In this document: positions 1 through 64,000 of the stretch, piece by piece
Numbering within the stretch: position 1 is the stretch's first letter
Layout: every line of letters starts with the position of its first letter
Assembly: GCA_025059875.1 (NCBI GenBank)
Contig: JANXCT010000009.1
Span: 1-64,000 of the forward strand
Length of the DNA stretch: 64,000 bases
From: Candidatus Kapaibacterium sp.
GTDB taxonomy: Bacteria; Bacteroidota; Ignavibacteria; Kapaibacteriales; HRBIN21
Direction: 5' to 3'
Made by a program: the position numbers and the translations under genes
The notes under the pieces: model-generated
Told to the model about the DNA's origin: nothing
The model's input: only the letters and a program-made list of their open reading frames with translations
Database searches by the model: none

Positions 1-61
1 AGGTGGAGCGACAGGGGAGGGTTGTCGGGCAGCGGGTAGTGGTAGTGGTACGGTAAGGAGT

Positions 62-105
62 AGCCGGCAGGGGAAAGCTCTTCCCCTGCCGGCTCTGTAT
101 TTTTG
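62..105 (+). terminator. Rho-independent terminator of an upstream gene
   Basis: Perfect 14-bp stem (arms 62-75 and 81-94) with a 5-nt AGCTC loop, followed by a T-rich run at 98-104. It closes a transcription unit that starts before the window. The run TATTTTTG at 98-105 also fits the Bacteroidota -7 consensus TAnnTTTG, but no suitable -33 element is visible, so I read it as a terminator only. Confidence 0.9.
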
Positions 106-146
106 TGGTTACGACGAGTAAATGTCCGAGCAACAAGGAGGGTTCC

Positions 147-1553
147 ATGGTACGGAGGAGCTCTATTGGAGCAACGGGACTTGCTATGGCGTGGCTGGTA
201 GTCACTGCCGCTGCCTTTGCGGCAGGTACTATCATCAAGCAGCGTCCACCGAGTAACCTACGGGAGTGTGTGGGCGATACTCTCATCTTGTCAGTGCAGG
301 CAGAACCTCCGCTTGGAGAGTCCGGGCTGAGCTATCAGTGGTACAAAGATGGTGTCCAGTTGGCGGACGGTGGCCGGATTAGTGGGGCCCAGACCAATAC
401 CCTGCGAATCGTTGGAGTGGTGCCGTCCGATGCTGGGGTCTATACGGTGGTTGTCACGACAGTGCCCTCTGGAGCGGCAGAGGAGGCACAAACCCAGGTA
501 GAGGTCGCCGAGGCGATTCAGATTTCCCAGCAGCCAGCAGCCCAGACGGTGTGCGAAGGACAACAGTTCAGCTTCTTGGTTCAGGCGACGGGGACGATCA
601 CAGGATATCAGTGGTACCACAATGGCACAATCGTCCCTGGGGCTGTGCAGGCGACGTACACGGCTACTGCTACAATTGCAGATACGGGGGAATGGTGGTG
701 TGTTATCATTGGCCCATGTGGGAATGTCATCTCTAACCGGGTGAGATTGCAGGTCAACGTTGGACCAAGGATCACGACTGCTCCGACTGCCACAGCAGTA
801 TGCCGGGGTGCGAGTTTCACACTGCAGGTGGAGGCAACGGGGACTGCTCCGTTGCAGTACCAGTGGTATCGGGATAATGTCCCAATCGCTGGGGCGACGC
901 AGCCTACGTATCAAGACGTAGCAGCCCAGACAGCTTCGTACTTCGTGGAGGTGCGGAACACCTGCGGAACGGTGCGAACCGATCCTGTCACGGTCCGCGT
1001 CAAGGAGCCGCCTCAGATCACGCAGCACCCACAAGGCGGGACCTTTGCCCCAGGGTCGCAGGTGACATTGAGTGTACAAGCAACAGGCGAACCTCCGCTG
1101 AGCTATCAGTGGTACCGAGATGGAGTCCCGCTGTCAGGGGCCACGAGCTCTACGTACGTGATTCCTAACATGGCCCGTTCGGACGAGGGTACTTACTTCT
1201 GCGTTGTGAGCAACGAATGTGGCTCAGATACTAGCGACAGGGTAGTGCTGCGGCTCACAGGTATTGTCGAGCAGGCGTCGCATGGAGGGAACATCCTGTG
1301 GGCAGTGGCGCCGCATCCGGTCAATGCAAGTGCTTCCATTCGATACCGCCTCCAAGAGGGTGGCTGGATGCGGCTGAGCATCTTGGATGTCTTCGGCCGA
1401 CCGATCGTTCTCCTGTCAGAGGGTGTCGTTGCAGCTGGAGAGTACAGCCAACGCTTGGACGTTGCAGCCCTGGGGCTTGCACCTGGTGCTTACATCTACC
1501 AGCTTGAGACTGCTCGAGGGGTTGTCCGGCAGCTCATGATCGTTGCACGGTGA
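147..1553 (+). CDS. Secreted Ig-like repeat protein with T9SS sorting domain
   Basis: Predicted 468-residue surface or secreted protein. A signal peptide (hydrophobic stretch ending near an AFA-A site) is followed by four Ig-like domains of about 85-90 residues. Each carries a YQWY core, and most have a cysteine pair spaced as in an Ig-fold disulphide. The last ~85 residues resemble a T9SS type A sorting domain (a PHPV start, a VFGRPI turn, a final Q-L-M-I-V-like strand). ATG 147 is chosen because AAGGAGGG (135-142) lies just upstream; a GTG at 105 in the same frame lies in the preceding terminator tail. A strong terminator follows. Ig repeats of this kind usually act in adhesion or as spacers; the ligand is unknown. 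Confidence 0.85.
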   Translation: MVRRSSIGATGLAMAWLVVTAAAFAAGTIIKQRPPSNLRECVGDTLILSVQAEPPLGESGLSYQWYKDGVQLADGGRISGAQTNTLRIVGVVPSDAGVYTVVVTTVPSGAAEEAQTQVEVAEAIQISQQPAAQTVCEGQQFSFLVQATGTITGYQWYHNGTIVPGAVQATYTATATIADTGEWWCVIIGPCGNVISNRVRLQVNVGPRITTAPTATAVCRGASFTLQVEATGTAPLQYQWYRDNVPIAGATQPTYQDVAAQTASYFVEVRNTCGTVRTDPVTVRVKEPPQITQHPQGGTFAPGSQVTLSVQATGEPPLSYQWYRDGVPLSGATSSTYVIPNMARSDEGTYFCVVSNECGSDTSDRVVLRLTGIVEQASHGGNILWAVAPHPVNASASIRYRLQEGGWMRLSILDVFGRPIVLLSEGVVAAGEYSQRLDVAALGLAPGAYIYQLETARGVVRQLMIVAR

Positions 1554-1570
1554 TCGTTCGACATTCTGGG

Positions 1571-1612
1571 GAGCCCACTCTGTGGCGGGTCCACGGGGTG
1601 GGCTCTTTTTTT
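1571..1612 (+). terminator. Rho-independent terminator after Ig-repeat gene
   Basis: Outer arms GAGCCCAC (1571-1578) and GTGGGCTC (1598-1605), inner arms GTGG (1582-1585) and CCAC (1591-1594), then seven T residues. It begins 17 bp after the stop codon. It implies that the next gene has its own promoter or depends on read-through, and that its true start lies downstream of the T run. Confidence 0.9.
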
Positions 1613-1624
1613 GCCAAGGCTAGT

Positions 1625-3187
1625 GTGGGGCTACTCCAGCTATGCTGGCTATCGTACGTAGGGGTAGCTGGGCGCTGTGCCTTTGCAGATCGGCACCTGC
1701 ACTACCAGCAGCAGGAGCTCTCCAGCGAACGCCCGATGCTTCCCTTTTGGTACGAGACTCCCGACGGCCGCTTTCGGCTCCACTACGCCCTTTCGGGGAG
1801 GGATGCTGTGCCCTCTGGTGACTACGATAGGAATGGCCTTCCCGATTACCTTGACACGGCTGCTGCTCTGCTCCGGTATGTCTACACTGTTCTCGTTGAC
1901 AGTCTCCAGTATCCACCGCCACCATTGGACAGTGGCAGAGGGGGATCTTCGGCGTACGACGTTTACTTCGTTGATTTGGGAGGGCGCGGACTCTATGGGG
2001 AGACCGTGCCCGAGCAATTGCTCCCGCATGGCGTCTACCCCTGCTTCTCCTCGTTTCTCCTCTTGGACAACGATTACAGCCCTTTGGATTCCTCCAACCG
2101 GCGCCCTACCTACAGAGAGACAGGTGTGCGGGCTCTCCGGATAGCGATTGCACACGAGTTGTACCATGCCATTCAGTTCGGCAACTACGGCATCGCTCAG
2201 CACGGAGTGCTCCTCTACGAGCTGGCCAGTACCTTCATGGAGTGGCGCGTTTTTCCGGACACACGAGATTACGAGCAGTTCTTGCCTGAGCTGTTCCATT
2301 CGCCTGAGCGATGCGTCTTCGGAGAGGCCGATAATCCAAGCTTAGGGTACCGGTTTGCTGTCTTCGGGCAGTACCTCTACGTGCGTTGGGGAGACGGAGT
2401 GCTCCGCCGAATGTGGGAGGGGATTGGGCGAGGGGCCCATCCGTATGCTGCTTTAGATACGGCTTTGCAGCAGGTCGGGGGGATTACTTTGGCAGATGCA
2501 TGGTGCCAGTTCTTGCCGTGGATGTATTACACTGGGGAACGAGCGCGGCCGGGGTATTTCCCACGCGCTGCGGATTTTCCGACGGTGCGATTTGCCGTAG
2601 CCGAACGGTTTGTCGCGCCAGCCTTCGTCCACACGGGGCGCCTGCTTCCGTTTGAGTTCCGCTTCGCTCGGGTTTTGGTGGGACATGAGGATGGGAGCCG
2701 GACACCGGACACCCTGGACGTTGCCTTTTCTTATCCCAACACGGGCGCTGTAGTCTCGCGGGACAGTTCAGCCGTAACCTACACACTGGCTTTCGGCATG
2801 CTCCCCCAGGGTGACCCCTTGCCGGGGACACCATACAGGATACGGTGGGAGAGCAACCACACCCTCTGCTACCACACGTTCTGGAATGCTGGGTTCCCGC
2901 TACAAGTCATCAGCAGGCCATACCCGCAACCGTATCTCGTGGGCCGACACGAGAAGCTCTGCTTGCCAGTACCGGCGTCGGTGAGATTGGAGGAGTCAGC
3001 GGAGGTGGAACTCTATACACCCGCGTGGACTCGGGTAGCAGGGTTTGCTGCTCGTGTCCAGGCCGATGGGGAGCGGATGACCTGCTGCATTGTCCCTGGT
3101 TCGCTCCAGTCGGGGGTATACGTTTATCGCTTGCGCGTCGCTGGGTACGAGGAGTGGGGGAAACTGGTCGTTTGGGCCGAGCCGTGA
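1625..3187 (+). CDS. Secreted HExxH metalloprotease, MXAN_6640-like, with probable T9SS tail
   Basis: Predicted 520-residue exported zinc protease. GTG 1625 gives a good signal peptide (MGLLQLCWLSYVGVAGRCAFA) and clears the upstream terminator; the frame is open back to 1550 but that would run through the hairpin. The N-terminal part has the GDYDRNGLPDYLD segment typical of MXAN_6640-type putative metalloproteases. The zinc motif HELYH sits at residues 177-181. The last ~80 residues have the beta-sandwich pattern of a T9SS sorting domain (ELYTPAW, then SGVYVYRLRV), though more diverged than in the preceding gene. The stop overlaps the next start as GTGA, implying coupling to the ABC ATPase gene. 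The substrate is unknown. Confidence 0.78.
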   Translation: MGLLQLCWLSYVGVAGRCAFADRHLHYQQQELSSERPMLPFWYETPDGRFRLHYALSGRDAVPSGDYDRNGLPDYLDTAAALLRYVYTVLVDSLQYPPPPLDSGRGGSSAYDVYFVDLGGRGLYGETVPEQLLPHGVYPCFSSFLLLDNDYSPLDSSNRRPTYRETGVRALRIAIAHELYHAIQFGNYGIAQHGVLLYELASTFMEWRVFPDTRDYEQFLPELFHSPERCVFGEADNPSLGYRFAVFGQYLYVRWGDGVLRRMWEGIGRGAHPYAALDTALQQVGGITLADAWCQFLPWMYYTGERARPGYFPRAADFPTVRFAVAERFVAPAFVHTGRLLPFEFRFARVLVGHEDGSRTPDTLDVAFSYPNTGAVVSRDSSAVTYTLAFGMLPQGDPLPGTPYRIRWESNHTLCYHTFWNAGFPLQVISRPYPQPYLVGRHEKLCLPVPASVRLEESAEVELYTPAWTRVAGFAARVQADGERMTCCIVPGSLQSGVYVYRLRVAGYEEWGKLVVWAEP

Positions 3188-3831
3188 TAGCTGTGGAAGC
3201 CGCAGAGATTGGCAAGGCATATGTGCCTGGCCGATGGGTCTTTCGGTATGTTACGCTTCGTCTCAGTGCGGGCGAAGCGCTTGCTGTCGTTGGTCCGAAT
3301 GGTTCTGGGAAGACGACCTTACTGAAGGTGCTCTGTGGTCTTGCCGAACCGACAGAGGGGAGGGTTTGGGCTATGCTCCGCGGTCAGCAGTACGCACCGC
3401 GGGAAGTCCTCAGTTGGGCCGTTGGTGTGGTCGCGCCGTTTCTGCAGTTGTATACTGAATTCACACCCTGGGAACTCGTGGGGCTGAGTCTGCGCCTCCG
3501 GGGGATGCAGTGGGATCAAAAAGAGACGGCAGCTCTGATGGAGCGGCTCGGGTTGCAAGGAGTCGCACAACAGAGGATTGGGACGCTCTCCACGGGGATG
3601 CAGCAACGCGTCCGTGTAGCCTTAGCAGTTGCCCATAAACCGCTCGTCTTTGTGCTGGATGAGGTGGCAGCAGTGCTGGATCCTGCCGGTAGAGAGGCCG
3701 TAGCGGAGTTGGTTGCGCAGCACCGCCAACAGGGCGGGATTGTGCTCGTTGCTACTAATGCCGACTACGAGCGCTCATGGTGCGAGCGTGTAATAGAATT
3801 GCCAAGTGGAAGAGAGCTCTGCGGGGGATAG
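3184..3831 (+). CDS. ABC transporter ATP-binding protein (small, CcmA-like)
   Basis: Predicted 215-residue ABC ATPase that would energise an inner-membrane exporter. Walker A GPNGSGKTT is at residues 37-45, the signature reads LSTGM, and Walker B is LVFVLDE. The D-loop is VLDP, and the Pro usually following the Walker B Glu is Val. The short length and the N-terminal pattern recall the haem-exporter ATPase CcmA, but no CcmB-like permease is adjacent, so the partner is unknown. The start is GTG 3184, overlapping the preceding stop as GTGA; the frame is open further upstream but that would overlap the protease gene. It ends 3 bp before the transglycosylase gene, so the three genes look like one operon. 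Confidence 0.8.
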   Translation: MIAVEAAEIGKAYVPGRWVFRYVTLRLSAGEALAVVGPNGSGKTTLLKVLCGLAEPTEGRVWAMLRGQQYAPREVLSWAVGVVAPFLQLYTEFTPWELVGLSLRLRGMQWDQKETAALMERLGLQGVAQQRIGTLSTGMQQRVRVALAVAHKPLVFVLDEVAAVLDPAGREAVAELVAQHRQQGGIVLVATNADYERSWCERVIELPSGRELCGG

Positions 3832-3834
3832 CCC

Positions 3835-4716
3835 ATGCAATGGTCTGCTCTTGTCTGCTGCGTATTGTGTTGCCTTGCAGTCGCTGATGTGGCCGTGGCG
3901 AGGGAGAAGCGAGCGCGGACGCAGTGGATAGCAGCCGTACGGTTGCCACAGCATTTAGAGTTCTGTGGAGAACCGGTGCCGTTGGAGCTCCCTGAAGTGC
4001 GGGAGGGGATAGAGCGAGAGCTCTACGTCTTGCTGCAGCAGCCAGGGCAGATCGTACTCTACCAGAAGCGTGCCGGACGTTACTTTGCTCTCTTTGAAGA
4101 AGCGCTTCGACGGGCAGGGATGCCATTGGACTTGAAGTACGTTGCGATTGCTGAGAGCGCTCTTTTGCCAACGGTCCAGTCGCCGAAGCAAGCCGTGGGA
4201 TTGTGGCAGTTCATTCCAGAGACGGCGCGAGCAATGGGATTGCGAGTAGACGAATTTGTGGACGAGCGGCGCCATCCGGAAAGGAGCACCGCTGCGGCCA
4301 TACGCTATTTGCAACAGGGATATCAGCTCTTTCGGAATTGGACGCTGGCCGTTGCGGGTTACAACATGGGGCACGAGAATTTGCAGATGCAGTTGCAAGC
4401 CCAGGGAGTCAGCAGCTTCTACGACGCTTTCCTCAACGAAGAGACCACCCGCTACATCTACCGCATCATCGCAATCAAGCATGTCATGGAGCACGCCCGG
4501 CGGTACGGTCTCGAGATCCCGCGGTCAGAGCGATACTCGGCCCCTGCTGTTCGGCATGTTCGGTGGGAGGGAGCGATTCCCGACCTTGTAGAGTGGGCTC
4601 GGCTCCAAGGAGCACGGTACAAGGATGTTCGCCTCCTCAATCCTTGGATCCTCAAGCCCCAGCTGCCGGAGCCGCCGAGCGGGCAGGCATACGAGATTGC
4701 TGTCCCAAAGCAGTGA
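3835..4716 (+). CDS. Membrane-bound lytic murein transglycosylase, MltD type
   Basis: Predicted 293-residue periplasmic enzyme that cleaves peptidoglycan glycan strands to 1,6-anhydromuropeptides. A signal peptide (hydrophobic residues 4-22, A-x-A near 22) precedes an SLT (goose-lysozyme-like) domain. The catalytic Glu is E107 in IAESAL. The family motifs AVGLWQFIPETA and VAGYNMG follow, then the helical ETTRYIYRI segment. The C-terminus (LVEWA, LLNPWI, YEIAVP) matches the region following the SLT domain in Bacteroidota MltD, but the usual LysM repeats are absent. It starts 3 bp after the ABC gene and ends 2 bp from the convergent pncA stop. Confidence 0.88.
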   Translation: MQWSALVCCVLCCLAVADVAVAREKRARTQWIAAVRLPQHLEFCGEPVPLELPEVREGIERELYVLLQQPGQIVLYQKRAGRYFALFEEALRRAGMPLDLKYVAIAESALLPTVQSPKQAVGLWQFIPETARAMGLRVDEFVDERRHPERSTAAAIRYLQQGYQLFRNWTLAVAGYNMGHENLQMQLQAQGVSSFYDAFLNEETTRYIYRIIAIKHVMEHARRYGLEIPRSERYSAPAVRHVRWEGAIPDLVEWARLQGARYKDVRLLNPWILKPQLPEPPSGQAYEIAVPKQ

Positions 4717-4718
4717 AG

Positions 4719-5276
4719 CTACGCTGCCTGTGGCTGGAGGATGTCCTCAGAACTGATGAGGATGGCTCCAGCCTGCTGCATCTCCTGCAGTGCTCGCTCT
4801 CCGTCGCCCGGATTCACGTTAACAGCTCGGATAGCATCAGTCACAACATAAGTGCGGAAGCCTTCTCGGAGGGCATCCAGCGTTGAGGCCCGGACACAGT
4901 AGTCCGTGGCTAGCCCGGTAATGTAGAGCTCCGTCACTCCTTGCTGGCGTAAGTATTCAGCTAGGTTGACATTTGTGGCTTCAAAAGCCGAGTAGCCATC
5001 GTCCTGGGTGCCTGTTCCTTTGAGCAGGACTTGGTCGATCTTGTCTGTTCTCAGGCGCGGATGGAATTCAGCTCCCCAGGTACCCTGGACGCAGTGTGGA
5101 GGCCACTTCTGGAAGTGCGTCGTCTCTGCGGGATGCCAGTCTTTAGAAGCCACCACCAGCGGGAAGGCATCCATAAGCCGGTTGATAACCGGGACGACCG
5201 CATCCCCTTCAGGTACTGCGAGAGCGCCTCCGGGGCAGAAGTCGTTCTGTACGTCGACAACCAGGAGAGCCTTCAT
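4719..5276 (-). CDS. pncA: Nicotinamidase
   Basis: Predicted 185-residue cytoplasmic amidohydrolase converting nicotinamide to nicotinate and ammonia in NAD salvage. The cysteine-hydrolase triad is visible as D8 (VVDVQNDF), K86 (LLKGT) and C127 (ATDYCV). The metal-site motif DWHP (46-49) is present. Length is normal for PncA. It follows pncB on the same strand by 36 bp; together they make nicotinate mononucleotide from nicotinamide. They are probably transcribed from the promoter region upstream of pncB. Confidence 0.93.
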   Translation of the reverse strand: MKALLVVDVQNDFCPGGALAVPEGDAVVPVINRLMDAFPLVVASKDWHPAETTHFQKWPPHCVQGTWGAEFHPRLRTDKIDQVLLKGTGTQDDGYSAFEATNVNLAEYLRQQGVTELYITGLATDYCVRASTLDALREGFRTYVVTDAIRAVNVNPGDGERALQEMQQAGAILISSEDILQPQAA

Positions 5277-5312
5277 GGCTGCACTCGGGGTCGTTGGGGG
5301 AACCAGGAGCGA

Positions 5313-6731
5313 TTACTGAAGACGAAGTGCCTCCTGGACCAGTCTGTCACGAAGTTCCATCAGCGAGCGGCTAATCCCGACGGGGTAAATGTGGGGGTTC
5401 TCAAAGCGCTTGTGGACGTCCGGAAGCTGGCGGAAGCGCTCCGCTGCGTATTCGCGGACTGCCGAAAGGGGAGGCAGAGGGGAGCAAAGCTCCCCGTTTT
5501 GGAGCACTGGGGTTAGAAGAGGTTCAGCATACAAGCCTTCTACCGCAATTCGCTGGATGGGGAAGAAGGGATGGTAGAGTTCACGGGGAACTGGTTCATG
5601 CCAAAGGGCTATTCCATCAGCAACGAAGGAGCCGTCGCTGGCGTAGTAACGGAAGAGCTGCTTGCGCCCCGGTAGGAGAATCTTTGTGAAGTCGTCCGAC
5701 ACCTTCAACGTCGGTCTACCGGCGTACTCCACGAGTTTGTAGACGCCATCCAGTGCGGGGCAGTCGTAAGCTGTCACCAACCGGGTGCCGACGCCGAAAC
5801 CATCTATCGGTGCTCCCTGCTCCAGGAGGCTTCGAATGAGATACTCGTCGAGCTGGTTGGAGGTGAAGATCTTCACGTACTGGAGTCCTGCCTCATCCAG
5901 CATGCGGCGGGCCTGGCGGCTCAGAGCTGCGAGATCGCCACTGTCAATCCGAATGCCCAGTAGGCGATAGCCACGCTCTTCCAGCTCCCGAGCTACCTGG
6001 ATAGCGTTCGGGATGCCGCTGGAGAGCGTGTTGTAGGTGTCTACCAAGAGTACGCAGCGGTCAGGGTAGAGCTGAGCGAAAGTGCGGAAGGCTTCCAGTT
6101 CATCCCCGAAGCTTTGAATCCAAGAGTGTGCCTGAGTCCCGGTGACAGGGATGCCGTAGAGCATTCCAGCGGCGACATTAGATGTGGCATCTGCCCCGCC
6201 AATATAGGAAGCCTTGCTGGCCAGCATTCCGCCCCAGCCTTGGGCACGTCGGAGGCCGAAGTCGGCAACGAAGCGATGACCTGCGACCCACCGAATGCGC
6301 ATGGCCTTCGTTGCGATCAACGAGGCGAAGTTGAGGAGGTTCAGAACGAGAGTCTCCACAAGTTGGGCCTCCAGCAGTCTCCCTTCGACCCGGAGGATAG
6401 GCTCTCGCGGGAAGACGATCTCCCCTTCCCGGACACTCCAGATAGTGCCGCGGAAGCGAAAGGTGCGTAAGTACTCCAGGAAATCTTCCCGAAAGCCCTG
6501 TTGGCGTAAGTAGAGGAGGTCATCCTCACCGAAGTGGAGTGAGAGGAGGAGCTCTACTAGCTCGCTCAGACCGGCGAAGACTACGTAGCCCCCTTGGAAG
6601 GGGTTGGTACGGAAGAAGTACTCGAAGACTGCTGGCGATTCAGCACGACCACTGACGAAGTATCCTTGGGCCATCGTCAGCTCATAGAGGTCGGTATAGA
6701 GCCCAAGGTGTTCCAGAAAGTTACGCACCAT
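5313..6731 (-). CDS. pncB: Nicotinate phosphoribosyltransferase
   Basis: Predicted 472-residue enzyme that joins nicotinate and PRPP to give nicotinate mononucleotide, with ATP hydrolysis. The N-terminal LYTDLYELTMAQGYF is the family hallmark. The central SxIGGADATSNVAAG-like stretch and the GIRIDSGDL motif fit the type II phosphoribosyltransferase barrel. Length is normal. It is the first gene of a pncB-pncA unit. A TAGCTTTG promoter box and two 18-bp direct repeats lie in the 75 bp upstream of the start. NAD salvage is the obvious pathway; note the interrupted de novo gene nadX about 1 kb away. Confidence 0.94.
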   Translation of the reverse strand: MVRNFLEHLGLYTDLYELTMAQGYFVSGRAESPAVFEYFFRTNPFQGGYVVFAGLSELVELLLSLHFGEDDLLYLRQQGFREDFLEYLRTFRFRGTIWSVREGEIVFPREPILRVEGRLLEAQLVETLVLNLLNFASLIATKAMRIRWVAGHRFVADFGLRRAQGWGGMLASKASYIGGADATSNVAAGMLYGIPVTGTQAHSWIQSFGDELEAFRTFAQLYPDRCVLLVDTYNTLSSGIPNAIQVARELEERGYRLLGIRIDSGDLAALSRQARRMLDEAGLQYVKIFTSNQLDEYLIRSLLEQGAPIDGFGVGTRLVTAYDCPALDGVYKLVEYAGRPTLKVSDDFTKILLPGRKQLFRYYASDGSFVADGIALWHEPVPRELYHPFFPIQRIAVEGLYAEPLLTPVLQNGELCSPLPPLSAVREYAAERFRQLPDVHKRFENPHIYPVGISRSLMELRDRLVQEALRLQ

Positions 6732-6753
6732 GGTGGCTCTGTCGTTGTCAGCG

Positions 6754-6791
6754 CGTTCAGCGCACCGTTTACACGTTCAGTGCACCGTTTA
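6754..6791 (-). promoter_or_regulatory. Direct-repeat operator candidate upstream of pncB
   Basis: Two 18-bp copies, CGTTCAGCGCACCGTTTA (6754-6771) and CGTTCAGTGCACCGTTTA (6774-6791), differ at one base and start 20 bp apart, about two helical turns. A partial third GTTCA follows at 6795-6799. They lie 23-60 bp upstream of the pncB start codon, directly downstream of a TAGCTTTG box on the minus strand, where a bound repressor would block initiation. The identity of any regulator is unknown. Confidence 0.45.
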
Positions 6792-6797
6792 GAAGTT

Positions 6798-6805
6798 CAA
6801 AGCTA
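6798..6805 (-). promoter_or_regulatory. Candidate -7 promoter element for pncB-pncA
   Basis: TAGCTTTG on the minus strand matches the Bacteroidota consensus TAnnTTTG exactly, giving a predicted transcript start near 6791 and a leader of about 60 nt. No clear TTG at -33 was found, so the call rests on one box only. Confidence 0.35.
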
Positions 6806-7008
6806 CGGCTTTATCGGCCGCAGAGAGCGCGAGTGGCAGGCTAGTCTGCATGTCAGTGTGTGCGTGCGATAGGACTACACAGCTACAGGCTTCGAGTTCA
6901 TCTTGCTATGTTGATTCGAGTTGGCTTTGGGCTACAGTAGGTGGCTATTGGGTATCGAGCGGGCGCCGTAAGGGAGGGTAAAGGGTAAGTGTGCCTGCTG
7001 GATTCGGC

Positions 7009-7040
7009 ATTGTCTATGAGTTGACAGTGGTGTAGTTTTG
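7009..7040 (+). promoter_or_regulatory. Bacteroidota-type promoter candidate for the thioredoxin-like gene
   Basis: ATTG at 7009-7012, a 20-bp spacer, then TAGTTTTG at 7033-7040. This fits the Bacteroidota -33 TTG / -7 TAnnTTTG arrangement with the expected 19-21 bp spacing. The start codon is 42 bp further on, preceded by GGAGGAG. Confidence 0.45.
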
Positions 7041-7082
7041 TGAGGTGGGATGTACCGGTAGCAGAGAGCAGGAGGAGCGACA

Positions 7083-7643
7083 ATGGCAGTTCAGTCGCGC
7101 GAGATACCGCTGGGGATGAAGGTTCCCGATTTCGAACTGCTGGACGTCGTTTCGGGACAAAAGCGCTCACTACAAGAGCTGAAGTCAGAGCGTGCTACGG
7201 TCATTATGTTCATCTGCAACCACTGCCCGTACGTCAAGCACATTTTGCCGAAGCTTGTAGAGGTGGCACGTGAGTACGTTCCGAAGGGGGTCTCCTTCAT
7301 CGCTATCAACTCCAACGATCCAGAGACGTATCCGGAGGATTCCCCAGAGAAGATGCGGGAGATAGCGCAACAGTTGGGGTATCCTTTCCCATACCTGTTC
7401 GACGAGACCCAAGAGGTTGCCCGTGCCTACGGAGCCCAGTGTACCCCAGAGTTCTTTGTGACTAACGCTGAGCTACATCTGCTCTACCATGGACGGTTTG
7501 ATGCTTCTACCCCGAACAACGGTCTTCCCGTAACAGGGGAGGACTTGCGAGCCGCGTTGGATGCGCTCCTAGCAGGGCGTCCGGTGCCATATCCTCAGTA
7601 TCCGGCAATTGGGTGTAGTATCAAGTGGCGGCAGCAAGCATAG
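7083..7643 (+). CDS. Thioredoxin-like (AhpC/TSA-type) redox protein with CxxC
   Basis: Predicted 186-residue cytoplasmic thioredoxin-fold protein; no signal peptide is visible. The redox motif CNHCPYV has cysteines at 45 and 48. It is followed by the HILPKL helix and the conserved TPEFFV cis-Pro strand. The C-terminal GCSIKW is also conserved in this family of 'thioredoxin family proteins' often annotated as alkyl hydroperoxide reductase/TSA. The physiological partner is not established. The start ATG has a GGAGGAG site 4 bp upstream. The next gene, nadX, begins 108 bp later and may be co-transcribed. Confidence 0.85.
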   Translation: MAVQSREIPLGMKVPDFELLDVVSGQKRSLQELKSERATVIMFICNHCPYVKHILPKLVEVAREYVPKGVSFIAINSNDPETYPEDSPEKMREIAQQLGYPFPYLFDETQEVARAYGAQCTPEFFVTNAELHLLYHGRFDASTPNNGLPVTGEDLRAALDALLAGRPVPYPQYPAIGCSIKWRQQA

Positions 7644-7751
7644 GGGTGGCTGGCCTAGTAGTAGTGCTTGAATAGCGGTCGTGCTGGAAGCAGCCCTTGG
7701 GTAGGACGAAAACGCAAGGGGGAACGGGGGCAAACCTGACGAAGGTGCCCA

Positions 7752-8588
7752 ATGGGGAATGAGATCGGGATTGGGCTAATTGGCTGTGGGGCTATAGGCT
7801 CTAGCGTGGCTGAGGCATTTGCTCACGGTGAGGTACCGGGTGGAGTGCTGAAGGCTGTCTGCGACCGCGACGAGGGGCGGGCGCGGGCGGTTGCATCGCT
7901 TGTGCCGATGTCCGTTAAGGTAGCGGCGAGTGTAGGGGAGCTGCTCGATGGCAGTGAGCTGCACCTAGTCGTAGAGGCAGCTTCCCAAGCGGCAGTCCAC
8001 GAATACGGCAAGCAAGTCCTTCAGGCGGGGTGTGACTTCCTCATTCTCAGCGTAGGAGCCTTCTTAGAACCACCTGGTTCTGAGCTGCCAGCTGTGGCAG
8101 AAGAATGTGGGCGTCGGCTCTATATCCCTTCTGGAGGAATTGCCGGGATTGATGGGTTGAAGGCTGCGGCATTCTGAGGCGAGATCGAGGGAGTTCTCCT
8201 GACCACCCGCAAACCTCCGCATGCATTGGCACCTGAGGCGCTCACAGAGTGGCTCCAGCTCCATCCTTCAGAGATCCGTGAGCCTGTAGTGGTGTACGAA
8301 GGTCCTGCTCGTGAAGCCATACGTTATTTCCCCACGAACGTCAACATCGCCGCGACGTTGAGCCTTGCTGGAATTGGGCCCGAGAGGACGCTGGTCCGAA
8401 TCATCGCAGACCCACGACTGACCCTAAACGTTCATGAAATCTACATCCGCGGCGCATTTGGAGAGCTCAGCATCACGGTGCGCAACATCCCGCATCCTCA
8501 GAATCCTCGTACAAGCTTGCTATCGGTCCTCTCGGTACTGGCAACTCTGCGGGAGATTTGCTGTCCGGGAATCCACTTGGGAGTGTAG
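7752..8588 (+). pseudogene. nadX: L-aspartate dehydrogenase interrupted by an in-frame TGA
   Basis: NadX oxidises L-aspartate to iminoaspartate, the first step of de novo NAD synthesis. The NAD-binding fold GIGLIGCGAIG is at the N-terminus, and IPSGGIAGIDGLKAA follows. Codon 142 (8175-8177) is TGA. The same frame then continues without a break through GEIEGVLLTTRKPP, FPTNVNIAATLSLAG, the conserved NVHEI segment and the normal C-terminus, 278 codons in all. One C-to-T change would turn an Arg CGA codon into this TGA. TGA is an ordinary stop in many other genes here, so code reassignment is unlikely. It may be a fresh nonsense mutation, an assembly error or a read-through site. Confidence 0.85.
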
Positions 8589-8648
8589 AGCCAAGATGTG
8601 CTGAACGAGTTGGGGGCAGACCTTCTTGCGGAAAAGCCCCTGACGACT

Positions 8649-10073
8649 TCAGAAGCCGTGCTCTAAGACCGCTTCGGCGGCGCGTAGGCGGAGCCAATGT
8701 TGGCGTTGCAACACGGGAAGCTGAAGTCGCTCGGCAGATGCGTTCTCGGCAATGTGGTCTGGGGAGGTACTCGAGACCAGAACAGTCCCAATCCCCTCCG
8801 TTCGCTGGACGAGCGCTATGGCTAGTTGTGCTAAGGGGACGGGGGGGATGGGTACGTGGAGAGCATCCTCCAGTACTGTCCGCAGGTGGCGGGCCCGTTC
8901 CCAAGCGCGGGCGGCATAGAGGCGTCCAATATCCGCCAGCGCTTGGTGTAGACGTTGCACGTAGTGCTCCCACTCTTGGCGGGCACGCTCCGTCTGCAAG
9001 AGCGGGGTTACTATATCGCTCAGCGAACGCAGCCGCTCAGTGATGTAGCCCTGTCGAACTCGGCTCCAGTCCTCGTAGCTGGCAAACTCGTGCCAGTGGT
9101 CTTGCAAAAAGAGGCTTAGCGTTAGGGATTCTCGTAGCATCTCTCGCTGGACCCCGTTGAGGGGCTGCTCTGTGAGGAGGCGCAAGAGCTGGGTCTCTGT
9201 ACGCAGGAACTCCCGAAGCAGACCCCGGATGTGTTCGACGGAGACGAGCGTAGTTTTCTCTACAGGAGGCTCTGCAATGAGCACTGGACGCTGACCCAAA
9301 CGGGCGCTGAGCGGACGGTAAGCAATGACGTGAAGGGCTTGGCCCATTGCATACTCCAGTAGCGTCCGACCCTCGATGACCGTCTCGGTTGCCGCAGCAG
9401 CCTCGAAGAGGTTGAAGGGAATTGCCAACAGGCGGAAGCGGTGGTGTTCCCCTCCAGCTGAACTAGCAACGGCAATAAGCTCTGGTAGGGACAGTGGGAT
9501 TGGTGTTTCCGGAGAAGACAAGAGTGCTTCGGATTGGATGCCATATGCACCGAGCCTTTCTCGGCGGGCCTCTTCCTCCAAGAAAGCGAACGCTTGTTCT
9601 AAGCGACGTAGGAGCTCATGGACAGCTTCGTCCTCGGGGAGTCCCTGCATACGGGCCCATTGGAGGAAGGTCTCGGGGGTCTGGAGCATGACTCCCGCTA
9701 CTGCCCCCTGTCGGAGCCGCTGATAGCATTCGGCGAGCTGCTCTTGGAGGAACTCAGGATGGATGCAGTAGCCAAGCCCCTCGCGGAGTCGGAGAAATTC
9801 AGGGTAAGGGCGTCCTTCGTGTTCACGCTCCAGGGCCCGATGATAGAGGATTCCTTCCACAAGCCCGAGAGCGACAAGCACGAGTGGCTGCTGGCCCGTT
9901 TGTGTACTCCAGTCTCCCAGAATGGTCTGACCAAATCCATCGTCGTCACTAGGAGCAGAGGCAAAGAGCCGGACGCCACTGCGCCAGGCTGCTTCTATAA
10001 GCTGCTGGGAATCGTGCGGAGAGGTGAAACGGCATGTGTTGAGTCCAAGTGGAGGCAGCAGATAGTGGGGCAT
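8649..10073 (-). CDS. Aldo/keto reductase homologue lacking the catalytic tetrad
   Basis: Predicted 474-residue protein aligning, by eye, along an aldo/keto reductase (AKR) barrel of the type with YCIHPEFL and an AFAVLEE-like helix. At the positions where AKRs carry the Asp and Tyr (usual IDTAxNY) it reads LFASAPSD. Where the Lys strand should be it reads LVLVALG. Where LLHNPE carries the His it reads VMLQTPE. All four catalytic residues seem replaced, yet the frame is long and intact. It may be a binding or scaffold pseudoenzyme. The C-terminal ~200 residues are helical and belong to the family's extension. It is single-gene and divergent from mutL. Confidence 0.65.
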   Translation of the reverse strand: MPHYLLPPLGLNTCRFTSPHDSQQLIEAAWRSGVRLFASAPSDDDGFGQTILGDWSTQTGQQPLVLVALGLVEGILYHRALEREHEGRPYPEFLRLREGLGYCIHPEFLQEQLAECYQRLRQGAVAGVMLQTPETFLQWARMQGLPEDEAVHELLRRLEQAFAFLEEEARRERLGAYGIQSEALLSSPETPIPLSLPELIAVASSAGGEHHRFRLLAIPFNLFEAAAATETVIEGRTLLEYAMGQALHVIAYRPLSARLGQRPVLIAEPPVEKTTLVSVEHIRGLLREFLRTETQLLRLLTEQPLNGVQREMLRESLTLSLFLQDHWHEFASYEDWSRVRQGYITERLRSLSDIVTPLLQTERARQEWEHYVQRLHQALADIGRLYAARAWERARHLRTVLEDALHVPIPPVPLAQLAIALVQRTEGIGTVLVSSTSPDHIAENASAERLQLPVLQRQHWLRLRAAEAVLEHGF

Positions 10074-10203
10074 GGCAGCTTACCCTGGCTAGCTAGCACC
10101 AAACTCGAGGGCCACAAAAGTAAGGAGAAGCACCTGAAGGGCTTATGGCAATGACAGCAGAAGCGGTGCGTCATACTGCCGGCAAGGTGATAGGTCCCGG
10201 GCG

Positions 10204-12015
10204 ATGGAAGAGCGGCGTATCTGGATTTTGCCCGACTTCGTGGTAAGCCAAATTGCTGCCGGCGAGGTGGTGCAGCGGCCAGAGTCGGTCGTCAAGGAGC
10301 TGGTAGAGAATGCTCTTGATGCAGGGGCGACAACGATTGCCGTCACAGTCCATGGCGGGGGCAAACGGCTCATCCACGTCGTGGACAACGGTTGTGGGAT
10401 GAGTCGCCCTGACCTCCTCCTCTGCATTCAGCGTCACGCTACGAGTAAGCTGAGGAGTCTTGAAGACCTCCATCGGATTCGTACGCTGGGTTTCCGTGGC
10501 GAAGCTTTGGCCTCGATTGCTGCCGTTTCACAGTTAGAGATCCGAACGCGGCGAGCGGAAGACGCTGTCGGCTGGCGCCTCCTCTCCGAGCCGGAAGGGG
10601 AGCCGCGAGTAGAGCCGTATGCCTGCGAGAAAGGGACGCAGGTGTTCGTTCGGAATCTCTTCTACAACGTCCCAGCTCGGCGTAAGTTCCTCCGCTCCGA
10701 CATTACCGAGTTCCGCTTGATTGCTGACATGATGACCCGCTTCGTCTTGGGGCAGCCCGATGTCCGCTTTGTCTTCAACGATGAGCGTACTCTGCTGTTC
10801 GATGTCCCGCCAGGGATGCTCCAGGAGCGTTTTGCCGTCCTCTTTGGGGATGAACTCGCCCAGCGAATGCTGCCTGTTGAGTACTGTACGGAGGGTCTTA
10901 GGATCTGGGGACTCATCGGGCATCCAGAGGTGAGCCGCCCCTCGCGGACCCATCAGTTCCTGTTCCTCAACCGCCGCTGGATTCGGCACAAGGGGCTCAG
11001 TCATGCAGTCTACACAGCGTACGAGCAGCTCCTGGACACGGGTAGCTACCCTGTCTTCGTGCTCCACATAGAAGTGGACCCAGAGGAGGTGGATGTGAAC
11101 GTGCACCCGCAGAAGTACGAGGTCCGCTTCGAAGATGAGCAGCGTGCTTTCACTGCGATGCTGGAGGCAGTCCAGGGGACGCTCCGGCAGTACCACTTAG
11201 CACCCATCGTGGCAGTGGAGTTCGCTCATGCTCCAATGACAGTGGAGCGGACCCGAGAGGGAGAGCAACTGCTAGTCAATCGGCTAACGGGTGAGATCAT
11301 AGCTCCCGCAAGGCCAGGGTTGCGACAAGAGAGTGTTGGAGGAGGCCGTGGGGAGCGAATTTCGGCGAGCGGAGACGCTACTCGGCATGTCCTCAACAGG
11401 GTCCCTGCAGGCGCAGAGCTTGCGTCTGGCCTCCTTGCGCCGACACTCGCAGTGCGGTGCTGGCAGATCCGCAGGACCTATATCCTCTGGGAGACGGCGG
11501 AAGGCTTGCGGCTCGTTGACCAGCATGTCGCGCACGAGCGTGTTCTCTACGAGCGCTTCCGCCAGGCCTGGGAATTGGGCCAGCGGCTACCTCAGCGGCT
11601 TCTTTTGCCCCTGCCGATAGCTCTCTCCCCTGCTGAGAGGGCGCTCGTGGAAGAGCTGTGGGAGGCTCTCCACGCTACGGGCTTTGAGCTCCAGCGGTTG
11701 CCCTCGGGAGATTACGAACTCACTGCAGCGCCTGCTGATCTCCCTTCGGGCCAGGAGGAGCAGACTCTGCGGGAGCTCTTAGCAGCGTACCAACAGCAGA
11801 GACCTTTGATTACAGGCTCAGTGGTCGGGTGGCTACTGGCAACGATGGCCTGCAAAGCAGCGGTGAAGGCAGGTGACCTCCTCACAGAAGCAGAGATGCA
11901 AGCGCTCCTCCAGCAGCTCCAGGAATGTCGTCTGCCTTACGTGTGCCCCCACGGGCGTCCCGTAATCGTGGAGCTCCCTTGGGAAGAGGTAGAGCGGCTC
12001 TTTGAACGGCGGTGA
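10204..12015 (+). CDS. mutL: DNA mismatch repair protein MutL with endonuclease site
   Basis: Predicted 603-residue mismatch-repair ATPase and nickase acting with MutS. GHKL motifs are present: E35 in VKELVENALDAGA, DNGCGM (61-66) and TLGFRGEALASI (94-105). The C-terminal endonuclease site is present as DQHVAHERVLYE from D439 (usual DQHAxxExxxxE, with A replaced by V), ACKAAVKAGD from 549 and CPHGRP at 581-586. This is the nicking MutL type of bacteria without MutH. A long variable linker joins the two halves. A weak AAGGTGA lies 13 bp upstream of ATG 10204. The stop is 2 bp from the 3' end of a convergent tRNA gene. Confidence 0.96.
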   Translation: MEERRIWILPDFVVSQIAAGEVVQRPESVVKELVENALDAGATTIAVTVHGGGKRLIHVVDNGCGMSRPDLLLCIQRHATSKLRSLEDLHRIRTLGFRGEALASIAAVSQLEIRTRRAEDAVGWRLLSEPEGEPRVEPYACEKGTQVFVRNLFYNVPARRKFLRSDITEFRLIADMMTRFVLGQPDVRFVFNDERTLLFDVPPGMLQERFAVLFGDELAQRMLPVEYCTEGLRIWGLIGHPEVSRPSRTHQFLFLNRRWIRHKGLSHAVYTAYEQLLDTGSYPVFVLHIEVDPEEVDVNVHPQKYEVRFEDEQRAFTAMLEAVQGTLRQYHLAPIVAVEFAHAPMTVERTREGEQLLVNRLTGEIIAPARPGLRQESVGGGRGERISASGDATRHVLNRVPAGAELASGLLAPTLAVRCWQIRRTYILWETAEGLRLVDQHVAHERVLYERFRQAWELGQRLPQRLLLPLPIALSPAERALVEELWEALHATGFELQRLPSGDYELTAAPADLPSGQEEQTLRELLAAYQQQRPLITGSVVGWLLATMACKAAVKAGDLLTEAEMQALLQQLQECRLPYVCPHGRPVIVELPWEEVERLFERR

Positions 12016-12017
12016 AG

Positions 12018-12103
12018 TGCCCGGAGCGGGAGTCGAACCCGCACGGGGCTTGCGCCCCACGGGATTTTAAGTCCCGTGCGTCTACCAGTTCCGCCATCCG
12101 GGC
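12018..12103 (-). tRNA. tRNA-Leu (anticodon UAA)
   Basis: On the minus strand an 86-nt cloverleaf folds with a 7-bp acceptor stem (GCCCGGA/TCCGGGC). It has the D-loop GGCGGAACTGGTAGACGC, an anticodon arm with loop CTTAAAA (anticodon TAA), a long type II variable arm (GGGGCGCAAGCCCC) and a T arm with GTTCGAC. The long variable arm and anticodon identify a leucine tRNA reading UUA/UUG. The discriminator is A at 12018; the CCA end is not encoded (CTT follows), so it must be added by nucleotidyltransferase. It is convergent with mutL. Confidence 0.96.
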
Positions 12104-12251
12104 AGTGGCACTTACGAAAATACTCTGTTTGCTGCCAAGACCGAGGTACTCCCAGACGGCGATTTCGCTGACGGGAGGTCCTGTAGGACGTCTCTTCCAT
12201 TGCGGACGGCATTGTTTATCACCGTGCAGCAACCGCATGCAGGAGAGCTCC

Positions 12252-12259
12252 TAATTTTG
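12252..12259 (+). promoter_or_regulatory. Candidate -7 promoter element for lepA operon
   Basis: TAATTTTG matches TAnnTTTG exactly and lies 36 bp upstream of the lepA start in the 190-bp gap after the tRNA. No TTG is found at the expected -33 position, so this is tentative. Confidence 0.3.
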
Positions 12260-12294
12260 CTTTTCGCAACGAAAAAGCGCCGTGCGCTGCTAGC

Positions 12295-14103
12295 ATGGAG
12301 CTCTCGCACATTCGAAACTTCTGCATCATCGCCCACATTGACCACGGGAAATCAACCTTGGCCGACCGGCTGCTGGAACTGACCGGCAGCGTGAGCTCCC
12401 GGGAGATGGTGATGGACCAAATCCTGGACGACAACCCGTTGGAGCAGGAACGTGGCATCACGATCAAGCTCCATGCGGCACAGATGCGCTACACAGCGCC
12501 CGACGGCCAGCAGTACCTTTTGAATCTGATCGACACGCCAGGGCACGTGGACTTCTCCTACGAGGTCTCGCGCTCTCTGGCAGCTTGCGAGGGAGCAATC
12601 CTGGTCGTGGATGCCAGCCAGGGGATAGAAGCCCAGACGATCAGCAACCTCTACTTGGCCGTGGAAGCTGGGTTGGAGGTCATTCCGGTCATCAACAAGA
12701 TAGACCTCCCCAACGCCGCCGACATGATCCCAGTAGTCCAGCAGCAGCTCGTGGACCTGATTGGATGCCGCCCTGAAGAGGTCCTGCTGGTGTCGGCAAA
12801 GCACGGTACGGGGATTGACCGGTTGCTGCAGGCGATCATTGAACGAATCCCTCCGCCACAAGGAGATCCAGAGGCCCCGCTACGGGCGCTCATCTTTGAC
12901 TCCATGTTTGACCCCTACCGCGGGGTGGTTGTCTATGTGCGGCTCTTCGACGGTACTCTGAGGGAAGGTGACCAGGTGCTGTTCTGGGCGACCCAGCAGG
13001 TGTATGAAGTAGATGAGGTCGGCATCAAGCAGCTCAAGCGCCAGCGGACGGGTGAGCTCAGCGCTGGTATGGTAGGCTACTTCGTTGCCAACATCCGGCG
13101 CGTCCAAGACACAAAGGTTGGCGACACTGTCACTCACGCAGAACGGCCATGCGCACAGCCAGTGCCGGGCTTCCGCGAAGTCAAACCGATGGTGTTCTGC
13201 GGCATCTACCCGGCCAATGCTGAAGACTTCGAAGAGCTGAGGGATGCGCTGGCCAAGTTAGCCCTCAACGATGCGGCGATTGTCTACGAACCCGAGAGCT
13301 CTGCGGCGCTTGGCTTCGGCTTCCGCTGCGGCTTCCTGGGACTCCTCCACATGGAGATCGTGCAGGAGCGCCTTGAGCGGGAGTTCGGGCAGAACATCGT
13401 CGTTACGGTCCCGAACGTCCGTTACCAGGTCCTCCGCACGGATGGGGAGATCGTCTACGTAGACAACCCTGCCCAGATGCCGCCTCCGACCCACATTGAG
13501 GAGATCGCCGAACCGTACATCCGCGCCCAGATCATCACCCCGACCGATTACATCGGTGCTATCATGCGCCTGTGCATGGACCGTCGGGGCGTGCAGACGG
13601 GGATGTCGTACCTCTCTCCCACCCGAGTTGACTTGCAGTTTGAGCTGCCACTTGCGGAGGTCATCTTCGACTTCTACGACAAGCTGAAGTCGGTCTCGCA
13701 GGGGTACGCCTCGTTTGACTACGAGCACATTGGCTACCGTCCGGGTGACCTCGTCAAGCTCGATATCCTCATCAATGGCGAGCCGGTGGACGCCCTCTCG
13801 ATGATCGTCCACCGAGAGCGGGCCTACGAGTGGGGGCGGAAGCTCTGTGCGAAGCTGCGGGAGCTTATCCCACGGCAGCTCTTCGAGGTGGCAATCCAGG
13901 CGGCCATCGGTTCACGGGTGATTGCTCGGGAGACGATCAAGCCGCTGAGGAAGAACGTTTTGGCCAAATGCTACGGCGGGGACGTCACGCGTAAGCGGAA
14001 GCTCCTAGAGCGGCAGAAGGAGGGGAAGAAGCGTATGAAGCAGATCGGGCGTGTGGAGATTCCGCAGGAGGCCTTCCTGGCCGTGCTCAGCATTGAGAAG
14101 TGA
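12295..14103 (+). CDS. lepA: Elongation factor 4 (LepA) GTPase
   Basis: Predicted 602-residue translational GTPase that acts on stalled or mistranslocated ribosomes. G1 is [10 protein letters not shown]2 region QERGITIK, G3 DTPGH (from D80) and G4 NKID. The C-terminal LepA-specific domain ends in [20 protein letters not shown]. Length and motifs are fully canonical. It heads a four-gene operon: the next gene starts in a GTGA overlap with the lepA stop. The lepA-lepB order is widely conserved in bacteria. Confidence 0.97.
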
Positions 14104-15035
14104 AGATGGAAGTCCGCCAGATCCTACTCTTGGCATGGCAGCGGTACCGCGAAGCACGTCGGCGGCGTAAGGAGCAACGCCGGAAGCCGAAGTCGGCTCA
14201 GGAGGCGATATTCTCCTGGTTCCGAAGCCTGCTAGGGGCGTTGGTGATCGTGATGATCATCAACGGGCTGGCTGTCGCCTCCTTTGTCGTCCCTACAGGT
14301 TCTATGGAGAACACCGTGGAGGCCGGGGACTTCCTCTTCGTCAACCGGCTTGTCTTCGGTCCTTCTACGCCGCAGATGATCCCCTTCCTCAACATCGCGC
14401 TGCCGTACCTGCGCCTACCAGGGCTGCGGCAGCCGCAGCGAGGCGATATCATTGTGTTCATCTTCCCAGGGTACCGCGACGAGGTAGAACCCCGGGAGTT
14501 CCAGTACTACCTCAAGCGCTGCGTTGCTGTTGCCGGTGACACGGTGGAGATTCGGCAGAAGCGTCTCTTTGTCAACGGTGTGGAACAGCCTCTGCCGCCG
14601 ACAGCTCTGGTGACGAATCTCCCGCCTCCGCCGGGCGATCAGTACCGGACCTTTCCCCGCGGTCGGGGCTACACGCGCGATGACTACGGCCCAATCCGTG
14701 TTCCTAGGCGTGGTGACACCATTTGGCTCAGTCTGCAGAACTTGCTGGAGTGGGACATCTTCATCCGCCGGGAGGGCCATAGTGTGGCGGTCCGGGATGG
14801 AAAGATCCTGATTGACGGCGTGCCTACCACGTTCTACGTCGTGGAGCGCGATTACTGCTTCGGGCTGGGGGACAACCGTGACAACAGTGAGGATAGTCGC
14901 TACTGGGGCTTTATCCCGATGGAGAACGTGGTCGGCAAGCCGATGATGGTCTACTGGTCATGGGATCCGGTGGCGCCGCTCTTGGAGAAGCTGGTGACCA
15001 TTCGCTGGGGGCGCATAGGAACTCTCGTTCGCTGA
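14100..15035 (+). CDS. lepB: Signal peptidase I (first copy)
   Basis: Predicted 311-residue membrane protease that removes Sec signal peptides. A basic N-terminal stretch is followed by one membrane segment (about 43-64). The catalytic Ser is S68 in [10 protein letters not shown] and the general-base Lys is K139 in [11 protein letters not shown]. The C-terminal box [14 protein letters not shown] completes the family signature. About 110 residues of insert lie between the Lys box and the last box. GTG 14100 overlaps the lepA stop; ATG 14106 is an alternative. Its stop overlaps the next start (TGATG). Confidence 0.94.
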
Positions 15036-15871
15036 TGCGCCTACAGTTGGTGTTCCGCCTAGGTAGCTACGTGCGCGGTGTGTCGGCGCACGTTGCTCTG
15101 TTTCAACGACGGCAGGCTCCCTCTATCCGCACCCAGAGGCCCTGGCTTCGAGGCCGAGATGTCCTGGAGGCGGCAGGGTTTGCGTTAGTTGTGGGCCTAC
15201 TCCTCAAAGCCGTGGTGGTAGATTTTTGCTACGTTCCCTCAGCTTCCATGGTGCCGACGCTGCTGCCCGGGGACTACGTTGTGGTGAGCCGAATCGCCTA
15301 TGCAGTGGGGTTGCCGGAGCGATTGCCGCTACTGGCATTCCAGCTCCCTGCGGAACTGCGGTGGTGGTATCGCTCCCCACAGCGGTGGGACGTTGTCGTC
15401 GCTGAGTTCCCTGATAGCGCGGAGGCGGTCAGTTACTACGTCAAGCGTGTCGTCGGGCTTCCGGGGGATACGTTACGGTTTGCTGGCGATACTCTGGTCA
15501 TCAATCGGGTGGCGTACTGGTTACCTGGAATGCGTGAACGGCCTCGGAGGATCGTCGTCCCACGCCGTGGGATGGTCATCCCACTCTCAGCCGCCTCAGC
15601 CCTGGAGTGGTTGCCAATCCTACAGCGCGATGGAGCCGGTGTGGTCGTGGTGGGAGATAGCATCTACGTCGATGGCCGTCCGGCAGAGCACTACGTTGTG
15701 CGGCATGACCATGTCTTCCTCATGGGCGACAACTACCGAGCTAGCATGGACTCCCGCCACTGGGGCCCGGTTCCCCGGAGGGCCATCGTCGGTAAGGCGG
15801 TGATGGTCTACTACTCCCGGGCCGAGGATGGGCGCATTCGATGGAATCGGATTGGGACGCTCCTGCACTGA
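15035..15871 (+). CDS. Signal peptidase I (second, tandem copy)
   Basis: Predicted 278-residue second type I signal peptidase directly following the first. One membrane segment is at about 46-64. The catalytic Ser is S71 in VPSASMVPTL, the Lys is K137 in YVKRVVGLPGD, and the last box is GDNYRASMDSRHWG. It shares the insert arrangement of its neighbour but is clearly diverged, consistent with an old duplication and possibly a different substrate range. ATG 15035 is chosen because it overlaps the preceding stop as TGATG; the frame is open upstream inside lepB. The same junction links it to hemW. Confidence 0.92.
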   Translation: MRLQLVFRLGSYVRGVSAHVALFQRRQAPSIRTQRPWLRGRDVLEAAGFALVVGLLLKAVVVDFCYVPSASMVPTLLPGDYVVVSRIAYAVGLPERLPLLAFQLPAELRWWYRSPQRWDVVVAEFPDSAEAVSYYVKRVVGLPGDTLRFAGDTLVINRVAYWLPGMRERPRRIVVPRRGMVIPLSAASALEWLPILQRDGAGVVVVGDSIYVDGRPAEHYVVRHDHVFLMGDNYRASMDSRHWGPVPRRAIVGKAVMVYYSRAEDGRIRWNRIGTLLH

Positions 15872-17079
15872 TGCGTGGGCTCTACCTCCATATCCCCTTC
15901 TGCGAGCACAAATGCTGCTACTGTGACTTCTACTCGGTCGAGCGCCCGGAGCTGATAGGGCCGTTCGTTGATGTGCTCTGCCGCGAGATAGAGCTCTTGC
16001 CGGAACAGATTCCCGAAGCTGTGGCCGAACCTGTGGCTACCGTCTACTTCGGTGGCGGCACGCCGTCACTGCTGTCACCGCAGCAGTTGGAGCGGATCGT
16101 GGAACGCCTGCACCGCATCTTCCGCTGGGAGCCAGAGGTGGAGTGGACGATGGAATGCAATCCTGGGACCGTGACAGAGGAACGGCTCCGGGCATATCGG
16201 CAGTTGGGAGTGACACGACTCAGCTTCGGGGTCCAGTCGTTCCATCCCGAGGAGTTGCGTTTCCTGGAGCGCATCCATACGGTGCGAGAGGCACAGCTGG
16301 CTGTAGAGTGGGCGCGGCGGGCTGGTTTCGAGAACATCAACATTGACCTCATGTTCGCGGTGCCCGGGCAGACAGTGGAGTCATGGCTGACCACGCTCCA
16401 ACGAACGATCGCACTGGCTCCGCAGCACATCTCTGCCTACAGCCTCATCTGGGAGCCTGGAACACCACTCTACGCCCGCTGGAAGCGCGGGGAGGTTGCG
16501 CCCGTCTCGGAGGAGCTGGATGTGGCACAGTACGAGTTGGCAGTTCATCTCCTGCAAGATGCTGGGTACCTGCACTATGAGGTCTCCAACTTCGCTCGGC
16601 CCGGATACGAATGCCGGCACAACCTGCTCTACTGGCATGCTGAAGAGTACGTTGCGCTGGGTCCCTCAGCGCATGGGTACTTGAGGGGACGCCGCTATTG
16701 GAACGTCCGAAGCTTGCGTCAATACCAGGAGCTCATCCGCCAAGGCCAACTCCCAATTGCCGGCTCTGAGCATCTCAGCGCGGTGGAGCGATTGGAAGAG
16801 CTTGTCTTCTTGGGGCTGCGCTCCGACGGTCTGCGCTTTGACCGCATTCGGCAGGAGTTTGGGATAGACCTTGCAATGGAGGCCGCTCCAATCCTGGCGC
16901 AATGGGAGGAGTTAGGGGTCGTGCGGCTACGAACCCCGCATCGGCTGTGGCTGAACTGGCGAGGGTATCTCATGTGCGATGAGTTGGCGAGCCAACTGAT
17001 GCTCTGTGCTGAACGGGCTCTCAGCAGAACGGATAGGCAGTCCGGCCCTTGCCAGGAGCTTACTCTGCTTGCCGGATAG
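15871..17079 (+). CDS. hemW: Radical SAM haem chaperone HemW (coproporphyrinogen oxidase-like)
   Basis: Predicted 402-residue radical SAM protein. The cluster motif is C11xxxC15xxC18 (CEHKCCYC), followed by [10 protein letters not shown], the SAM-binding signature of the HemN/HemW group. There is no N-terminal extension of the true oxygen-independent oxidase HemN, so the haem chaperone HemW is the better call; family members bind haem for insertion into respiratory enzymes. The start overlaps the preceding stop as TGATG, making it the fourth coupled gene of the lepA operon. Its 3' end overlaps the convergent DUF255 gene by 20 bp. Confidence 0.88.
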
Positions 17080-19123
17080 GTAAAAGCTCGCGGAGCGCCT
17101 CTGCTGTCGTAATGGGCCGTTGGCAAGCGCCATCAACACAGACATGTGCGGCAGGCTCCGGTAGGAGCGGGTATTGGGCATATGCCGGGGCTAAGCGGCG
17201 GAAACTCTCAACGGCGTCTTTCCCGGCGGCACCGAGGAAGACACTCCGCGGAAGGAAGTGGCGATGGGCTTCCCGGATGAGTTTCGAGAGGCCGTCGCTG
17301 GGGGTTTCTGCTAAGAAGCAGATCTCCGACGTTGGTCCGTAGGCCATGTCCAGAGCGATGAGAAGGCCGGGGAAGGCCATCGGAGCCTCTTGCACGGTTG
17401 CCGGTGCTGCTGCGAGCGCCTCTTCTGCCCAAGTCCGCCACTGGGTGTCGCCGGTGATATGCGCCAAGCGGAGGAAGTTCCAACAAGCCACCGCTGCCCC
17501 AGAAGGAGTGGCTCCATCGGCGTCCTCACGGTACCGTAGTGGCAGTTCGTTCGTGGAGGGGCTGGTGAGGTAGAAGGCGCCGGTAGTGGAATCCCAGAAG
17601 CGTTCGCGGAGTTGCTGGCCAATCTGGAGGGCCGCTTCCAGCACGGCAACGTCGAGCTGTGTGCCGTAGAGTTCTACAAGTCCCCACAGCAGAAACGCGT
17701 AGTCGTCCAGCAGCCCAGGCACGCTCCAAGAACCGTCGGCGTAGCAGTGGAAGAGCACCCCATGCTCCTTCCAGCACCGTAGGAACCAGCCTGCTGTCCG
17801 GGAGGCCGTGGCTTGGTAGCGTTCATCGCCGAGGCTTCGAGCAGCGGTGCAGAGGGCTGCCAGCATGAGCCCGTTCCAGTCGGTGAGGATCTTCTCATCC
17901 CGCTGGGGTGGCACACGGCGTTGGCGGTAGGCGAAGAGCTTCTGCCGAATGGTCTCCCAAAGATGCTGGAGTGCTTCGGTAGCAAGGCCAAAGTGCTCGC
18001 CGAGGGCTTCCCACGGTGCAGTCTGGAAGAGGTGATTCCGTCCTAGTTCGGGCAGGTTCCCGTACGGCTCCACTCCAAAGGCGAAGCGCAAGAACTCGTA
18101 CTCTTGATCCGCGAGGAGGTGCCGCAGCTCTGCATCGCTCCAGAGGTAGAAGGCACCCTCCTCGCCGGCGCTGTCAGCGTCTTCGGAGGTGTAGAAGGCG
18201 CCTTCTGGGGCTAGAAGCTCTCGCTCGCAGTAGGCTATGACTTCGCGCACTGTCTGCGCCCAGAGCGGGGAAGGGCGGATTTGGTGTGCTTCAGCATATG
18301 CCAGCGAGAGTAGCGCTTGGTCGTAGAGCATCTTCTCGAAGTGCGGGATGCGCCACCGCTCGTCGGTGGCATATCGGTGGAACCCGAAGCCGACGTGGTC
18401 GTAGAGTCCACCGAAGCGCATCTGCTGCAGGGAGTACTCCACCATCTGGAGGGCCTTTGGCTCTCCCGTGCGGTACCACCAGCGCAGCAGGAAGAGGAGC
18501 TGCGGTACCATCGGGAACTTGGGGGCTCCGCCGAAGCCGCCGTATCGGGGATCATATTGCCGCTCTAACTGCTCGTAAGCGCGCTGCAGCAGCTCGCTGG
18601 TAGGATGGCTGCCGAGGGGCTGACGGTGGGTGCGGAGGAACTCCAGCACACGCTGGGCGTACGACAATAGGTCCTGCCGTCGGGTCCGCCACAGCTCAGC
18701 AATCTGGCGTAGTACTGTCAGCAGTCCAGGGCGCCCGTAGCGGTCCGTCTTCGGGAAGTACGTACCGGCGAAGAAAGGTAGCTTGGAAGGGGTCATGACG
18801 ATCGTCAGTGGCCAGCCTCCATGGCCGGTTATGGCTTGGCAGGCTTGCATGTAGAAAGCGTCGATATCGGGGCGCTCCTCGCGGTCGACTTTGATGCACA
18901 CGAAATGCTCATTGAGCACCTGGGCAACCTCGGGGTCGGCGAAGGACTCCCGTTCCATCACGTGGCACCAGTGGCACGCGGAGTAGCCGATGGAGAGGAA
19001 GATTGGCTTATCCTCCTGCAGGGCTCGTTGGAAGGCTTCTTCACACCAGGAATACCAGTCTACGGGGTTCTCGGCATGCTGCCGGAGGTAGAGGCTCTTC
19101 TCATGGGCCAGGCGATTAGCCAT
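17060..19123 (-). CDS. DUF255 thioredoxin-domain protein (YyaL/SSP411 type)
   Basis: Predicted 687-residue protein. The N-terminal ~160 residues form a thioredoxin-like DUF255 domain starting [21 protein letters not shown], with the [10 protein letters not shown] motif (C50, C53) and WPLTIVMTP. The rest is an (alpha/alpha)6-barrel-like region resembling the N-acylglucosamine 2-epimerase fold. Homologues are widespread but the reaction is unproven. ATG 19123 is chosen because the family starts here and because it overlaps the upstream DinB stop by 8 bp (ATGGCTAA); a longer start at 19204 would sit inside dinB. Expression is probably coupled to the DinB gene. Confidence 0.9.
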
Positions 19124-19649
19124 TCGAGTTCCCACGGTGCTGGGCTTGCCAGAGGCGCAGCAGGAGGATGAGCTGGCCAGCGTGGTAAGCAGCGTGTTCG
19201 GCAATGTGGTGGAGGATGGCAGAGCGACGCACTGGGATGCGGCGTCGGCCGACGAAGCATTCCTGCGAGAGTGCCGGGGCTGTCAGCGCTGCTACACGGC
19301 TGCGGAGCTCAGAGAAGGTTGCCGACAGCTCAGCCAGCAGTTCCTCTTTGCTTGTTGGCTCCGGAATCCAATCGCGCTGGGCCTCTGCGGAGAGGGCTTC
19401 GTAATCGGGTGCCGGCGAGAGAGCATATGCCGCCAGCCGCTTGCTCGAGCGGATGACATGCTGGAGGCGGGTTCCGATAGAGGGGATGTTCGGGGCGGGT
19501 CCCCACCAGAGGGCTTCCGCTGGGGTGGCTTCTACATGGCTCCGCAGCCAGTAGTAGGCTTGCTCCAAGCTCGCGAGGAGGTCTAGTACATGGAGCTCAT
19601 CGGGGGCACGGGATTCCGCTGTTTGCAGCGAGCGAAGCCAGGGTTCCAT
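19116..19649 (-). CDS. DinB/YfiT-family putative metal-dependent protein
   Basis: Predicted 177-residue four-helix-bundle protein of the DinB superfamily. Candidate metal-binding histidines are in LQHVIRS and the [14 protein letters not shown] helix, the arrangement seen in thiol-transferase-like members such as bacillithiol S-transferases. Since bshA (bacillithiol synthesis) occurs at 45 kb, a thiol-dependent role is possible but is inference. It is first in a two-gene unit with the DUF255 gene and divergent from the esterase gene, 49 bp away. Confidence 0.82.
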
Positions 19650-19698
19650 CGCTCCCCGTCCGTCGTTCCCGAGCGGAGACGCTCAGGCGGGGAGAATC

Positions 19699-20520
19699 AT
19701 GTGCGCCCCGAGGGAGGAATTGCAGAGCTTTGGTAGTTTGCGCTCGTCGTCTTTCACTGGTTCAGCCATGCGGAAGCGGGTTGAAGAATGGTGGAGTCCG
19801 CAGCTTAGGCGGCGGATGCCAGTTGCTGTCTACGGCCATTTCGGAGTGCCCATACTCCTTTTCCCGACGGCAATGGCGGATTTCCTGGAGTACGAGCGCT
19901 TCAGAGTCATCGAGGTGCTGCGGCCGTGGATTGAACAGGGGGTGTGCAAGCTCTACACCATCAACAGCATCAATGCCGACAGCTGGCTTCACCCTACGCT
20001 CCCTCCGCGGGAGCGCATCCTCCGCCATATGGCGTACAATCGCTACGTGGTGCAGGAGGTCGTGCCGTTCATCGTAGCGGACTGCCGAGGGCCGCAGCCA
20101 ATTATAACAGCGGGGGCATCGCTGGGGGCCTTCCATGCAGCGAACCTCTTCTTCCAGCGGCCTGACATCTTTGCTGGAACAATCGCGCTGAGCGGCGTCT
20201 ACGATCTGCAGGTCTACAGCAACGGCTACTTCGACGACGACTGCTACTTCAATTCGCCGATCCACTTCCTGCCGAACCTCAACGACAACCACTGGCTCCC
20301 GTTGCTGCGACAGCGGCGGCACATCTACCTTGCTTGCGGTCGGGGGACATACGAGCGGCCGGAGGCAACACTTCAGCTCTCAGCGATTCTATCGGCCAAG
20401 GGGATCCGGCACACCGTGGAGGTGTGGGGGCCGGAGTGGCCTCATGACTGGCAGACATGGCGTGCAATGATGCCACGCTACGTGGAGCGATTGCGGCTGG
20501 ACCCACCGTATCCGGCGTAA
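19699..20520 (+). CDS. Esterase-family alpha/beta hydrolase
   Basis: Predicted 273-residue hydrolase of the putative-esterase (esterase D) family. The nucleophile elbow is GASLG after PIITA, and the late WPHDWQTWR holds the likely catalytic His. The family usually starts near residue 24 here (MRKRVEEWWSPQL, ATG 19768). ATG 19699 has the better ribosome-binding site (GGGGAGAA), so the longer form is listed; either is possible. No signal peptide is convincing. Substrate is unknown. It is 69 bp upstream of the YfhO-family gene. Confidence 0.82.
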   Translation: MCAPREELQSFGSLRSSSFTGSAMRKRVEEWWSPQLRRRMPVAVYGHFGVPILLFPTAMADFLEYERFRVIEVLRPWIEQGVCKLYTINSINADSWLHPTLPPRERILRHMAYNRYVVQEVVPFIVADCRGPQPIITAGASLGAFHAANLFFQRPDIFAGTIALSGVYDLQVYSNGYFDDDCYFNSPIHFLPNLNDNHWLPLLRQRRHIYLACGRGTYERPEATLQLSAILSAKGIRHTVEVWGPEWPHDWQTWRAMMPRYVERLRLDPPYPA

Positions 20521-20589
20521 TGAAGAGAAGGGTTCGCTCTGGAAGCTGCTAATTTCGTTCGGCCACGTGGGACAGCACGAGAGGGAGCA

Positions 20590-23115
20590 GTGGCAACGAC
20601 ACAACGTTTACAGCGGAAGCAACCTGCAGAACGGGCATGGCTGAGTCGGCTATTGCCGGAGCGGTACCACGATGTGGCGCTCTGCCTGCTGATTTGGCTG
20701 GCAATCTGGGTCTTCCTCGCCCCCGTCATCTTCGGAGGCGGCATCTTCCCTGCGTCGGATAACATTGCCTCGTGGAGCTTCCGACCGTATCTGGAGGCTG
20801 CCCGCCGAGAGGGGAGCTTCCCACAGTGGATTCCGTACATCTTCAGCGGCATGCCATCGTTTGCCTCGCTACTGATTACGGGGACCCGTTGGTGGGATGT
20901 ACTGATGCAGCTCACTGTTGGACTGACGCAGTTGGTGGGTGAGCTCCTCAAGAGCGATGCGGCGCGGGTTTCCTGCTTCTACATTGGCTACGGCATTGGG
21001 ATGTACTGGTTGCTGCGAGTTCGCGGGCATGAGCGGTTGGTGAGCCTCTGGGGCGCTCTGGCAGCGGTGTTCTCTACGTTCGTCATCGCCTGGATCATGA
21101 TTGGGCACAACACCAAGCCTTGGGCGCTGATGACGCTGCCATACGGCTTGCTGCTACTGGAGCAGCTCCAGCGTCGGTTCACGCTCTTGCGGTTGGCGCT
21201 GTTGGTGGTGGTGCTCCACGTCATGTTGCTGTCATCGCACCTGCAGATGATCTTCTACCTCGGCCTCCTCTACGCCTTCTATGTGCTAGCGGGGGTCGCG
21301 GTACGAGCTGTACGTCGGGAGAGCGTGCTGGGAAGCATACGCGCTGCTGTGGCTCTCGCGATTGCTGGCGTGGTTGCCTTCGGGCTGTCAGCGGATCGGT
21401 ACTTGAGCACTCTGGAGTACACGCCGTACTCTACCCGTGGGAGCCTGCCGATCCATCTGGATTCCGCCCAGCGGGCAAAGGCTGCTGAGGGCGGACTGGA
21501 CTACGAGTACGCGACAAACTGGTCATTCAGCCCTCAGGAGATGATCACCTTCCTCGTCCCGAACTTCTTCGGGTTCGGAAAGCTGGAGTACGAGGGGCCG
21601 CTCAGCAACAACCGTCCAGTGATGCTCCACACGTACTGGGGGCAGATGCCCTTCACAGATGCCGCGAACTACATGGGGATTGCCGTACTGGTGCTGGCGT
21701 TCCTTGGGGCATGGCGCTTGCGGCGGGATCCTTTCGGGATTGCCCTGATGGCGAGCGCGCTCGTGGGGTTGTTCCTGTCCTTTGGGAAGAACTTCCCGGT
21801 GCTGTTCGACCTGTTCTTCTACCACGTGCCACTCTTCAACAAGTTCCGCGCTCCCAGCATGGCCTTGGTGCTCGTGCAGGTGGCAGTACCAATTCTGGGA
21901 GCAGTTGGGCTCTCCACGGTGCTCCAGTGGCGCCAGCGGCCGGAGCCGGCGATGCGAACCTTCTTCCGGTGGGCATTTGCAGGGCTAGCTGCATGGCTGC
22001 TCATCGGTGTCGTAGTATGGGCCTTCTTCGAGCAGAGCTACGTGGAGGCTGTGGCGCAGAGCACTACAGGCAAGCAGTATCCACCGGCCATCCACACGTT
22101 CATCTGGCAGGAGATGATCGGCGACTGGTTCATGACCGCGCTGCTTGGGCTGGCAACCCTGGGTGTCCTCTGGTGGTACGTGCGTGGGCGTCTCTCGACG
22201 GATACTGCTGGGGTGTTGCTCGTTGGGCTGTTGTTGTGGGATCTCTGGCGGGTGGCCCTCCGGCCGATGGAAGTAGAGTATCGCAAGCCTGAGGAGACGG
22301 TCTTCCGCCGTACAGACGTCATTGAATTCCTCCAGCAGCAGCGGGGACTCTTCCGGATAGCCGATCTCACTAGCTCGGTGCCGAACGCCAGTGCCTATTG
22401 GTTTTTGGAGAACATCCACGGCTACCATGCGGCGAAGTTGCGGGTCTACCAGGACCTGCTGGATGTTGCTGGTGAAGGCAACGGGAACGTGGTGCTCAAC
22501 CCCTTCTTGTGGAACCTTCTCAACGTGCGCTTCGTGCTGTCCCCGCAGCCGTTGCAGGTTGAGACCCTCCGCTTAGCATTCCGCTCGCAGCAGACAGGGA
22601 CGTACGTATACGAAAACACAGCCTTCCTCCCGCGGGCGTTCTTCGTAGATACCGTCGTCGTGCTGCCACCGCTACAGATCTTGGAACGACTTCGGCGTGG
22701 AGATTTCGATCCGCGTCGCTTGGTCTTCGTAGAACAGCCGCTGCCGCAGCCTATAGAACCGGCTGGCGAGGGGGCTACAGCAGAGGTGCTGGTCCACAAG
22801 AACGAGTACATCAAGCTACGGGTAACGGCTACGGGGCACAACTTCCTCTTCTTGAGCGAAATCGTTTACCCCCCGGCGTGGCACGCGACGGTTGATGGCC
22901 GGCCTGCGCCAATCGTCAAGACAAACTATGCCTTCCGTGGCATCATTGTACCGCCAGGGACACACACTGTAGAGCTCCGTTACCACTCCGCAGCGTTTGA
23001 GCGTGGGCGGTGGGTGAGCTTGGGGCTTAATGGCATGGTGCTCTTGGCTCTCGTCCTGGGTGCGTGGGGAGAGTATCGGAGAAGGCGGACTGCGGTGCAG
23101 GATCAGAAGGGGTAG
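20590..23115 (+). CDS. YfhO-family multi-pass membrane protein
   Basis: Predicted 841-residue inner-membrane protein with about 12 hydrophobic segments in the first ~560 residues, then a soluble domain and a final membrane helix (RWVSLGLNGMVLLALVLGAW). The opening (FGGGIFPASDNI), the IFSGMPSFAS loop and the C-terminal PPAWHATVDGRPAPIVKTN to GTHTVELRY segment are typical of the YfhO family. Members belong to the GT-C glycosyltransferase-like superfamily; YfhO of Firmicutes glycosylates lipoteichoic acid, but the role in FCB bacteria is unknown. The start is GTG 20590 with a GAGGGAG site. Another gene follows after 184 bp. Confidence 0.85.
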   Translation: MATTQRLQRKQPAERAWLSRLLPERYHDVALCLLIWLAIWVFLAPVIFGGGIFPASDNIASWSFRPYLEAARREGSFPQWIPYIFSGMPSFASLLITGTRWWDVLMQLTVGLTQLVGELLKSDAARVSCFYIGYGIGMYWLLRVRGHERLVSLWGALAAVFSTFVIAWIMIGHNTKPWALMTLPYGLLLLEQLQRRFTLLRLALLVVVLHVMLLSSHLQMIFYLGLLYAFYVLAGVAVRAVRRESVLGSIRAAVALAIAGVVAFGLSADRYLSTLEYTPYSTRGSLPIHLDSAQRAKAAEGGLDYEYATNWSFSPQEMITFLVPNFFGFGKLEYEGPLSNNRPVMLHTYWGQMPFTDAANYMGIAVLVLAFLGAWRLRRDPFGIALMASALVGLFLSFGKNFPVLFDLFFYHVPLFNKFRAPSMALVLVQVAVPILGAVGLSTVLQWRQRPEPAMRTFFRWAFAGLAAWLLIGVVVWAFFEQSYVEAVAQSTTGKQYPPAIHTFIWQEMIGDWFMTALLGLATLGVLWWYVRGRLSTDTAGVLLVGLLLWDLWRVALRPMEVEYRKPEETVFRRTDVIEFLQQQRGLFRIADLTSSVPNASAYWFLENIHGYHAAKLRVYQDLLDVAGEGNGNVVLNPFLWNLLNVRFVLSPQPLQVETLRLAFRSQQTGTYVYENTAFLPRAFFVDTVVVLPPLQILERLRRGDFDPRRLVFVEQPLPQPIEPAGEGATAEVLVHKNEYIKLRVTATGHNFLFLSEIVYPPAWHATVDGRPAPIVKTNYAFRGIIVPPGTHTVELRYHSAAFERGRWVSLGLNGMVLLALVLGAWGEYRRRRTAVQDQKG

Positions 23116-23299
23116 CCGGCGTAATGTGATAGGCGTTGGAGCGCCGTGCTGTAGAAGTCCGTGGTCCCTCGCTGAATGGTCGAGTTCTCTCAATGATAGC
23201 CTCGTCGCAGCAAGGCAGCGCTTCAGTGAGTGCTACGTGCTCTGGAGAGGTGCTACGCGTCTGTAGGGTTGCGAGGTCCTCTCGTCGTGATGGTATGGG

Positions 23300-23899
23300 A
23301 TGAGTGTGGAGGAACTGATTCAGTGGTGTCGGGAGGAGGCCCGTCGACGCAGATGGGTTGAGTTTCCTGAGGACATCCTCCGGAGCCTAACGGTTGAGCA
23401 AGCACGGCAGGTTGCAAACGCGTTGCAGAGCACAACTCTCATGCGCCTCCCGCCATGGGAGATTCGTTTCTTTGAGTGGCTCCGGGAGGCTGATCCCAGA
23501 GTCTGGCACGATCTCTGGGGTAGTCCAGAGGAGGAGCCTTACGTTGTGGGCCTCTCCTTCTTACCCTTCTTGATCCAGCACCCGCGGCGCGGCTTTCCAA
23601 TCTGCGACTTGAGGACGTTGGACAACTACTACTTCACTGCTGCTCATATTACCCCGGTGGAAGGTCTGTCAGTCCTCCAGGCAGCGCAGCAGTTGCTTCT
23701 GGCAGGCCGACCGCTGACGTTGGCTCAGGAATTCTTGCTGGAAGTGAGTGTTGCTCCGATCGACATTTGGCATTTCGCCTACTATCGCCGCGTCTCGCCG
23801 GCAGAGGTCAAGGAAGCGGTGATGGAGTTGGTCGAGGCAAAGGTGCTCATCCATCTGCGCTCGGCTGAGGAGGTGGCGGAGTACGTCAAGTTGGAGTAG
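23300..23899 (+). CDS. Conserved-looking protein of unknown function
   Basis: Predicted 199-residue soluble, probably cytoplasmic protein that I do not recognise. It is rich in Leu, Glu, Arg and Trp, with no signal peptide, membrane segment or known catalytic motif. The C-terminal ~50 residues look helical (VSPAEVKEAVMELVEAKV) and end in a charged tail. Codon use matches its neighbours and the frame is clean. The 184 bp upstream hold no recognisable promoter. The stop is one base from that of the convergent barrel gene. Confidence 0.65.
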   Translation: MSVEELIQWCREEARRRRWVEFPEDILRSLTVEQARQVANALQSTTLMRLPPWEIRFFEWLREADPRVWHDLWGSPEEEPYVVGLSFLPFLIQHPRRGFPICDLRTLDNYYFTAAHITPVEGLSVLQAAQQLLLAGRPLTLAQEFLLEVSVAPIDIWHFAYYRRVSPAEVKEAVMELVEAKVLIHLRSAEEVAEYVKLE

Positions 23900-23900
23900 C

Positions 23901-25471
23901 TTAGGGTTCTTTTGTCAGGGGAGCCCCCAGTGGATATGGAGGGCGATAGCGATGGAATTGCCACGAGGTCGTGGGGAGCTCTGTCCTTAGGAATGCGAAG
24001 AACCGTCGAAGGGTTGGGGAGTAGGCGAGCTCTGCAGCAAGAACCCACCGCAAGGTCCATCTACCTCCTATGTGGAGCCCGAGAGTGGTGCTGATCGCAT
24101 TCCGCCATTGGAGCCGGGTTATCTTGGTCCCCTGGTTCCACAGAGCGCCGAGGTAGTGAGTAAGGGCAGCGTGCCAGCCGAGTTCTGGTAGGATTGGTCT
24201 GCCACGCCAGCGGAGCTCGGTCCGAAGAGTGGTTCTGTTGTCGGTTCCGATGCTAGGGAAGGGTGCTGGGAAGCTAGTGAGAGCATCTAAGCGTTCGGCT
24301 CGGTAGCCGAGCCAATTCCAGACATTCTGGTGGCGTCCCTCCCACTGGAGTAGGAAGGGGGGAAACAGGTATCCCCAGCCCATAAGGCTGAGTTCAAGAG
24401 TGGTGGCCCGGGGTAGGCGATTTGCGAACCCGTTCCCCGCTGCTATGCGACCAGCTATGAGGGCATAGGGTGAGAGAGCAGCTGAGTGCTCCAGCTCTCC
24501 TGCAATGTAGCTGAGTCGTTCTCCGGCAGGCCCCGTAGGTAGGCCAATGCCCAGGGTGACAGCACCCCATGCACCAGTCTGGGCAACACAGCTATCCCCT
24601 ATAGTGTACGGCGAGGGCAGCCACTCGTACCGGTGGGCTAAAGAGCTGATGCCAATGAGGATGAAGGCCGTATTGTCGAAGGCTCTGCGGAAAGCGGAAT
24701 CAACGGAAGCACGCTGCCAGTGCCCAGCAAGGGTGATGAAGACATAGTCCCGCTGCCATGCTCCCCAGCTAAGCCAGCCGGAGAGCCGAGTCTCGTGTCG
24801 CCGATAAGGGAGGGGGCTTGGCTGGCGGAGGTCCCAGAATGTACCGCTGGTGTGCTCTCCGCGGAACCCGCCGTTCCACCGCCGGAACGGGAAGCGGGTG
24901 GGGATAGACTCTGCCTGGAGCCAGTAGCTGCCACGGTAGCGGTGGAAGGAGGCAAAACCGCTGAACTGGCGGACACCATCATGCAGCGTCAGTCCTAGTA
25001 GTCCAGCCCATCCGATGCCGAACTCCGGCCGATAACGGAGTAGCAGATGGATGTCTCCTTGGCCCCCGAAGGGGAAAGGTAGGCGAATCGCGATGCCCTT
25101 GTGTTGTACAGAGCTGCCCAGCATCACCTCTGGGGCGATGAGGGCTCGGCAGCGTGGTGTCACGATCCATCGCAGTTCCACGCTAGAAGGGCTCAAGGTA
25201 TCCAGCAGGGAGCTGACTTCAGCTAGCTCTGCAGTGGAGCGGAGGCGTAAGAGGTCGTCCCGTAGGCTGGCGGAGTCTATAGCGTCGCCCTCTGTGAGCT
25301 GCAGGAGGGATCCCAAGTACTCCGGGGTTGGTGTATGGCTTTGGGTGAGCCGGCAGAGTGGTGCCCACCAAGGGACATGGGGGGGCCGGTATTCGACTGT
25401 CAGCAGGCCAATCGAAGGCTGGGCAAGGGTACAGAAGGTGCTAAGCCACCACCAGCAGAGTCTATGCCCCA

Positions 25472-25472
<1 letters not shown>
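23901..25472 (-). CDS. Outer-membrane beta-barrel protein with POTRA-like N-terminus
   Basis: Predicted 523-residue exported protein. A signal peptide at residues 1-22 is followed by ~85 residues with a POTRA-like pattern (opening LLTVEY, an LQLTEGDAIDSASLRDDLLRL helix, and a strand ELRWIVTP). The remaining ~400 residues alternate aromatic and polar residues in many short strands, as in an outer-membrane barrel. It could be a small Omp85-like protein, but no clear xRGY motif is seen. ATG 25472 overlaps the obg stop (TGATG), so it is translated with obg and ends a long minus-strand operon. Confidence 0.6.
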
Positions 25473-28127
<2,655 letters not shown>

Positions 28128-28130
28128 CGG

Positions 28131-28820
28131 TTAGAAGGGAAGGCTCTGCCGGTATTGACTTCGTGGGATACGGCGTCGGAAGAGTGGGCCGAGCATCATG
28201 CCAGCAAGGAAGCCACCAGCATGGGCCCACCAGGCAACGCCACCCATGTTCTCTGCACTTAGCAGTATCCCGTTGTAGACTTGGAGGAGTGCCCACACTC
28301 CCAGGAAGACATACGCCGGTATTGCTAGCGAGAGCCACGTGATGAAGAGCGGCACGATCGTGATGATCCGTGAGTGTGGGAAGAAGAGCATGTAGGCACC
28401 CATGACCCCAGAGATTGCTCCGCTAGCACCGACGGTGGGAATAGCGGAGTTCGGGTTCGTGAAGGCATGCGCTACGGCTGCTCCTATTCCGCAAAGGAGA
28501 TAGAAGAGCAGGAAGCGTCCGTGGCCAAGAGCATCCTCGACGTTATCCCCAAAGAGCCATAGATACCACATGTTGCCGACGATGTGCATGAACCCGCCGT
28601 GGAGGAACATCGAAGTCAGCACAGGCTGCCAGCGCTCCCAGGAAAGGAGTGGCGTCTGGAAGAAGGCCACTGGGTAGAAGGCAAACTGCTGTAAGAAATG
28701 CTCCATCGCTGCCTCTGGCAGGGCGAGCTGGTAGAGGAAGACCAGCGCGTTGATGACGATCAGCCCTATCGTGACGACTGGCCTGGAAGAGGAGGGTATG
28801 GTGTCGTGGATTGGAAACAT
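28131..28820 (-). CDS. Rhomboid-family intramembrane serine protease
   Basis: Predicted 229-residue six-helix membrane protease. The catalytic Ser is S133 in VGASGAISGVMG and the catalytic His is H200 in AHAGGFLAG. The oxyanion/L1 region HGGFMHIVGNMWYLWLFG is conserved. Rhomboids cleave membrane segments of client proteins; the client here is unknown. It starts 3 bp after fbp and ends 3 bp before the unknown gene, within a tight operon. Confidence 0.92.
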   Translation of the reverse strand: MFPIHDTIPSSSRPVVTIGLIVINALVFLYQLALPEAAMEHFLQQFAFYPVAFFQTPLLSWERWQPVLTSMFLHGGFMHIVGNMWYLWLFGDNVEDALGHGRFLLFYLLCGIGAAVAHAFTNPNSAIPTVGASGAISGVMGAYMLFFPHSRIITIVPLFITWLSLAIPAYVFLGVWALLQVYNGILLSAENMGGVAWWAHAGGFLAGMMLGPLFRRRIPRSQYRQSLPF

Positions 28821-28823
28821 AGC

Positions 28824-29897
28824 CTAGAGGATGTCCAAGCCTAAATTCACATGCCGCTGCGATGGATGGATGCCTCGGAGGAAGGCTTCGGCTTCGGCAA
28901 CGTCTTCTGGGCTCCCCATGAAGACGGGAACTCGCTGGTGGAGGCTCTCTGGCTGGATGTCCAAGATGCGGCGGAAGCCGTCAGAGGCGCGTCCCCCTGC
29001 TTGCTCTACGAGAAAGGCCAAGGGATTAGCCTCATAGACCAGCCGTAGCTTGCCGGAGGGGTTGCTGCTATCGGCAGGGTACATGAAGATGCCGCCGTAG
29101 TGAAGGACACGGTGTACATCAGCTACGGCTGTACCAACGTACCGTAGGGCATAGGGACGGCTCTTATCTGCCGATGAGGTCTTCAGATACTCAACGTACT
29201 GGCGCAACTCTGGTGCCCATCGGTGAGCGTTTCCCTCGTTGACGCTGTACTGCTTGCCACGAGGTGGAATACGGAGCTTCTCTATTGTCAGGAAGAACTC
29301 GCCAAGAGTCGGATCGTAGGTGAAGACATCCACTCCGTTGCCGGTGCTGTAAACCAGTGTTACGCTACTGCCGTAGCAAACATAGCCTGCTGCTACCTGC
29401 TCGGAGCCTGGGCGTAGGACATCTTCCAGAGTCGCATCGGTGGTGAGCTCCGGATTGCGCCGGCGGAAGATGGAAAAGATGGTGCCAATTGTTACGTTGA
29501 CATCAATGTTGCTCGAACCGTCTAAAGGGTCGAAGAGCAGGATGTATTTTCCGCGGGGACGGCTCTCCGGTAGGGGAATGAGTCCGTCACTCTCTTCAGA
29601 GGCTAGAGCACAGAGATGTCCGCCGTGCTCCATAGCACGGATGATGACTTCGTTAGCGTAGGCGTCCAGCTTCCGGACGGCTTCCCCGTAGACGTTCGTA
29701 GTCCCGGTAAGGCCCAAAACGTCGTTGAGTCCAGCCCGGCTCACCTCGCGGGCAATCAATCGAAAAGCTAACATAAGGTCTCGCAGAAGGCGCGAGAGCT
29801 CTCCAGTGGCATAGGGGTGAAGATGTTCTTGTTCTGCAATGTGGCGCTCAATGGTAATGAGCCGCTGCGCCGTTACGATCGCCATGGTGCCGGCCAC
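28824..29897 (-). CDS. fbp: Fructose-1,6-bisphosphatase class I
   Basis: Predicted 357-residue gluconeogenic enzyme hydrolysing fructose 1,6-bisphosphate to fructose 6-phosphate. The metal-site motif LFDPLDGSSNIDVN and the flanking SEES segment are present, and the C-terminal KLRLVYEANPLAFLVEQAGG fits class I. The start is GTG 29897 or ATG 29885; neither has a strong ribosome-binding site. It follows usp by 30 bp. With pckA at 62 kb, the window carries two committed gluconeogenic enzymes. Confidence 0.95.
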   Translation of the reverse strand: MAGTMAIVTAQRLITIERHIAEQEHLHPYATGELSRLLRDLMLAFRLIAREVSRAGLNDVLGLTGTTNVYGEAVRKLDAYANEVIIRAMEHGGHLCALASEESDGLIPLPESRPRGKYILLFDPLDGSSNIDVNVTIGTIFSIFRRRNPELTTDATLEDVLRPGSEQVAAGYVCYGSSVTLVYSTGNGVDVFTYDPTLGEFFLTIEKLRIPPRGKQYSVNEGNAHRWAPELRQYVEYLKTSSADKSRPYALRYVGTAVADVHRVLHYGGIFMYPADSSNPSGKLRLVYEANPLAFLVEQAGGRASDGFRRILDIQPESLHQRVPVFMGSPEDVAEAEAFLRGIHPSQRHVNLGLDIL

Positions 29898-29927
29898 CGT
29901 AGTTTGACAACCCCTCCATGGAGAGCC

Positions 29928-30389
29928 CTACCGTACCTCTTTCGGCTGGGCGAGCCGGACGACGAGCACAGGGCATGGAGCTTTGCGTAGGACGCGCTCC
30001 GTCGTGCTCCCGAAGAGGAAATGTTCCAGCCCTCCGCGCCCGTGCGTACCAATGCTGATGAGACCAACGTTGTGTTGCTGGGCATAACGGACGATTTGCT
30101 CGGAGGCTCGTCCGTAGAGGACTTCTGCGCATGCGGTTAGCCCCTCAGCGCGGAGCGAGCCCATAAGTTTGTCCAACTCCTGTTGAGCCATTCGGGCAAG
30201 CTCTTGCTCTAGTTCCGCCAATCCTACCTGGGAGTAGCTCCACTCGGTGGGGTAGATGATTGGCTCAACGACGTAGACGATGTGGAGGGTAGCGCCTAAG
30301 CAGCGTGCCAGTAGCTTTGCGTGTTCCAATGCCTCGTTTGCATACTCGGAGAAGTCCGTCGGTACAAGGATGTCAGTGATTGGATGCAT
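29928..30389 (-). CDS. Universal stress protein, UspA family
   Basis: Predicted 153-residue cytoplasmic protein. It has the N-terminal ILVPTDFSEYANEALEHA strand-helix and the ATP-binding signature GTHGRGGLEHFLFGST, so it is likely an ATP-binding Usp. A minus-strand TAAGTTTG box at 30430-30437, 41 bp upstream, is a possible -7 element, suggesting that the downstream usp-fbp-rhomboid-obg run has its own promoter. The 76-bp gap to the previous gene is the largest in this operon. Confidence 0.92.
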   Translation of the reverse strand: MHPITDILVPTDFSEYANEALEHAKLLARCLGATLHIVYVVEPIIYPTEWSYSQVGLAELEQELARMAQQELDKLMGSLRAEGLTACAEVLYGRASEQIVRYAQQHNVGLISIGTHGRGGLEHFLFGSTTERVLRKAPCPVLVVRLAQPKEVR

Positions 30390-30429
30390 AGGAGCCTCGT
30401 TCGTGAAGCAACAAAGCTCAAGCTGGGAA

Positions 30430-30437
30430 CAAACTTA
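30430..30437 (-). promoter_or_regulatory. Candidate -7 promoter element upstream of usp
   Basis: TAAGTTTG on the minus strand matches TAnnTTTG exactly. A TTG lies only 12 bp further upstream, short of the expected 19-21, so confidence is low. Confidence 0.28.
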
Positions 30438-30465
30438 GGATTTCTGCGGCAATGTTGCGTAGCAT

Positions 30466-31974
30466 TCACCAAAGGCGCACTGCGACCCGGTAGCGCTGCT
30501 GAATAGCCAGCCGAGCTTGGTTGGCAGCCTCCAACGTGGGGAAACCCCACAGCTTGACCTGGTACATCGGCTTACCCCGGTAGCGGACAAGCTCGAGGTA
30601 GGCTCGGTACCCTCGGTCTTCCCAGAGTTCCACTAACTGGAGAGCTTTGGCTTCGGAGGGAACGGTCGCAACGATGAGCTCATACGGTAGATAGTCTGGC
30701 CGGAGCCAGCGCAGCTCTACCCGACGGTTGACGAGTTGTTGCTGTGGGGTGCGTTCAAAGTAGCTCAAGGGCTGCTGGGCTCCTACGGTGCGGAGGCGCA
30801 ATTGTTGCGGAGCAACTCCGAGCTGCAGGAGGCGGCGCCGGAGAGCCTGTGCACGGCGGAGCCCCAACGCAGAACCATAAGTTGCTTCCTCTGCTTCACT
30901 GGTGTGGCCGAGCAGCTCTATGACCTCCCCAGGACGTGATCGAAGCCAACGAGCAAGATCCATCAATAGCGGTAAGAATTCGCTGCCGACGCTGGTATCG
31001 GCCTCCGCAAAGTAGCATATCGTGCGTCGAGGCTCCAGTACTTCCGGCGGTAGCTCCACGTATTGGTAATCCGTGGCTGCTGCGAGTGGTTCTGAGCGGA
31101 AGCGCAGCCGCAGTGGCGAGCATTTGTGGGGTGGGGATGGAAACCGGATAATGTAGTGGCGCTGCAACCCCCGAATGAGCTGCCCAAGGAGTTGTGGGAG
31201 GTGGTTGTCTACTGTGGGAACCCAGTAGTATGCTCCGCCGCATTCAGTGGCAAGCCCCTGCCAGAAGGCACGGTTACTGAGGAGGCCGACATGGAGAATG
31301 ACCAATGGGATGCGGAGCTGGCGCGCTGTTTGGGTGACATCGTGAGCACGGACAAGGAACGATGCCTCGTCAGGAGCCTCGGTGAGAAGTAAAATAGCGC
31401 GTCGTCGTGGCGAAGGAGTGAGGCGGCAATACTCCAAGGCGGCTTGGACAATGTGGAGTGGGGCGGCTAATCCCCGCGGGGGAACGACAGAGAAGGTATC
31501 GGGCCGAATGGAGTGGGCGGTGTTCCCTGAGATAGCTGTGATGAATTCAGCCTGGTAGTGGTACTGGATGAGCACCAGCCGATCTTCCTCCCGCAGGCAG
31601 CTGAGGGCTACAGCCACAGCATGGCGCAAGAGCATAGAGGGGAGGGTCGTTCGGGCTGAGCGGTCCAGGCAGAAAAGGAATTCCCAGCTCTGTGGGGAGG
31701 CTATTTGTGTGCTCGTCGGAATAAGAGAGAGGGTTTCCGTAGGACAGAGGAGCTCCGCCTGCCAATGAGGCATGGATAGCGGTTGGGCAGCGAAGCTCCA
31801 GAGGGAAGGGAGCGTTACTGCAATCCGCCATGCTGTCGTGTCCCGCTCCCAGTAGAGGGGAAGGCATTCATTGTCTCGTGCAGCGGCCGGACCTACGGAA
31901 AGACCCCAGCCAGCCACCAAGAGGCTACTCCACAGGTGTGCTTGCCTTCGCCAACACCACCTGGCCTTCGGCAT
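30466..31974 (-). CDS. Exported VWA-OmpA-SPOR fusion protein
   Basis: Predicted 502-residue envelope protein. A signal peptide (basic [11 protein letters not shown], hydrophobic core, PAAA-R site) is followed by a von Willebrand A-like domain at about 95-285 (FLFCLDRS at the metal site, with later MIDAS residues altered). An OmpA-like peptidoglycan-binding domain follows (about 325-420: [25 protein letters not shown]). A C-terminal SPOR-like domain fills about 425-502. OmpA and SPOR domains both bind peptidoglycan, so the protein probably sits on the cell wall. ATG 31974 is chosen for the signal peptide and overlaps the clpB-like gene by 50 bp; 32019 is a longer alternative. Confidence 0.7.
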
Positions 31975-33250
31975 TACAGTCAATGAGCACGGTATCACCC
32001 GAGGAAAACTCGCCGGCAAGGATCTTCATTGCCAGCGGGTTTGCTATGTACCGCTCAATGGCCCGCCGTAGCGGGCGAGCTCCGAATTGAGGATCGTAGC
32101 CGACGGTTGCTAACCACTCTAGAGCCTTGTCCGTCACCTGAAGGTCCAAGCCGCGCTGCTGGAGGCGATGTCGAAGGCGTTCGAGCTGAAGGCGGGCAAT
32201 CTGCTTGACCTCGCTCTGCAGCAAGGGCTTAAAGATGATAATCTCGTCAATTCGGTTGAGGAACTCCGGACGGAACCGCTGCCGTAGGAGCTCCTGGATG
32301 GGCTTCTGGAGCTGTTCCATGAGCGCTATGCGGTTGCTGTCCGTCATCGTGGCCATGGATGCCTGGATGATCTCCGTGCCCAAGTTCGAGGTCATGATGA
32401 TGAGCGTGTTGCGGAAATTGACTGTGCGCCCTTTTCCATCCGTCAGGCGACCGTCTTCCAGCACCTGCAGCAGTACGTTGAACACCTCTGGGTGGGCTTT
32501 CTCTATCTCGTCAAACAGGATGACCGAGTACGGCCGAGTACGGACGGCTTCGGTGAGCTGTCCGCCCTCTTCATAGCCTACGTAACCTGGGGGAGCCCCG
32601 ATGAGGCGGGAGACAGAGTGCTTCTCCATGTACTCGCTCATGTCAATCCGGATGAGGGCATTCTCGTCGTCGAAGAGAAACTCGGCCAGAGCACGAGCCA
32701 TCTCGGTCTTCCCGACGCCAGTAGTGCCTAAGAAGATGAAGGAGCCTAGGGGGCGATTTGGGTCTTGGAGTCCTGTCCGTGAGCGCCGGATGGCATTCGC
32801 GATGGCTTGGACTGCCTCCTCTTGGTCCACAATGCGCTGGTGGAGGCGCTCTTCGATGTGGAGGAGCTTTTCGCGTTCCCCTTCCAGTACGCGCTGAACG
32901 GGGATACCTGTCCATTTGGCGACGATTTCGGCAATGTCCTCAGCGTCTACCTCTTCCTTGAGCATGCGCCCCGAGGATTCTAGCTCACGGGTGTACCGCT
33001 GGAGTTGCCGCTCTAGCTCTGGAATGAGCCCATAGCGAATCTCTGCAACGCGAGCATACTCAGCTCGGCGCTCCAGCTCGTTGGCTTCCAAGCGGGCTTG
33101 GTCAATTTGCTCCTTTAGCGAGCGAATCCGCTGCAACAAAGACTTTTCCCGCTCCCAGCGCTGGCGAAGCTGCTCGTATTCAGCTTGCAGGCGGGCCAGC
33201 TCTGCTTCGATGTCGGCCAACCGCTTCTTCGTTGCGGCAATCGTGTCCAT
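31925..33250 (-). CDS. ClpB-type disaggregase lacking the N domain and first ATPase domain
   Basis: Predicted 441-residue half-length ClpB. It begins inside the coiled-coil middle domain ([15 protein letters not shown], then YGLIPELE at 73-80) and contains a complete second AAA+ domain. Walker A is GTTGVGKT (175-182), the pore loop GYVGYEEGG (222-230), Walker [12 protein letters not shown] (243-253), sensor 1 TSNLG (287-291), the Arg-finger region [11 protein letters not shown] (325-335) and sensor 2 GARPLRR (390-396). Typical ClpB has about 860 residues. The frame is open to a TTG at 33292, but that extension does not resemble ClpB and no start has a good ribosome-binding site. Either a real half-protein or the remnant of a split gene. 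Confidence 0.82.
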
Positions 33251-33361
33251 GGTGGGGGAGCTAGGCTGTAAGACCATGCAGAAAGACGACAAGGATGTAT
33301 TGTTCGGTGTCTCTCATTCGTCCGTAGCCGCACCTGGGGAACGATTGGGGGGTGTAAAGCA

Positions 33362-33916
33362 ATGCTGTGGATTCCGTTACTGGTCGTGGCTGCTTTAGTA
33401 CTGTGGGCAATACTGGCCTACAACCGGCTGGTGGGGTTGCGCAATCAGGTTGCGAATGGGTGGCGGCAAATAGATGTGCAGTTGAAGCGCCGCTACGACC
33501 TCATCCCGAACTTAGTCAAAGCGGTCAAGGGATATATGAAGTACGAGCAGGAGACCCTGCAGCGGGTCATCGAAGCCCGGAATCAGGCTGTCAGTGCCCG
33601 TGGGGCCGCTGAGGTAGCACAACGTGAGGCAGAACTTAGTGGGCTGCTCGGTCGGCTCTTTGCCCTCATGGAGAGCTACCCAGAGTTGAAAGCGAACCAG
33701 AACGTGCTCCAGCTTCAGGAGGAGCTGACGAGTACAGAGAACAAGATTGCCTTTGCCCGCCAGTTCTACAATGACGTCGTGACGAAGTACAACACGGCGC
33801 GCGAGTCCTTCCCGAGTAACCTCATTGCTGCACTCTTCCGATTTCAGCCTGCCGAACTCTTTGCCGTCACGGATGAGCGGGAGCGCGAGGTCCCGTCGGT
33901 AGACCTTAAGCTGTAA
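33362..33916 (+). CDS. lemA: LemA-family membrane protein
   Basis: Predicted 184-residue protein with one N-terminal membrane segment (residues 2-20) and a long helical cytoplasmic or periplasmic part. The family core YNRLVGLRNQVANGWRQIDVQLKRRYDLIPNLV and the FNxxV-type segment (FARQFYNDVVTKYN) are present. Its function is not settled in bacteria; the gene commonly pairs with htpX, as here (47 bp apart). It is divergent from the clpB-like gene. Confidence 0.92.
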   Translation: MLWIPLLVVAALVLWAILAYNRLVGLRNQVANGWRQIDVQLKRRYDLIPNLVKAVKGYMKYEQETLQRVIEARNQAVSARGAAEVAQREAELSGLLGRLFALMESYPELKANQNVLQLQEELTSTENKIAFARQFYNDVVTKYNTARESFPSNLIAALFRFQPAELFAVTDEREREVPSVDLKL

Positions 33917-33963
33917 GCTGCATCGTACATAGGTTGCCGTGCTGGTGTACGGACAGAGGAGCC

Positions 33964-34890
33964 ATGAACATCTGGGAACAGCAAGCACGGAACCGGCGCA
34001 ACACGGTCCTGCTGATTGTGCTCTTCATTGCCGTTGTCGCTGCCATAGGGTATGGAGCTGACTGGTACTTCGGCACGGGGGAGTTTCCGTTCTTGACTGT
34101 CTTTGCCCTGCTAATAGCCGTAGGACAGGCACTAGTAGGATACTTCGCTGGGGACAAGATTGCTCTTACCCTCAGCAAAGCTCGCCCCGTTACGGGACTC
34201 ACCTTAAAGGAGCGGCAGCTTATCAACGTGACCGAAGAGATGGCAGTTGCTGCTGGTATTCCAATGCCAAAGCTCTACATCATCCCCGACTCCGACCTCA
34301 ATGCCTTCGCCACCGGTCGCTCACCGCGCCATGCTAGTGTCGCAGTTACCCAGGGTTTGCTGGACTCCCTCTCCCGAGACGAGCTCCAAGCTGTGGTTGC
34401 CCACGAGATCGGCCACATCAGGAACTACGACATCCGGCTCATGACGCTCGTGGCTGTCCTCTTGGGAACGGTCCTCATCCTGGCGGATATGCTCCGATAC
34501 GCGCTCTTCTGGGGAGGACAGCGTGACCGCCGGAGTGAGGGGAATGTGCTGTTGCTCGTCGCATGGCTTGTGGTAGCGATTTTGGCACCGCTGGCAGCAT
34601 ACCTAATTGCGATGGCAGTATCGCGCCAGCGTGAGTACTATGCCGACGCTACCAGCGCTGAGCTGACGCGGAATCCCGAGGCCCTCATCCGTGCTCTGCA
34701 GAAGATTGCTGCCGCAATCCAGCCAACCACTGCCATCCCCCAAAGCCTGGCACACATGTGTATCGAGGATCCCCGGGGGCGCCCGATCAACGAGCGGAGC
34801 GACTTTTGGAGTGAGCTCTTCGCCACCCACCCCCCGCTGCACAAGCGCATAGAAGCGCTGCGCCGTATGGCCTACCTGCAGGCGAGCTGA
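33964..34890 (+). CDS. htpX: Membrane zinc metalloprotease HtpX (M48)
   Basis: Predicted 308-residue membrane protease for quality control of misfolded membrane proteins. Two N-terminal membrane segments (14-30 and 43-61) are followed by the zinc site H147EIGH151 and two further segments. The third zinc ligand is in the EYYADATSAEL helix. ATG 33964 has GAGGAG just upstream; a start at 33934 is less likely. It follows lemA, as in many bacteria. The pair probably works in envelope stress response. Confidence 0.93.
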   Translation: MNIWEQQARNRRNTVLLIVLFIAVVAAIGYGADWYFGTGEFPFLTVFALLIAVGQALVGYFAGDKIALTLSKARPVTGLTLKERQLINVTEEMAVAAGIPMPKLYIIPDSDLNAFATGRSPRHASVAVTQGLLDSLSRDELQAVVAHEIGHIRNYDIRLMTLVAVLLGTVLILADMLRYALFWGGQRDRRSEGNVLLLVAWLVVAILAPLAAYLIAMAVSRQREYYADATSAELTRNPEALIRALQKIAAAIQPTTAIPQSLAHMCIEDPRGRPINERSDFWSELFATHPPLHKRIEALRRMAYLQAS

Positions 34891-34993
34891 GCTGCTACCT
34901 TTCGGTCTGGTGTGCCTCCCTATTCCTGCAGAGGTTATGCAGTTTGGTAGAAATGCGTATTTTGGGACAGTGTTACTCGTAGGAGGGAGACGA

Positions 34994-37900
34994 ATGGGGG
35001 CTGCATTCTGCTCCATGGTTGCCGCACTCGCGCTCTTGGCAGGATCGCACGGGTTTGCTAGCGAACGGGTAGAACTCTTGGGAGGGCGGGAATACTGGCT
35101 GTCTTTCCCGCACTCGTGGATCTACCCAACAGAGACAGCTCGGGGCATCTCCGCCCTACAGCTTTGGGTGGCCTCTCGAGAGGTCGCGACGGTGCAGGTC
35201 TACACTAACGGCGGGCAGGTGCTGTACCAGCAGTTCCAGACCCAGCCGAAGAAGACTACGGTGGTTGCCATCCCGATGGACCACATGAACGTCGATGCGG
35301 GGGTTGTAGCGGACAAGGGAATCCGGGTCGTTGCCAACAAGCCGATCGTGGTGACGGGCTATGTCAGCTTTACGATCTCAGGGGAGGCCTTCATGTGCAT
35401 CCCTGTGGAAGCCCTTGGGAAGCGGTACTACACGCTGAACTTGTACCAGGACTGCGTCGGCAGTGAATATCGCCCGGCACAGATCCTCATTATCGCTACG
35501 CGGGACAACACGGTTGTCCGCTACTATCCCACGACAGAGACGAGCGATGGGACGAGAGCAGGGCAATCCAAGGAGATCCGGCTCAACCGCGGGCAGACGT
35601 ACTTGATCAAGGCCAAGATTGATGCCCGCTACAACCAGGATTGGCGGACAGACTTGACAGGGACATACATTGAGGCGAGCGAGCCAATAGCGGTCATCTC
35701 AGGGCATACCAAAGGCTCGTACCCTCGTTACTCCTGTACGATGTTGGGGACACCGGCCCACTTCATGCGGAATTCGCTCATGGATATGATGTGGCCGGTA
35801 GAGCTATGGGGGACGATGTATGTCTCAGCGCCAATTATGTACAAGAACCGTCCTCGGAACGGGGTGGACATTGATGATGTCGGCGATCTCATCCGCTTCG
35901 TTGCGTCGGAGGATGGGACTATCATCGAGCAACTACGCCAGGATGGCTCGCAGGAATGGCAGCAGATTAGCCCGCCACTACGTCGGGGACAGGTATTCAA
36001 CATCACTGCCCAGGAGCATGCAGCAGCATACCGCTCCAACAAGCCGGTCTTAGTGGGACAGTACGGCAAAGCGTGGCGCCTAGCGGCAGTGAGCCCTCTG
36101 CCGGCGAAAGACGAGGAAGAGATCCAGAATCCCCCGCGGAATGGAGAAGGGATGCTTATGTGCTTGACACCGCGAGAGCGGTGGGCGACCTACACGACCT
36201 TCTACTCCCCACCGGGCATGGACAACTTCTTCATGATCACGTTTGAGACCGATCGGATGAATGACATCTACTTCGATGGCGTCCGGCTGCGGAACAAGTT
36301 CAGTGGAGGAATCAAGCCTGTTCGGGGAACACCGTACAGTTACGTTGTGGCGATTGTACCGCCCGGCGATCACACGATAGAAGGTCGGAACGGGGCGCAG
36401 TTTGCGGCGTACGCCTATGGCAACCTGGACCTCAGCAAGACGGGCTTTGCGTACGGGTATCCGACGGGGATCAACTATGCCATTCGGTGTGAGGATACTG
36501 TGCTGATTGTGGACCGGGAGGAGTGCGGCAATGTCAGGGGCCAGGTAGAGGTACGGCCATTGACGGCTGAGACGGAGTGTGCCCGCATCTTTTCCGTAGC
36601 GCTGGATAGCGCGGTCAATTACGAGCTAGTGCTGCCAGAGTCATTCCGACCAAGCTATGACCGGCAGACAACGTTTGAACTGAGGGTCGTCAACCCGCAA
36701 GAGGATGCATATGCTCGGTTGGAGGTCATCGCGCGCTCGGGGAAGCGGGTAGTAAAGGAGTACGTCTACGTTGCCGAGGCTGTTGCTGCGGAGCCCACGG
36801 TTGTGGACTTTGGAATTCAGGCCTTCGAGCGGCCAGTAGAGCGGAGTGTCGTTGTGCGGAATCCGAAGCCGCGGCAAGTAGTCATCAAACGGCTGTACCT
36901 GCGAGCAAACCTTGAGGAGTTTGAGCTTGTGGAGCCTACGAACTTTCCGGTAGTGCTGCAGCCTGCCGGACAGCCCGGGGACCGGGTGACGGTGCGTATC
37001 CGTACTACGGCCCGAGTCCCGGAGGCTCGGGTGGATTCGCTCTATGCGGAGCTGAGCTGCTACCCGGTGCCCGTGGCCGAGCTCCGTGTTCGGGGGAGCG
37101 AGCCAATCATGTGGGTTGACGATGCTGACTTCGGTAATGTGCCTGTGGGGACAGAGCGAATGCGGAGGGTCCGGATAGAGAGCCGGGGCCAGCTCCCGCT
37201 GGAGATTACAGCTGTTGAGTGGGCCGATAGGACCCACTTCAGAACAGAAGGGCTGTTGGAAGCGCTACCCCTTCGACTGGCCCCAGGGCAGACCTACGAG
37301 TTCCGAGTCTACTACAAGCCGACTGTGGCCGGAGCTGAAGACCGGACGAGGGCTGTCTTCACGGTCAACGCTACAAAGATCAAGCTCCACTCTGACTGGA
37401 GGGGGACCGGGATTGTGGCTAACGTGGCAATCGAGGGTTACGACTGGGGTGGGCGTCGGGTTGCTGATGCCTACGCACGGCTAGATGATCCCAACTATGG
37501 CTACCGTGGCAGGGTTGTGGTGAGCGTCACAGGGAACACGACGCTGGATGACGTGGATGTCCTCGTAGAGCCTGACCCACAGTCTCCAGGGGATGTCGTG
37601 GCCTTCCATGTGGACAAAACAAATTTGCCGCGACAGCTCCAGCCAGGAGCCAAGGTAGAGCTGGTGGCTTACTTCAAGCCAACTCAGGAACGGCAGTATC
37701 GGGCGCGAGTCGTTGTTCGTGGCTATGACAATCGAGAGTTGCGAGAGGCAGAAGATGGACTCCTGGGTGTAGGGCTGCAGCCGCATGTAGATGCCGAAGG
37801 ACGGGACTTTGGTACCTTGATGGTTGGGCAGTCCCGGCAAGGTGTAGCTCCTGTCTACAGTCGAGGAAGTATGGTGCTGACAGTCCGGGACCTCGAGATC

Positions 37901-39211
37901 GTTGGGCCCGATGCTGATGCGTTCCGCGTAGAGCCAGCCTTCCTACAGCAAGTGCGAGAACGAGGCCTGGAAATTCAGCCGGGCCAGAGTGTCCAGGTCC
38001 CGGTCGTCTTCACAGCTCTTCGGATTGGTGAACACCGAGCGAACTTGCGGGTGATTTCGGACGCCCCGGAGACGCCGGAGCCTGAGCTCATTGGGCGTGG
38101 TATCGCACAGGGATTGGCTGCGACGGACTATGACTTTGGCAGGCACTTCGTGACGACCCGTGTAGAACGGCAGGCAGCGGTATATGTGCGGAATACCGGA
38201 TCGGCACGGGTCTACGTGGAGCGGATTGAAAAGGCAGAGGGAGATGTCGGCAACTTCGAGGTGCTGACGCCGCCGGGCTTCTGGATTGAGCCGCAGAGCG
38301 ACTATCCTGTAGACGTTGCCTTCTCCCCAGATGCAGAGCGGCGCTACCAGATGCGGATCCGGTACGTGACGAACATAGGAGAGGCGTACTCCACAGTCTT
38401 GGGCGAGGGGCGGCGTGTCTACGGGTTGGTGCGAATTGGGGAGTACCGCGCTGTTCCAGGGACAGAGCTAGAGTTGACGGTCGAGCTGACGCGCCACCCG
38501 AACGCCACGCTGCGCTCGGAGGATCGGGACATCACCGATGGAAGGGTGCAGGAGTTTGAGGTTCGGGTCTGGTATGACGATAGAATGCTGGAGCCGGTGT
38601 TGGATGTGGCTGCTATTCGAATGACGGGAACTCTGACAGAGGGCTGGCAGGTAGAGTACGTGCGGCCTCTTCCGAAGCACGTTCCTCCTAGGGGGGCGGA
38701 GCCGATGGCGGCCTTCCAGGTGAAGTTTACAGCAAAGCCAGACGCGACACCGTTGCGGTTAGAGCGAGAGGTACAACCGCTATTCCACTTCCGCGCACGG
38801 GCCTTCCTGGCACCGCTGGATCAGAGCTGGCTACCAGTTGAAATGGTGCCGTTGAATCGCCCATATGTTGTCGTCGATCGAGAACCTGGATTGGTGCGGC
38901 TTACAGTGCCGTGTGTGCAGAATCTCCGGCTGGTGCGTCTGAATCCGGTGGGCTATAGCCTACAACAGGTGGTACCGCAACCAGCACGTGGACAAGTACA
39001 GATACAGTACAGCATCGGCTACAGCGGCTGGGTGCGGCTGGAGCTGTTCAATGCGATGGGGCAGCGAGTGGCTATGCTGGTAGACCAGCCACAGGAGGCT
39101 GGAGAATACGAGCTGACGTTGGATACGCAACTCTTCCCCGCTGGAGTATACTACTATCGTCTAAGCTCTGGGCCATACGCAGAAACACGTCAGCTGCATA
39201 TCGTGAACTAG
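34994..39211 (+). CDS. Large T9SS surface protein: IgGFc-binding-like head, ASH repeats, cohesin-like domain
   Basis: Predicted 1405-residue secreted protein. ATG 34994 follows a strong AGGAGGGAG and gives a clean signal peptide (AALALLAGSHGFA). Residues ~25-515 resemble the IgGFc-binding N-terminal domain found in large Bacteroidota surface proteins. Then come at least four ASH/choice-of-anchor-D-like beta domains opening with DFG, near residues 603, 709, 937 and 1046. A cohesin-like domain (~1130-1290) precedes the T9SS type A sorting domain (~1317-1405, NAMGQRVAML and PAGVYYYRL). A perfect hairpin follows 23 bp after the stop. It is likely displayed or released; the binding target is unknown. 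Confidence 0.8.
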   Translation: MGAAFCSMVAALALLAGSHGFASERVELLGGREYWLSFPHSWIYPTETARGISALQLWVASREVATVQVYTNGGQVLYQQFQTQPKKTTVVAIPMDHMNVDAGVVADKGIRVVANKPIVVTGYVSFTISGEAFMCIPVEALGKRYYTLNLYQDCVGSEYRPAQILIIATRDNTVVRYYPTTETSDGTRAGQSKEIRLNRGQTYLIKAKIDARYNQDWRTDLTGTYIEASEPIAVISGHTKGSYPRYSCTMLGTPAHFMRNSLMDMMWPVELWGTMYVSAPIMYKNRPRNGVDIDDVGDLIRFVASEDGTIIEQLRQDGSQEWQQISPPLRRGQVFNITAQEHAAAYRSNKPVLVGQYGKAWRLAAVSPLPAKDEEEIQNPPRNGEGMLMCLTPRERWATYTTFYSPPGMDNFFMITFETDRMNDIYFDGVRLRNKFSGGIKPVRGTPYSYVVAIVPPGDHTIEGRNGAQFAAYAYGNLDLSKTGFAYGYPTGINYAIRCEDTVLIVDREECGNVRGQVEVRPLTAETECARIFSVALDSAVNYELVLPESFRPSYDRQTTFELRVVNPQEDAYARLEVIARSGKRVVKEYVYVAEAVAAEPTVVDFGIQAFERPVERSVVVRNPKPRQVVIKRLYLRANLEEFELVEPTNFPVVLQPAGQPGDRVTVRIRTTARVPEARVDSLYAELSCYPVPVAELRVRGSEPIMWVDDADFGNVPVGTERMRRVRIESRGQLPLEITAVEWADRTHFRTEGLLEALPLRLAPGQTYEFRVYYKPTVAGAEDRTRAVFTVNATKIKLHSDWRGTGIVANVAIEGYDWGGRRVADAYARLDDPNYGYRGRVVVSVTGNTTLDDVDVLVEPDPQSPGDVVAFHVDKTNLPRQLQPGAKVELVAYFKPTQERQYRARVVVRGYDNRELREAEDGLLGVGLQPHVDAEGRDFGTLMVGQSRQGVAPVYSRGSMVLTVRDLEIVGPDADAFRVEPAFLQQVRERGLEIQPGQSVQVPVVFTALRIGEHRANLRVISDAPETPEPELIGRGIAQGLAATDYDFGRHFVTTRVERQAAVYVRNTGSARVYVERIEKAEGDVGNFEVLTPPGFWIEPQSDYPVDVAFSPDAERRYQMRIRYVTNIGEAYSTVLGEGRRVYGLVRIGEYRAVPGTELELTVELTRHPNATLRSEDRDITDGRVQEFEVRVWYDDRMLEPVLDVAAIRMTGTLTEGWQVEYVRPLPKHVPPRGAEPMAAFQVKFTAKPDATPLRLEREVQPLFHFRARAFLAPLDQSWLPVEMVPLNRPYVVVDREPGLVRLTVPCVQNLRLVRLNPVGYSLQQVVPQPARGQVQIQYSIGYSGWVRLELFNAMGQRVAMLVDQPQEAGEYELTLDTQLFPAGVYYYRLSSGPYAETRQLHIVN

Positions 39212-39234
39212 CAGGAGTCCTCAGCAGCATCGTA

Positions 39235-39270
39235 GAGAGGCGGGGGAGAAATCCCCCGCCTCTCCGTTTG
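39235..39270 (+). terminator. Terminator after the large T9SS protein gene
   Basis: Perfect 13-bp stem (39235-39247 and 39252-39264) with a GAAA tetraloop, followed by a short T-containing tail (CGTTTG). The stem is very strong, although the T run is weak. Confidence 0.8.
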
Positions 39271-39340
39271 TGGCTAAGAGCAGGGGGAGGGGGTAGGTTG
39301 GGTGTGTACTTTTCCGTAAATTCGGTCTCGGACGCTCCTG

Positions 39341-39697
39341 ATGGCACGGGTGTTAGCAGTCCGTCGGGTACGCCGGGACCTTCTCCTATGGCGGTGGGAC
39401 GACGGGGTGGAGGTGTACCTTCCGATAGGGGTGTTGCGCGAGCATTGTCCCTGCGCCTTCTGCCGGGGTGAGCAGGTGTTCGACCGGCGTATTCTCCCAG
39501 TCCCTGTGGTATCGCCAGGAATGTATGAGCTGGTTGGGCTGGAGCCCGTGGGAAACTATGGCCTCCGGGCCAAGTGGAGGGATGGGCACGATACTGGCAT
39601 CTATCCGTGGGAGCTGCTCCATCAGCTCTGTCAGACCTACGGTGTGAGAGAGCCTCCTGCAGAGAGTCGGTCAGCAACGGAGCATGCAGATGAGTGA
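39341..39697 (+). CDS. DUF971-domain protein
   Basis: Predicted 118-residue protein made of one DUF971 domain (the GBBH-like N-terminal fold). The hallmark segments are [12 protein letters not shown], with three cysteines that may bind zinc, and [16 protein letters not shown]. Stand-alone DUF971 proteins are often encoded near Mrp/ApbC iron-sulphur ATPases, but none is adjacent here. It overlaps hutU by 14 bp, so the two are translationally coupled. Function unknown. Confidence 0.85.
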
Positions 39698-41360
39698 GGT
39701 CGTGGCACGGCAGGTGCTCCGAGCACCCCGCGGTAGCCGACTCCACTGCCGAAACTGGCAGATCGAAGCGGCCTACCGGATGCTGCTCAACAACCTGGAT
39801 CCTGAAGTAGCCGAGAGACCGGAGGAGCTAGTCGTCTACGGCGGCAGTGGGAAGGCGGCCCGAAATTGGGAGTGCTTAGAGGCAATCCTAGGATGTTTGC
39901 GGGAATTGGCTCCTGACGAGACGCTGCTCGTGCAATCGGGCAAGCCTGTAGGGATTGTCCGCACGTACGAGGATGCTCCTCGGGTGATCATTGCCAACTC
40001 CAACTTGGTGCCTCGCTGGGCAACATGGGAGGAGTTCCGCCGCCTGGATGCTCTGGGCCTCATCATGTACGGGCAGATGACGGCGGGCTCGTGGATCTAC
40101 ATTGGCACGCAGGGAATCCTGCAGGGGACTTATGAGACCTTTGCGGCCTGTGCACGTCAGCACTTCGGTGGGACGCTTCGGGGGCGCTTCCTGTTGACGG
40201 CGGGCATGGGGGGCATGGGGGGAGCGCAGCCGCTGGCCGGGGTGATGAACGGTGCAGCCGTCTTGTGCGTAGAGGTGGATGAGGAGCGGATTGACCGCCG
40301 TATCCACACGGGATACTGTCAGCACAAGGTGTACGATTTGGACCGGGCCTTGGAGTTGGTCTTGGAGGCTCGAGAGCGCGGCCAGCCGATCTCCGTGGGG
40401 CTCGTGGGGAATGCTGCAGAGGTCTATCCAGAGCTTATACGCCGAGGGATCGTGCCAGATGTAGTGACAGACCAGACAGCGGCCCACGATCCTCTCAATG
40501 GGTACTATCCTGCCGGCTATACGAAAGCCGAAGCTGATGAGTTACGGCGACGGGATCCAGAGCGGTATCTCCAGGAGGCGTACCGTTCTATCGCCATCCA
40601 TGTCCGAGCAATGCTGGAGTTCCAACGCCGTGGCGCCGTTGTGTTTGACTACGGCAATAACATCCGTGGAGTAGCGAAGGAGTATGGCGGGGTAGAGGAT
40701 GCCTTTGCCTTCCCCGGCTTTGTGCCGGCCTACATCCGGCCCCTCTTCTGCGAAGGGCGCGGCCCCTTCCGATGGGTGGCACTGTCGGGGGATCCGAAGG
40801 ACATAGCTGTAACTGACCAGGCAGTTCTGGAGTTGTTCCCCGATGACGAAGTTCTCCAACGCTGGATTCCGCAGGCACAGCGATACGTTCGCTTCCAGGG
40901 ACTGCCTGCTCGCATCTGCTGGCTGGGATATGGTCAGCGGGCGGCTGCTGGAGAGCTCTTCAACTGGCTGGTGCGCACTGGGAGGGTCTCGGCCCCAATC
41001 GTCATTGGACGGGACCACTTAGACTGTGGCTCTGTTGCTTCTCCATACCGTGAGACAGAAGGAATGCTGGATGGCTCGGATGCGATTGCCGATTGGGTCT
41101 ACTTCAACTTTGCTCTCAATGCTATCGGCGGAGCTACGTGGGTCTCGTTCCACCATGGCGGTGGGGTTGGTATGGGGTTGTCGTTGCATACTGGCATGGT
41201 GATTGTAGCAGATGGAACTCCGGAAGCTAGTCGGCGGTTAGAACGAGTGTTGACGTATGATCCATTGATGGGTATCCTGCGGCATGCGGATGCCGGATAC
41301 TCGGAGGCTCAGCAGGCCGCGAGACGATTCGGTATCCGTATCCCTATGCTGTCGCAGTAA
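39684..41360 (+). CDS. hutU: Urocanate hydratase
   Basis: Predicted 558-residue NAD-dependent enzyme converting urocanate to imidazolonepropionate in histidine degradation. Conserved segments are [44 protein letters not shown] (Gly-rich NAD-binding region) and [20 protein letters not shown]. Length is normal for HutU. The start at 39684 or 39690 (a second ATG two codons later) overlaps the DUF971 stop. No hutH, hutI or formimidoylglutamate hydrolase gene lies in the window, so the rest of the pathway must be elsewhere. Confidence 0.95.
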
Positions 41361-41461
41361 CAGCAAGTGTTGCAATTGTGTCACAGTGTGTGCCTAAACG
41401 TCAGCAGATGACCAAGCGTCAAACACAGCAGCGAGAAGAGCTTCAGACAGCAGGAGGGATG

Positions 41462-42163
41462 ATGACAGTGCAGCAGCCACAGCGGATCCCGCAGAAGGGA
41501 ACAAGGCGGCGGAAAGGGCGTAGCCAGCTTGCCCCCGAGCAAGTGCCAGAAGAGCGGAGGGCGCAGTATCAAGCATTAGTGGCGGAGATAGAGCGCCTCT
41601 ATCGCACCGATCGCAAACGCTTCCTGGGCTTCATCCGGCAACGGGTCCGGACGCAGGAGGAAGCGGAGGATATCCTGCAGGATGTCTTTGCGAACGTGCT
41701 CGCTGCAGCGGCAACGGTTGAGGGACCGATTGAGAATGTTGCTTCTTGGGTCTTCACGGCCGTCCGGAATCGTATCATTGACTCGTACCGCAAGAAACGG
41801 GCCGAGAGCTTCTCGGACGTGCAGTCACCGATTCAACAGGAGGAGATGGAGAGTTTCGAGAACCTGCTGCCCGATTGGAGCTATGGGCCGGAGCGGGAAG
41901 AGATGCGCCGGCGCATCTGGAAGGCAATCCAGGATGCACTTGCTGAGCTGCCTCCGGAGCAGCGGGAGGTCTTCGTCCGTAATGAGTTTGAGGGGATTTC
42001 GTTCCGCGAGATGGCCGAGGAGACGGGGATCAACATCAACACGCTGCTGGCACGTAAACGCTACGCAGTGCTACACTTGCGAAAGAAACTCAAGTGGCTC
42101 TATGAGGAGCTCAACAACGCCGGCGCGCTGCATGGCTATGACGAGTTACTGAGCCAGAACTGA
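41462..42163 (+). CDS. ECF-like RNA polymerase sigma factor
   Basis: Predicted 233-residue sigma factor. A basic, Gln-rich N-terminal stretch (~50 residues) precedes sigma region 2 (FLGFIRQRVRTQEEAEDILQDVF) and region 4 (LAELPPEQREVFVRNEFEG followed by the REMAEETGININTLLARKRYA helix-turn-helix). ATG 41462 has AGGAGG ending 4 bp upstream; ATG 41459 is next to it, and in-frame starts at 41378 and 41408 would add up to 28 residues. No anti-sigma gene is adjacent. A strong terminator follows. Confidence 0.85.
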   Translation: MTVQQPQRIPQKGTRRRKGRSQLAPEQVPEERRAQYQALVAEIERLYRTDRKRFLGFIRQRVRTQEEAEDILQDVFANVLAAAATVEGPIENVASWVFTAVRNRIIDSYRKKRAESFSDVQSPIQQEEMESFENLLPDWSYGPEREEMRRRIWKAIQDALAELPPEQREVFVRNEFEGISFREMAEETGININTLLARKRYAVLHLRKKLKWLYEELNNAGALHGYDELLSQN

Positions 42164-42187
42164 GATAATCTCCGAGGCGGTGTATGT

Positions 42188-42226
42188 AGCGGTTTGTGCC
42201 CTCTATGGGCGCAAACCGCTTTTTTT
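42188..42226 (+). terminator. Rho-independent terminator after sigma factor gene
   Basis: A 14-bp stem (42188-42201 and 42207-42220, one G-T pair) with a 5-nt loop TCTAT is followed by a run of T to 42226. It separates the sigma gene from alr and argues against an alr start upstream of about 42227. Confidence 0.92.
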
Positions 42227-42253
42227 GCAGCCCCGATCTCGAGGCACCGTCGC

Positions 42254-43408
42254 ATGCGGGCAACAGTGGTAGTTGTGGATACGGAACAACTACGGGAGAA
42301 CTTCCGGCAGGTACGGCAGCGTGTGGCCCCGGCGAGGGTTTTAGCGATTGTCAAGGCCAACGCCTATGGACATGGACTGGTGGAGTGCGCAGAGATCTTC
42401 CGGCAGGAGGGGGCAGCGATGTTGGGAGTGGCATACGTCCAGGAGGGCATCCAGTTGCGACAGGCCGGAAACCCGCTCCCGATTCTGGTCTTGACCCCAC
42501 CGCAGGAGGATGAGGCAGCGCTCTACTGCCGTTTTAGGCTGCAGGCTCTAGCGTGTTCAATGTCGGTGGTGGAGCGGATTGCTGCAGCGGCTCGGCAACA
42601 GGGGGTCCGTGTTGGGGTGCACGTTGCCGTTGATACGGGAATGCGGCGGGAGGGAATTGAGCCATCAGCGGCGCTGGAGTTCCTTCAACGGCTCTCAGCG
42701 CTTGAAGGGATTGAGGTCTTGGGCCTCTGCACCCACTTTGCAACAGCAGACGAGCCCGACCCAAGCTTCTTCTGGGAACAGTGGCGTCAGTTCCGGGAAG
42801 TTGTCCAGCAGGTCGAGGCGGCAGGTTACCAGATTCCCTATATCCATGCTGCGAACTCTGCAGCGGCTCTGCGCTTCCCGGAAGCCAGATGGACGATGGT
42901 TCGACCTGGGATTGCTCTCTACGGGTACCAGCCTTGGGACATAGGTGGCCGACTCCCCCTTCGGCCAGCGTTGCGCTGGAAGAGTCGGGTTGTGGCAGTG
43001 CGCCGGATTGCCCCCGGTGACGGGGTAAGCTACCACCGTCTCTACCGTGCGCAGCGGTCTACTACGATCGTCACGGTGCCTGTCGGTTACGCTGATGGCT
43101 ACCGTTATGGGTTGACGAGTCGTGCTGAGTGCCTCATCCACGGAAAGCGATTCCCTGTCGTTGGGGCTGTGTGCATGGACGAGGTGATGGTTGATGTAGG
43201 GGATGAGCCAGTGGCTATCGGCGAGGAGGTGGTGCTCATAGGGGAGCAAGGAGGGGAAGCAATCTGGGCCGATGAGATGGCCTGCTGGCTGCGGTCCATC
43301 CCATACGAGGTGCTTGTCGGGATCAGCCCAAGGGTACCGCGCCTCTATACGACGGCTGAGAGTGCACATGGTCAGCCACATCTACAGAGTTCGGTTGCCG
43401 GAGTTTGA
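42254..43408 (+). CDS. alr: Alanine racemase
   Basis: Predicted 384-residue PLP enzyme interconverting L- and D-alanine for peptidoglycan. The PLP lysine is K34 in AIVKANAYGHG. The second catalytic residue, Tyr, is in the GDGVSYHRLYRA segment, and the GAVCMDEVMVDVG motif follows. ATG 42254 is chosen because the open frame upstream runs back through the terminator. The 3' end overlaps scpA by 41 bp, so alr-scpA-scpB form a coupled unit. DacB, another D-Ala-related enzyme, is encoded 4 kb downstream. Confidence 0.94.
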   Translation: MRATVVVVDTEQLRENFRQVRQRVAPARVLAIVKANAYGHGLVECAEIFRQEGAAMLGVAYVQEGIQLRQAGNPLPILVLTPPQEDEAALYCRFRLQALACSMSVVERIAAAARQQGVRVGVHVAVDTGMRREGIEPSAALEFLQRLSALEGIEVLGLCTHFATADEPDPSFFWEQWRQFREVVQQVEAAGYQIPYIHAANSAAALRFPEARWTMVRPGIALYGYQPWDIGGRLPLRPALRWKSRVVAVRRIAPGDGVSYHRLYRAQRSTTIVTVPVGYADGYRYGLTSRAECLIHGKRFPVVGAVCMDEVMVDVGDEPVAIGEEVVLIGEQGGEAIWADEMACWLRSIPYEVLVGISPRVPRLYTTAESAHGQPHLQSSVAGV

Positions 43409-44141
43409 GGGTCCGCTAGATGTGCTGCTCTTCCTCGTGCAGCGTCGAGAGCTGCCAATAGAGCGCGTCCCGATCGCCGATCTAGTTGAACAGTTTCTGG
43501 ACTACCTTCGCTGGACAGAAGCAGTGGAGCTGGATCTGGCGGCGGAGTTCTTCGTGGTAGCGGCAGAGCTGCTGGCCATTAAAGCCCGGTGGCTACTACG
43601 TCGGCCAGCACTTCAAGAAGAGCCATCAGGGGACCACATCGAGCCAACCCTTGGGGAGACAGAGGAACCGCTCTGGGAGCGGCTCCTGGAATACCGTCGG
43701 TATAAGTACGCGGCGCTGTTGCTGCGCCAGCGGTGGGAACAGCAAGAACCACGCTTCATGCGCCTGTTCCCGATTCGATGGCAGCGGCAAGAGGAGAGAC
43801 TGAGTGATCGCCTTCCGGCAACGGTACTTGCGGAAGCGCTATGCCAGCTGCTCCGTCGGTCGGGACACGACACGAGGGTGGTACTACCCTCCGTCGCAGC
43901 ATCCGTGGCAGAGTATATGGGATGGATCGGCCAGCTGCTGTGTCGCCGCAAGCGCTTCAGCTTCGAAGAGCTAGTGTGGGACCGTCCGATCTCCGAGCGG
44001 GTGCTCTTCTTTCTGGCGGTGTTGGAGCTTGCACGGCAGCAGGAAGTCATGCTGGAGCAGGAAGTCCCGTTTGCCCCTCTCTTCCTCTGTGCACCCGTCG
44101 TTGCAACAGCTCAAGGCACTCATGCGGTCTTCGAGTCTTGA
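43368..44141 (+). CDS. scpA: Segregation and condensation protein A
   Basis: Predicted 257-residue kleisin subunit of the Smc-ScpA-ScpB condensin. The N-terminal signature EFEGPLDVLLFLVQRRELPI, the AAEFFVVAAELLAIKARWLL helix and the C-terminal winged-helix part (SFEELVWD, FFLAVLELARQQEV) are all present. ATG 43368 fits the family start; the frame is open upstream inside alr. It overlaps alr by 41 bp and scpB by 20 bp. No smc gene is in the window. Confidence 0.93.
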   Translation: MVSHIYRVRLPEFEGPLDVLLFLVQRRELPIERVPIADLVEQFLDYLRWTEAVELDLAAEFFVVAAELLAIKARWLLRRPALQEEPSGDHIEPTLGETEEPLWERLLEYRRYKYAALLLRQRWEQQEPRFMRLFPIRWQRQEERLSDRLPATVLAEALCQLLRRSGHDTRVVLPSVAASVAEYMGWIGQLLCRRKRFSFEELVWDRPISERVLFFLAVLELARQQEVMLEQEVPFAPLFLCAPVVATAQGTHAVFES

Positions 44142-44784
44142 GGTGCCATTGAAGCGTGTCGTGGAGGCACTCCTATTTGCTGCTGAGTCGCCGGTGGAGG
44201 TGTGTGAGTTGGCACTCCGTGTTTGCGCTGCATGCGGGCTTCCAGCTGGTAGCGTGGGTGAGCAAGAGCTGGAGCGAGCCATCGCTGAGCTCAACGCTGA
44301 GTTGGAGGAGACGGGTCGTCCCTACCGCGTGCAGAGGCTGGGAGAGAGCTATGGGTTAGTTGCCACGCCAGAGGCTTCTTGGTGGATTGAGCGGGCATTC
44401 TCTGGCCGGGCTCGGCGGCGGCTCTCCCAAGCAGCACTGGAGGTCTTGGCAATCGTCGCCTACCGACAGCCTATCACTCGCGCGGAAATTGATACGATCC
44501 GCGGCGTCAACTCTGGTGACGTTCTCCAGTCCCTAGTAGACCGTGGGCTCCTAACCGTGGTAGGGCATGCTGCTGCTCCTGGGCGTCCAGCACTCTACGG
44601 AACGACGCCGCAGTTCTTGCATCTCTTCGGGCTGGCATCGCTGCACGAGCTACCCCCATTGGAGGAGGTCGAACGGCTAGTAGAGCTGCCGCTGTTTGAG
44701 CCGATCCAAGGGGAAGTGCTGGAGGCTCGCCTTCGCCAGCTCCGGCTCCCGGAAGAGGGGGCGGATGCTCCAGGAGCCCTATAG
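44122..44784 (+). CDS. scpB: Segregation and condensation protein B
   Basis: Predicted 220-residue ScpB, a winged-helix partner of ScpA and Smc. Conserved segments are VVEALLFAAESPV near the start, LSQAALEVLAIVAYRQPITRAEIDTIRGVNSGDVLQSL in the middle and PGRPALYGTTPQFL. ATG 44122 fits the family start. Its TAG stop and the bshA stop share the palindrome CTATAG (44779-44784). Confidence 0.94.
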   Translation: MRSSSLEVPLKRVVEALLFAAESPVEVCELALRVCAACGLPAGSVGEQELERAIAELNAELEETGRPYRVQRLGESYGLVATPEASWWIERAFSGRARRRLSQAALEVLAIVAYRQPITRAEIDTIRGVNSGDVLQSLVDRGLLTVVGHAAAPGRPALYGTTPQFLHLFGLASLHELPPLEEVERLVELPLFEPIQGEVLEARLRQLRLPEEGADAPGAL

Positions 44785-45924
44785 CTCTACCCCTGCCTGC
44801 TCGAGCACTCGTTGATAGAGCTGCTCATACCGCGGGACTATCCGCTCAAGGTCAAACTCCAGAGCACGTAGACGGGCCCGCTCGCGGAAGGAGTGGAGCT
44901 TCTTTGGGTTCGTCAGGAGCTCAATGCAGTAGCGCGCCATGCGCTGGATGTCCCCAATCTCTGCAAGGAATCCCGTCTCGCCGTGGCGGACAAGCTCTGG
45001 AATGCCCCCCGCGGTTGTGGCAACAACAGGAACCCCGCAGCTCATCGCCTCTAAGGCCGCGAGACCGAAGCTCTCGGACTGGCTAGGCAGGAGAAAGATG
45101 TCGGCAATGGAGAGCAGTTCTGGCGTGATGGGTTGCTTGCCTAAGCACCGGACGTGTTCGTCAATCCCCAACTGCCGCGCCAGGCGTTCGGCTTCGCCGC
45201 GCTCTGGCCCGTCTCCGATGAGGAGGAGTTTGGCTGGCACGGCAGAACGGACTTCCGCCAAAATACGGACCGTGTCGGGAGAGCGCTTGATGGGACGAAA
45301 GTTGGAGACGTGAATGAGGAGGTGCTCTCCTTCGCCGGCAAATTGACGCCGTAGTTCCGAGTCGGGACGAGGCGTAAAGAAGTTTGTGTCCACAAAGTTG
45401 GGGATAACCTCAATCGGGCGCTGGATGTGGAACTGATGACGAGTCTTATCGGCCAAGAAGCAGGAGACAGCCGTGACGGCGTCGGAATGCTCTATCGAGA
45501 AGCGTACCACAGGGTGAAAGGAGGGCTCTAAGCCAACCAGAGTAATATCGGTGCCGTGGAGGGTCGTCACAACGGGCAGGGAGAGTCCGTGGTGCTCTTG
45601 GAGCATGCGCTGGGCCAGGTAACCGCTGATAGCATGGGGGATAGCGTAGTGGACATGGAGGAGATTGAGCCGCTCGTAGCGGGCTACGTCTACGAGCTTG
45701 CCAGCCAAAGCGAGGGAGTAGAGCTGGAACTCGAACAGCGGGTAGTTCGGCAGCTCCACTTCGTGGAAGAAGATGTTGTCGTGAAAAGCGTCTAAACGCC
45801 ATGGGAGGGCGTATGTGATGAAGTGTACCTGGTAGCCGCGCCGTGCTAACGCCTTCCCGAGTTCTGTGGCGACGACTCCGCTCCCACCGTAAGTGGGATA
45901 ACAGACGATGCCGATGCGGAGCAT
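44779..45924 (-). CDS. bshA: N-acetyl-alpha-D-glucosaminyl L-malate synthase, bacillithiol synthesis
   Basis: Predicted 381-residue GT4 glycosyltransferase joining GlcNAc from UDP-GlcNAc to L-malate, the first step of bacillithiol synthesis. The N-terminus RIGIVCYPTYGGSGVVATELG is the BshA hallmark. TTLHGTDITLVG, SNFRPIKR and the nucleotide-sugar motif SESFGLAALEAMSCGVPVVAT follow. ATG 45924 is chosen because the family starts here; the frame is open for 90 more codons upstream without similarity. The other bsh genes are not in the window. It is divergent from the Omp85-like gene. Confidence 0.9.
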   Translation of the reverse strand: MLRIGIVCYPTYGGSGVVATELGKALARRGYQVHFITYALPWRLDAFHDNIFFHEVELPNYPLFEFQLYSLALAGKLVDVARYERLNLLHVHYAIPHAISGYLAQRMLQEHHGLSLPVVTTLHGTDITLVGLEPSFHPVVRFSIEHSDAVTAVSCFLADKTRHQFHIQRPIEVIPNFVDTNFFTPRPDSELRRQFAGEGEHLLIHVSNFRPIKRSPDTVRILAEVRSAVPAKLLLIGDGPERGEAERLARQLGIDEHVRCLGKQPITPELLSIADIFLLPSQSESFGLAALEAMSCGVPVVATTAGGIPELVRHGETGFLAEIGDIQRMARYCIELLTNPKKLHSFRERARLRALEFDLERIVPRYEQLYQRVLEQAGVEL

Positions 45925-46039
45925 CTCAGCGCTGCCCATAGGGACACATGCCCATCCAGTGTTGGTAGAGACCGAAGCGGGCCTTCGGAGAGCCTGTCGC
46001 TGCACTGACGTGGAAAGGGGAAAAGGAGTGGAAAGCGGT

Positions 46040-47803
46040 ATGGTAGCAGTCTGGTTACTGATCGGAGTCCAGCGCCCGGCGGTTGTCGTCTGGGAGGTTC
46101 TGTGGCGGCTCCGAGGAGTGTTCACGGCTGCCTTCCTCTCCACCATTGGCGGGGGATTCGTAGCTGGCTCGCAATATGATGGCTTCTGGATCAATGCTGT
46201 TGAGCTACGGCCGCAACCGGCAATTGTAGTGGACCTTCGGTGGCCCCTCTGTCTGCAGTCTGGGCGCCGCTATGAGGCTGAAGAGTTCCGCGCCTGTGTT
46301 CGGGAAGACAGCCTCTCCCTGCTTCGATGGGCACACGAGCAGGGGTACTGGTTTGCTCGGGTAGAGCCGTGGTGGGACGCCGAGCATGCCTGTATGTACT
46401 ATGTTCTCTACCTCGGCAAGCCGGTGACAGTGGAGGCCGTGGAGGTAGCTTCTCTGTCCGACCTGCCCGAGCCAATCCAACAGAGGGTGCAACAAGTAAG
46501 CTCTGGCTTTCAGAGACGCCAGGCTCGGCGGGATGACATTCAGGTGCTGTTGAAGGAATTGGTGGCGGTAGCGCAAACAGCAGGATACCTGCATGCCTGG
46601 GCCGATGTTCAGGAGGTCCGTCTGGAGGGTGCAGGAGTGCGGCTTCGCTGTGTCCTTTACTGCGGGGAGCCGGCACGGGCGGACACGGTCCTCTTCCACG
46701 GCTTGCGGTCTACACGGGATGAATTCCTCCGGCGGTGGGTTGGGATTGAGGCTCGGGAGGTGCTCTCAGATGCCCTTCTAGAGCGGGCGCGACATCGGCT
46801 TCAATCGTTACCGTGGATTGAAGTCATTGAGTCCCCGCGCCGAGAGAGCCTCCCTGATGGGCGATGGGCGGCTGTCTTTACTCTCCGGGAGCGCAGCGCC
46901 ACCCGACTGGAGGGCTTCCTTGGCTACGCTCCACCATCCGGCGGTGCTGGAGGGTGGAGCGGGATGGCCGAGGCTCAGCTTGGAAACCTTTTCGGGAGCG
47001 GGCGTTCTGCCAGCTTGCGGTGGTACCGAGCAGCTGCTCAAGTGCAGGAGCTATCGGTGAGGTACACAGAGCCGCTACCACCCTGGGTAGCATTGCGCGG
47101 ACAGTACGAGCTGCGACAGTACGACACGACGTATTCGGATGTCCGCTGGGAGCTAGGGGTTGAGTGGTTAGGGCATCTCTCAGCAGGGTGGCAGGCAGAG
47201 CTCTTCGGAGGCTGGCGCTGGATTGTGCCCTCGGGGAATGTGGGGTGGCTGATGCGGAGTCGCGCAGGATACATCGGTGGTGGATTCCAGATGGGGCAGC
47301 TCCATCCGGCACAGAATCCAGCCCAAGGAGTTCGAACTTTCCTGCGCCTTTCATATCGATGGCAGCGCTATGGGGAGCCAGAACGCCGCTGGCTCCGAGT
47401 TGCTGCGGAGGCGGGCTCTGAGGCCTTTGTCTCCGTGATGTTCCCCCTCGTTGCGCGCCTCCATATTCAAGGGCAGTTCTTAGTGGGAGCTGAGCTGCGG
47501 CGAGAGGAGTTCTACCGTGTCGGTGGAGTCCAGAGCCTGAGGGGCTACCGGGAAGCGCAGTTTGCGACGCCTCGGGCTCTCTGGGGAGGGATGGAGGGGC
47601 GATGGCTTCTCAACGAGAGTGAGTACGCTGGGGTATTCGTAGATATTGGGTGGATGGCACTCTTGGGGTGGCGAGTAGGGGTAGGTACTCAGTGGCAACT
47701 CCGGACGGCTGCTGGGGCACTGCAGCTCCAGCTTGGGTGGGCATACGGTGAACCCTGGCATCAGGCACGGCTTGGGGTTCGGATTGCCAGTACGGCACTG
47801 TGA
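46040..47803 (+). CDS. Omp85-superfamily outer-membrane protein with POTRA domains
   Basis: Predicted 587-residue outer-membrane protein related to BamA/TamA. After a hydrophobic N-terminus come POTRA-like domains (about 50-290), then a barrel of about 280 residues. The barrel includes VGGVQSLRGYRE, the Omp85 loop-6 motif (xRGY), and ends in a strand with a hydrophobic C-terminus. It is shorter than BamA (~800), so a TamA-like or accessory role fits better. ATG 46040 follows AAAAGGAG by 11 bp. It is divergent from bshA and 43 bp upstream of dacB. Confidence 0.78.
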   Translation: MVAVWLLIGVQRPAVVVWEVLWRLRGVFTAAFLSTIGGGFVAGSQYDGFWINAVELRPQPAIVVDLRWPLCLQSGRRYEAEEFRACVREDSLSLLRWAHEQGYWFARVEPWWDAEHACMYYVLYLGKPVTVEAVEVASLSDLPEPIQQRVQQVSSGFQRRQARRDDIQVLLKELVAVAQTAGYLHAWADVQEVRLEGAGVRLRCVLYCGEPARADTVLFHGLRSTRDEFLRRWVGIEAREVLSDALLERARHRLQSLPWIEVIESPRRESLPDGRWAAVFTLRERSATRLEGFLGYAPPSGGAGGWSGMAEAQLGNLFGSGRSASLRWYRAAAQVQELSVRYTEPLPPWVALRGQYELRQYDTTYSDVRWELGVEWLGHLSAGWQAELFGGWRWIVPSGNVGWLMRSRAGYIGGGFQMGQLHPAQNPAQGVRTFLRLSYRWQRYGEPERRWLRVAAEAGSEAFVSVMFPLVARLHIQGQFLVGAELRREEFYRVGGVQSLRGYREAQFATPRALWGGMEGRWLLNESEYAGVFVDIGWMALLGWRVGVGTQWQLRTAAGALQLQLGWAYGEPWHQARLGVRIASTAL

Positions 47804-47846
47804 TAGAATTTTGTAGCGACTCTCGGAGGACGTCGCGAGCAAGTGA

Positions 47847-49316
47847 ATGTTGCTACTGGTACACGGAGCAATCCTCCTTGCAGTTGCTGGCGTTCCTACG
47901 TGGGCTCGCTGTAGTGCCTTGGACAGTGCGGCTGCGGTAGAGAGCCTCCGGAACCGCCTCAAAGCACTCCTCCAGCCCCTTGAAAGGCGTGCGCAAGTTG
48001 GGGTCGTAGTTGCTGATCGGACTGGACGCCCGCTGTTTGAGCAGAACGCTCGTCTGCCCCTCACGCCGGCATCTACGACCAAGTTGTTCTGGACTGTTGC
48101 AGCTCTGGCAACATTTGGAGATTCAGCAGCGGTGGTGACTCGTGTTGTGGCAAGTGCTGCTGTCGATGCTCAAGGGACGATCCATGGCGACCTCTACGTG
48201 GTTGGGGGTGGCGATGCACTGTTAACGGTGCGGGAGCTGGAGGAGATTGCTGCCCAGTTGGCTCGGCAGGGTGTTCGGCGGGTGACTGGGTCAGTGTTGG
48301 CGGACGGCTCGCTCTTCGATGAGGAGCGCTACCGTCTGCAGTACAGTGGGGATACGGACGTCGTCCAGCCGCTCCCGCCGATTACGGCGCTGGGCTTCAA
48401 TCGGAACGAGGTCCGGGTTGTCGTCAGTGCCGTCCGCGGGCGCTTGACGGCGCAGACAGTACCACTGTCACCGGCCTTTATCGTAGACGTCTCTCGGCTC
48501 CGTTGCATCCCCGTGCGCCGAAAGGGTAGAAGGGCGGTTCGAGCTGTGATCCATGTTCGCAGCTTCTTGAAAGGCTCTGTGCAGCGAATCGTGCTCTCAG
48601 GGAGGGTGCCCGCAGAAGGCACTTGGTCGGTCAGCGTTCCGATGGAAGCTCCTGAGATAGCAACGGCGGCGACGTTCCTCCAGCGGCTGCGTGCTGCCGG
48701 CATTCGGGTAGAGGGGGGATTCGGTGTGGGGATATGCCCTCGGAGCGGGATAGTCCTTGCTGAATACCGGCGTTCATTGGCCGAGGTGGTAGCTGTGGTG
48801 AACAAGAAGAGCGACAACTTCGTTGCTGAGCACCTCTTCAAGCTGGTGGGGGCAGCAGCACACGGGGAAGGCTCTCATGCGCAGCAAGCTCGGATGGTGC
48901 TCCAGAGATTGCTGGAGCAGTGGGGGATTCCATGCACGGAATGCCGTCTGCGAGATGGTTCAGGGCTATCCCGGCGCAATCGAGTCACCGCTGCTGATCT
49001 CGTTATGCTCCTTGCCCGTGCACTCCAAGCCCCGTTCGCTGGTGCCTTTCTACGCAGCCTGGCAGTGAGCGGGATGGACGGGACGTTGAAACACCGCCTC
49101 GGTTGGGAGGAGAGCCGAGGCCGTTGCTGGGCCAAGACGGGAACGCTCCGCAACGTCAGCGCCTTGGCTGGCTACGCGGCAACGGCTGACCAGGACTCGC
49201 TCCTCTTCGCTATCCTCAGCTTTGGACGCACCGCTGGAGCTAAGGCCGTGGAGGATTCGCTCGTCGCCACTCTGAACCGATTCTCTTTCTGCCGTCCGCT
49301 GTCTCAGGGCCAGTAG
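47847..49316 (+). CDS. dacB: D-alanyl-D-alanine carboxypeptidase/endopeptidase, PBP4 type (S13)
   Basis: Predicted 489-residue periplasmic penicillin-binding protein that trims or cleaves peptidoglycan cross-links. A signal peptide (residues 1-20) is followed by the three active-site motifs: S76TTK79 (PLTPASTTKL), SDN in VNKKSDNFVAEH, and KTG in CWAKTGTLRNVS. The large insertion between the first two motifs is typical of S13. It follows the Omp85-like gene by 43 bp and is probably co-transcribed. Confidence 0.92.
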   Translation: MLLLVHGAILLAVAGVPTWARCSALDSAAAVESLRNRLKALLQPLERRAQVGVVVADRTGRPLFEQNARLPLTPASTTKLFWTVAALATFGDSAAVVTRVVASAAVDAQGTIHGDLYVVGGGDALLTVRELEEIAAQLARQGVRRVTGSVLADGSLFDEERYRLQYSGDTDVVQPLPPITALGFNRNEVRVVVSAVRGRLTAQTVPLSPAFIVDVSRLRCIPVRRKGRRAVRAVIHVRSFLKGSVQRIVLSGRVPAEGTWSVSVPMEAPEIATAATFLQRLRAAGIRVEGGFGVGICPRSGIVLAEYRRSLAEVVAVVNKKSDNFVAEHLFKLVGAAAHGEGSHAQQARMVLQRLLEQWGIPCTECRLRDGSGLSRRNRVTAADLVMLLARALQAPFAGAFLRSLAVSGMDGTLKHRLGWEESRGRCWAKTGTLRNVSALAGYAATADQDSLLFAILSFGRTAGAKAVEDSLVATLNRFSFCRPLSQGQ

Positions 49317-50025
49317 AGGCGGTAGCCGGGACGGGGAAGCTGCTTAGTAGATGTTGCTGGTGGGAGTAGAGCACTGCTGGGGTGTGGCTACGGCGCTGGA
49401 CCGGCTCGGAGGGCAGGATGTTAGGGCCATAGACCTTGGGGGTGCTGGTCCGGATGTAGCGTATCGGCTGTCGTTGAGTAGTTGGTGCCTCCAAACGGTG
49501 GGGACAGGGGCAACGGGAGAGGCGCATGATGTCGGTGCGACTCCAGAAGGGGTCGTGGTGTTCTCGAACGCTGAGGAAGTCGCTCGTTGCGAAGACCAAT
49601 AGCACTGCGTCAGTCAGTACGTTGGAACGGGCGAGGGAAGGTAAGCGCACTATGGAGAGCTGCTGGGTGGGGAGAGCTGCTGCGTGGTCCCACAGTGGGG
49701 TGGCGTAACCTATGGAGCGAGTCCGGCGGAGGCGGGCGCTCTGCCGCGGTCTAAGGGGAGGATGTAGCTGTGGAAGCCCTAGGAGCTGGTGCGAGGGCAC
49801 GGCTGCTGGGGCGACATCGTTCCATTCGTCGCGGGAGCAATGCGGTAACAGCGGCGTTTAGATGTTGCCGATAGCCAAGGGTTGAGGTGGTAGGATGCCG
49901 TGGAAGGTAGATGCGGGCGAGGAGCTGCCGAAGGCAGCGCTGAGGATGCCGTGTGGTAGCCGGCAGTATGTGAGAGCTACCCATAGCTGGCGCGGCTGGT
50001 TCGTCTATGCTGCTGCAGTTCACGC
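49317..50025. other. 709-bp stretch without a recognisable gene
   Basis: The largest gap in an otherwise packed window. Open frames exist on both strands, such as 186 codons on the minus strand at 49240-49800 that overlap dacB, but their Arg/Pro/Ser-rich translations look like shadows. A 17-bp unit GGAGAGCTGCTGSGTGG occurs twice in tandem at 49654-49670 and 49671-49687. I found no tRNA, and no recognisable core of RNase P, tmRNA or SRP RNA. It could hold a non-coding RNA, a decayed gene or the mnmA regulatory region. Confidence 0.5.
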
Positions 50026-51201
50026 ATGGACCAGAGGCGGATGGCACAGCGGAATTGCCGGCGCGTTGTAGTGGGTATGTCCGGAGGGGTGGATTCCTCC
50101 GTTGCAGCAGCTCTGCTCGTGGAGCAGGGGTACGAGGTCATTGGGGTCACCATCAAGACCTACAACTACGAAGACGTCGGGGGCAACATCGGGAACGAGT
50201 CCAGTTGCTGCTCGCTGGAGGGCATCAATGATGCGCGGCGAGTCTGCTTGCAGTTGGGGATTCCGCACCTGGTGGTAGACTTCACTGAGCCCTTCCGGTG
50301 TGAGGTCATCGACTACTTTGTGCAGGAGTACTTCCGCGGGCGGACACCGAACCCATGCGTTCGCTGTAACCGCACTATCAAGTGGGGTGAGCTCCTCCGG
50401 AAGGCTGATGCCTTGGGTGCGGAGTACGTAGCCACAGGTCATTACGCCCGACTCTTCCACGATGCTGAGCGTGGACGGTACAGACTCTTGCGCGGGCGTG
50501 ATGAACGGAAGGACCAGTCGTATGCCCTCTGGATGCTCCCCCAGGCTTTCCTTGCGAGGACACTCTTCCCATTGGGCGAGTTGACGAAGGAGGAGGTGCG
50601 GCGCGAGGCTGAACGACTCGGCTTAGAGATTGCCCAGAAGCCCGAGAGCTACGAGCTCTGCTTCGTGCCCGACAACGACTATCGTCGCTTCCTGCGCCAA
50701 ATGGAGCCGCAGCGAACCGAGAAGCTCCGAGGTGGCCCCATCCTCTACAATGGCCGTGTCGTTGGGCACCACGAGGGGTATCCCTTCTACACCATCGGGC
50801 AGCGTCGAGGCCTGGGGATTGCAGCGCCGGAGCCTCTGTACGTGCTGGAGATTCTGCCAGAGCAGAATGCTCTCGTCGTCGGTCCTCAGCGGCATCTCTA
50901 CCATTGGGGGCTGGTTGCAGATTCAGCTAATCTCATTGCCGTTGAGAGGCTGCCCGCTGAAGGGATCCGGTGCACAGTGAAGATTCGCTACAAGGACGAG
51001 GGAGCTCCTGCCACGGCCTGGCAAGACGATACCGGGCGGCTGTGGGTCCGCTTCGATGAGCCACGACGCGCAATTACTCCGGGCCAGTCTGCCGTGCTCT
51101 ACGATGGCGATGAACTCCTTGGGGGTGGTGTCATCTCTGCTTGGTGGGATGAAGTTCCTGAGACCAAACTCGTAGCGGAGGCTTCTGAAGCAAGTATGTA
51201 G
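50026..51201 (+). CDS. mnmA: tRNA-specific 2-thiouridylase MnmA
   Basis: Predicted 391-residue enzyme that thiolates U34 of tRNA-Lys, Glu and Gln using ATP and sulphur from a relay. The PP-loop SGGVDSS is at 19-25. The two catalytic cysteines lie in RTPNPCVRCN and SYELCFVP. The insert after KTYNYEDVGGN with paired cysteines (SSCCSLEGINDAR) is of the Bacteroidota/Chlorobiota type. ATG 50026 is listed; ATG 50041 five codons later is equally possible. It ends 11 bp from the convergent permease gene. Confidence 0.95.
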   Translation: MDQRRMAQRNCRRVVVGMSGGVDSSVAAALLVEQGYEVIGVTIKTYNYEDVGGNIGNESSCCSLEGINDARRVCLQLGIPHLVVDFTEPFRCEVIDYFVQEYFRGRTPNPCVRCNRTIKWGELLRKADALGAEYVATGHYARLFHDAERGRYRLLRGRDERKDQSYALWMLPQAFLARTLFPLGELTKEEVRREAERLGLEIAQKPESYELCFVPDNDYRRFLRQMEPQRTEKLRGGPILYNGRVVGHHEGYPFYTIGQRRGLGIAAPEPLYVLEILPEQNALVVGPQRHLYHWGLVADSANLIAVERLPAEGIRCTVKIRYKDEGAPATAWQDDTGRLWVRFDEPRRAITPGQSAVLYDGDELLGGGVISAWWDEVPETKLVAEASEASM

Positions 51202-51212
51202 CGGGGAGTCTC

Positions 51213-52457
51213 CTACTCGTAGCGGAGAGCCTGTACAGGATCCAGGCGTGCGGCTCGCAGGGTGGGGGCCCAGCCAGCAATAATGCCCGCACTGAAAGCG
51301 ATGAGCAGTGCCAGGCCAATGTGCTGCGGGGGGATGTAGGGGGTTAGGAACTTTGCCTGTGGGACAGCGAGGACGATGAGGGCTGCAATGCCGTTCCCTA
51401 CCACAAGGGCGATCGCCGCTCCAGCAACGCACAACAGTGTGGCTTCCAGCAAGAACTGGAGTGCAATCGAGCTGTGGCGGGCTCCAACGGCTTTGCGGAT
51501 CCCAATCTCGCGCGTACGCTCGACGACCGAAACGAACATGATGTTGACAATCCCGATGATGCCAACGATGAAGGACAGCATCGACATCCCGATCCCTACT
51601 CCCCAGACGGCCCGCCGCAGTCCAGCAATCTGATCGCGGAAGACTTGGATCTCGTTGATGGAGAAATCATCCGGTGCCCCAGGGGGCAATCCGCGGATGC
51701 GCCGCATCAGAGCTCGTAGCTCGGCACGGACCTGCTCCATCCGCTCTTCTGAGCCAGCTTTGACAGCGATGGTGAACGAGCGCTTTGCGAAGCCGAGTAC
51801 ACGCTGGAACGTCGGCAGCGGAATGAAGATCTGCTTGTCAATGAACTCGGCGAAGGTCGTGCCCTGTTGTTCCAGGATCCCCACGACTGTGAAGGGGTAG
51901 CCAGCAATTCGTACAGTCTTCCCGATGGCATTCTCTCTGGGGAAGAGCTCACGGGCTGCCAGGTAACCAAGGACGACGACCGGAACGCCATAGCGATCTT
52001 CCGCTGCGGAGAGGAAACGCCCAAGCTGTATAGTGCCAAGGGGTGTCTGCCCGTAGGTACTAAGGGTCCCGACGACTATGAGGTCCTTCACGGCACGCCC
52101 TCCCGCGGAGACGGTTATGCCAAAGGCATCCACAAGGGGCACAGCTACCTCAGCTCCAGTGAGGGACACAATCAGCTCCTGGGCTTGTCGGTAAGTGATG
52201 TCCTTGCGGGAGCGGACTTCCTCCCACCGTGTCTGCCCACTCCAGTCCCACTTGTCAACGTAGAGCATGTCTGGGCCAAGTAGGGCAATGGTCCGCTCCA
52301 GTGTGGTGTCTAAGCCATAGAGGAACCAGCCCATGAGGGAGACAAAAAGGCTGCCGACAGCAATTCCAAGGGTCGTCAGCAGCGAGCGGAAGGCATTAGC
52401 TCTGATGGCATCAATCGCGACGGCGAGCGCTTCTGACAGCTCTACCCATCGGGACAT
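51213..52457 (-). CDS. MacB-like ABC transporter permease
   Basis: Predicted 414-residue permease of the MacB/FtsX type. One N-terminal membrane helix (about 22-48) is followed by a large periplasmic domain (about 50-280) and three C-terminal helices; the [15 protein letters not shown] coupling motif lies in the cytoplasmic loop. Such permeases transmit force through a periplasmic adaptor to TolC rather than moving substrate across the inner membrane. It is the last gene of the exporter operon, overlapping the ATPase gene by 16 bp. Confidence 0.92.
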
Positions 52458-53179
52458 TCCGAGCCTCCGGTGGGCTGTCGTTGGACGGTCGCATCGTAGC
52501 GTGTGTCAGATTCTATGCGCCCATCGCGGATCCGGATGATGCGCTGGGCATGGCGGGCGATATGCTCCTCATGGGTGACGAGCACGATGGTGTTGCCGCG
52601 CTGCCATAGTTGGTTGAAGAGCTGCATGATATCCTCGCTCGTGGCCGTGTCCAGGTTTCCCGTCGGTTCGTCTGCGAGGATAAGGGAGGGGTTGACGACC
52701 AAGGCTCGGGCAATCGCGACCCGTTGGCACTGCCCGCCGGAGAGCTCGTTTGGGCGGTGGTGGAGGCGGTCTCCTAAGCCGACAGCTTCCAATGCTGCTT
52801 GGGCGCGTTGGCGGCGCTCTTCTGCGGGCAAGCCGGCGTAGATGAGCGGGAGCTCTACGTTCTTCAGTGCCGTTGCCCGAGGGAGGAGGTTATAGTTCTG
52901 GAACACGAAACCGATCTCGCGGTTGCGGAGCTGTGCTAGCTCGTCGTCGCTCAGTTGGCTGACATCCTGTCCTCGGAAGGAATAGCGCCCAGAGGTTGGC
53001 CTGTCCAAAAGGCCCAGGATGTGCATCAGGGTTGACTTTCCGGAGCCCGAGGGCCCCATGATGGCCACGTACTCGTTGCGGTCAATCTGCAGCGAGATGC
53101 CCCGAAGGGCATGGACCTCTTCTGCTCCCAGGCGGTAGACCTTCGTGATGTTCTGCAGCACAATCAGCGGGGGTTCCAT
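52442..53179 (-). CDS. ABC transporter ATPase of MacB/LolD type
   Basis: Predicted 245-residue ATPase. Walker [11 protein letters not shown]-loop [10 protein letters not shown], signature [15 protein letters not shown] and Walker [13 protein letters not shown] are canonical for the MacB/LolD/FtsE group. It pairs with the permease downstream (16-bp overlap) and the membrane-fusion protein upstream (15-bp gap). In canonical MacB the ATPase and permease are fused; here they are separate genes. Confidence 0.94.
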
Positions 53180-53194
53180 CGCTCTGTGTCACGC

Positions 53195-54433
53195 TCACTG
53201 TGTCTGCCCGTCCCTTGTGGCTCCCTGCCGTTCCTGCTGCTGCAGGGTCACTGGTGCACCGTCGTAGAGCAGGCGGGTGATGGCTTGGAAGCTCCCAGTG
53301 ATGACTTGAGCTCCTTCGGTGAGCCCGCTCCGAATCTCGATGTAGTCGCGGTCGCTGATGCCGGTCTCCACCGTTACCATCCGGGCACGCCCTCTGTCGT
53401 GGAGGAAGACTACGGTTGGCGGGCGGCGGCGCGTGGCAGTCCGTGTGGTGTCATCCTTCTCGAGCCGGACGGTGACGGCTTGTAATGGGACTGCCAGGAC
53501 GTTGTAGCGGGTCTCCGTTCGGATGTCCGCATTGCAGCTCATCCCAGGTCGCAGCCGTGGGTCGGTCTCCAGCAGTAGGATCTTCACCTCAAAGTTGACA
53601 ACCTCATCCTGAGTTCCGGCGCGGCCGACTTTGGGCGAGTGGGAAATTTCCGTGACGATTCCGCGGAAGACCTGGTCCGGTAGTGCGTCAACGCTTACTT
53701 CTGCGGTGTCGCCGAGCTGGAGGAGGGTAACATCGTTCTCGTTGACCTCTACAACAGCAGTCATACGGCTTAAATCGGCGATCCGCAGGAGTTCCGTGCC
53801 CTGCATCTGAGCCGTCCCTACCACCTTCTCTCCCGCTTCAACCGACAGCGAAGTCACGATGCCGGAGATGGGGGCGTAGAGAGCAGTGCGGGAGAGCTGA
53901 TACCGTGCCTGCCGGAGGGCGGCTTGAGCTCGTTCGTAGTCGGCAATGGCGGCATTGTAGCGGTTGAAGGCCTGTTCGTGGGCTGTCCGGGCCTGATCGA
54001 GTTCCTGTTGAGAGGCGGCCATCCGGCGGAAGAGTTCGGTGACCCGTTCCAGCTCTGTGCGTGTCCGCTCCCACTCGGCTTTGGCTGCTTCCATCATCCG
54101 CCGGGCTGCTTCGGCGGCGGCGGCACTCTGCTCTAGGAAGGTCTGGGCGATATCGGGCTGGATGCGTAGTAGCAATTGTCCCGCCTTCACCGTATCGCCC
54201 TCCCTGACAAACAGGGCAATGACCTCCCCGCTGGTCTCTGAGCTTAGCTTAACCTCTGTCTCAGGCCGCAGGACGCCAACGGCACTAACGATCTGCGTAA
54301 TCGTCCTCCGCTGGACAGGCTCAACAGTGACAGCAATGGCCTCTTCGCCTCGAGAGGCGAAGATGAGTACGAGGATGACTCCCAGGAGCACACCGAGGAG
54401 TACGAAGAGCCAGCGACGACGTTTCTTGAGCAT
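53195..54433 (-). CDS. MacA-like periplasmic adaptor (HlyD/RND membrane-fusion family)
   Basis: Predicted 412-residue adaptor anchored by an N-terminal membrane segment (residues 7-26). The biotinyl-lipoyl half motifs (SGEVIALFVREGDTVKAGQLL and APISGIVTSLSVEAGEKV) flank a long coiled-coil hairpin (about 95-185), followed by beta-barrel and membrane-proximal domains. This is the bridge between the MacB-like permease and TolC. It lies 23 bp after tolC and 15 bp before the ATPase gene. Confidence 0.92.
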   Translation of the reverse strand: MLKKRRRWLFVLLGVLLGVILVLIFASRGEEAIAVTVEPVQRRTITQIVSAVGVLRPETEVKLSSETSGEVIALFVREGDTVKAGQLLLRIQPDIAQTFLEQSAAAAEAARRMMEAAKAEWERTRTELERVTELFRRMAASQQELDQARTAHEQAFNRYNAAIADYERAQAALRQARYQLSRTALYAPISGIVTSLSVEAGEKVVGTAQMQGTELLRIADLSRMTAVVEVNENDVTLLQLGDTAEVSVDALPDQVFRGIVTEISHSPKVGRAGTQDEVVNFEVKILLLETDPRLRPGMSCNADIRTETRYNVLAVPLQAVTVRLEKDDTTRTATRRRPPTVVFLHDRGRARMVTVETGISDRDYIEIRSGLTEGAQVITGSFQAITRLLYDGAPVTLQQQERQGATRDGQTQ

Positions 54434-54456
54434 GGCGTGTTGGTTTGTTGAACGAC

Positions 54457-55800
54457 CTACGGTTCCAAGAGCCCAACAGCGTACTGGACCCGTGCCTGAG
54501 CGGCGAGGAAGTCATAGCTTAGGCTAACGACCGTAGCTGCAGCGCTTGTGCGCTGAGCTTCTGCTGCAAAGAGCTCCACGCTCGTTGCTGCCCCGAGCTC
54601 GTACCGAGAGCGGACGTTCTCCATGTACATCGTTGCGGAGCGCAGCGAGCGATAGGCTGCCTCTAACTGCTGTGCTATCACTTCCAGCGTCAGCAGGGAT
54701 TCCTGCAGCTCCTGAGCGATTCCCTGTCGGAGTTTCTCCAGTTCTGCTTGGGCTTGGACGTGCTGGACTTCGGCAGCCTGCAGTTGAGCATTCGTGCGGA
54801 AGTTGTCGAAGAGGGTAGCAGTGAGTTGGAGCCCAACGAAAGCACGTCCCAATTGCCCGAAGTCGCGCAGTGCGGAATTAGCCCAGCTCCACCCTCCAGC
54901 AGCAGTCAGCGTGGGGAAATACTGGCTGCGAGCTGCGGCAATCGCAGCACGGGCGGCTTCCACGCGCCGCTGGGCAGCTCGGTAGTCCTGACGGTTCTGA
55001 AGTGCTCGCTGTAGTAGTTCGGAGAAGGTTCCCCACTGCTGGCGCAGTGCCCGGGCAGTCTCCGGCGTGAGCGAGTCCGGCAGCGTGGGGTCGGCAAGGA
55101 CGATTGGGTCTGTCAGTTCTGCCCCGACGAGGTGGCGTAGCCGGGCAAGGGCAAGTTCGTACTGCTGCTTAGCCTGCAGGAGCTCCACTTCCCGCTTGGC
55201 AACTTCTGCCTCCTGGGCATAGAGGGTGGTCACTGGCTGCCGACCGACCTCCACGGTAGCACGAACCCGCTCCAGCTCTCGCTGTCCCAGCTCGTAATGC
55301 TGCTGCCGGACAGCGACGAGGCGCTCGGCCTTCAGTGCCTCCATGTAGAGCTGAATGACCTCCGCAGCGACTCTCTGGCGGGTGTAGGCCAGCGTTGCTT
55401 CAGCTGCCGAAACGGCCGACTGTGCCCGCTGGAAGGTATACTCCCGACCGAAGCCGTCGAAGAGGATGTAGCTGCCCGTCAGGCTGAGGCTGTAAGCGTC
55501 TGGGTCCACCGCAGGGAGGCGAATGACTTGCCCACCGATGTTGACGCTGCGGCCGCCCTGGACGTTGAGCTGGCGGGAGTACCCGGCCGAGAAGTTGAGC
55601 GAAGGGAGGTACATCCCGAATGCGGCCGTTAGCTCAGCCCCGGTAGCGGAGAGCTGCGCCGATGCAGTGAGGAGATCGGGATGCTTGGCGAAAGCCAGCC
55701 GAAGGCATTCTCCGAGGCTTAGGGGCTTGCTGCCGGGCGTCTGAGCAGCAGGAGCTCCTACTGCCAACCACCCAAGGAGAAGGAGGGTGCAGAGGACCAT
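54457..55800 (-). CDS. TolC-family outer-membrane efflux protein
   Basis: Predicted 447-residue outer-membrane channel. A signal peptide (VLCTLLLLGWLAVGAPAA) is followed by the LSLGECLRLAFAKHPDL repeat opening and two halves of long helices and barrel strands (GYSRQLNV and AAGGWSWANS segments). ATG 55800 is chosen for the signal peptide; the frame is open 138 codons further upstream across the previous gene without similarity. It follows the third paralog gene by 22 bp. Confidence 0.9.
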   Translation of the reverse strand: MVLCTLLLLGWLAVGAPAAQTPGSKPLSLGECLRLAFAKHPDLLTASAQLSATGAELTAAFGMYLPSLNFSAGYSRQLNVQGGRSVNIGGQVIRLPAVDPDAYSLSLTGSYILFDGFGREYTFQRAQSAVSAAEATLAYTRQRVAAEVIQLYMEALKAERLVAVRQQHYELGQRELERVRATVEVGRQPVTTLYAQEAEVAKREVELLQAKQQYELALARLRHLVGAELTDPIVLADPTLPDSLTPETARALRQQWGTFSELLQRALQNRQDYRAAQRRVEAARAAIAAARSQYFPTLTAAGGWSWANSALRDFGQLGRAFVGLQLTATLFDNFRTNAQLQAAEVQHVQAQAELEKLRQGIAQELQESLLTLEVIAQQLEAAYRSLRSATMYMENVRSRYELGAATSVELFAAEAQRTSAAATVVSLSYDFLAAQARVQYAVGLLEP

Positions 55801-55822
55801 CGTGGAGACACTTCTGTGGGAC

Positions 55823-56713
55823 TCATCGCTGGGAACGTCGTCGGCGCTGTGTTGGTGCCGGAGTTTCTGGGGGAACTGCAGGGCTGGGAGAGAGCTTCCT
55901 ACGTGCTGACTGATACTCCTCGAGACGGTGCCAGAGATTGATGTAGTGCAGCCCTTCCGTGACCGTACCGCCGAGCTGCAGGCTGAGTCGAATCTCTTGG
56001 GTTGTGTAGCTCCACACGGGGATGCCCTCCGTTGAGAGCAGCAGCCGTCCGAAGGAGTTGGTGACAGCACGGACAGCGAAGGCCGAATCTCGGATATACC
56101 AGCCGCTACCCGTCGTCGTGAACTGCACCTCCAGGCAGCGGTGGCCAAGGGTATCGCGCGGAAGGAAGGCACGGAGCAGGGCCGTCCGGGCAAAGCGCGG
56201 GGGCGGTGTCGCATTCTCCCAGAGGAGCAAGCTATCCTGCACTAACCACGACTCATGCGCGCGGATACAGCCATGGAGCGGCTGGAGGAATGGTAGCTGC
56301 AACACTCCCCCAGGGCAGACGACAGTGTTCTCTGGAGCATGCCCACTGAGGCGGGTTCCCAAGGTATCCACCTGCAGGACAACGGGTCGATGTTGGCACG
56401 GCGACACGGGCCGTAGGCTCTGCAGTGTATCCATGCGTTCCCGTGCCAGGAACTCCGTTGGCACCATCCGGAGCCAGAAGCTGCCGTCAGCGCCAACGGA
56501 GTCGCAGATGAGCACGAGCGTCTCGTACCGCTCCCGCACCAGCGGAGGCTGACCATAGATGAAGATGCTATCCTGCGCTTCCACGCGGTAGATAAGCGTA
56601 TCTCCCGGTTGGAAGCGGTAGCGGAGGCATACAGTATCGGGCAGAATTGGCAGTTGCGGGCTGCTGTGCGCCACCACAGCGCTGCTGACTAGCAACCACA
56701 GTCGCCAGCTCAT
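55823..56713 (-). CDS. Exported protein, third of three tandem paralogs
   Basis: Predicted 296-residue exported protein with a signal peptide (WRLWLLVSSAVVAHS). After it comes VCLRYRFQPGDTLIYRV, the diverged equivalent of LRYALQPGTxWTYEL in its two upstream neighbours, and FLPRDTLGHRCLEVQF matches their VVDTLGHRCARIRSE. The predicted fold is beta-rich, resembling the DUF6263-type group; function unknown. ATG 56713 overlaps the preceding stop as ATGA. It is 22 bp upstream of tolC, so it is co-transcribed with the exporter. Confidence 0.72.
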   Translation of the reverse strand: MSWRLWLLVSSAVVAHSSPQLPILPDTVCLRYRFQPGDTLIYRVEAQDSIFIYGQPPLVRERYETLVLICDSVGADGSFWLRMVPTEFLARERMDTLQSLRPVSPCQHRPVVLQVDTLGTRLSGHAPENTVVCPGGVLQLPFLQPLHGCIRAHESWLVQDSLLLWENATPPPRFARTALLRAFLPRDTLGHRCLEVQFTTTGSGWYIRDSAFAVRAVTNSFGRLLLSTEGIPVWSYTTQEIRLSLQLGGTVTEGLHYINLWHRLEEYQSARRKLSPSPAVPPETPAPTQRRRRSQR

Positions 56714-57612
56714 CGCTGACGGAGTACTACCTCCATTGTCTGCTCGGTCGTCCCCAGCGCCTCCGCTTGTCCACCAAATGCAAATGAGCCCTCCAACTGG
56801 AGGCGTCCTCGCTGGAAGATGGGAACCCCTCGGGAGAGCGGCGCGTAGGTGATGGTGACCCCGCTGCCAGTCATTTCTGTAGAGATCTGGCCAAACTGTG
56901 TGCGGGCCGTGAGGTGGATATTCAGCGACCGCAGCTCGGAGCGGATTCGGGCACAACGGTGGCCTAGAGTGTCCACCACCGCCTCCAGTGTGTGGGATAG
57001 ACTCACCCGATAGATGCTCGTCTGCTGTTCATCTCGGGTGGTATCGTGCCCCTCTTCCGTCCATGTGTGTCCCACGGAGATAGCTCGGTCCGGGAGAGGG
57101 AGGAACCATGTGAGCAGCCGACGCCGGCTACCGCGGAACATGTCCCTGCCAAGAGGTGCACTGCCAACCGAGCTCCAGAAGCTGCTGTCGGCTACTCGCC
57201 GCTCTACTGACAGTAGCTGGCCAGAAGGGCTGAGGGTGTACGTCGTTGCAATCCCCTGCGGCGAGGAGAAGACCGTGTCGTAGATGAGGCCCACGTCCTT
57301 TGCCTTCATGGAGATGGACAGCGAGTCCACGACTTCACGCAGTATGAGGCTATCCGGTGAGGAGTGGAGCACCGTGTAGCGAATAGGCATCCGCACAGTT
57401 GCTGTGACCGTTGTTCCTTCGGGGTTTCCGATGCCCATGAAGCTCTGGGTCATTTCAATCCGGTTCTCCAGCTCGTAGGTCCACTCGGTACCAGGCTGGA
57501 GGGCATAGCGGAGCGTTACGGTATTCCGTTGGGATGCAGTTGGGCGCTGTTCGCACCAGAGGAGGCTGGCCATGGTGCAGACAAGGGCAAGATGGGCGCT
57601 GAAATGTCGCAT
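56710..57612 (-). CDS. Exported protein, second of three tandem paralogs
   Basis: Predicted 300-residue exported beta-rich protein. A signal peptide (about 1-24) precedes VTLRYALQPGTEWTYEL. The hallmark SHTLEAVVDTLGHRCARIRSE is nearly identical to the first paralog, as are the VGHTWTE and REVVDSL segments. ATG 57612 gives the signal peptide. The upstream 238 bp (57613-57850) hold no gene and may carry a promoter. Role unknown; the link to the exporter is positional. Confidence 0.75.
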   Translation of the reverse strand: MRHFSAHLALVCTMASLLWCEQRPTASQRNTVTLRYALQPGTEWTYELENRIEMTQSFMGIGNPEGTTVTATVRMPIRYTVLHSSPDSLILREVVDSLSISMKAKDVGLIYDTVFSSPQGIATTYTLSPSGQLLSVERRVADSSFWSSVGSAPLGRDMFRGSRRRLLTWFLPLPDRAISVGHTWTEEGHDTTRDEQQTSIYRVSLSHTLEAVVDTLGHRCARIRSELRSLNIHLTARTQFGQISTEMTGSGVTITYAPLSRGVPIFQRGRLQLEGSFAFGGQAEALGTTEQTMEVVLRQR

Positions 57613-57850
57613 GGAGCTTCGGGAGATATGGCACATGCAGTGGGCGCAAAATACGCCAGACAGAGCGTCGGAGAACGCCGGGGCTTGTACTTGTGGCTCT
57701 GCTCTGGGACTCAAGGCCTTGGTCCCTGCCATCCCAAACTGGAATCCCGGTATCGGCGCTGAGCAGTGGGGAAGCAGTAGTTCTACCGTGCTGCCATACT
57801 TACTGCCAGACTGGTACGCACGGGTCAGGGATGTCGGCTGCCCGTGCTGC

Positions 57851-58741
57851 TCATCGCCGACGGAGCTGTATCCTCGTGCGCTCCTCAAAGGTTTCGAAGA
57901 CCTCCACCTGTCCACTAACCACGAAGCCACCTTCCACGTCCAGCGACTCTTGCTGGGCCAGAGGGAGGCCGTTGGAGAGTTGGACGTAGGTGAGCGCGAC
58001 ACCACGCCCGGAGAGCTCCATCGAGAAGTCGTCGCCGAAGTCCGTCCGCGCCTTGGAGGAGAGCTTCAGCGAATCTATCTCGGAGCGGATGCGGGCGCAG
58101 CGATGGCCTAACGTGTCCACAACCGCCTCCAGCGTATGGCGGACGTCGGCACTCCAGACCGTCTGTTCGTCCTCTCTCTGGATGGAGTCTCGCCACACTT
58201 CGCTCCATGTGTGGCCCACAGGGATGGCCTGTGCGGGGTAGGAGAAGAACCACGAGGGCCAGCGACGTCGGTTAATCAGGACGCTCCTTCCCCCTTCCTC
58301 GAAGCCCAGCCAGCGCCAGAGGAGGCTGTCCCGAACGTTCGATGTCGCGGATACAGGGCCTCCATGGAGGGTGAGAGTGTGGGTGATTTCTACCCCCCGC
58401 GGCGAGGCGATCGTGTCTGTATATCTGGCCCCTTCGACCACCACAGAGGTGACCAGGGAGTCTACGACCTCCCGAAGGACGAAGGTGTCCCGTGTCGCGG
58501 AGAGCAAGGTGTAGTGGAGGGGGGCGTGCCAAATCGTCGCGACTGGCCTCCCCTCTGAACCCGTCACAGCGGAGTGCCGGACCTCTTCATAGCGATAGCT
58601 CAGCTCGTAGGTCCACTGGGTACCGGGCTGGAGGGCATAGCGGAGGAGCACGGTCGCCTCACGGCTCTGCCGAGGCTGACCCCATCCGAGAGAACCAACA
58701 ACAGCAAGGCCGAGGACGGCACGGACAGCAGTGTGTGGCAT
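57851..58741 (-). CDS. Exported protein, first of three tandem paralogs
   Basis: Predicted 296-residue exported beta-rich protein with a signal peptide ending near GWGQ. It shares LLRYALQPGTQWTYEL, LREVVDSL, VGHTWSE and RHTLEAVVDTLGHRCARIRSE with the second paralog. ATG 58741 is chosen for the signal peptide; an in-frame start at 58807 is less likely because it falls in the terminator hairpin of the fibre gene. It opens the seven-gene run ending in the MacB-like permease. Confidence 0.75.
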   Translation of the reverse strand: MPHTAVRAVLGLAVVGSLGWGQPRQSREATVLLRYALQPGTQWTYELSYRYEEVRHSAVTGSEGRPVATIWHAPLHYTLLSATRDTFVLREVVDSLVTSVVVEGARYTDTIASPRGVEITHTLTLHGGPVSATSNVRDSLLWRWLGFEEGGRSVLINRRRWPSWFFSYPAQAIPVGHTWSEVWRDSIQREDEQTVWSADVRHTLEAVVDTLGHRCARIRSEIDSLKLSSKARTDFGDDFSMELSGRGVALTYVQLSNGLPLAQQESLDVEGGFVVSGQVEVFETFEERTRIQLRRR

Positions 58742-58806
58742 GGGGTCCCTTAAGGATTGGACACTGCAGCAGACGCCAAAATACGGCAGGGGTTCGGAAA
58801 GACACA

Positions 58807-58835
58807 TCGGGGCGCACGGCTACCGTGCGCCCCGA
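58807..58835 (-). terminator. Hairpin terminator of the fibre gene
   Basis: Perfect 13-bp stem (58807-58819 and 58823-58835) with a 3-nt loop, 27 bp after the fibre stop on the minus strand. The downstream tail on that strand is TGTGTCTTTCC, a weak T tract. The same GTGCGCCCC core appears again at 58850-58858. Confidence 0.7.
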
Positions 58836-58862
58836 CATGCTGTCTCAGTGTGCGCCCCAGGC

Positions 58863-61427
58863 TTACCGCACGAGCGTCATCTGCCGTGTGGCCACCACGC
58901 GCCCGTCCAGCACCAGGCTGTACTCGTACACCCCGGCACTCAACAGCCGCATCTCCAGCGTCACCTGCCCATGGGCCCCGCGCTCGGGCAACTCTACCCG
59001 CCGCAGCTCCCGACCCCGCGAGTCCCGCACCACTAGCTCGGCCCGACCGACACCAGCCGGGATGTAGTACGGCACTGTCGTCGTCCCATCATGCGGGTTC
59101 GGGATGTTCTGCCCCAGCCAGGCATCGTGAATCTGCGTGCCGCCGGTCTCCCCGCCTCGGCCGCCCCGCTCCTGCAGTAGTTGCTCCACCAGCAGCCGCA
59201 GCCGAGCGACTTCCTCCTCCATCTGCCCCACCTTCTCCCGCAAGCTCTCGTTCCGCCGGTGCTCCTCCTTGAGTGCCTCCACCAGCAGCGCCGTCAGCCG
59301 ACTGTAGTCCATCCCCAGCAATTCTCCCGTCTGTGGGTCGCGGTCCACCACCTGCGGCACCACCGGCGCTACCTCCTCCAGGATGAATCCAATGTCCTCC
59401 CGCCCGCCATGCTCCGGCTTCCACCGGAATTCCACCCCCCGCAGCCGCAGCACCTTCCCCAGCGCCTCCCCGATGGGTCGGACCTCGTCCTTGTACCGCA
59501 GCGAGGAGTAACTCGCGTAGGCGTTCGCCCGAATGCGCCCGACCCCGGGAGTGCTGCTATTCGGCAGGTCCACCCGGTAGCTCGCTCCGTTGCTCGGGGA
59601 GAAGAAGAGCCGCCCATCCGCCGTCAGGCGCATCTTGACCGTGTCCGTGCCACTTCCGGCATTCGTGCGGAACTGAATCTCCGCATTCTCATTCTGCCGG
59701 AGCTGGACGTCGTTGCCGGAGAGCTCTATCTCAAACCCATCCCCGCTGCTGCTCCCCGTTGTGCTGCTGGTTACCTGGATGTTTGAGGAGTGCACATGCA
59801 GCTTCGCCTGCGGAGTGCTTGTCCCAATGCCCAACCGCTTATTCGTGTTGTCCCAGAAGAGGTTCTCATCCCCGATGAGCCGATTATTGGCATCGTCCCA
59901 GAAGGCCACCCGACCCGTGCCATACGTGTCAAACGCTGCGTCGTGGACCTGCGGGTCCATCTCAGTTCCAGAGCCAATATCGGTCCACGTGGGTACTCCG
60001 TCCACCGTGGCCAACACCTGCCCGTTGCTGCCTGCCGCCAGCTTGCTCACCGCTATGGCGGCACTCGCACTGATGTCCGCATCCACGATCGTCCCGTCCT
60101 GAATCTTCCCGCTCGTCACCGCCCCATCCTGGATGTGCCCCGTTGCAACAGCCCCACTGGCAAGCTCCGTGCTGCCCACAACCCCACTCTTCAACTGGAT
60201 GTCCAACGCATCGTACGTCCCGCTGACCGTCGCATCGGAGGCTGCTGCAGCACTGAATGAGGTCATCGTGGTTACATCATTACTGGCGTCGGTGTCCCCT
60301 GTGTTCGTAATCGTGATGCCTGTGGCCGTGTTGCTGATGGCTATCCCCGCCCCAGCGCTCAGTCCCACTGGCTGCCAGGCCGTGGCGCTCTGGTTCCAGC
60401 GCAGCAACTGCCCGTCAGCTGTACCGTTCGGAAGTGCGACCGAGGCCCACTCCAGGGTGGCCGTGGTGCCGCTGACCGAGGCAATTCGCAGGACCTGCCC
60501 CGCCGTGCCTACTGTCGCCGGCAGCTCGTACACAATGTCGCTCCCCTGGTCCTGCGCCCGCAGGGCCGTGTAGTTCGTCCCCGCCCCCGAACGCTCGTAC
60601 AACCGCAGCTCCGAGGCCTGGTTGCGTACGTTGTACAGCCACAGGTCCACGTCCACAAAGGCCGCAATGTTGCTGTGCGCACTCAGATCCGTCTGTGTCG
60701 TGCTCGTCTGCCCGCTGAAGCCGAAGCTGCGTTTGCCGACCTTCAGGTTGAACCCGCCTGGGATGGCAGAGAGAGAGTCACTGGCGTGGTTGAGCCAGCC
60801 CCCGCCGACGGTGCTGTAGCCGCCGCTGGCGGTGTTGGAGTAGCCCCCGCCGACGGTGCTGTAGGTGCCGTTGGCGGTGTTGGACAAGCCCCCGCCGACG
60901 GTGCTGTACCATCTGCTGGCAGTGTTGGAGTAGCCCCCGCCGACGGTGCTGTAGTGGCCGCTGGCGGTGTTGGAGGAGCCCCCGCCGATGACACTGTAGT
61001 CACCGCTGGCAACCTGCGCGGCAGCGGTGCGCGCACTCTGCAGGTCCACCGCATGCAGGCCGCGTGTGTTCCCACCAGCATCCCGCTGGATGCTCCAGCC
61101 TGGGGCTATGGTGCCCGGCAGGTTCAGAATCAACGATGCCTGGTTGTTGACCTGCAGCTCCAGCCGGTTGTTGTCCAGCGTCCCTACAAACGCTGCTGCC
61201 CCGGCCTGCAGCCCAATGTTGCCCGCCACTACCAGGCGCTGGCCCGGCGCCGTCAGCCCGATACCCACGTTCCCGTTGTCGAGAATCCGCATCCGCTCGG
61301 TGTTGTTGGTGATCAGCCGCAGGGGCTGAGCATTCGTGGAGCCCAGCACTTCGGTTCCAGTTAGCGAATTCCCCGTCAGACTCCAGTTCTGCCCCCATGC
61401 CGGGAAGGCAGCCGCAAGCAGCGCCAC
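58863..61427 (-). CDS. Fibre-like protein: YadA-type head repeats, S74 chaperone domain, T9SS tail
   Basis: Predicted 854-residue secreted fibre. After a hydrophobic start and a tail-fibre-like region ([19 protein letters not shown]) come about five 15-residue [13 protein letters not shown]-type repeats, as in trimeric YadA heads. A Gly/Thr/Ser-rich shaft follows. A peptidase S74 (endosialidase-type) chaperone domain starts at SSLRYK, with Ser (59505-59507) and Lys (59490-59492) spaced as in the known self-cleaving dyad, then a coiled coil. A T9SS sorting domain ends the protein. GTG 61427 is the only usable start in frame, but a better signal peptide lies one frame over (start 61482), suggesting a 1-nt frameshift near 61443. 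Confidence 0.78.
60786..61010 (-). repeat. Five tandem 45-bp repeats encoding YadA-type head motifs
   Basis: About five 45-bp units encode SxxYSTVGGGxSNTA. The middle three copies are nearly identical in DNA; the edges are diverged. They form the head of the fibre protein and could vary in number by slippage or recombination. Confidence 0.8.
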
Positions 61428-61482
61428 ACTCCATAGCAGAACTCAGTAGACCATGGTTGGACCTCACGTTGTGGTTCAACAT

Positions 61483-61852
61483 ACTCCGTACTACACTGCC
61501 TTCCTCCCCGTTCGGAGGGGGTCGCGTGGTGGAGAAGCACTTTCCTACGCTACTCCCTAAAGCCTTGCCGTTTCCTTCAGCGTCTCTTTGGCACGACGGC
61601 TTCTACCGTAGCAAAACGCCCACCGTACCATCGCTCCCCTCGAAAGGGGAGAGAGTTCGATTGCAAATTTACGCAGCTACGCAGCTTAAGTCAACCCCTG
61701 GTTGGGGGGAATCCAGGGTTGCTCCGCGGAGACGCAGAGCTATGGCGGCCATGGGACGGTACAGGAGGTCTGAGCCTGTACCGCCTGAGGTTTGGCCGGA
61801 AAGTCTGATTTTTGCGCCGCGGCGGGTTCGTGTCTCAGTGGGAGTTGGGAGT
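61483..61852. other. Divergent regulatory region between fibre gene and pckA
   Basis: A 370-bp region with no gene I can support; the plus-strand frame of pckA is open through it but its translation is Arg/Pro/Ser-rich and unlike PckA. It contains a small hairpin (CTCCCCT-CGAA-AGGGGAG, 61634-61651) and a 9-bp inverted repeat at 61757-61783. Both gene starts would be controlled from here. Confidence 0.55.
61757..61783 (+). promoter_or_regulatory. Inverted repeat upstream of pckA
   Basis: CGGTACAGG (61757-61765) and CCTGTACCG (61775-61783) form a perfect 9-bp inverted repeat with a 9-nt spacer, 70 bp upstream of the pckA start. It could be an operator for a dimeric regulator or an RNA hairpin in the leader. 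No T run follows, so it is not a terminator. Confidence 0.4.
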
Positions 61853-63460
61853 ATGAAATCGCCGGACTCACTACGGCAGTGGCTCCTCCAGCAGGGCTTC
61901 CACAACGTGGGGGAGGTCTACTACAACCTGGCGCCTGCCGAGCTCTACGAGCATGCACTCCGGAGGGGGGAGGGGGTGCTGTCGGCGCAGGGGGCCTTCA
62001 TTGCCTGTACGGCACCGTACACGGGGCGTAGCGCGCAAGACAAGTTCATCGTCGAGGAGCCAGCCAACCGCGAGCACATCTGGTGGGGGAGGGTCAACCG
62101 CCCCTTTCCTCCCGAGGGCTTTGAGCAGCTCAAGCGGCGGCTACAGGCCTACTTCCAGGGGCGGCCGCTCTACGTGCGGGATTGCTATGGTGGGGCCGAC
62201 CCGCGCTACCGGCTCCGTGTCCGTATCGTGACCGAGCAGGCATGGCATAGCCTGTTTGCCTACAACATGTTCATCGCGGCTGACCCTGGCGATACGTCCT
62301 TTGAGCCCGACTTCACCATCGTGCATGCTCCAGGCTTTAAGGCCGTACCGGAGCTGGATGGGACACGCTCAGAGGCCATCATCCTCCTCAACTTCGCCGA
62401 GCGGATGGCGCTCATTGCCGGTACAGCGTATGCCGGCGAGATCAAGAAGACGGTCTTCACCGTGCTGAACTACCTCCTGCCCTTCCAGGGCGTCTTCCCG
62501 ATGCACTGTGCCGCGAACGTGGGCAAGGAGGGGGATGTGGCGCTCTTCTTCGGGCTGTCGGGGACAGGGAAGACCTCGCTCTCTGCCGATCCCGAGCGGG
62601 CGCTCATCGGAGACGACGAGCACGGCTGGAGCGATGATGGGGTCTTCAACTTCGAGAACGGCTGCTACGCCAAGGTCATCAACCTCTCGCCTGAGGCAGA
62701 GCCCATCATCTACGCGATGACCCGCCGTTTCGGCACGATTCTGGAGAACGTCGTCTACGACCCGGAGACGCGGGAGGTAGACTACGCCGATGCCAGCATC
62801 ACGGAGAACACGCGGGGCTCGTACTCGCGGGACATGATGGAGAACGTCGTCCCGGAGAACCGTGGCGGGCATCCGCGGAACATCTTCTTCCTGACCTGCG
62901 ACGCGTTCGGGGTGATGCCACCGATTGCGCGGCTGTCGCCTGAGCAGGCGATGTACCACTTCCTCTCCGGCTTCACGGCGAAGGTTGCCGGAACGGAGCG
63001 AGGGATCAAAGACCCGGTGCCTACCTTCAGCACCTGCTTTGGAGCCCCGTTCATGGTGCACTACCCGTGGGTCTACGCCCGAATGCTGGCGGAGCGGATG
63101 CAGCGCCATGGGAGCCGCGTGTGGCTGGTCAATACGGGATGGATTGGGGGCGGCTTCGGGGTAGGACATCGCATCAGCATTGCCCATACGCGGGCACTGC
63201 TGCGGGCAGCGCTCTCCGGAGCGCTGGAAGGGGTGGAGTACGTGCGTGAGCCCTTCTTCGGCTTGGAGGTCCCGACGAGCTGCCCAGGCATACCGCAGGA
63301 GATTCTGCAGCCGCGGCAGCTCTGGTCGGACCCGAACGCTTATGACGAGGCTGCCCGCCGACTCCAGCGGCTCTTCGCCGAGAACTTCCAGCAGTTCCGT
63401 GGCGCCGTTGATGGAGAGCTCCTCCATGCCTTGCCCTTAGAGCTTGTGGAGATGGCGTAG
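61853..63460 (+). CDS. pckA: Phosphoenolpyruvate carboxykinase (ATP)
   Basis: Predicted 535-residue enzyme converting oxaloacetate and ATP to phosphoenolpyruvate, ADP and CO2. The P-loop [10 protein letters not shown] begins at 234, followed by [22 protein letters not shown], which binds metal and substrate. [18 protein letters not shown] and [12 protein letters not shown] also match the ATP-dependent family. ATG 61853 gives the normal family length; the frame is open 456 bp further upstream without similarity. With Fbp it supports gluconeogenesis. The next gene starts 6 bp later. Confidence 0.95.
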
Positions 63461-63466
63461 GACGCT

Positions 63467-64000
63467 ATGCGCACGATTGATCCGGCGCAGCTCTCGTACC
63501 GGGAGCGGCACCAGTTGGTCTTGAGTGGGATTGCCCCGCGGCCGATTGCACTGGTAGCAACGCAGGACAGCGCCGGCCGAGTGAATTTGGCCCCGTACAG
63601 CTTCTTCAACGCCTTCGCCTCCCATCCGCCGATTGTGGCTATCGGCCCAGCACACTCTCTGCGCACGATGGAGCCGAAGGATACGCTGCGGAACCTGCTG
63701 GAGACCGGGGAATGCACCATCAGCGTCGTGACGGCGCGGATTGCCGAGAGGGTCAATTTGGCCTCGGCGGAGTATGAGTACGGGGTGGATGAGTTCACCA
63801 AAGCTGGCCTGACGAAGCGGCCCAGCCACCGCGTGCGTCCTCCAGGGGTGGCGGAGTCGCCGTACATCATGGAGTGCGTGCTGCTGGAGCATATCCCGCT
63901 GGCACGCGACCGCGGTGGGAACGGCAACCTGGTGATCCTGGAAGTGGTGCTCTTCCACGTCGCTGAGTCCGCGTTCGTAGATGGCCGGATCGACCCGAAC
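63467..64000 (+). CDS. Flavin reductase-like FMN-binding split-barrel protein (cut by window end)
   Basis: The first 178 codons are present with no stop; the 3' end lies beyond the window. The translation starts MRTIDPAQLSYRERHQLVLS and continues with GIAPRPIALVAT, NLAPYSFFNAFASHPPIVAIG and TISVVTARIAERVNLAS. These are typical of the DIM6/NTAB flavin reductase family, which binds FMN in a split barrel. The physiological substrate is unknown. It starts 6 bp after pckA, so the two are probably co-transcribed. Confidence 0.85.
   Translation, partial: MRTIDPAQLSYRERHQLVLSGIAPRPIALVATQDSAGRVNLAPYSFFNAFASHPPIVAIGPAHSLRTMEPKDTLRNLLETGECTISVVTARIAERVNLASAEYEYGVDEFTKAGLTKRPSHRVRPPGVAESPYIMECVLLEHIPLARDRGGNGNLVILEVVLFHVAESAFVDGRIDPN

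Follow-up and report, generated by a model that had tools for sequence, protein, structure and literature searches.

A fibre gene in the window (the whole stretch of 64,000 nucleotides analysed here) joins a chaperone domain of the Peptidase_S74 type to a C-terminal domain of the kind that sorts cargo to the type IX secretion system (T9SS). The fused architecture is real and recurrent, and it probably acts as a cassette for assembly and export that then removes itself. The reading we favour, with some reserve, is that the gene product is a secreted and probably trimeric adhesin-like surface fibre with a removable C-terminal cassette of S74 domain, coil and sorting domain, from which the fibre would be freed by a cut at the S74 dyad.

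Domains of the fibre protein

The 854-aa protein consists, in order, of YadA-like repeats, a beta-rich shaft, Peptidase_S74, a 49-residue helix and a C-terminal beta-sandwich. The features, all on the minus strand, are as follows.

58863..61427 (-): fibre ORF, 854 aa from GTG 61427 (ORF list and PF13884 match)
61389..61442 (-): signal-peptide-like stretch, 18 residues, with no charged N-region in frame and TGA immediately upstream
60771..60995 (-): five 15-residue YadA-head-like repeats (direct reading of the sequence)
59508..60770 (-): beta-rich fibre shaft, ending at the predicted scissile bond Tyr640/Ser641 (sequence and alignment to solved S74 domains)
59346..59507 (-): Peptidase_S74 intramolecular chaperone (PF13884; Ser and Lys invariant in fused relatives; match to the MYRF ICA)
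59505-59507 (-): catalytic Ser641 (alignment to solved S74 domains)
59490-59492 (-): catalytic Lys646 (same alignment)
59160..59306 (-): 49-residue helix, presumed trimeric coiled coil (AlphaFold2 helix, residues 70-118 of the 216-aa model)
58866..59132 (-): T9SS-type C-terminal sorting domain of a divergent subtype, Ig-like beta-sandwich (own-genome profile; model matches)

The S74 domain matches PF13884 at residues 641-694 with 42.3 bits, above the curated cut-off of 22 (E=9.5e-11, Pfam). Comparison with solved S74 structures using a profile built from nine relatives identified the long tail fibre distal subunit 6f45 (E=1.9e-12), MYRF 7dc3 (E=2.3e-10) and the tail fibre 8jov (E=5.5e-8). Ser641 and Lys646, spaced by +5 in the motif SSLRYK at the start of the domain, align with the dyad of MYRF 7dc3 and of the phage S74 structures. 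The earlier note had taken the Ser and Lys of this motif to be conserved and had named misplacement of the dyad as what would speak against it; the profile alignment puts both residues on the catalytic positions. In MYRF the equivalent residues are Ser587 and Lys592, which correspond to S911 and K916 of endoNF; cleavage is lost in the S587A and K592A mutants (PMC8326128). The cut is thus predicted to fall before Ser641, between Tyr640 and Ser641. In an AlphaFold2 model of the last three domains (S74, helix and beta-sandwich; 216 aa, single chain, mean pLDDT 87.1), the best Foldseek match of the S74 part is the MYRF ICA.

The C-terminal tail is modelled as an Ig-like beta-sandwich with a pLDDT of about 90. 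It has no match in NCBIfam at E<=1, TIGR04183 included, no sorting-domain family of Pfam matches it, and the fibre gene is absent among the 28 TIGR04183 matches of the genome at E<=0.001. By the curated test, the tail thus falls outside TIGR04183. However, it reaches 39.9 bits with a profile built from 19 of the genome's own sorting domains, compared with 10.6 bits for the best of 2000 shuffles. The tail occupies the extreme C-terminus and carries a PNP motif and a ..LVR end, as do the sorting domains of the genome. Its model matches the C-terminal domains of PorZ, PorU and mirolase at Z 8.7-9.3, a range in which generic Ig folds score alike. The placing of a T9SS sorting domain after S74, proposed earlier, therefore stands as kinship to the genome's own sorting domains and not as membership of the curated family. 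The same genome encodes SprA (931 bits) and PorU (708 bits). Elsewhere in the window, TIGR04183 matches lie at 38972-39193 and 1308-1541 (+), the one at 1308-1541 below the curated cut-off.

The N-terminus is less regular. The start at 61482 given in the earlier note is an ATG in a different frame; the ORF in the correct frame starts at GTG 61427, and the PF13884 match falls within an open frame of 859 aa. An in-frame TGA at 61445-61443 directly precedes the hydrophobic signal-peptide-like stretch, so that the N-terminus may be frameshifted, and the listed start yields a signal peptide without a charged N-region. Signal peptides are complete in relatives. The irregularity may reflect a frameshift, an assembly error or sequencing indel, or real damage; because the source assembly is a draft of 33 contigs, a sequencing indel is possible.

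The ORFs around the fibre gene, read from the ORF list, are PEP carboxykinase-like, efflux-operon-like and secreted paralogues. The paralogues adjoin the fibre gene in tandem at 55823-58807 (-); two carry the motif RYALQPGTxWTYEL and a third is related. A prophage origin of the gene was rejected: the neighbouring ORFs look cellular, and 80 viral relatives align at most to residue 124 of the 216-residue query, before the sorting domain.

Fused and split forms in Bacteroidota

S74 was found in 107 of 395 sampled genomes of the phylum. Among 92 distinct S74 proteins, from loci picked regardless of their tails, nine (about 10%, the window protein included) carry a sorting domain, and S74 followed by a sorting domain is a recurrent minority architecture in Bacteroidota. 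The sorting domain is absent from the majority of S74 proteins in the phylum, which means that S74 is not dependent on the T9SS. The search for such architectures that the earlier note suggested thus yielded further cases, in several genera of the window's order and in other families, and uniqueness to the window gene was rejected. Named relatives are Candidatus Kapaibacterium SKYG35, Bacterium HR21 and KatS3mg039/040, Kapabacteria-type genomes which, like the source genome, we take to be from hot springs. None of 86 viral S74 proteins examined has a sorting-domain tail. The S74-linked sorting domains may form a subtype of their own across the phylum, although the scores are only suggestive: outside the closest lineages, 17 of 20 sorting domains score higher with the S74-linked than with the generic profile, most of these 20 loci having come from a query that contained the S74-linked sorting domain, and 8 of 9 do so in the set picked by S74 alone, to which the window protein belongs.

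Further S74 genes occur in the source genome. A second fibre on contig C4 (L002 1750-2100) also has the motif SSLRYK and ends after the coil, its sorting domain surviving only as a degenerate, out-of-frame remnant; L191 of SKYG35 resembles this copy in the part that precedes the repeats, and its sorting domain is intact. A third S74 gene on contig C6 (L003) has the motif SSRDKK and no sorting domain in frame or after it, in a stretch with a run of N. Contig C8 breaks at its end (L215, 72615-72686) inside another S74-type sorting-domain gene, which adjoins a TonB-receptor-like gene, a gene order shared with L219; the assembly has probably lost another copy here.

The catalytic residues differ between two forms of the module. 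Every one of the 33 distinct fused proteins, in which a fibre precedes S74 and the sorting domain, retains Ser and Lys, although these include paralogues and near relatives and are therefore not 33 independent observations. In contrast, five free-standing short proteins (open frames of 249-310 aa), built of a signal peptide, an S74-like domain, a coil and a sorting domain, have all lost the Ser, which is replaced by Glu (3) or Ala (2); the Lys position holds Arg (3) or Lys (2). Their positions, by locus, are as follows.

L196:1529-2164, L197:1076-1717, L199:1383-2159, L200:4917-5684, L203:4068-4706: short Ser-less proteins

The S74 part of the short proteins has a dN/dS of 0.08-0.09 in the two pairs compared, and this purifying selection indicates that their S74 part is not simply decaying. 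The five form a single clade in the S74 tree, so the loss of Ser probably counts as one evolutionary event rather than five, kept in two families. Over all pairs compared, dN/dS runs from about 0.05 to 0.31 in S74 and from about 0.07 to 0.20 in the sorting domain, which places both domains under purifying selection. Given that the dyad is kept in the fused proteins, whereas the short ones lack Ser yet are still selected against change, self-cleavage probably works in the fused form. The sorting domains cluster in the tree by lineage and not by fused or short type, and between L193 and L198 the sorting domain has a dS of 0.05 and the S74 domain one of 2.2; together these point to recombination or gene conversion.

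Each of the five short genes begins no more than about 45 nt from the stop codon of an upstream fibre gene, in which profile searches found neither S74 nor a sorting domain. In two genomes of another family, a small secreted protein of coil and sorting domain without S74 (L069:1216-1893 and L071:1498-2175) sits about 60-70 nt after a fibre gene without a sorting domain. These arrangements suggest that the short proteins may be in-trans export adaptors for the neighbouring fibres. The three split-pair fibres compared terminate in their own beta-rich domain and not in the usual S74 entry segment; a model of such a fibre end without sorting domain had no structural match at E<=0.001, and its best matches were mostly phage tail fibres and tailspikes. 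It is a tentative possibility that in the split form the Ser-less protein acts as a non-covalent in-trans T9SS adaptor for a trimeric fibre lacking a sorting domain; the module's second form would then be the fused, self-cutting fibre seen in the window.

Proposed order of assembly, export and cleavage

We infer trimerisation, T9SS export, the cut and its timing as follows. Sec export would come first, and the sorting domain would then bring the protein to SprA. The coil and the S74 domain would gather three chains, and after folding of the trimer a cut before Ser641 by the Ser641/Lys646 dyad would free the fibre from both the chaperone and the sorting domain. As the sorting domain lies at the end of a self-cutting chaperone, the cut should remove chaperone and export tag together. 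The simplest order would be export of monomers, trimerisation at the surface and then the cut. That the cut has to follow export, as the earlier note argued, is a fair deduction from this layout; however, it is not the sole order, since the Ser-less split proteins beside fibres hint that the module could work without a covalent link as well. A fibre already cut might then still travel with its docked chaperone.

Cleavage before export is the chief alternative to this order. The trimer would fold and cut in the periplasm, and the trimer of chaperone, coil and sorting domain would stay docked as a non-covalent T9SS tag. The split pairs lend themselves to this order: in five genomes a Ser-less S74 and sorting-domain protein follows a fibre without both domains, a coil and sorting-domain protein without S74 is likewise placed in two more, and in G398 the short protein (L199) was found with no intact fused fibre in the same search. 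However, the distinct beta-rich ends of the three split-pair fibres compared differ from the segment that normally enters S74, and the phage T5 chaperone is described as released after its cut (PMC4690869); we consider this order rather unlikely. More doubtful still is that S74 stays uncut in vivo as a trimer cap, with PorU removing the sorting domain at the linker (a GET/GG-like site) and anchoring the fibre C-terminus. PorU is present, and its loose motif, T/E/D/N followed by G/A/S (PMC10202324), can be matched in the linker that joins the coil to the sorting domain, but this motif is very permissive, and an uncut S74 accords poorly with a dyad that is invariant in all fused proteins examined and whose Ser is lost where nothing is left to cut.

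Alternatively, the window copy could be decaying while its family lives on, with a start broken by the TGA before the signal-peptide stretch much as the C4 paralogue has lost its sorting domain beyond the coil. This has some plausibility but stays the lesser prospect: the remainder of the 854-aa frame is intact, its S74 and sorting domains have a dN/dS of about 0.15 against L191, and the draft assembly leaves room for an indel. The tail could instead be a structural Ig-like domain of a fibre base or anchor and no export signal, as the missed curated T9SS model and the many unrelated Ig-like domains that match its model equally well would allow. The score with own-genome sorting domains far above shuffles, the C-terminal position with its PNP motif and ..LVR end, and the presence of SprA and PorU all stand against this, which makes it very improbable.

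Relation to known systems and meaning

Phage S74 tailspikes and fibres (endoNF, T5 pb1 and the GA-1 neck appendage) share with the window fibre the chaperone domain, the +5 dyad spacing and the cut before Ser, the cut of the window fibre being predicted, but none of the 86 viral S74 proteins examined has its sorting domain. The equivalents of Ser587 and Lys592 of the MYRF ICA are found in the window fibre; unlike it, MYRF is a eukaryotic membrane-bound transcription factor without an export domain (PMC8326128). PMC10769870 reports that the S74-group MAT fibre Bd3182 of the free-living bacterium Bdellovibrio was shown experimentally to cut itself and that the family has a conserved beta-rich domain of about 130 aa after the signal peptide. 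Compared by the S74 part alone, the MAT fibres, which have a signal peptide where the window fibre has a signal-peptide-like stretch, resemble it in being encoded by a bacterium, with a beta-rich shaft and an S74 domain with Ser and Lys. However, in the passages on them their S74 is terminal and no T9SS sorting domain is described, whereas the window fibre has a tail beyond S74. Relative to T9SS type A cargo (TIGR04183), the tail is a related Ig-like C-terminal domain but falls below the curated profile. In ordinary T9SS cargo the sorting domain is taken off by PorU; in the window fibre it would also be lost through the S74 cut.

A literature search found no paper linking peptidase S74 with type IX secretion in a relevant way and, by title, none on piggyback export of T9SS cargo. 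A bacterial self-cutting S74 fibre is already known from Bdellovibrio; a T9SS version was not found in the literature searched.

If the favoured reading is correct, the T9SS would deliver a trimeric phage-like fibre, and export signals would be discarded by the cargo itself and not only by PorU. The fused and split forms amount to an experiment of nature: the cutting Ser persists where a cut can be made and is gone where nothing is left to be cut. They would make testable whether the T9SS moves single chains that trimerise only after export or trimers that have already folded, and whether a sorting domain is able to act without a covalent link to its cargo.
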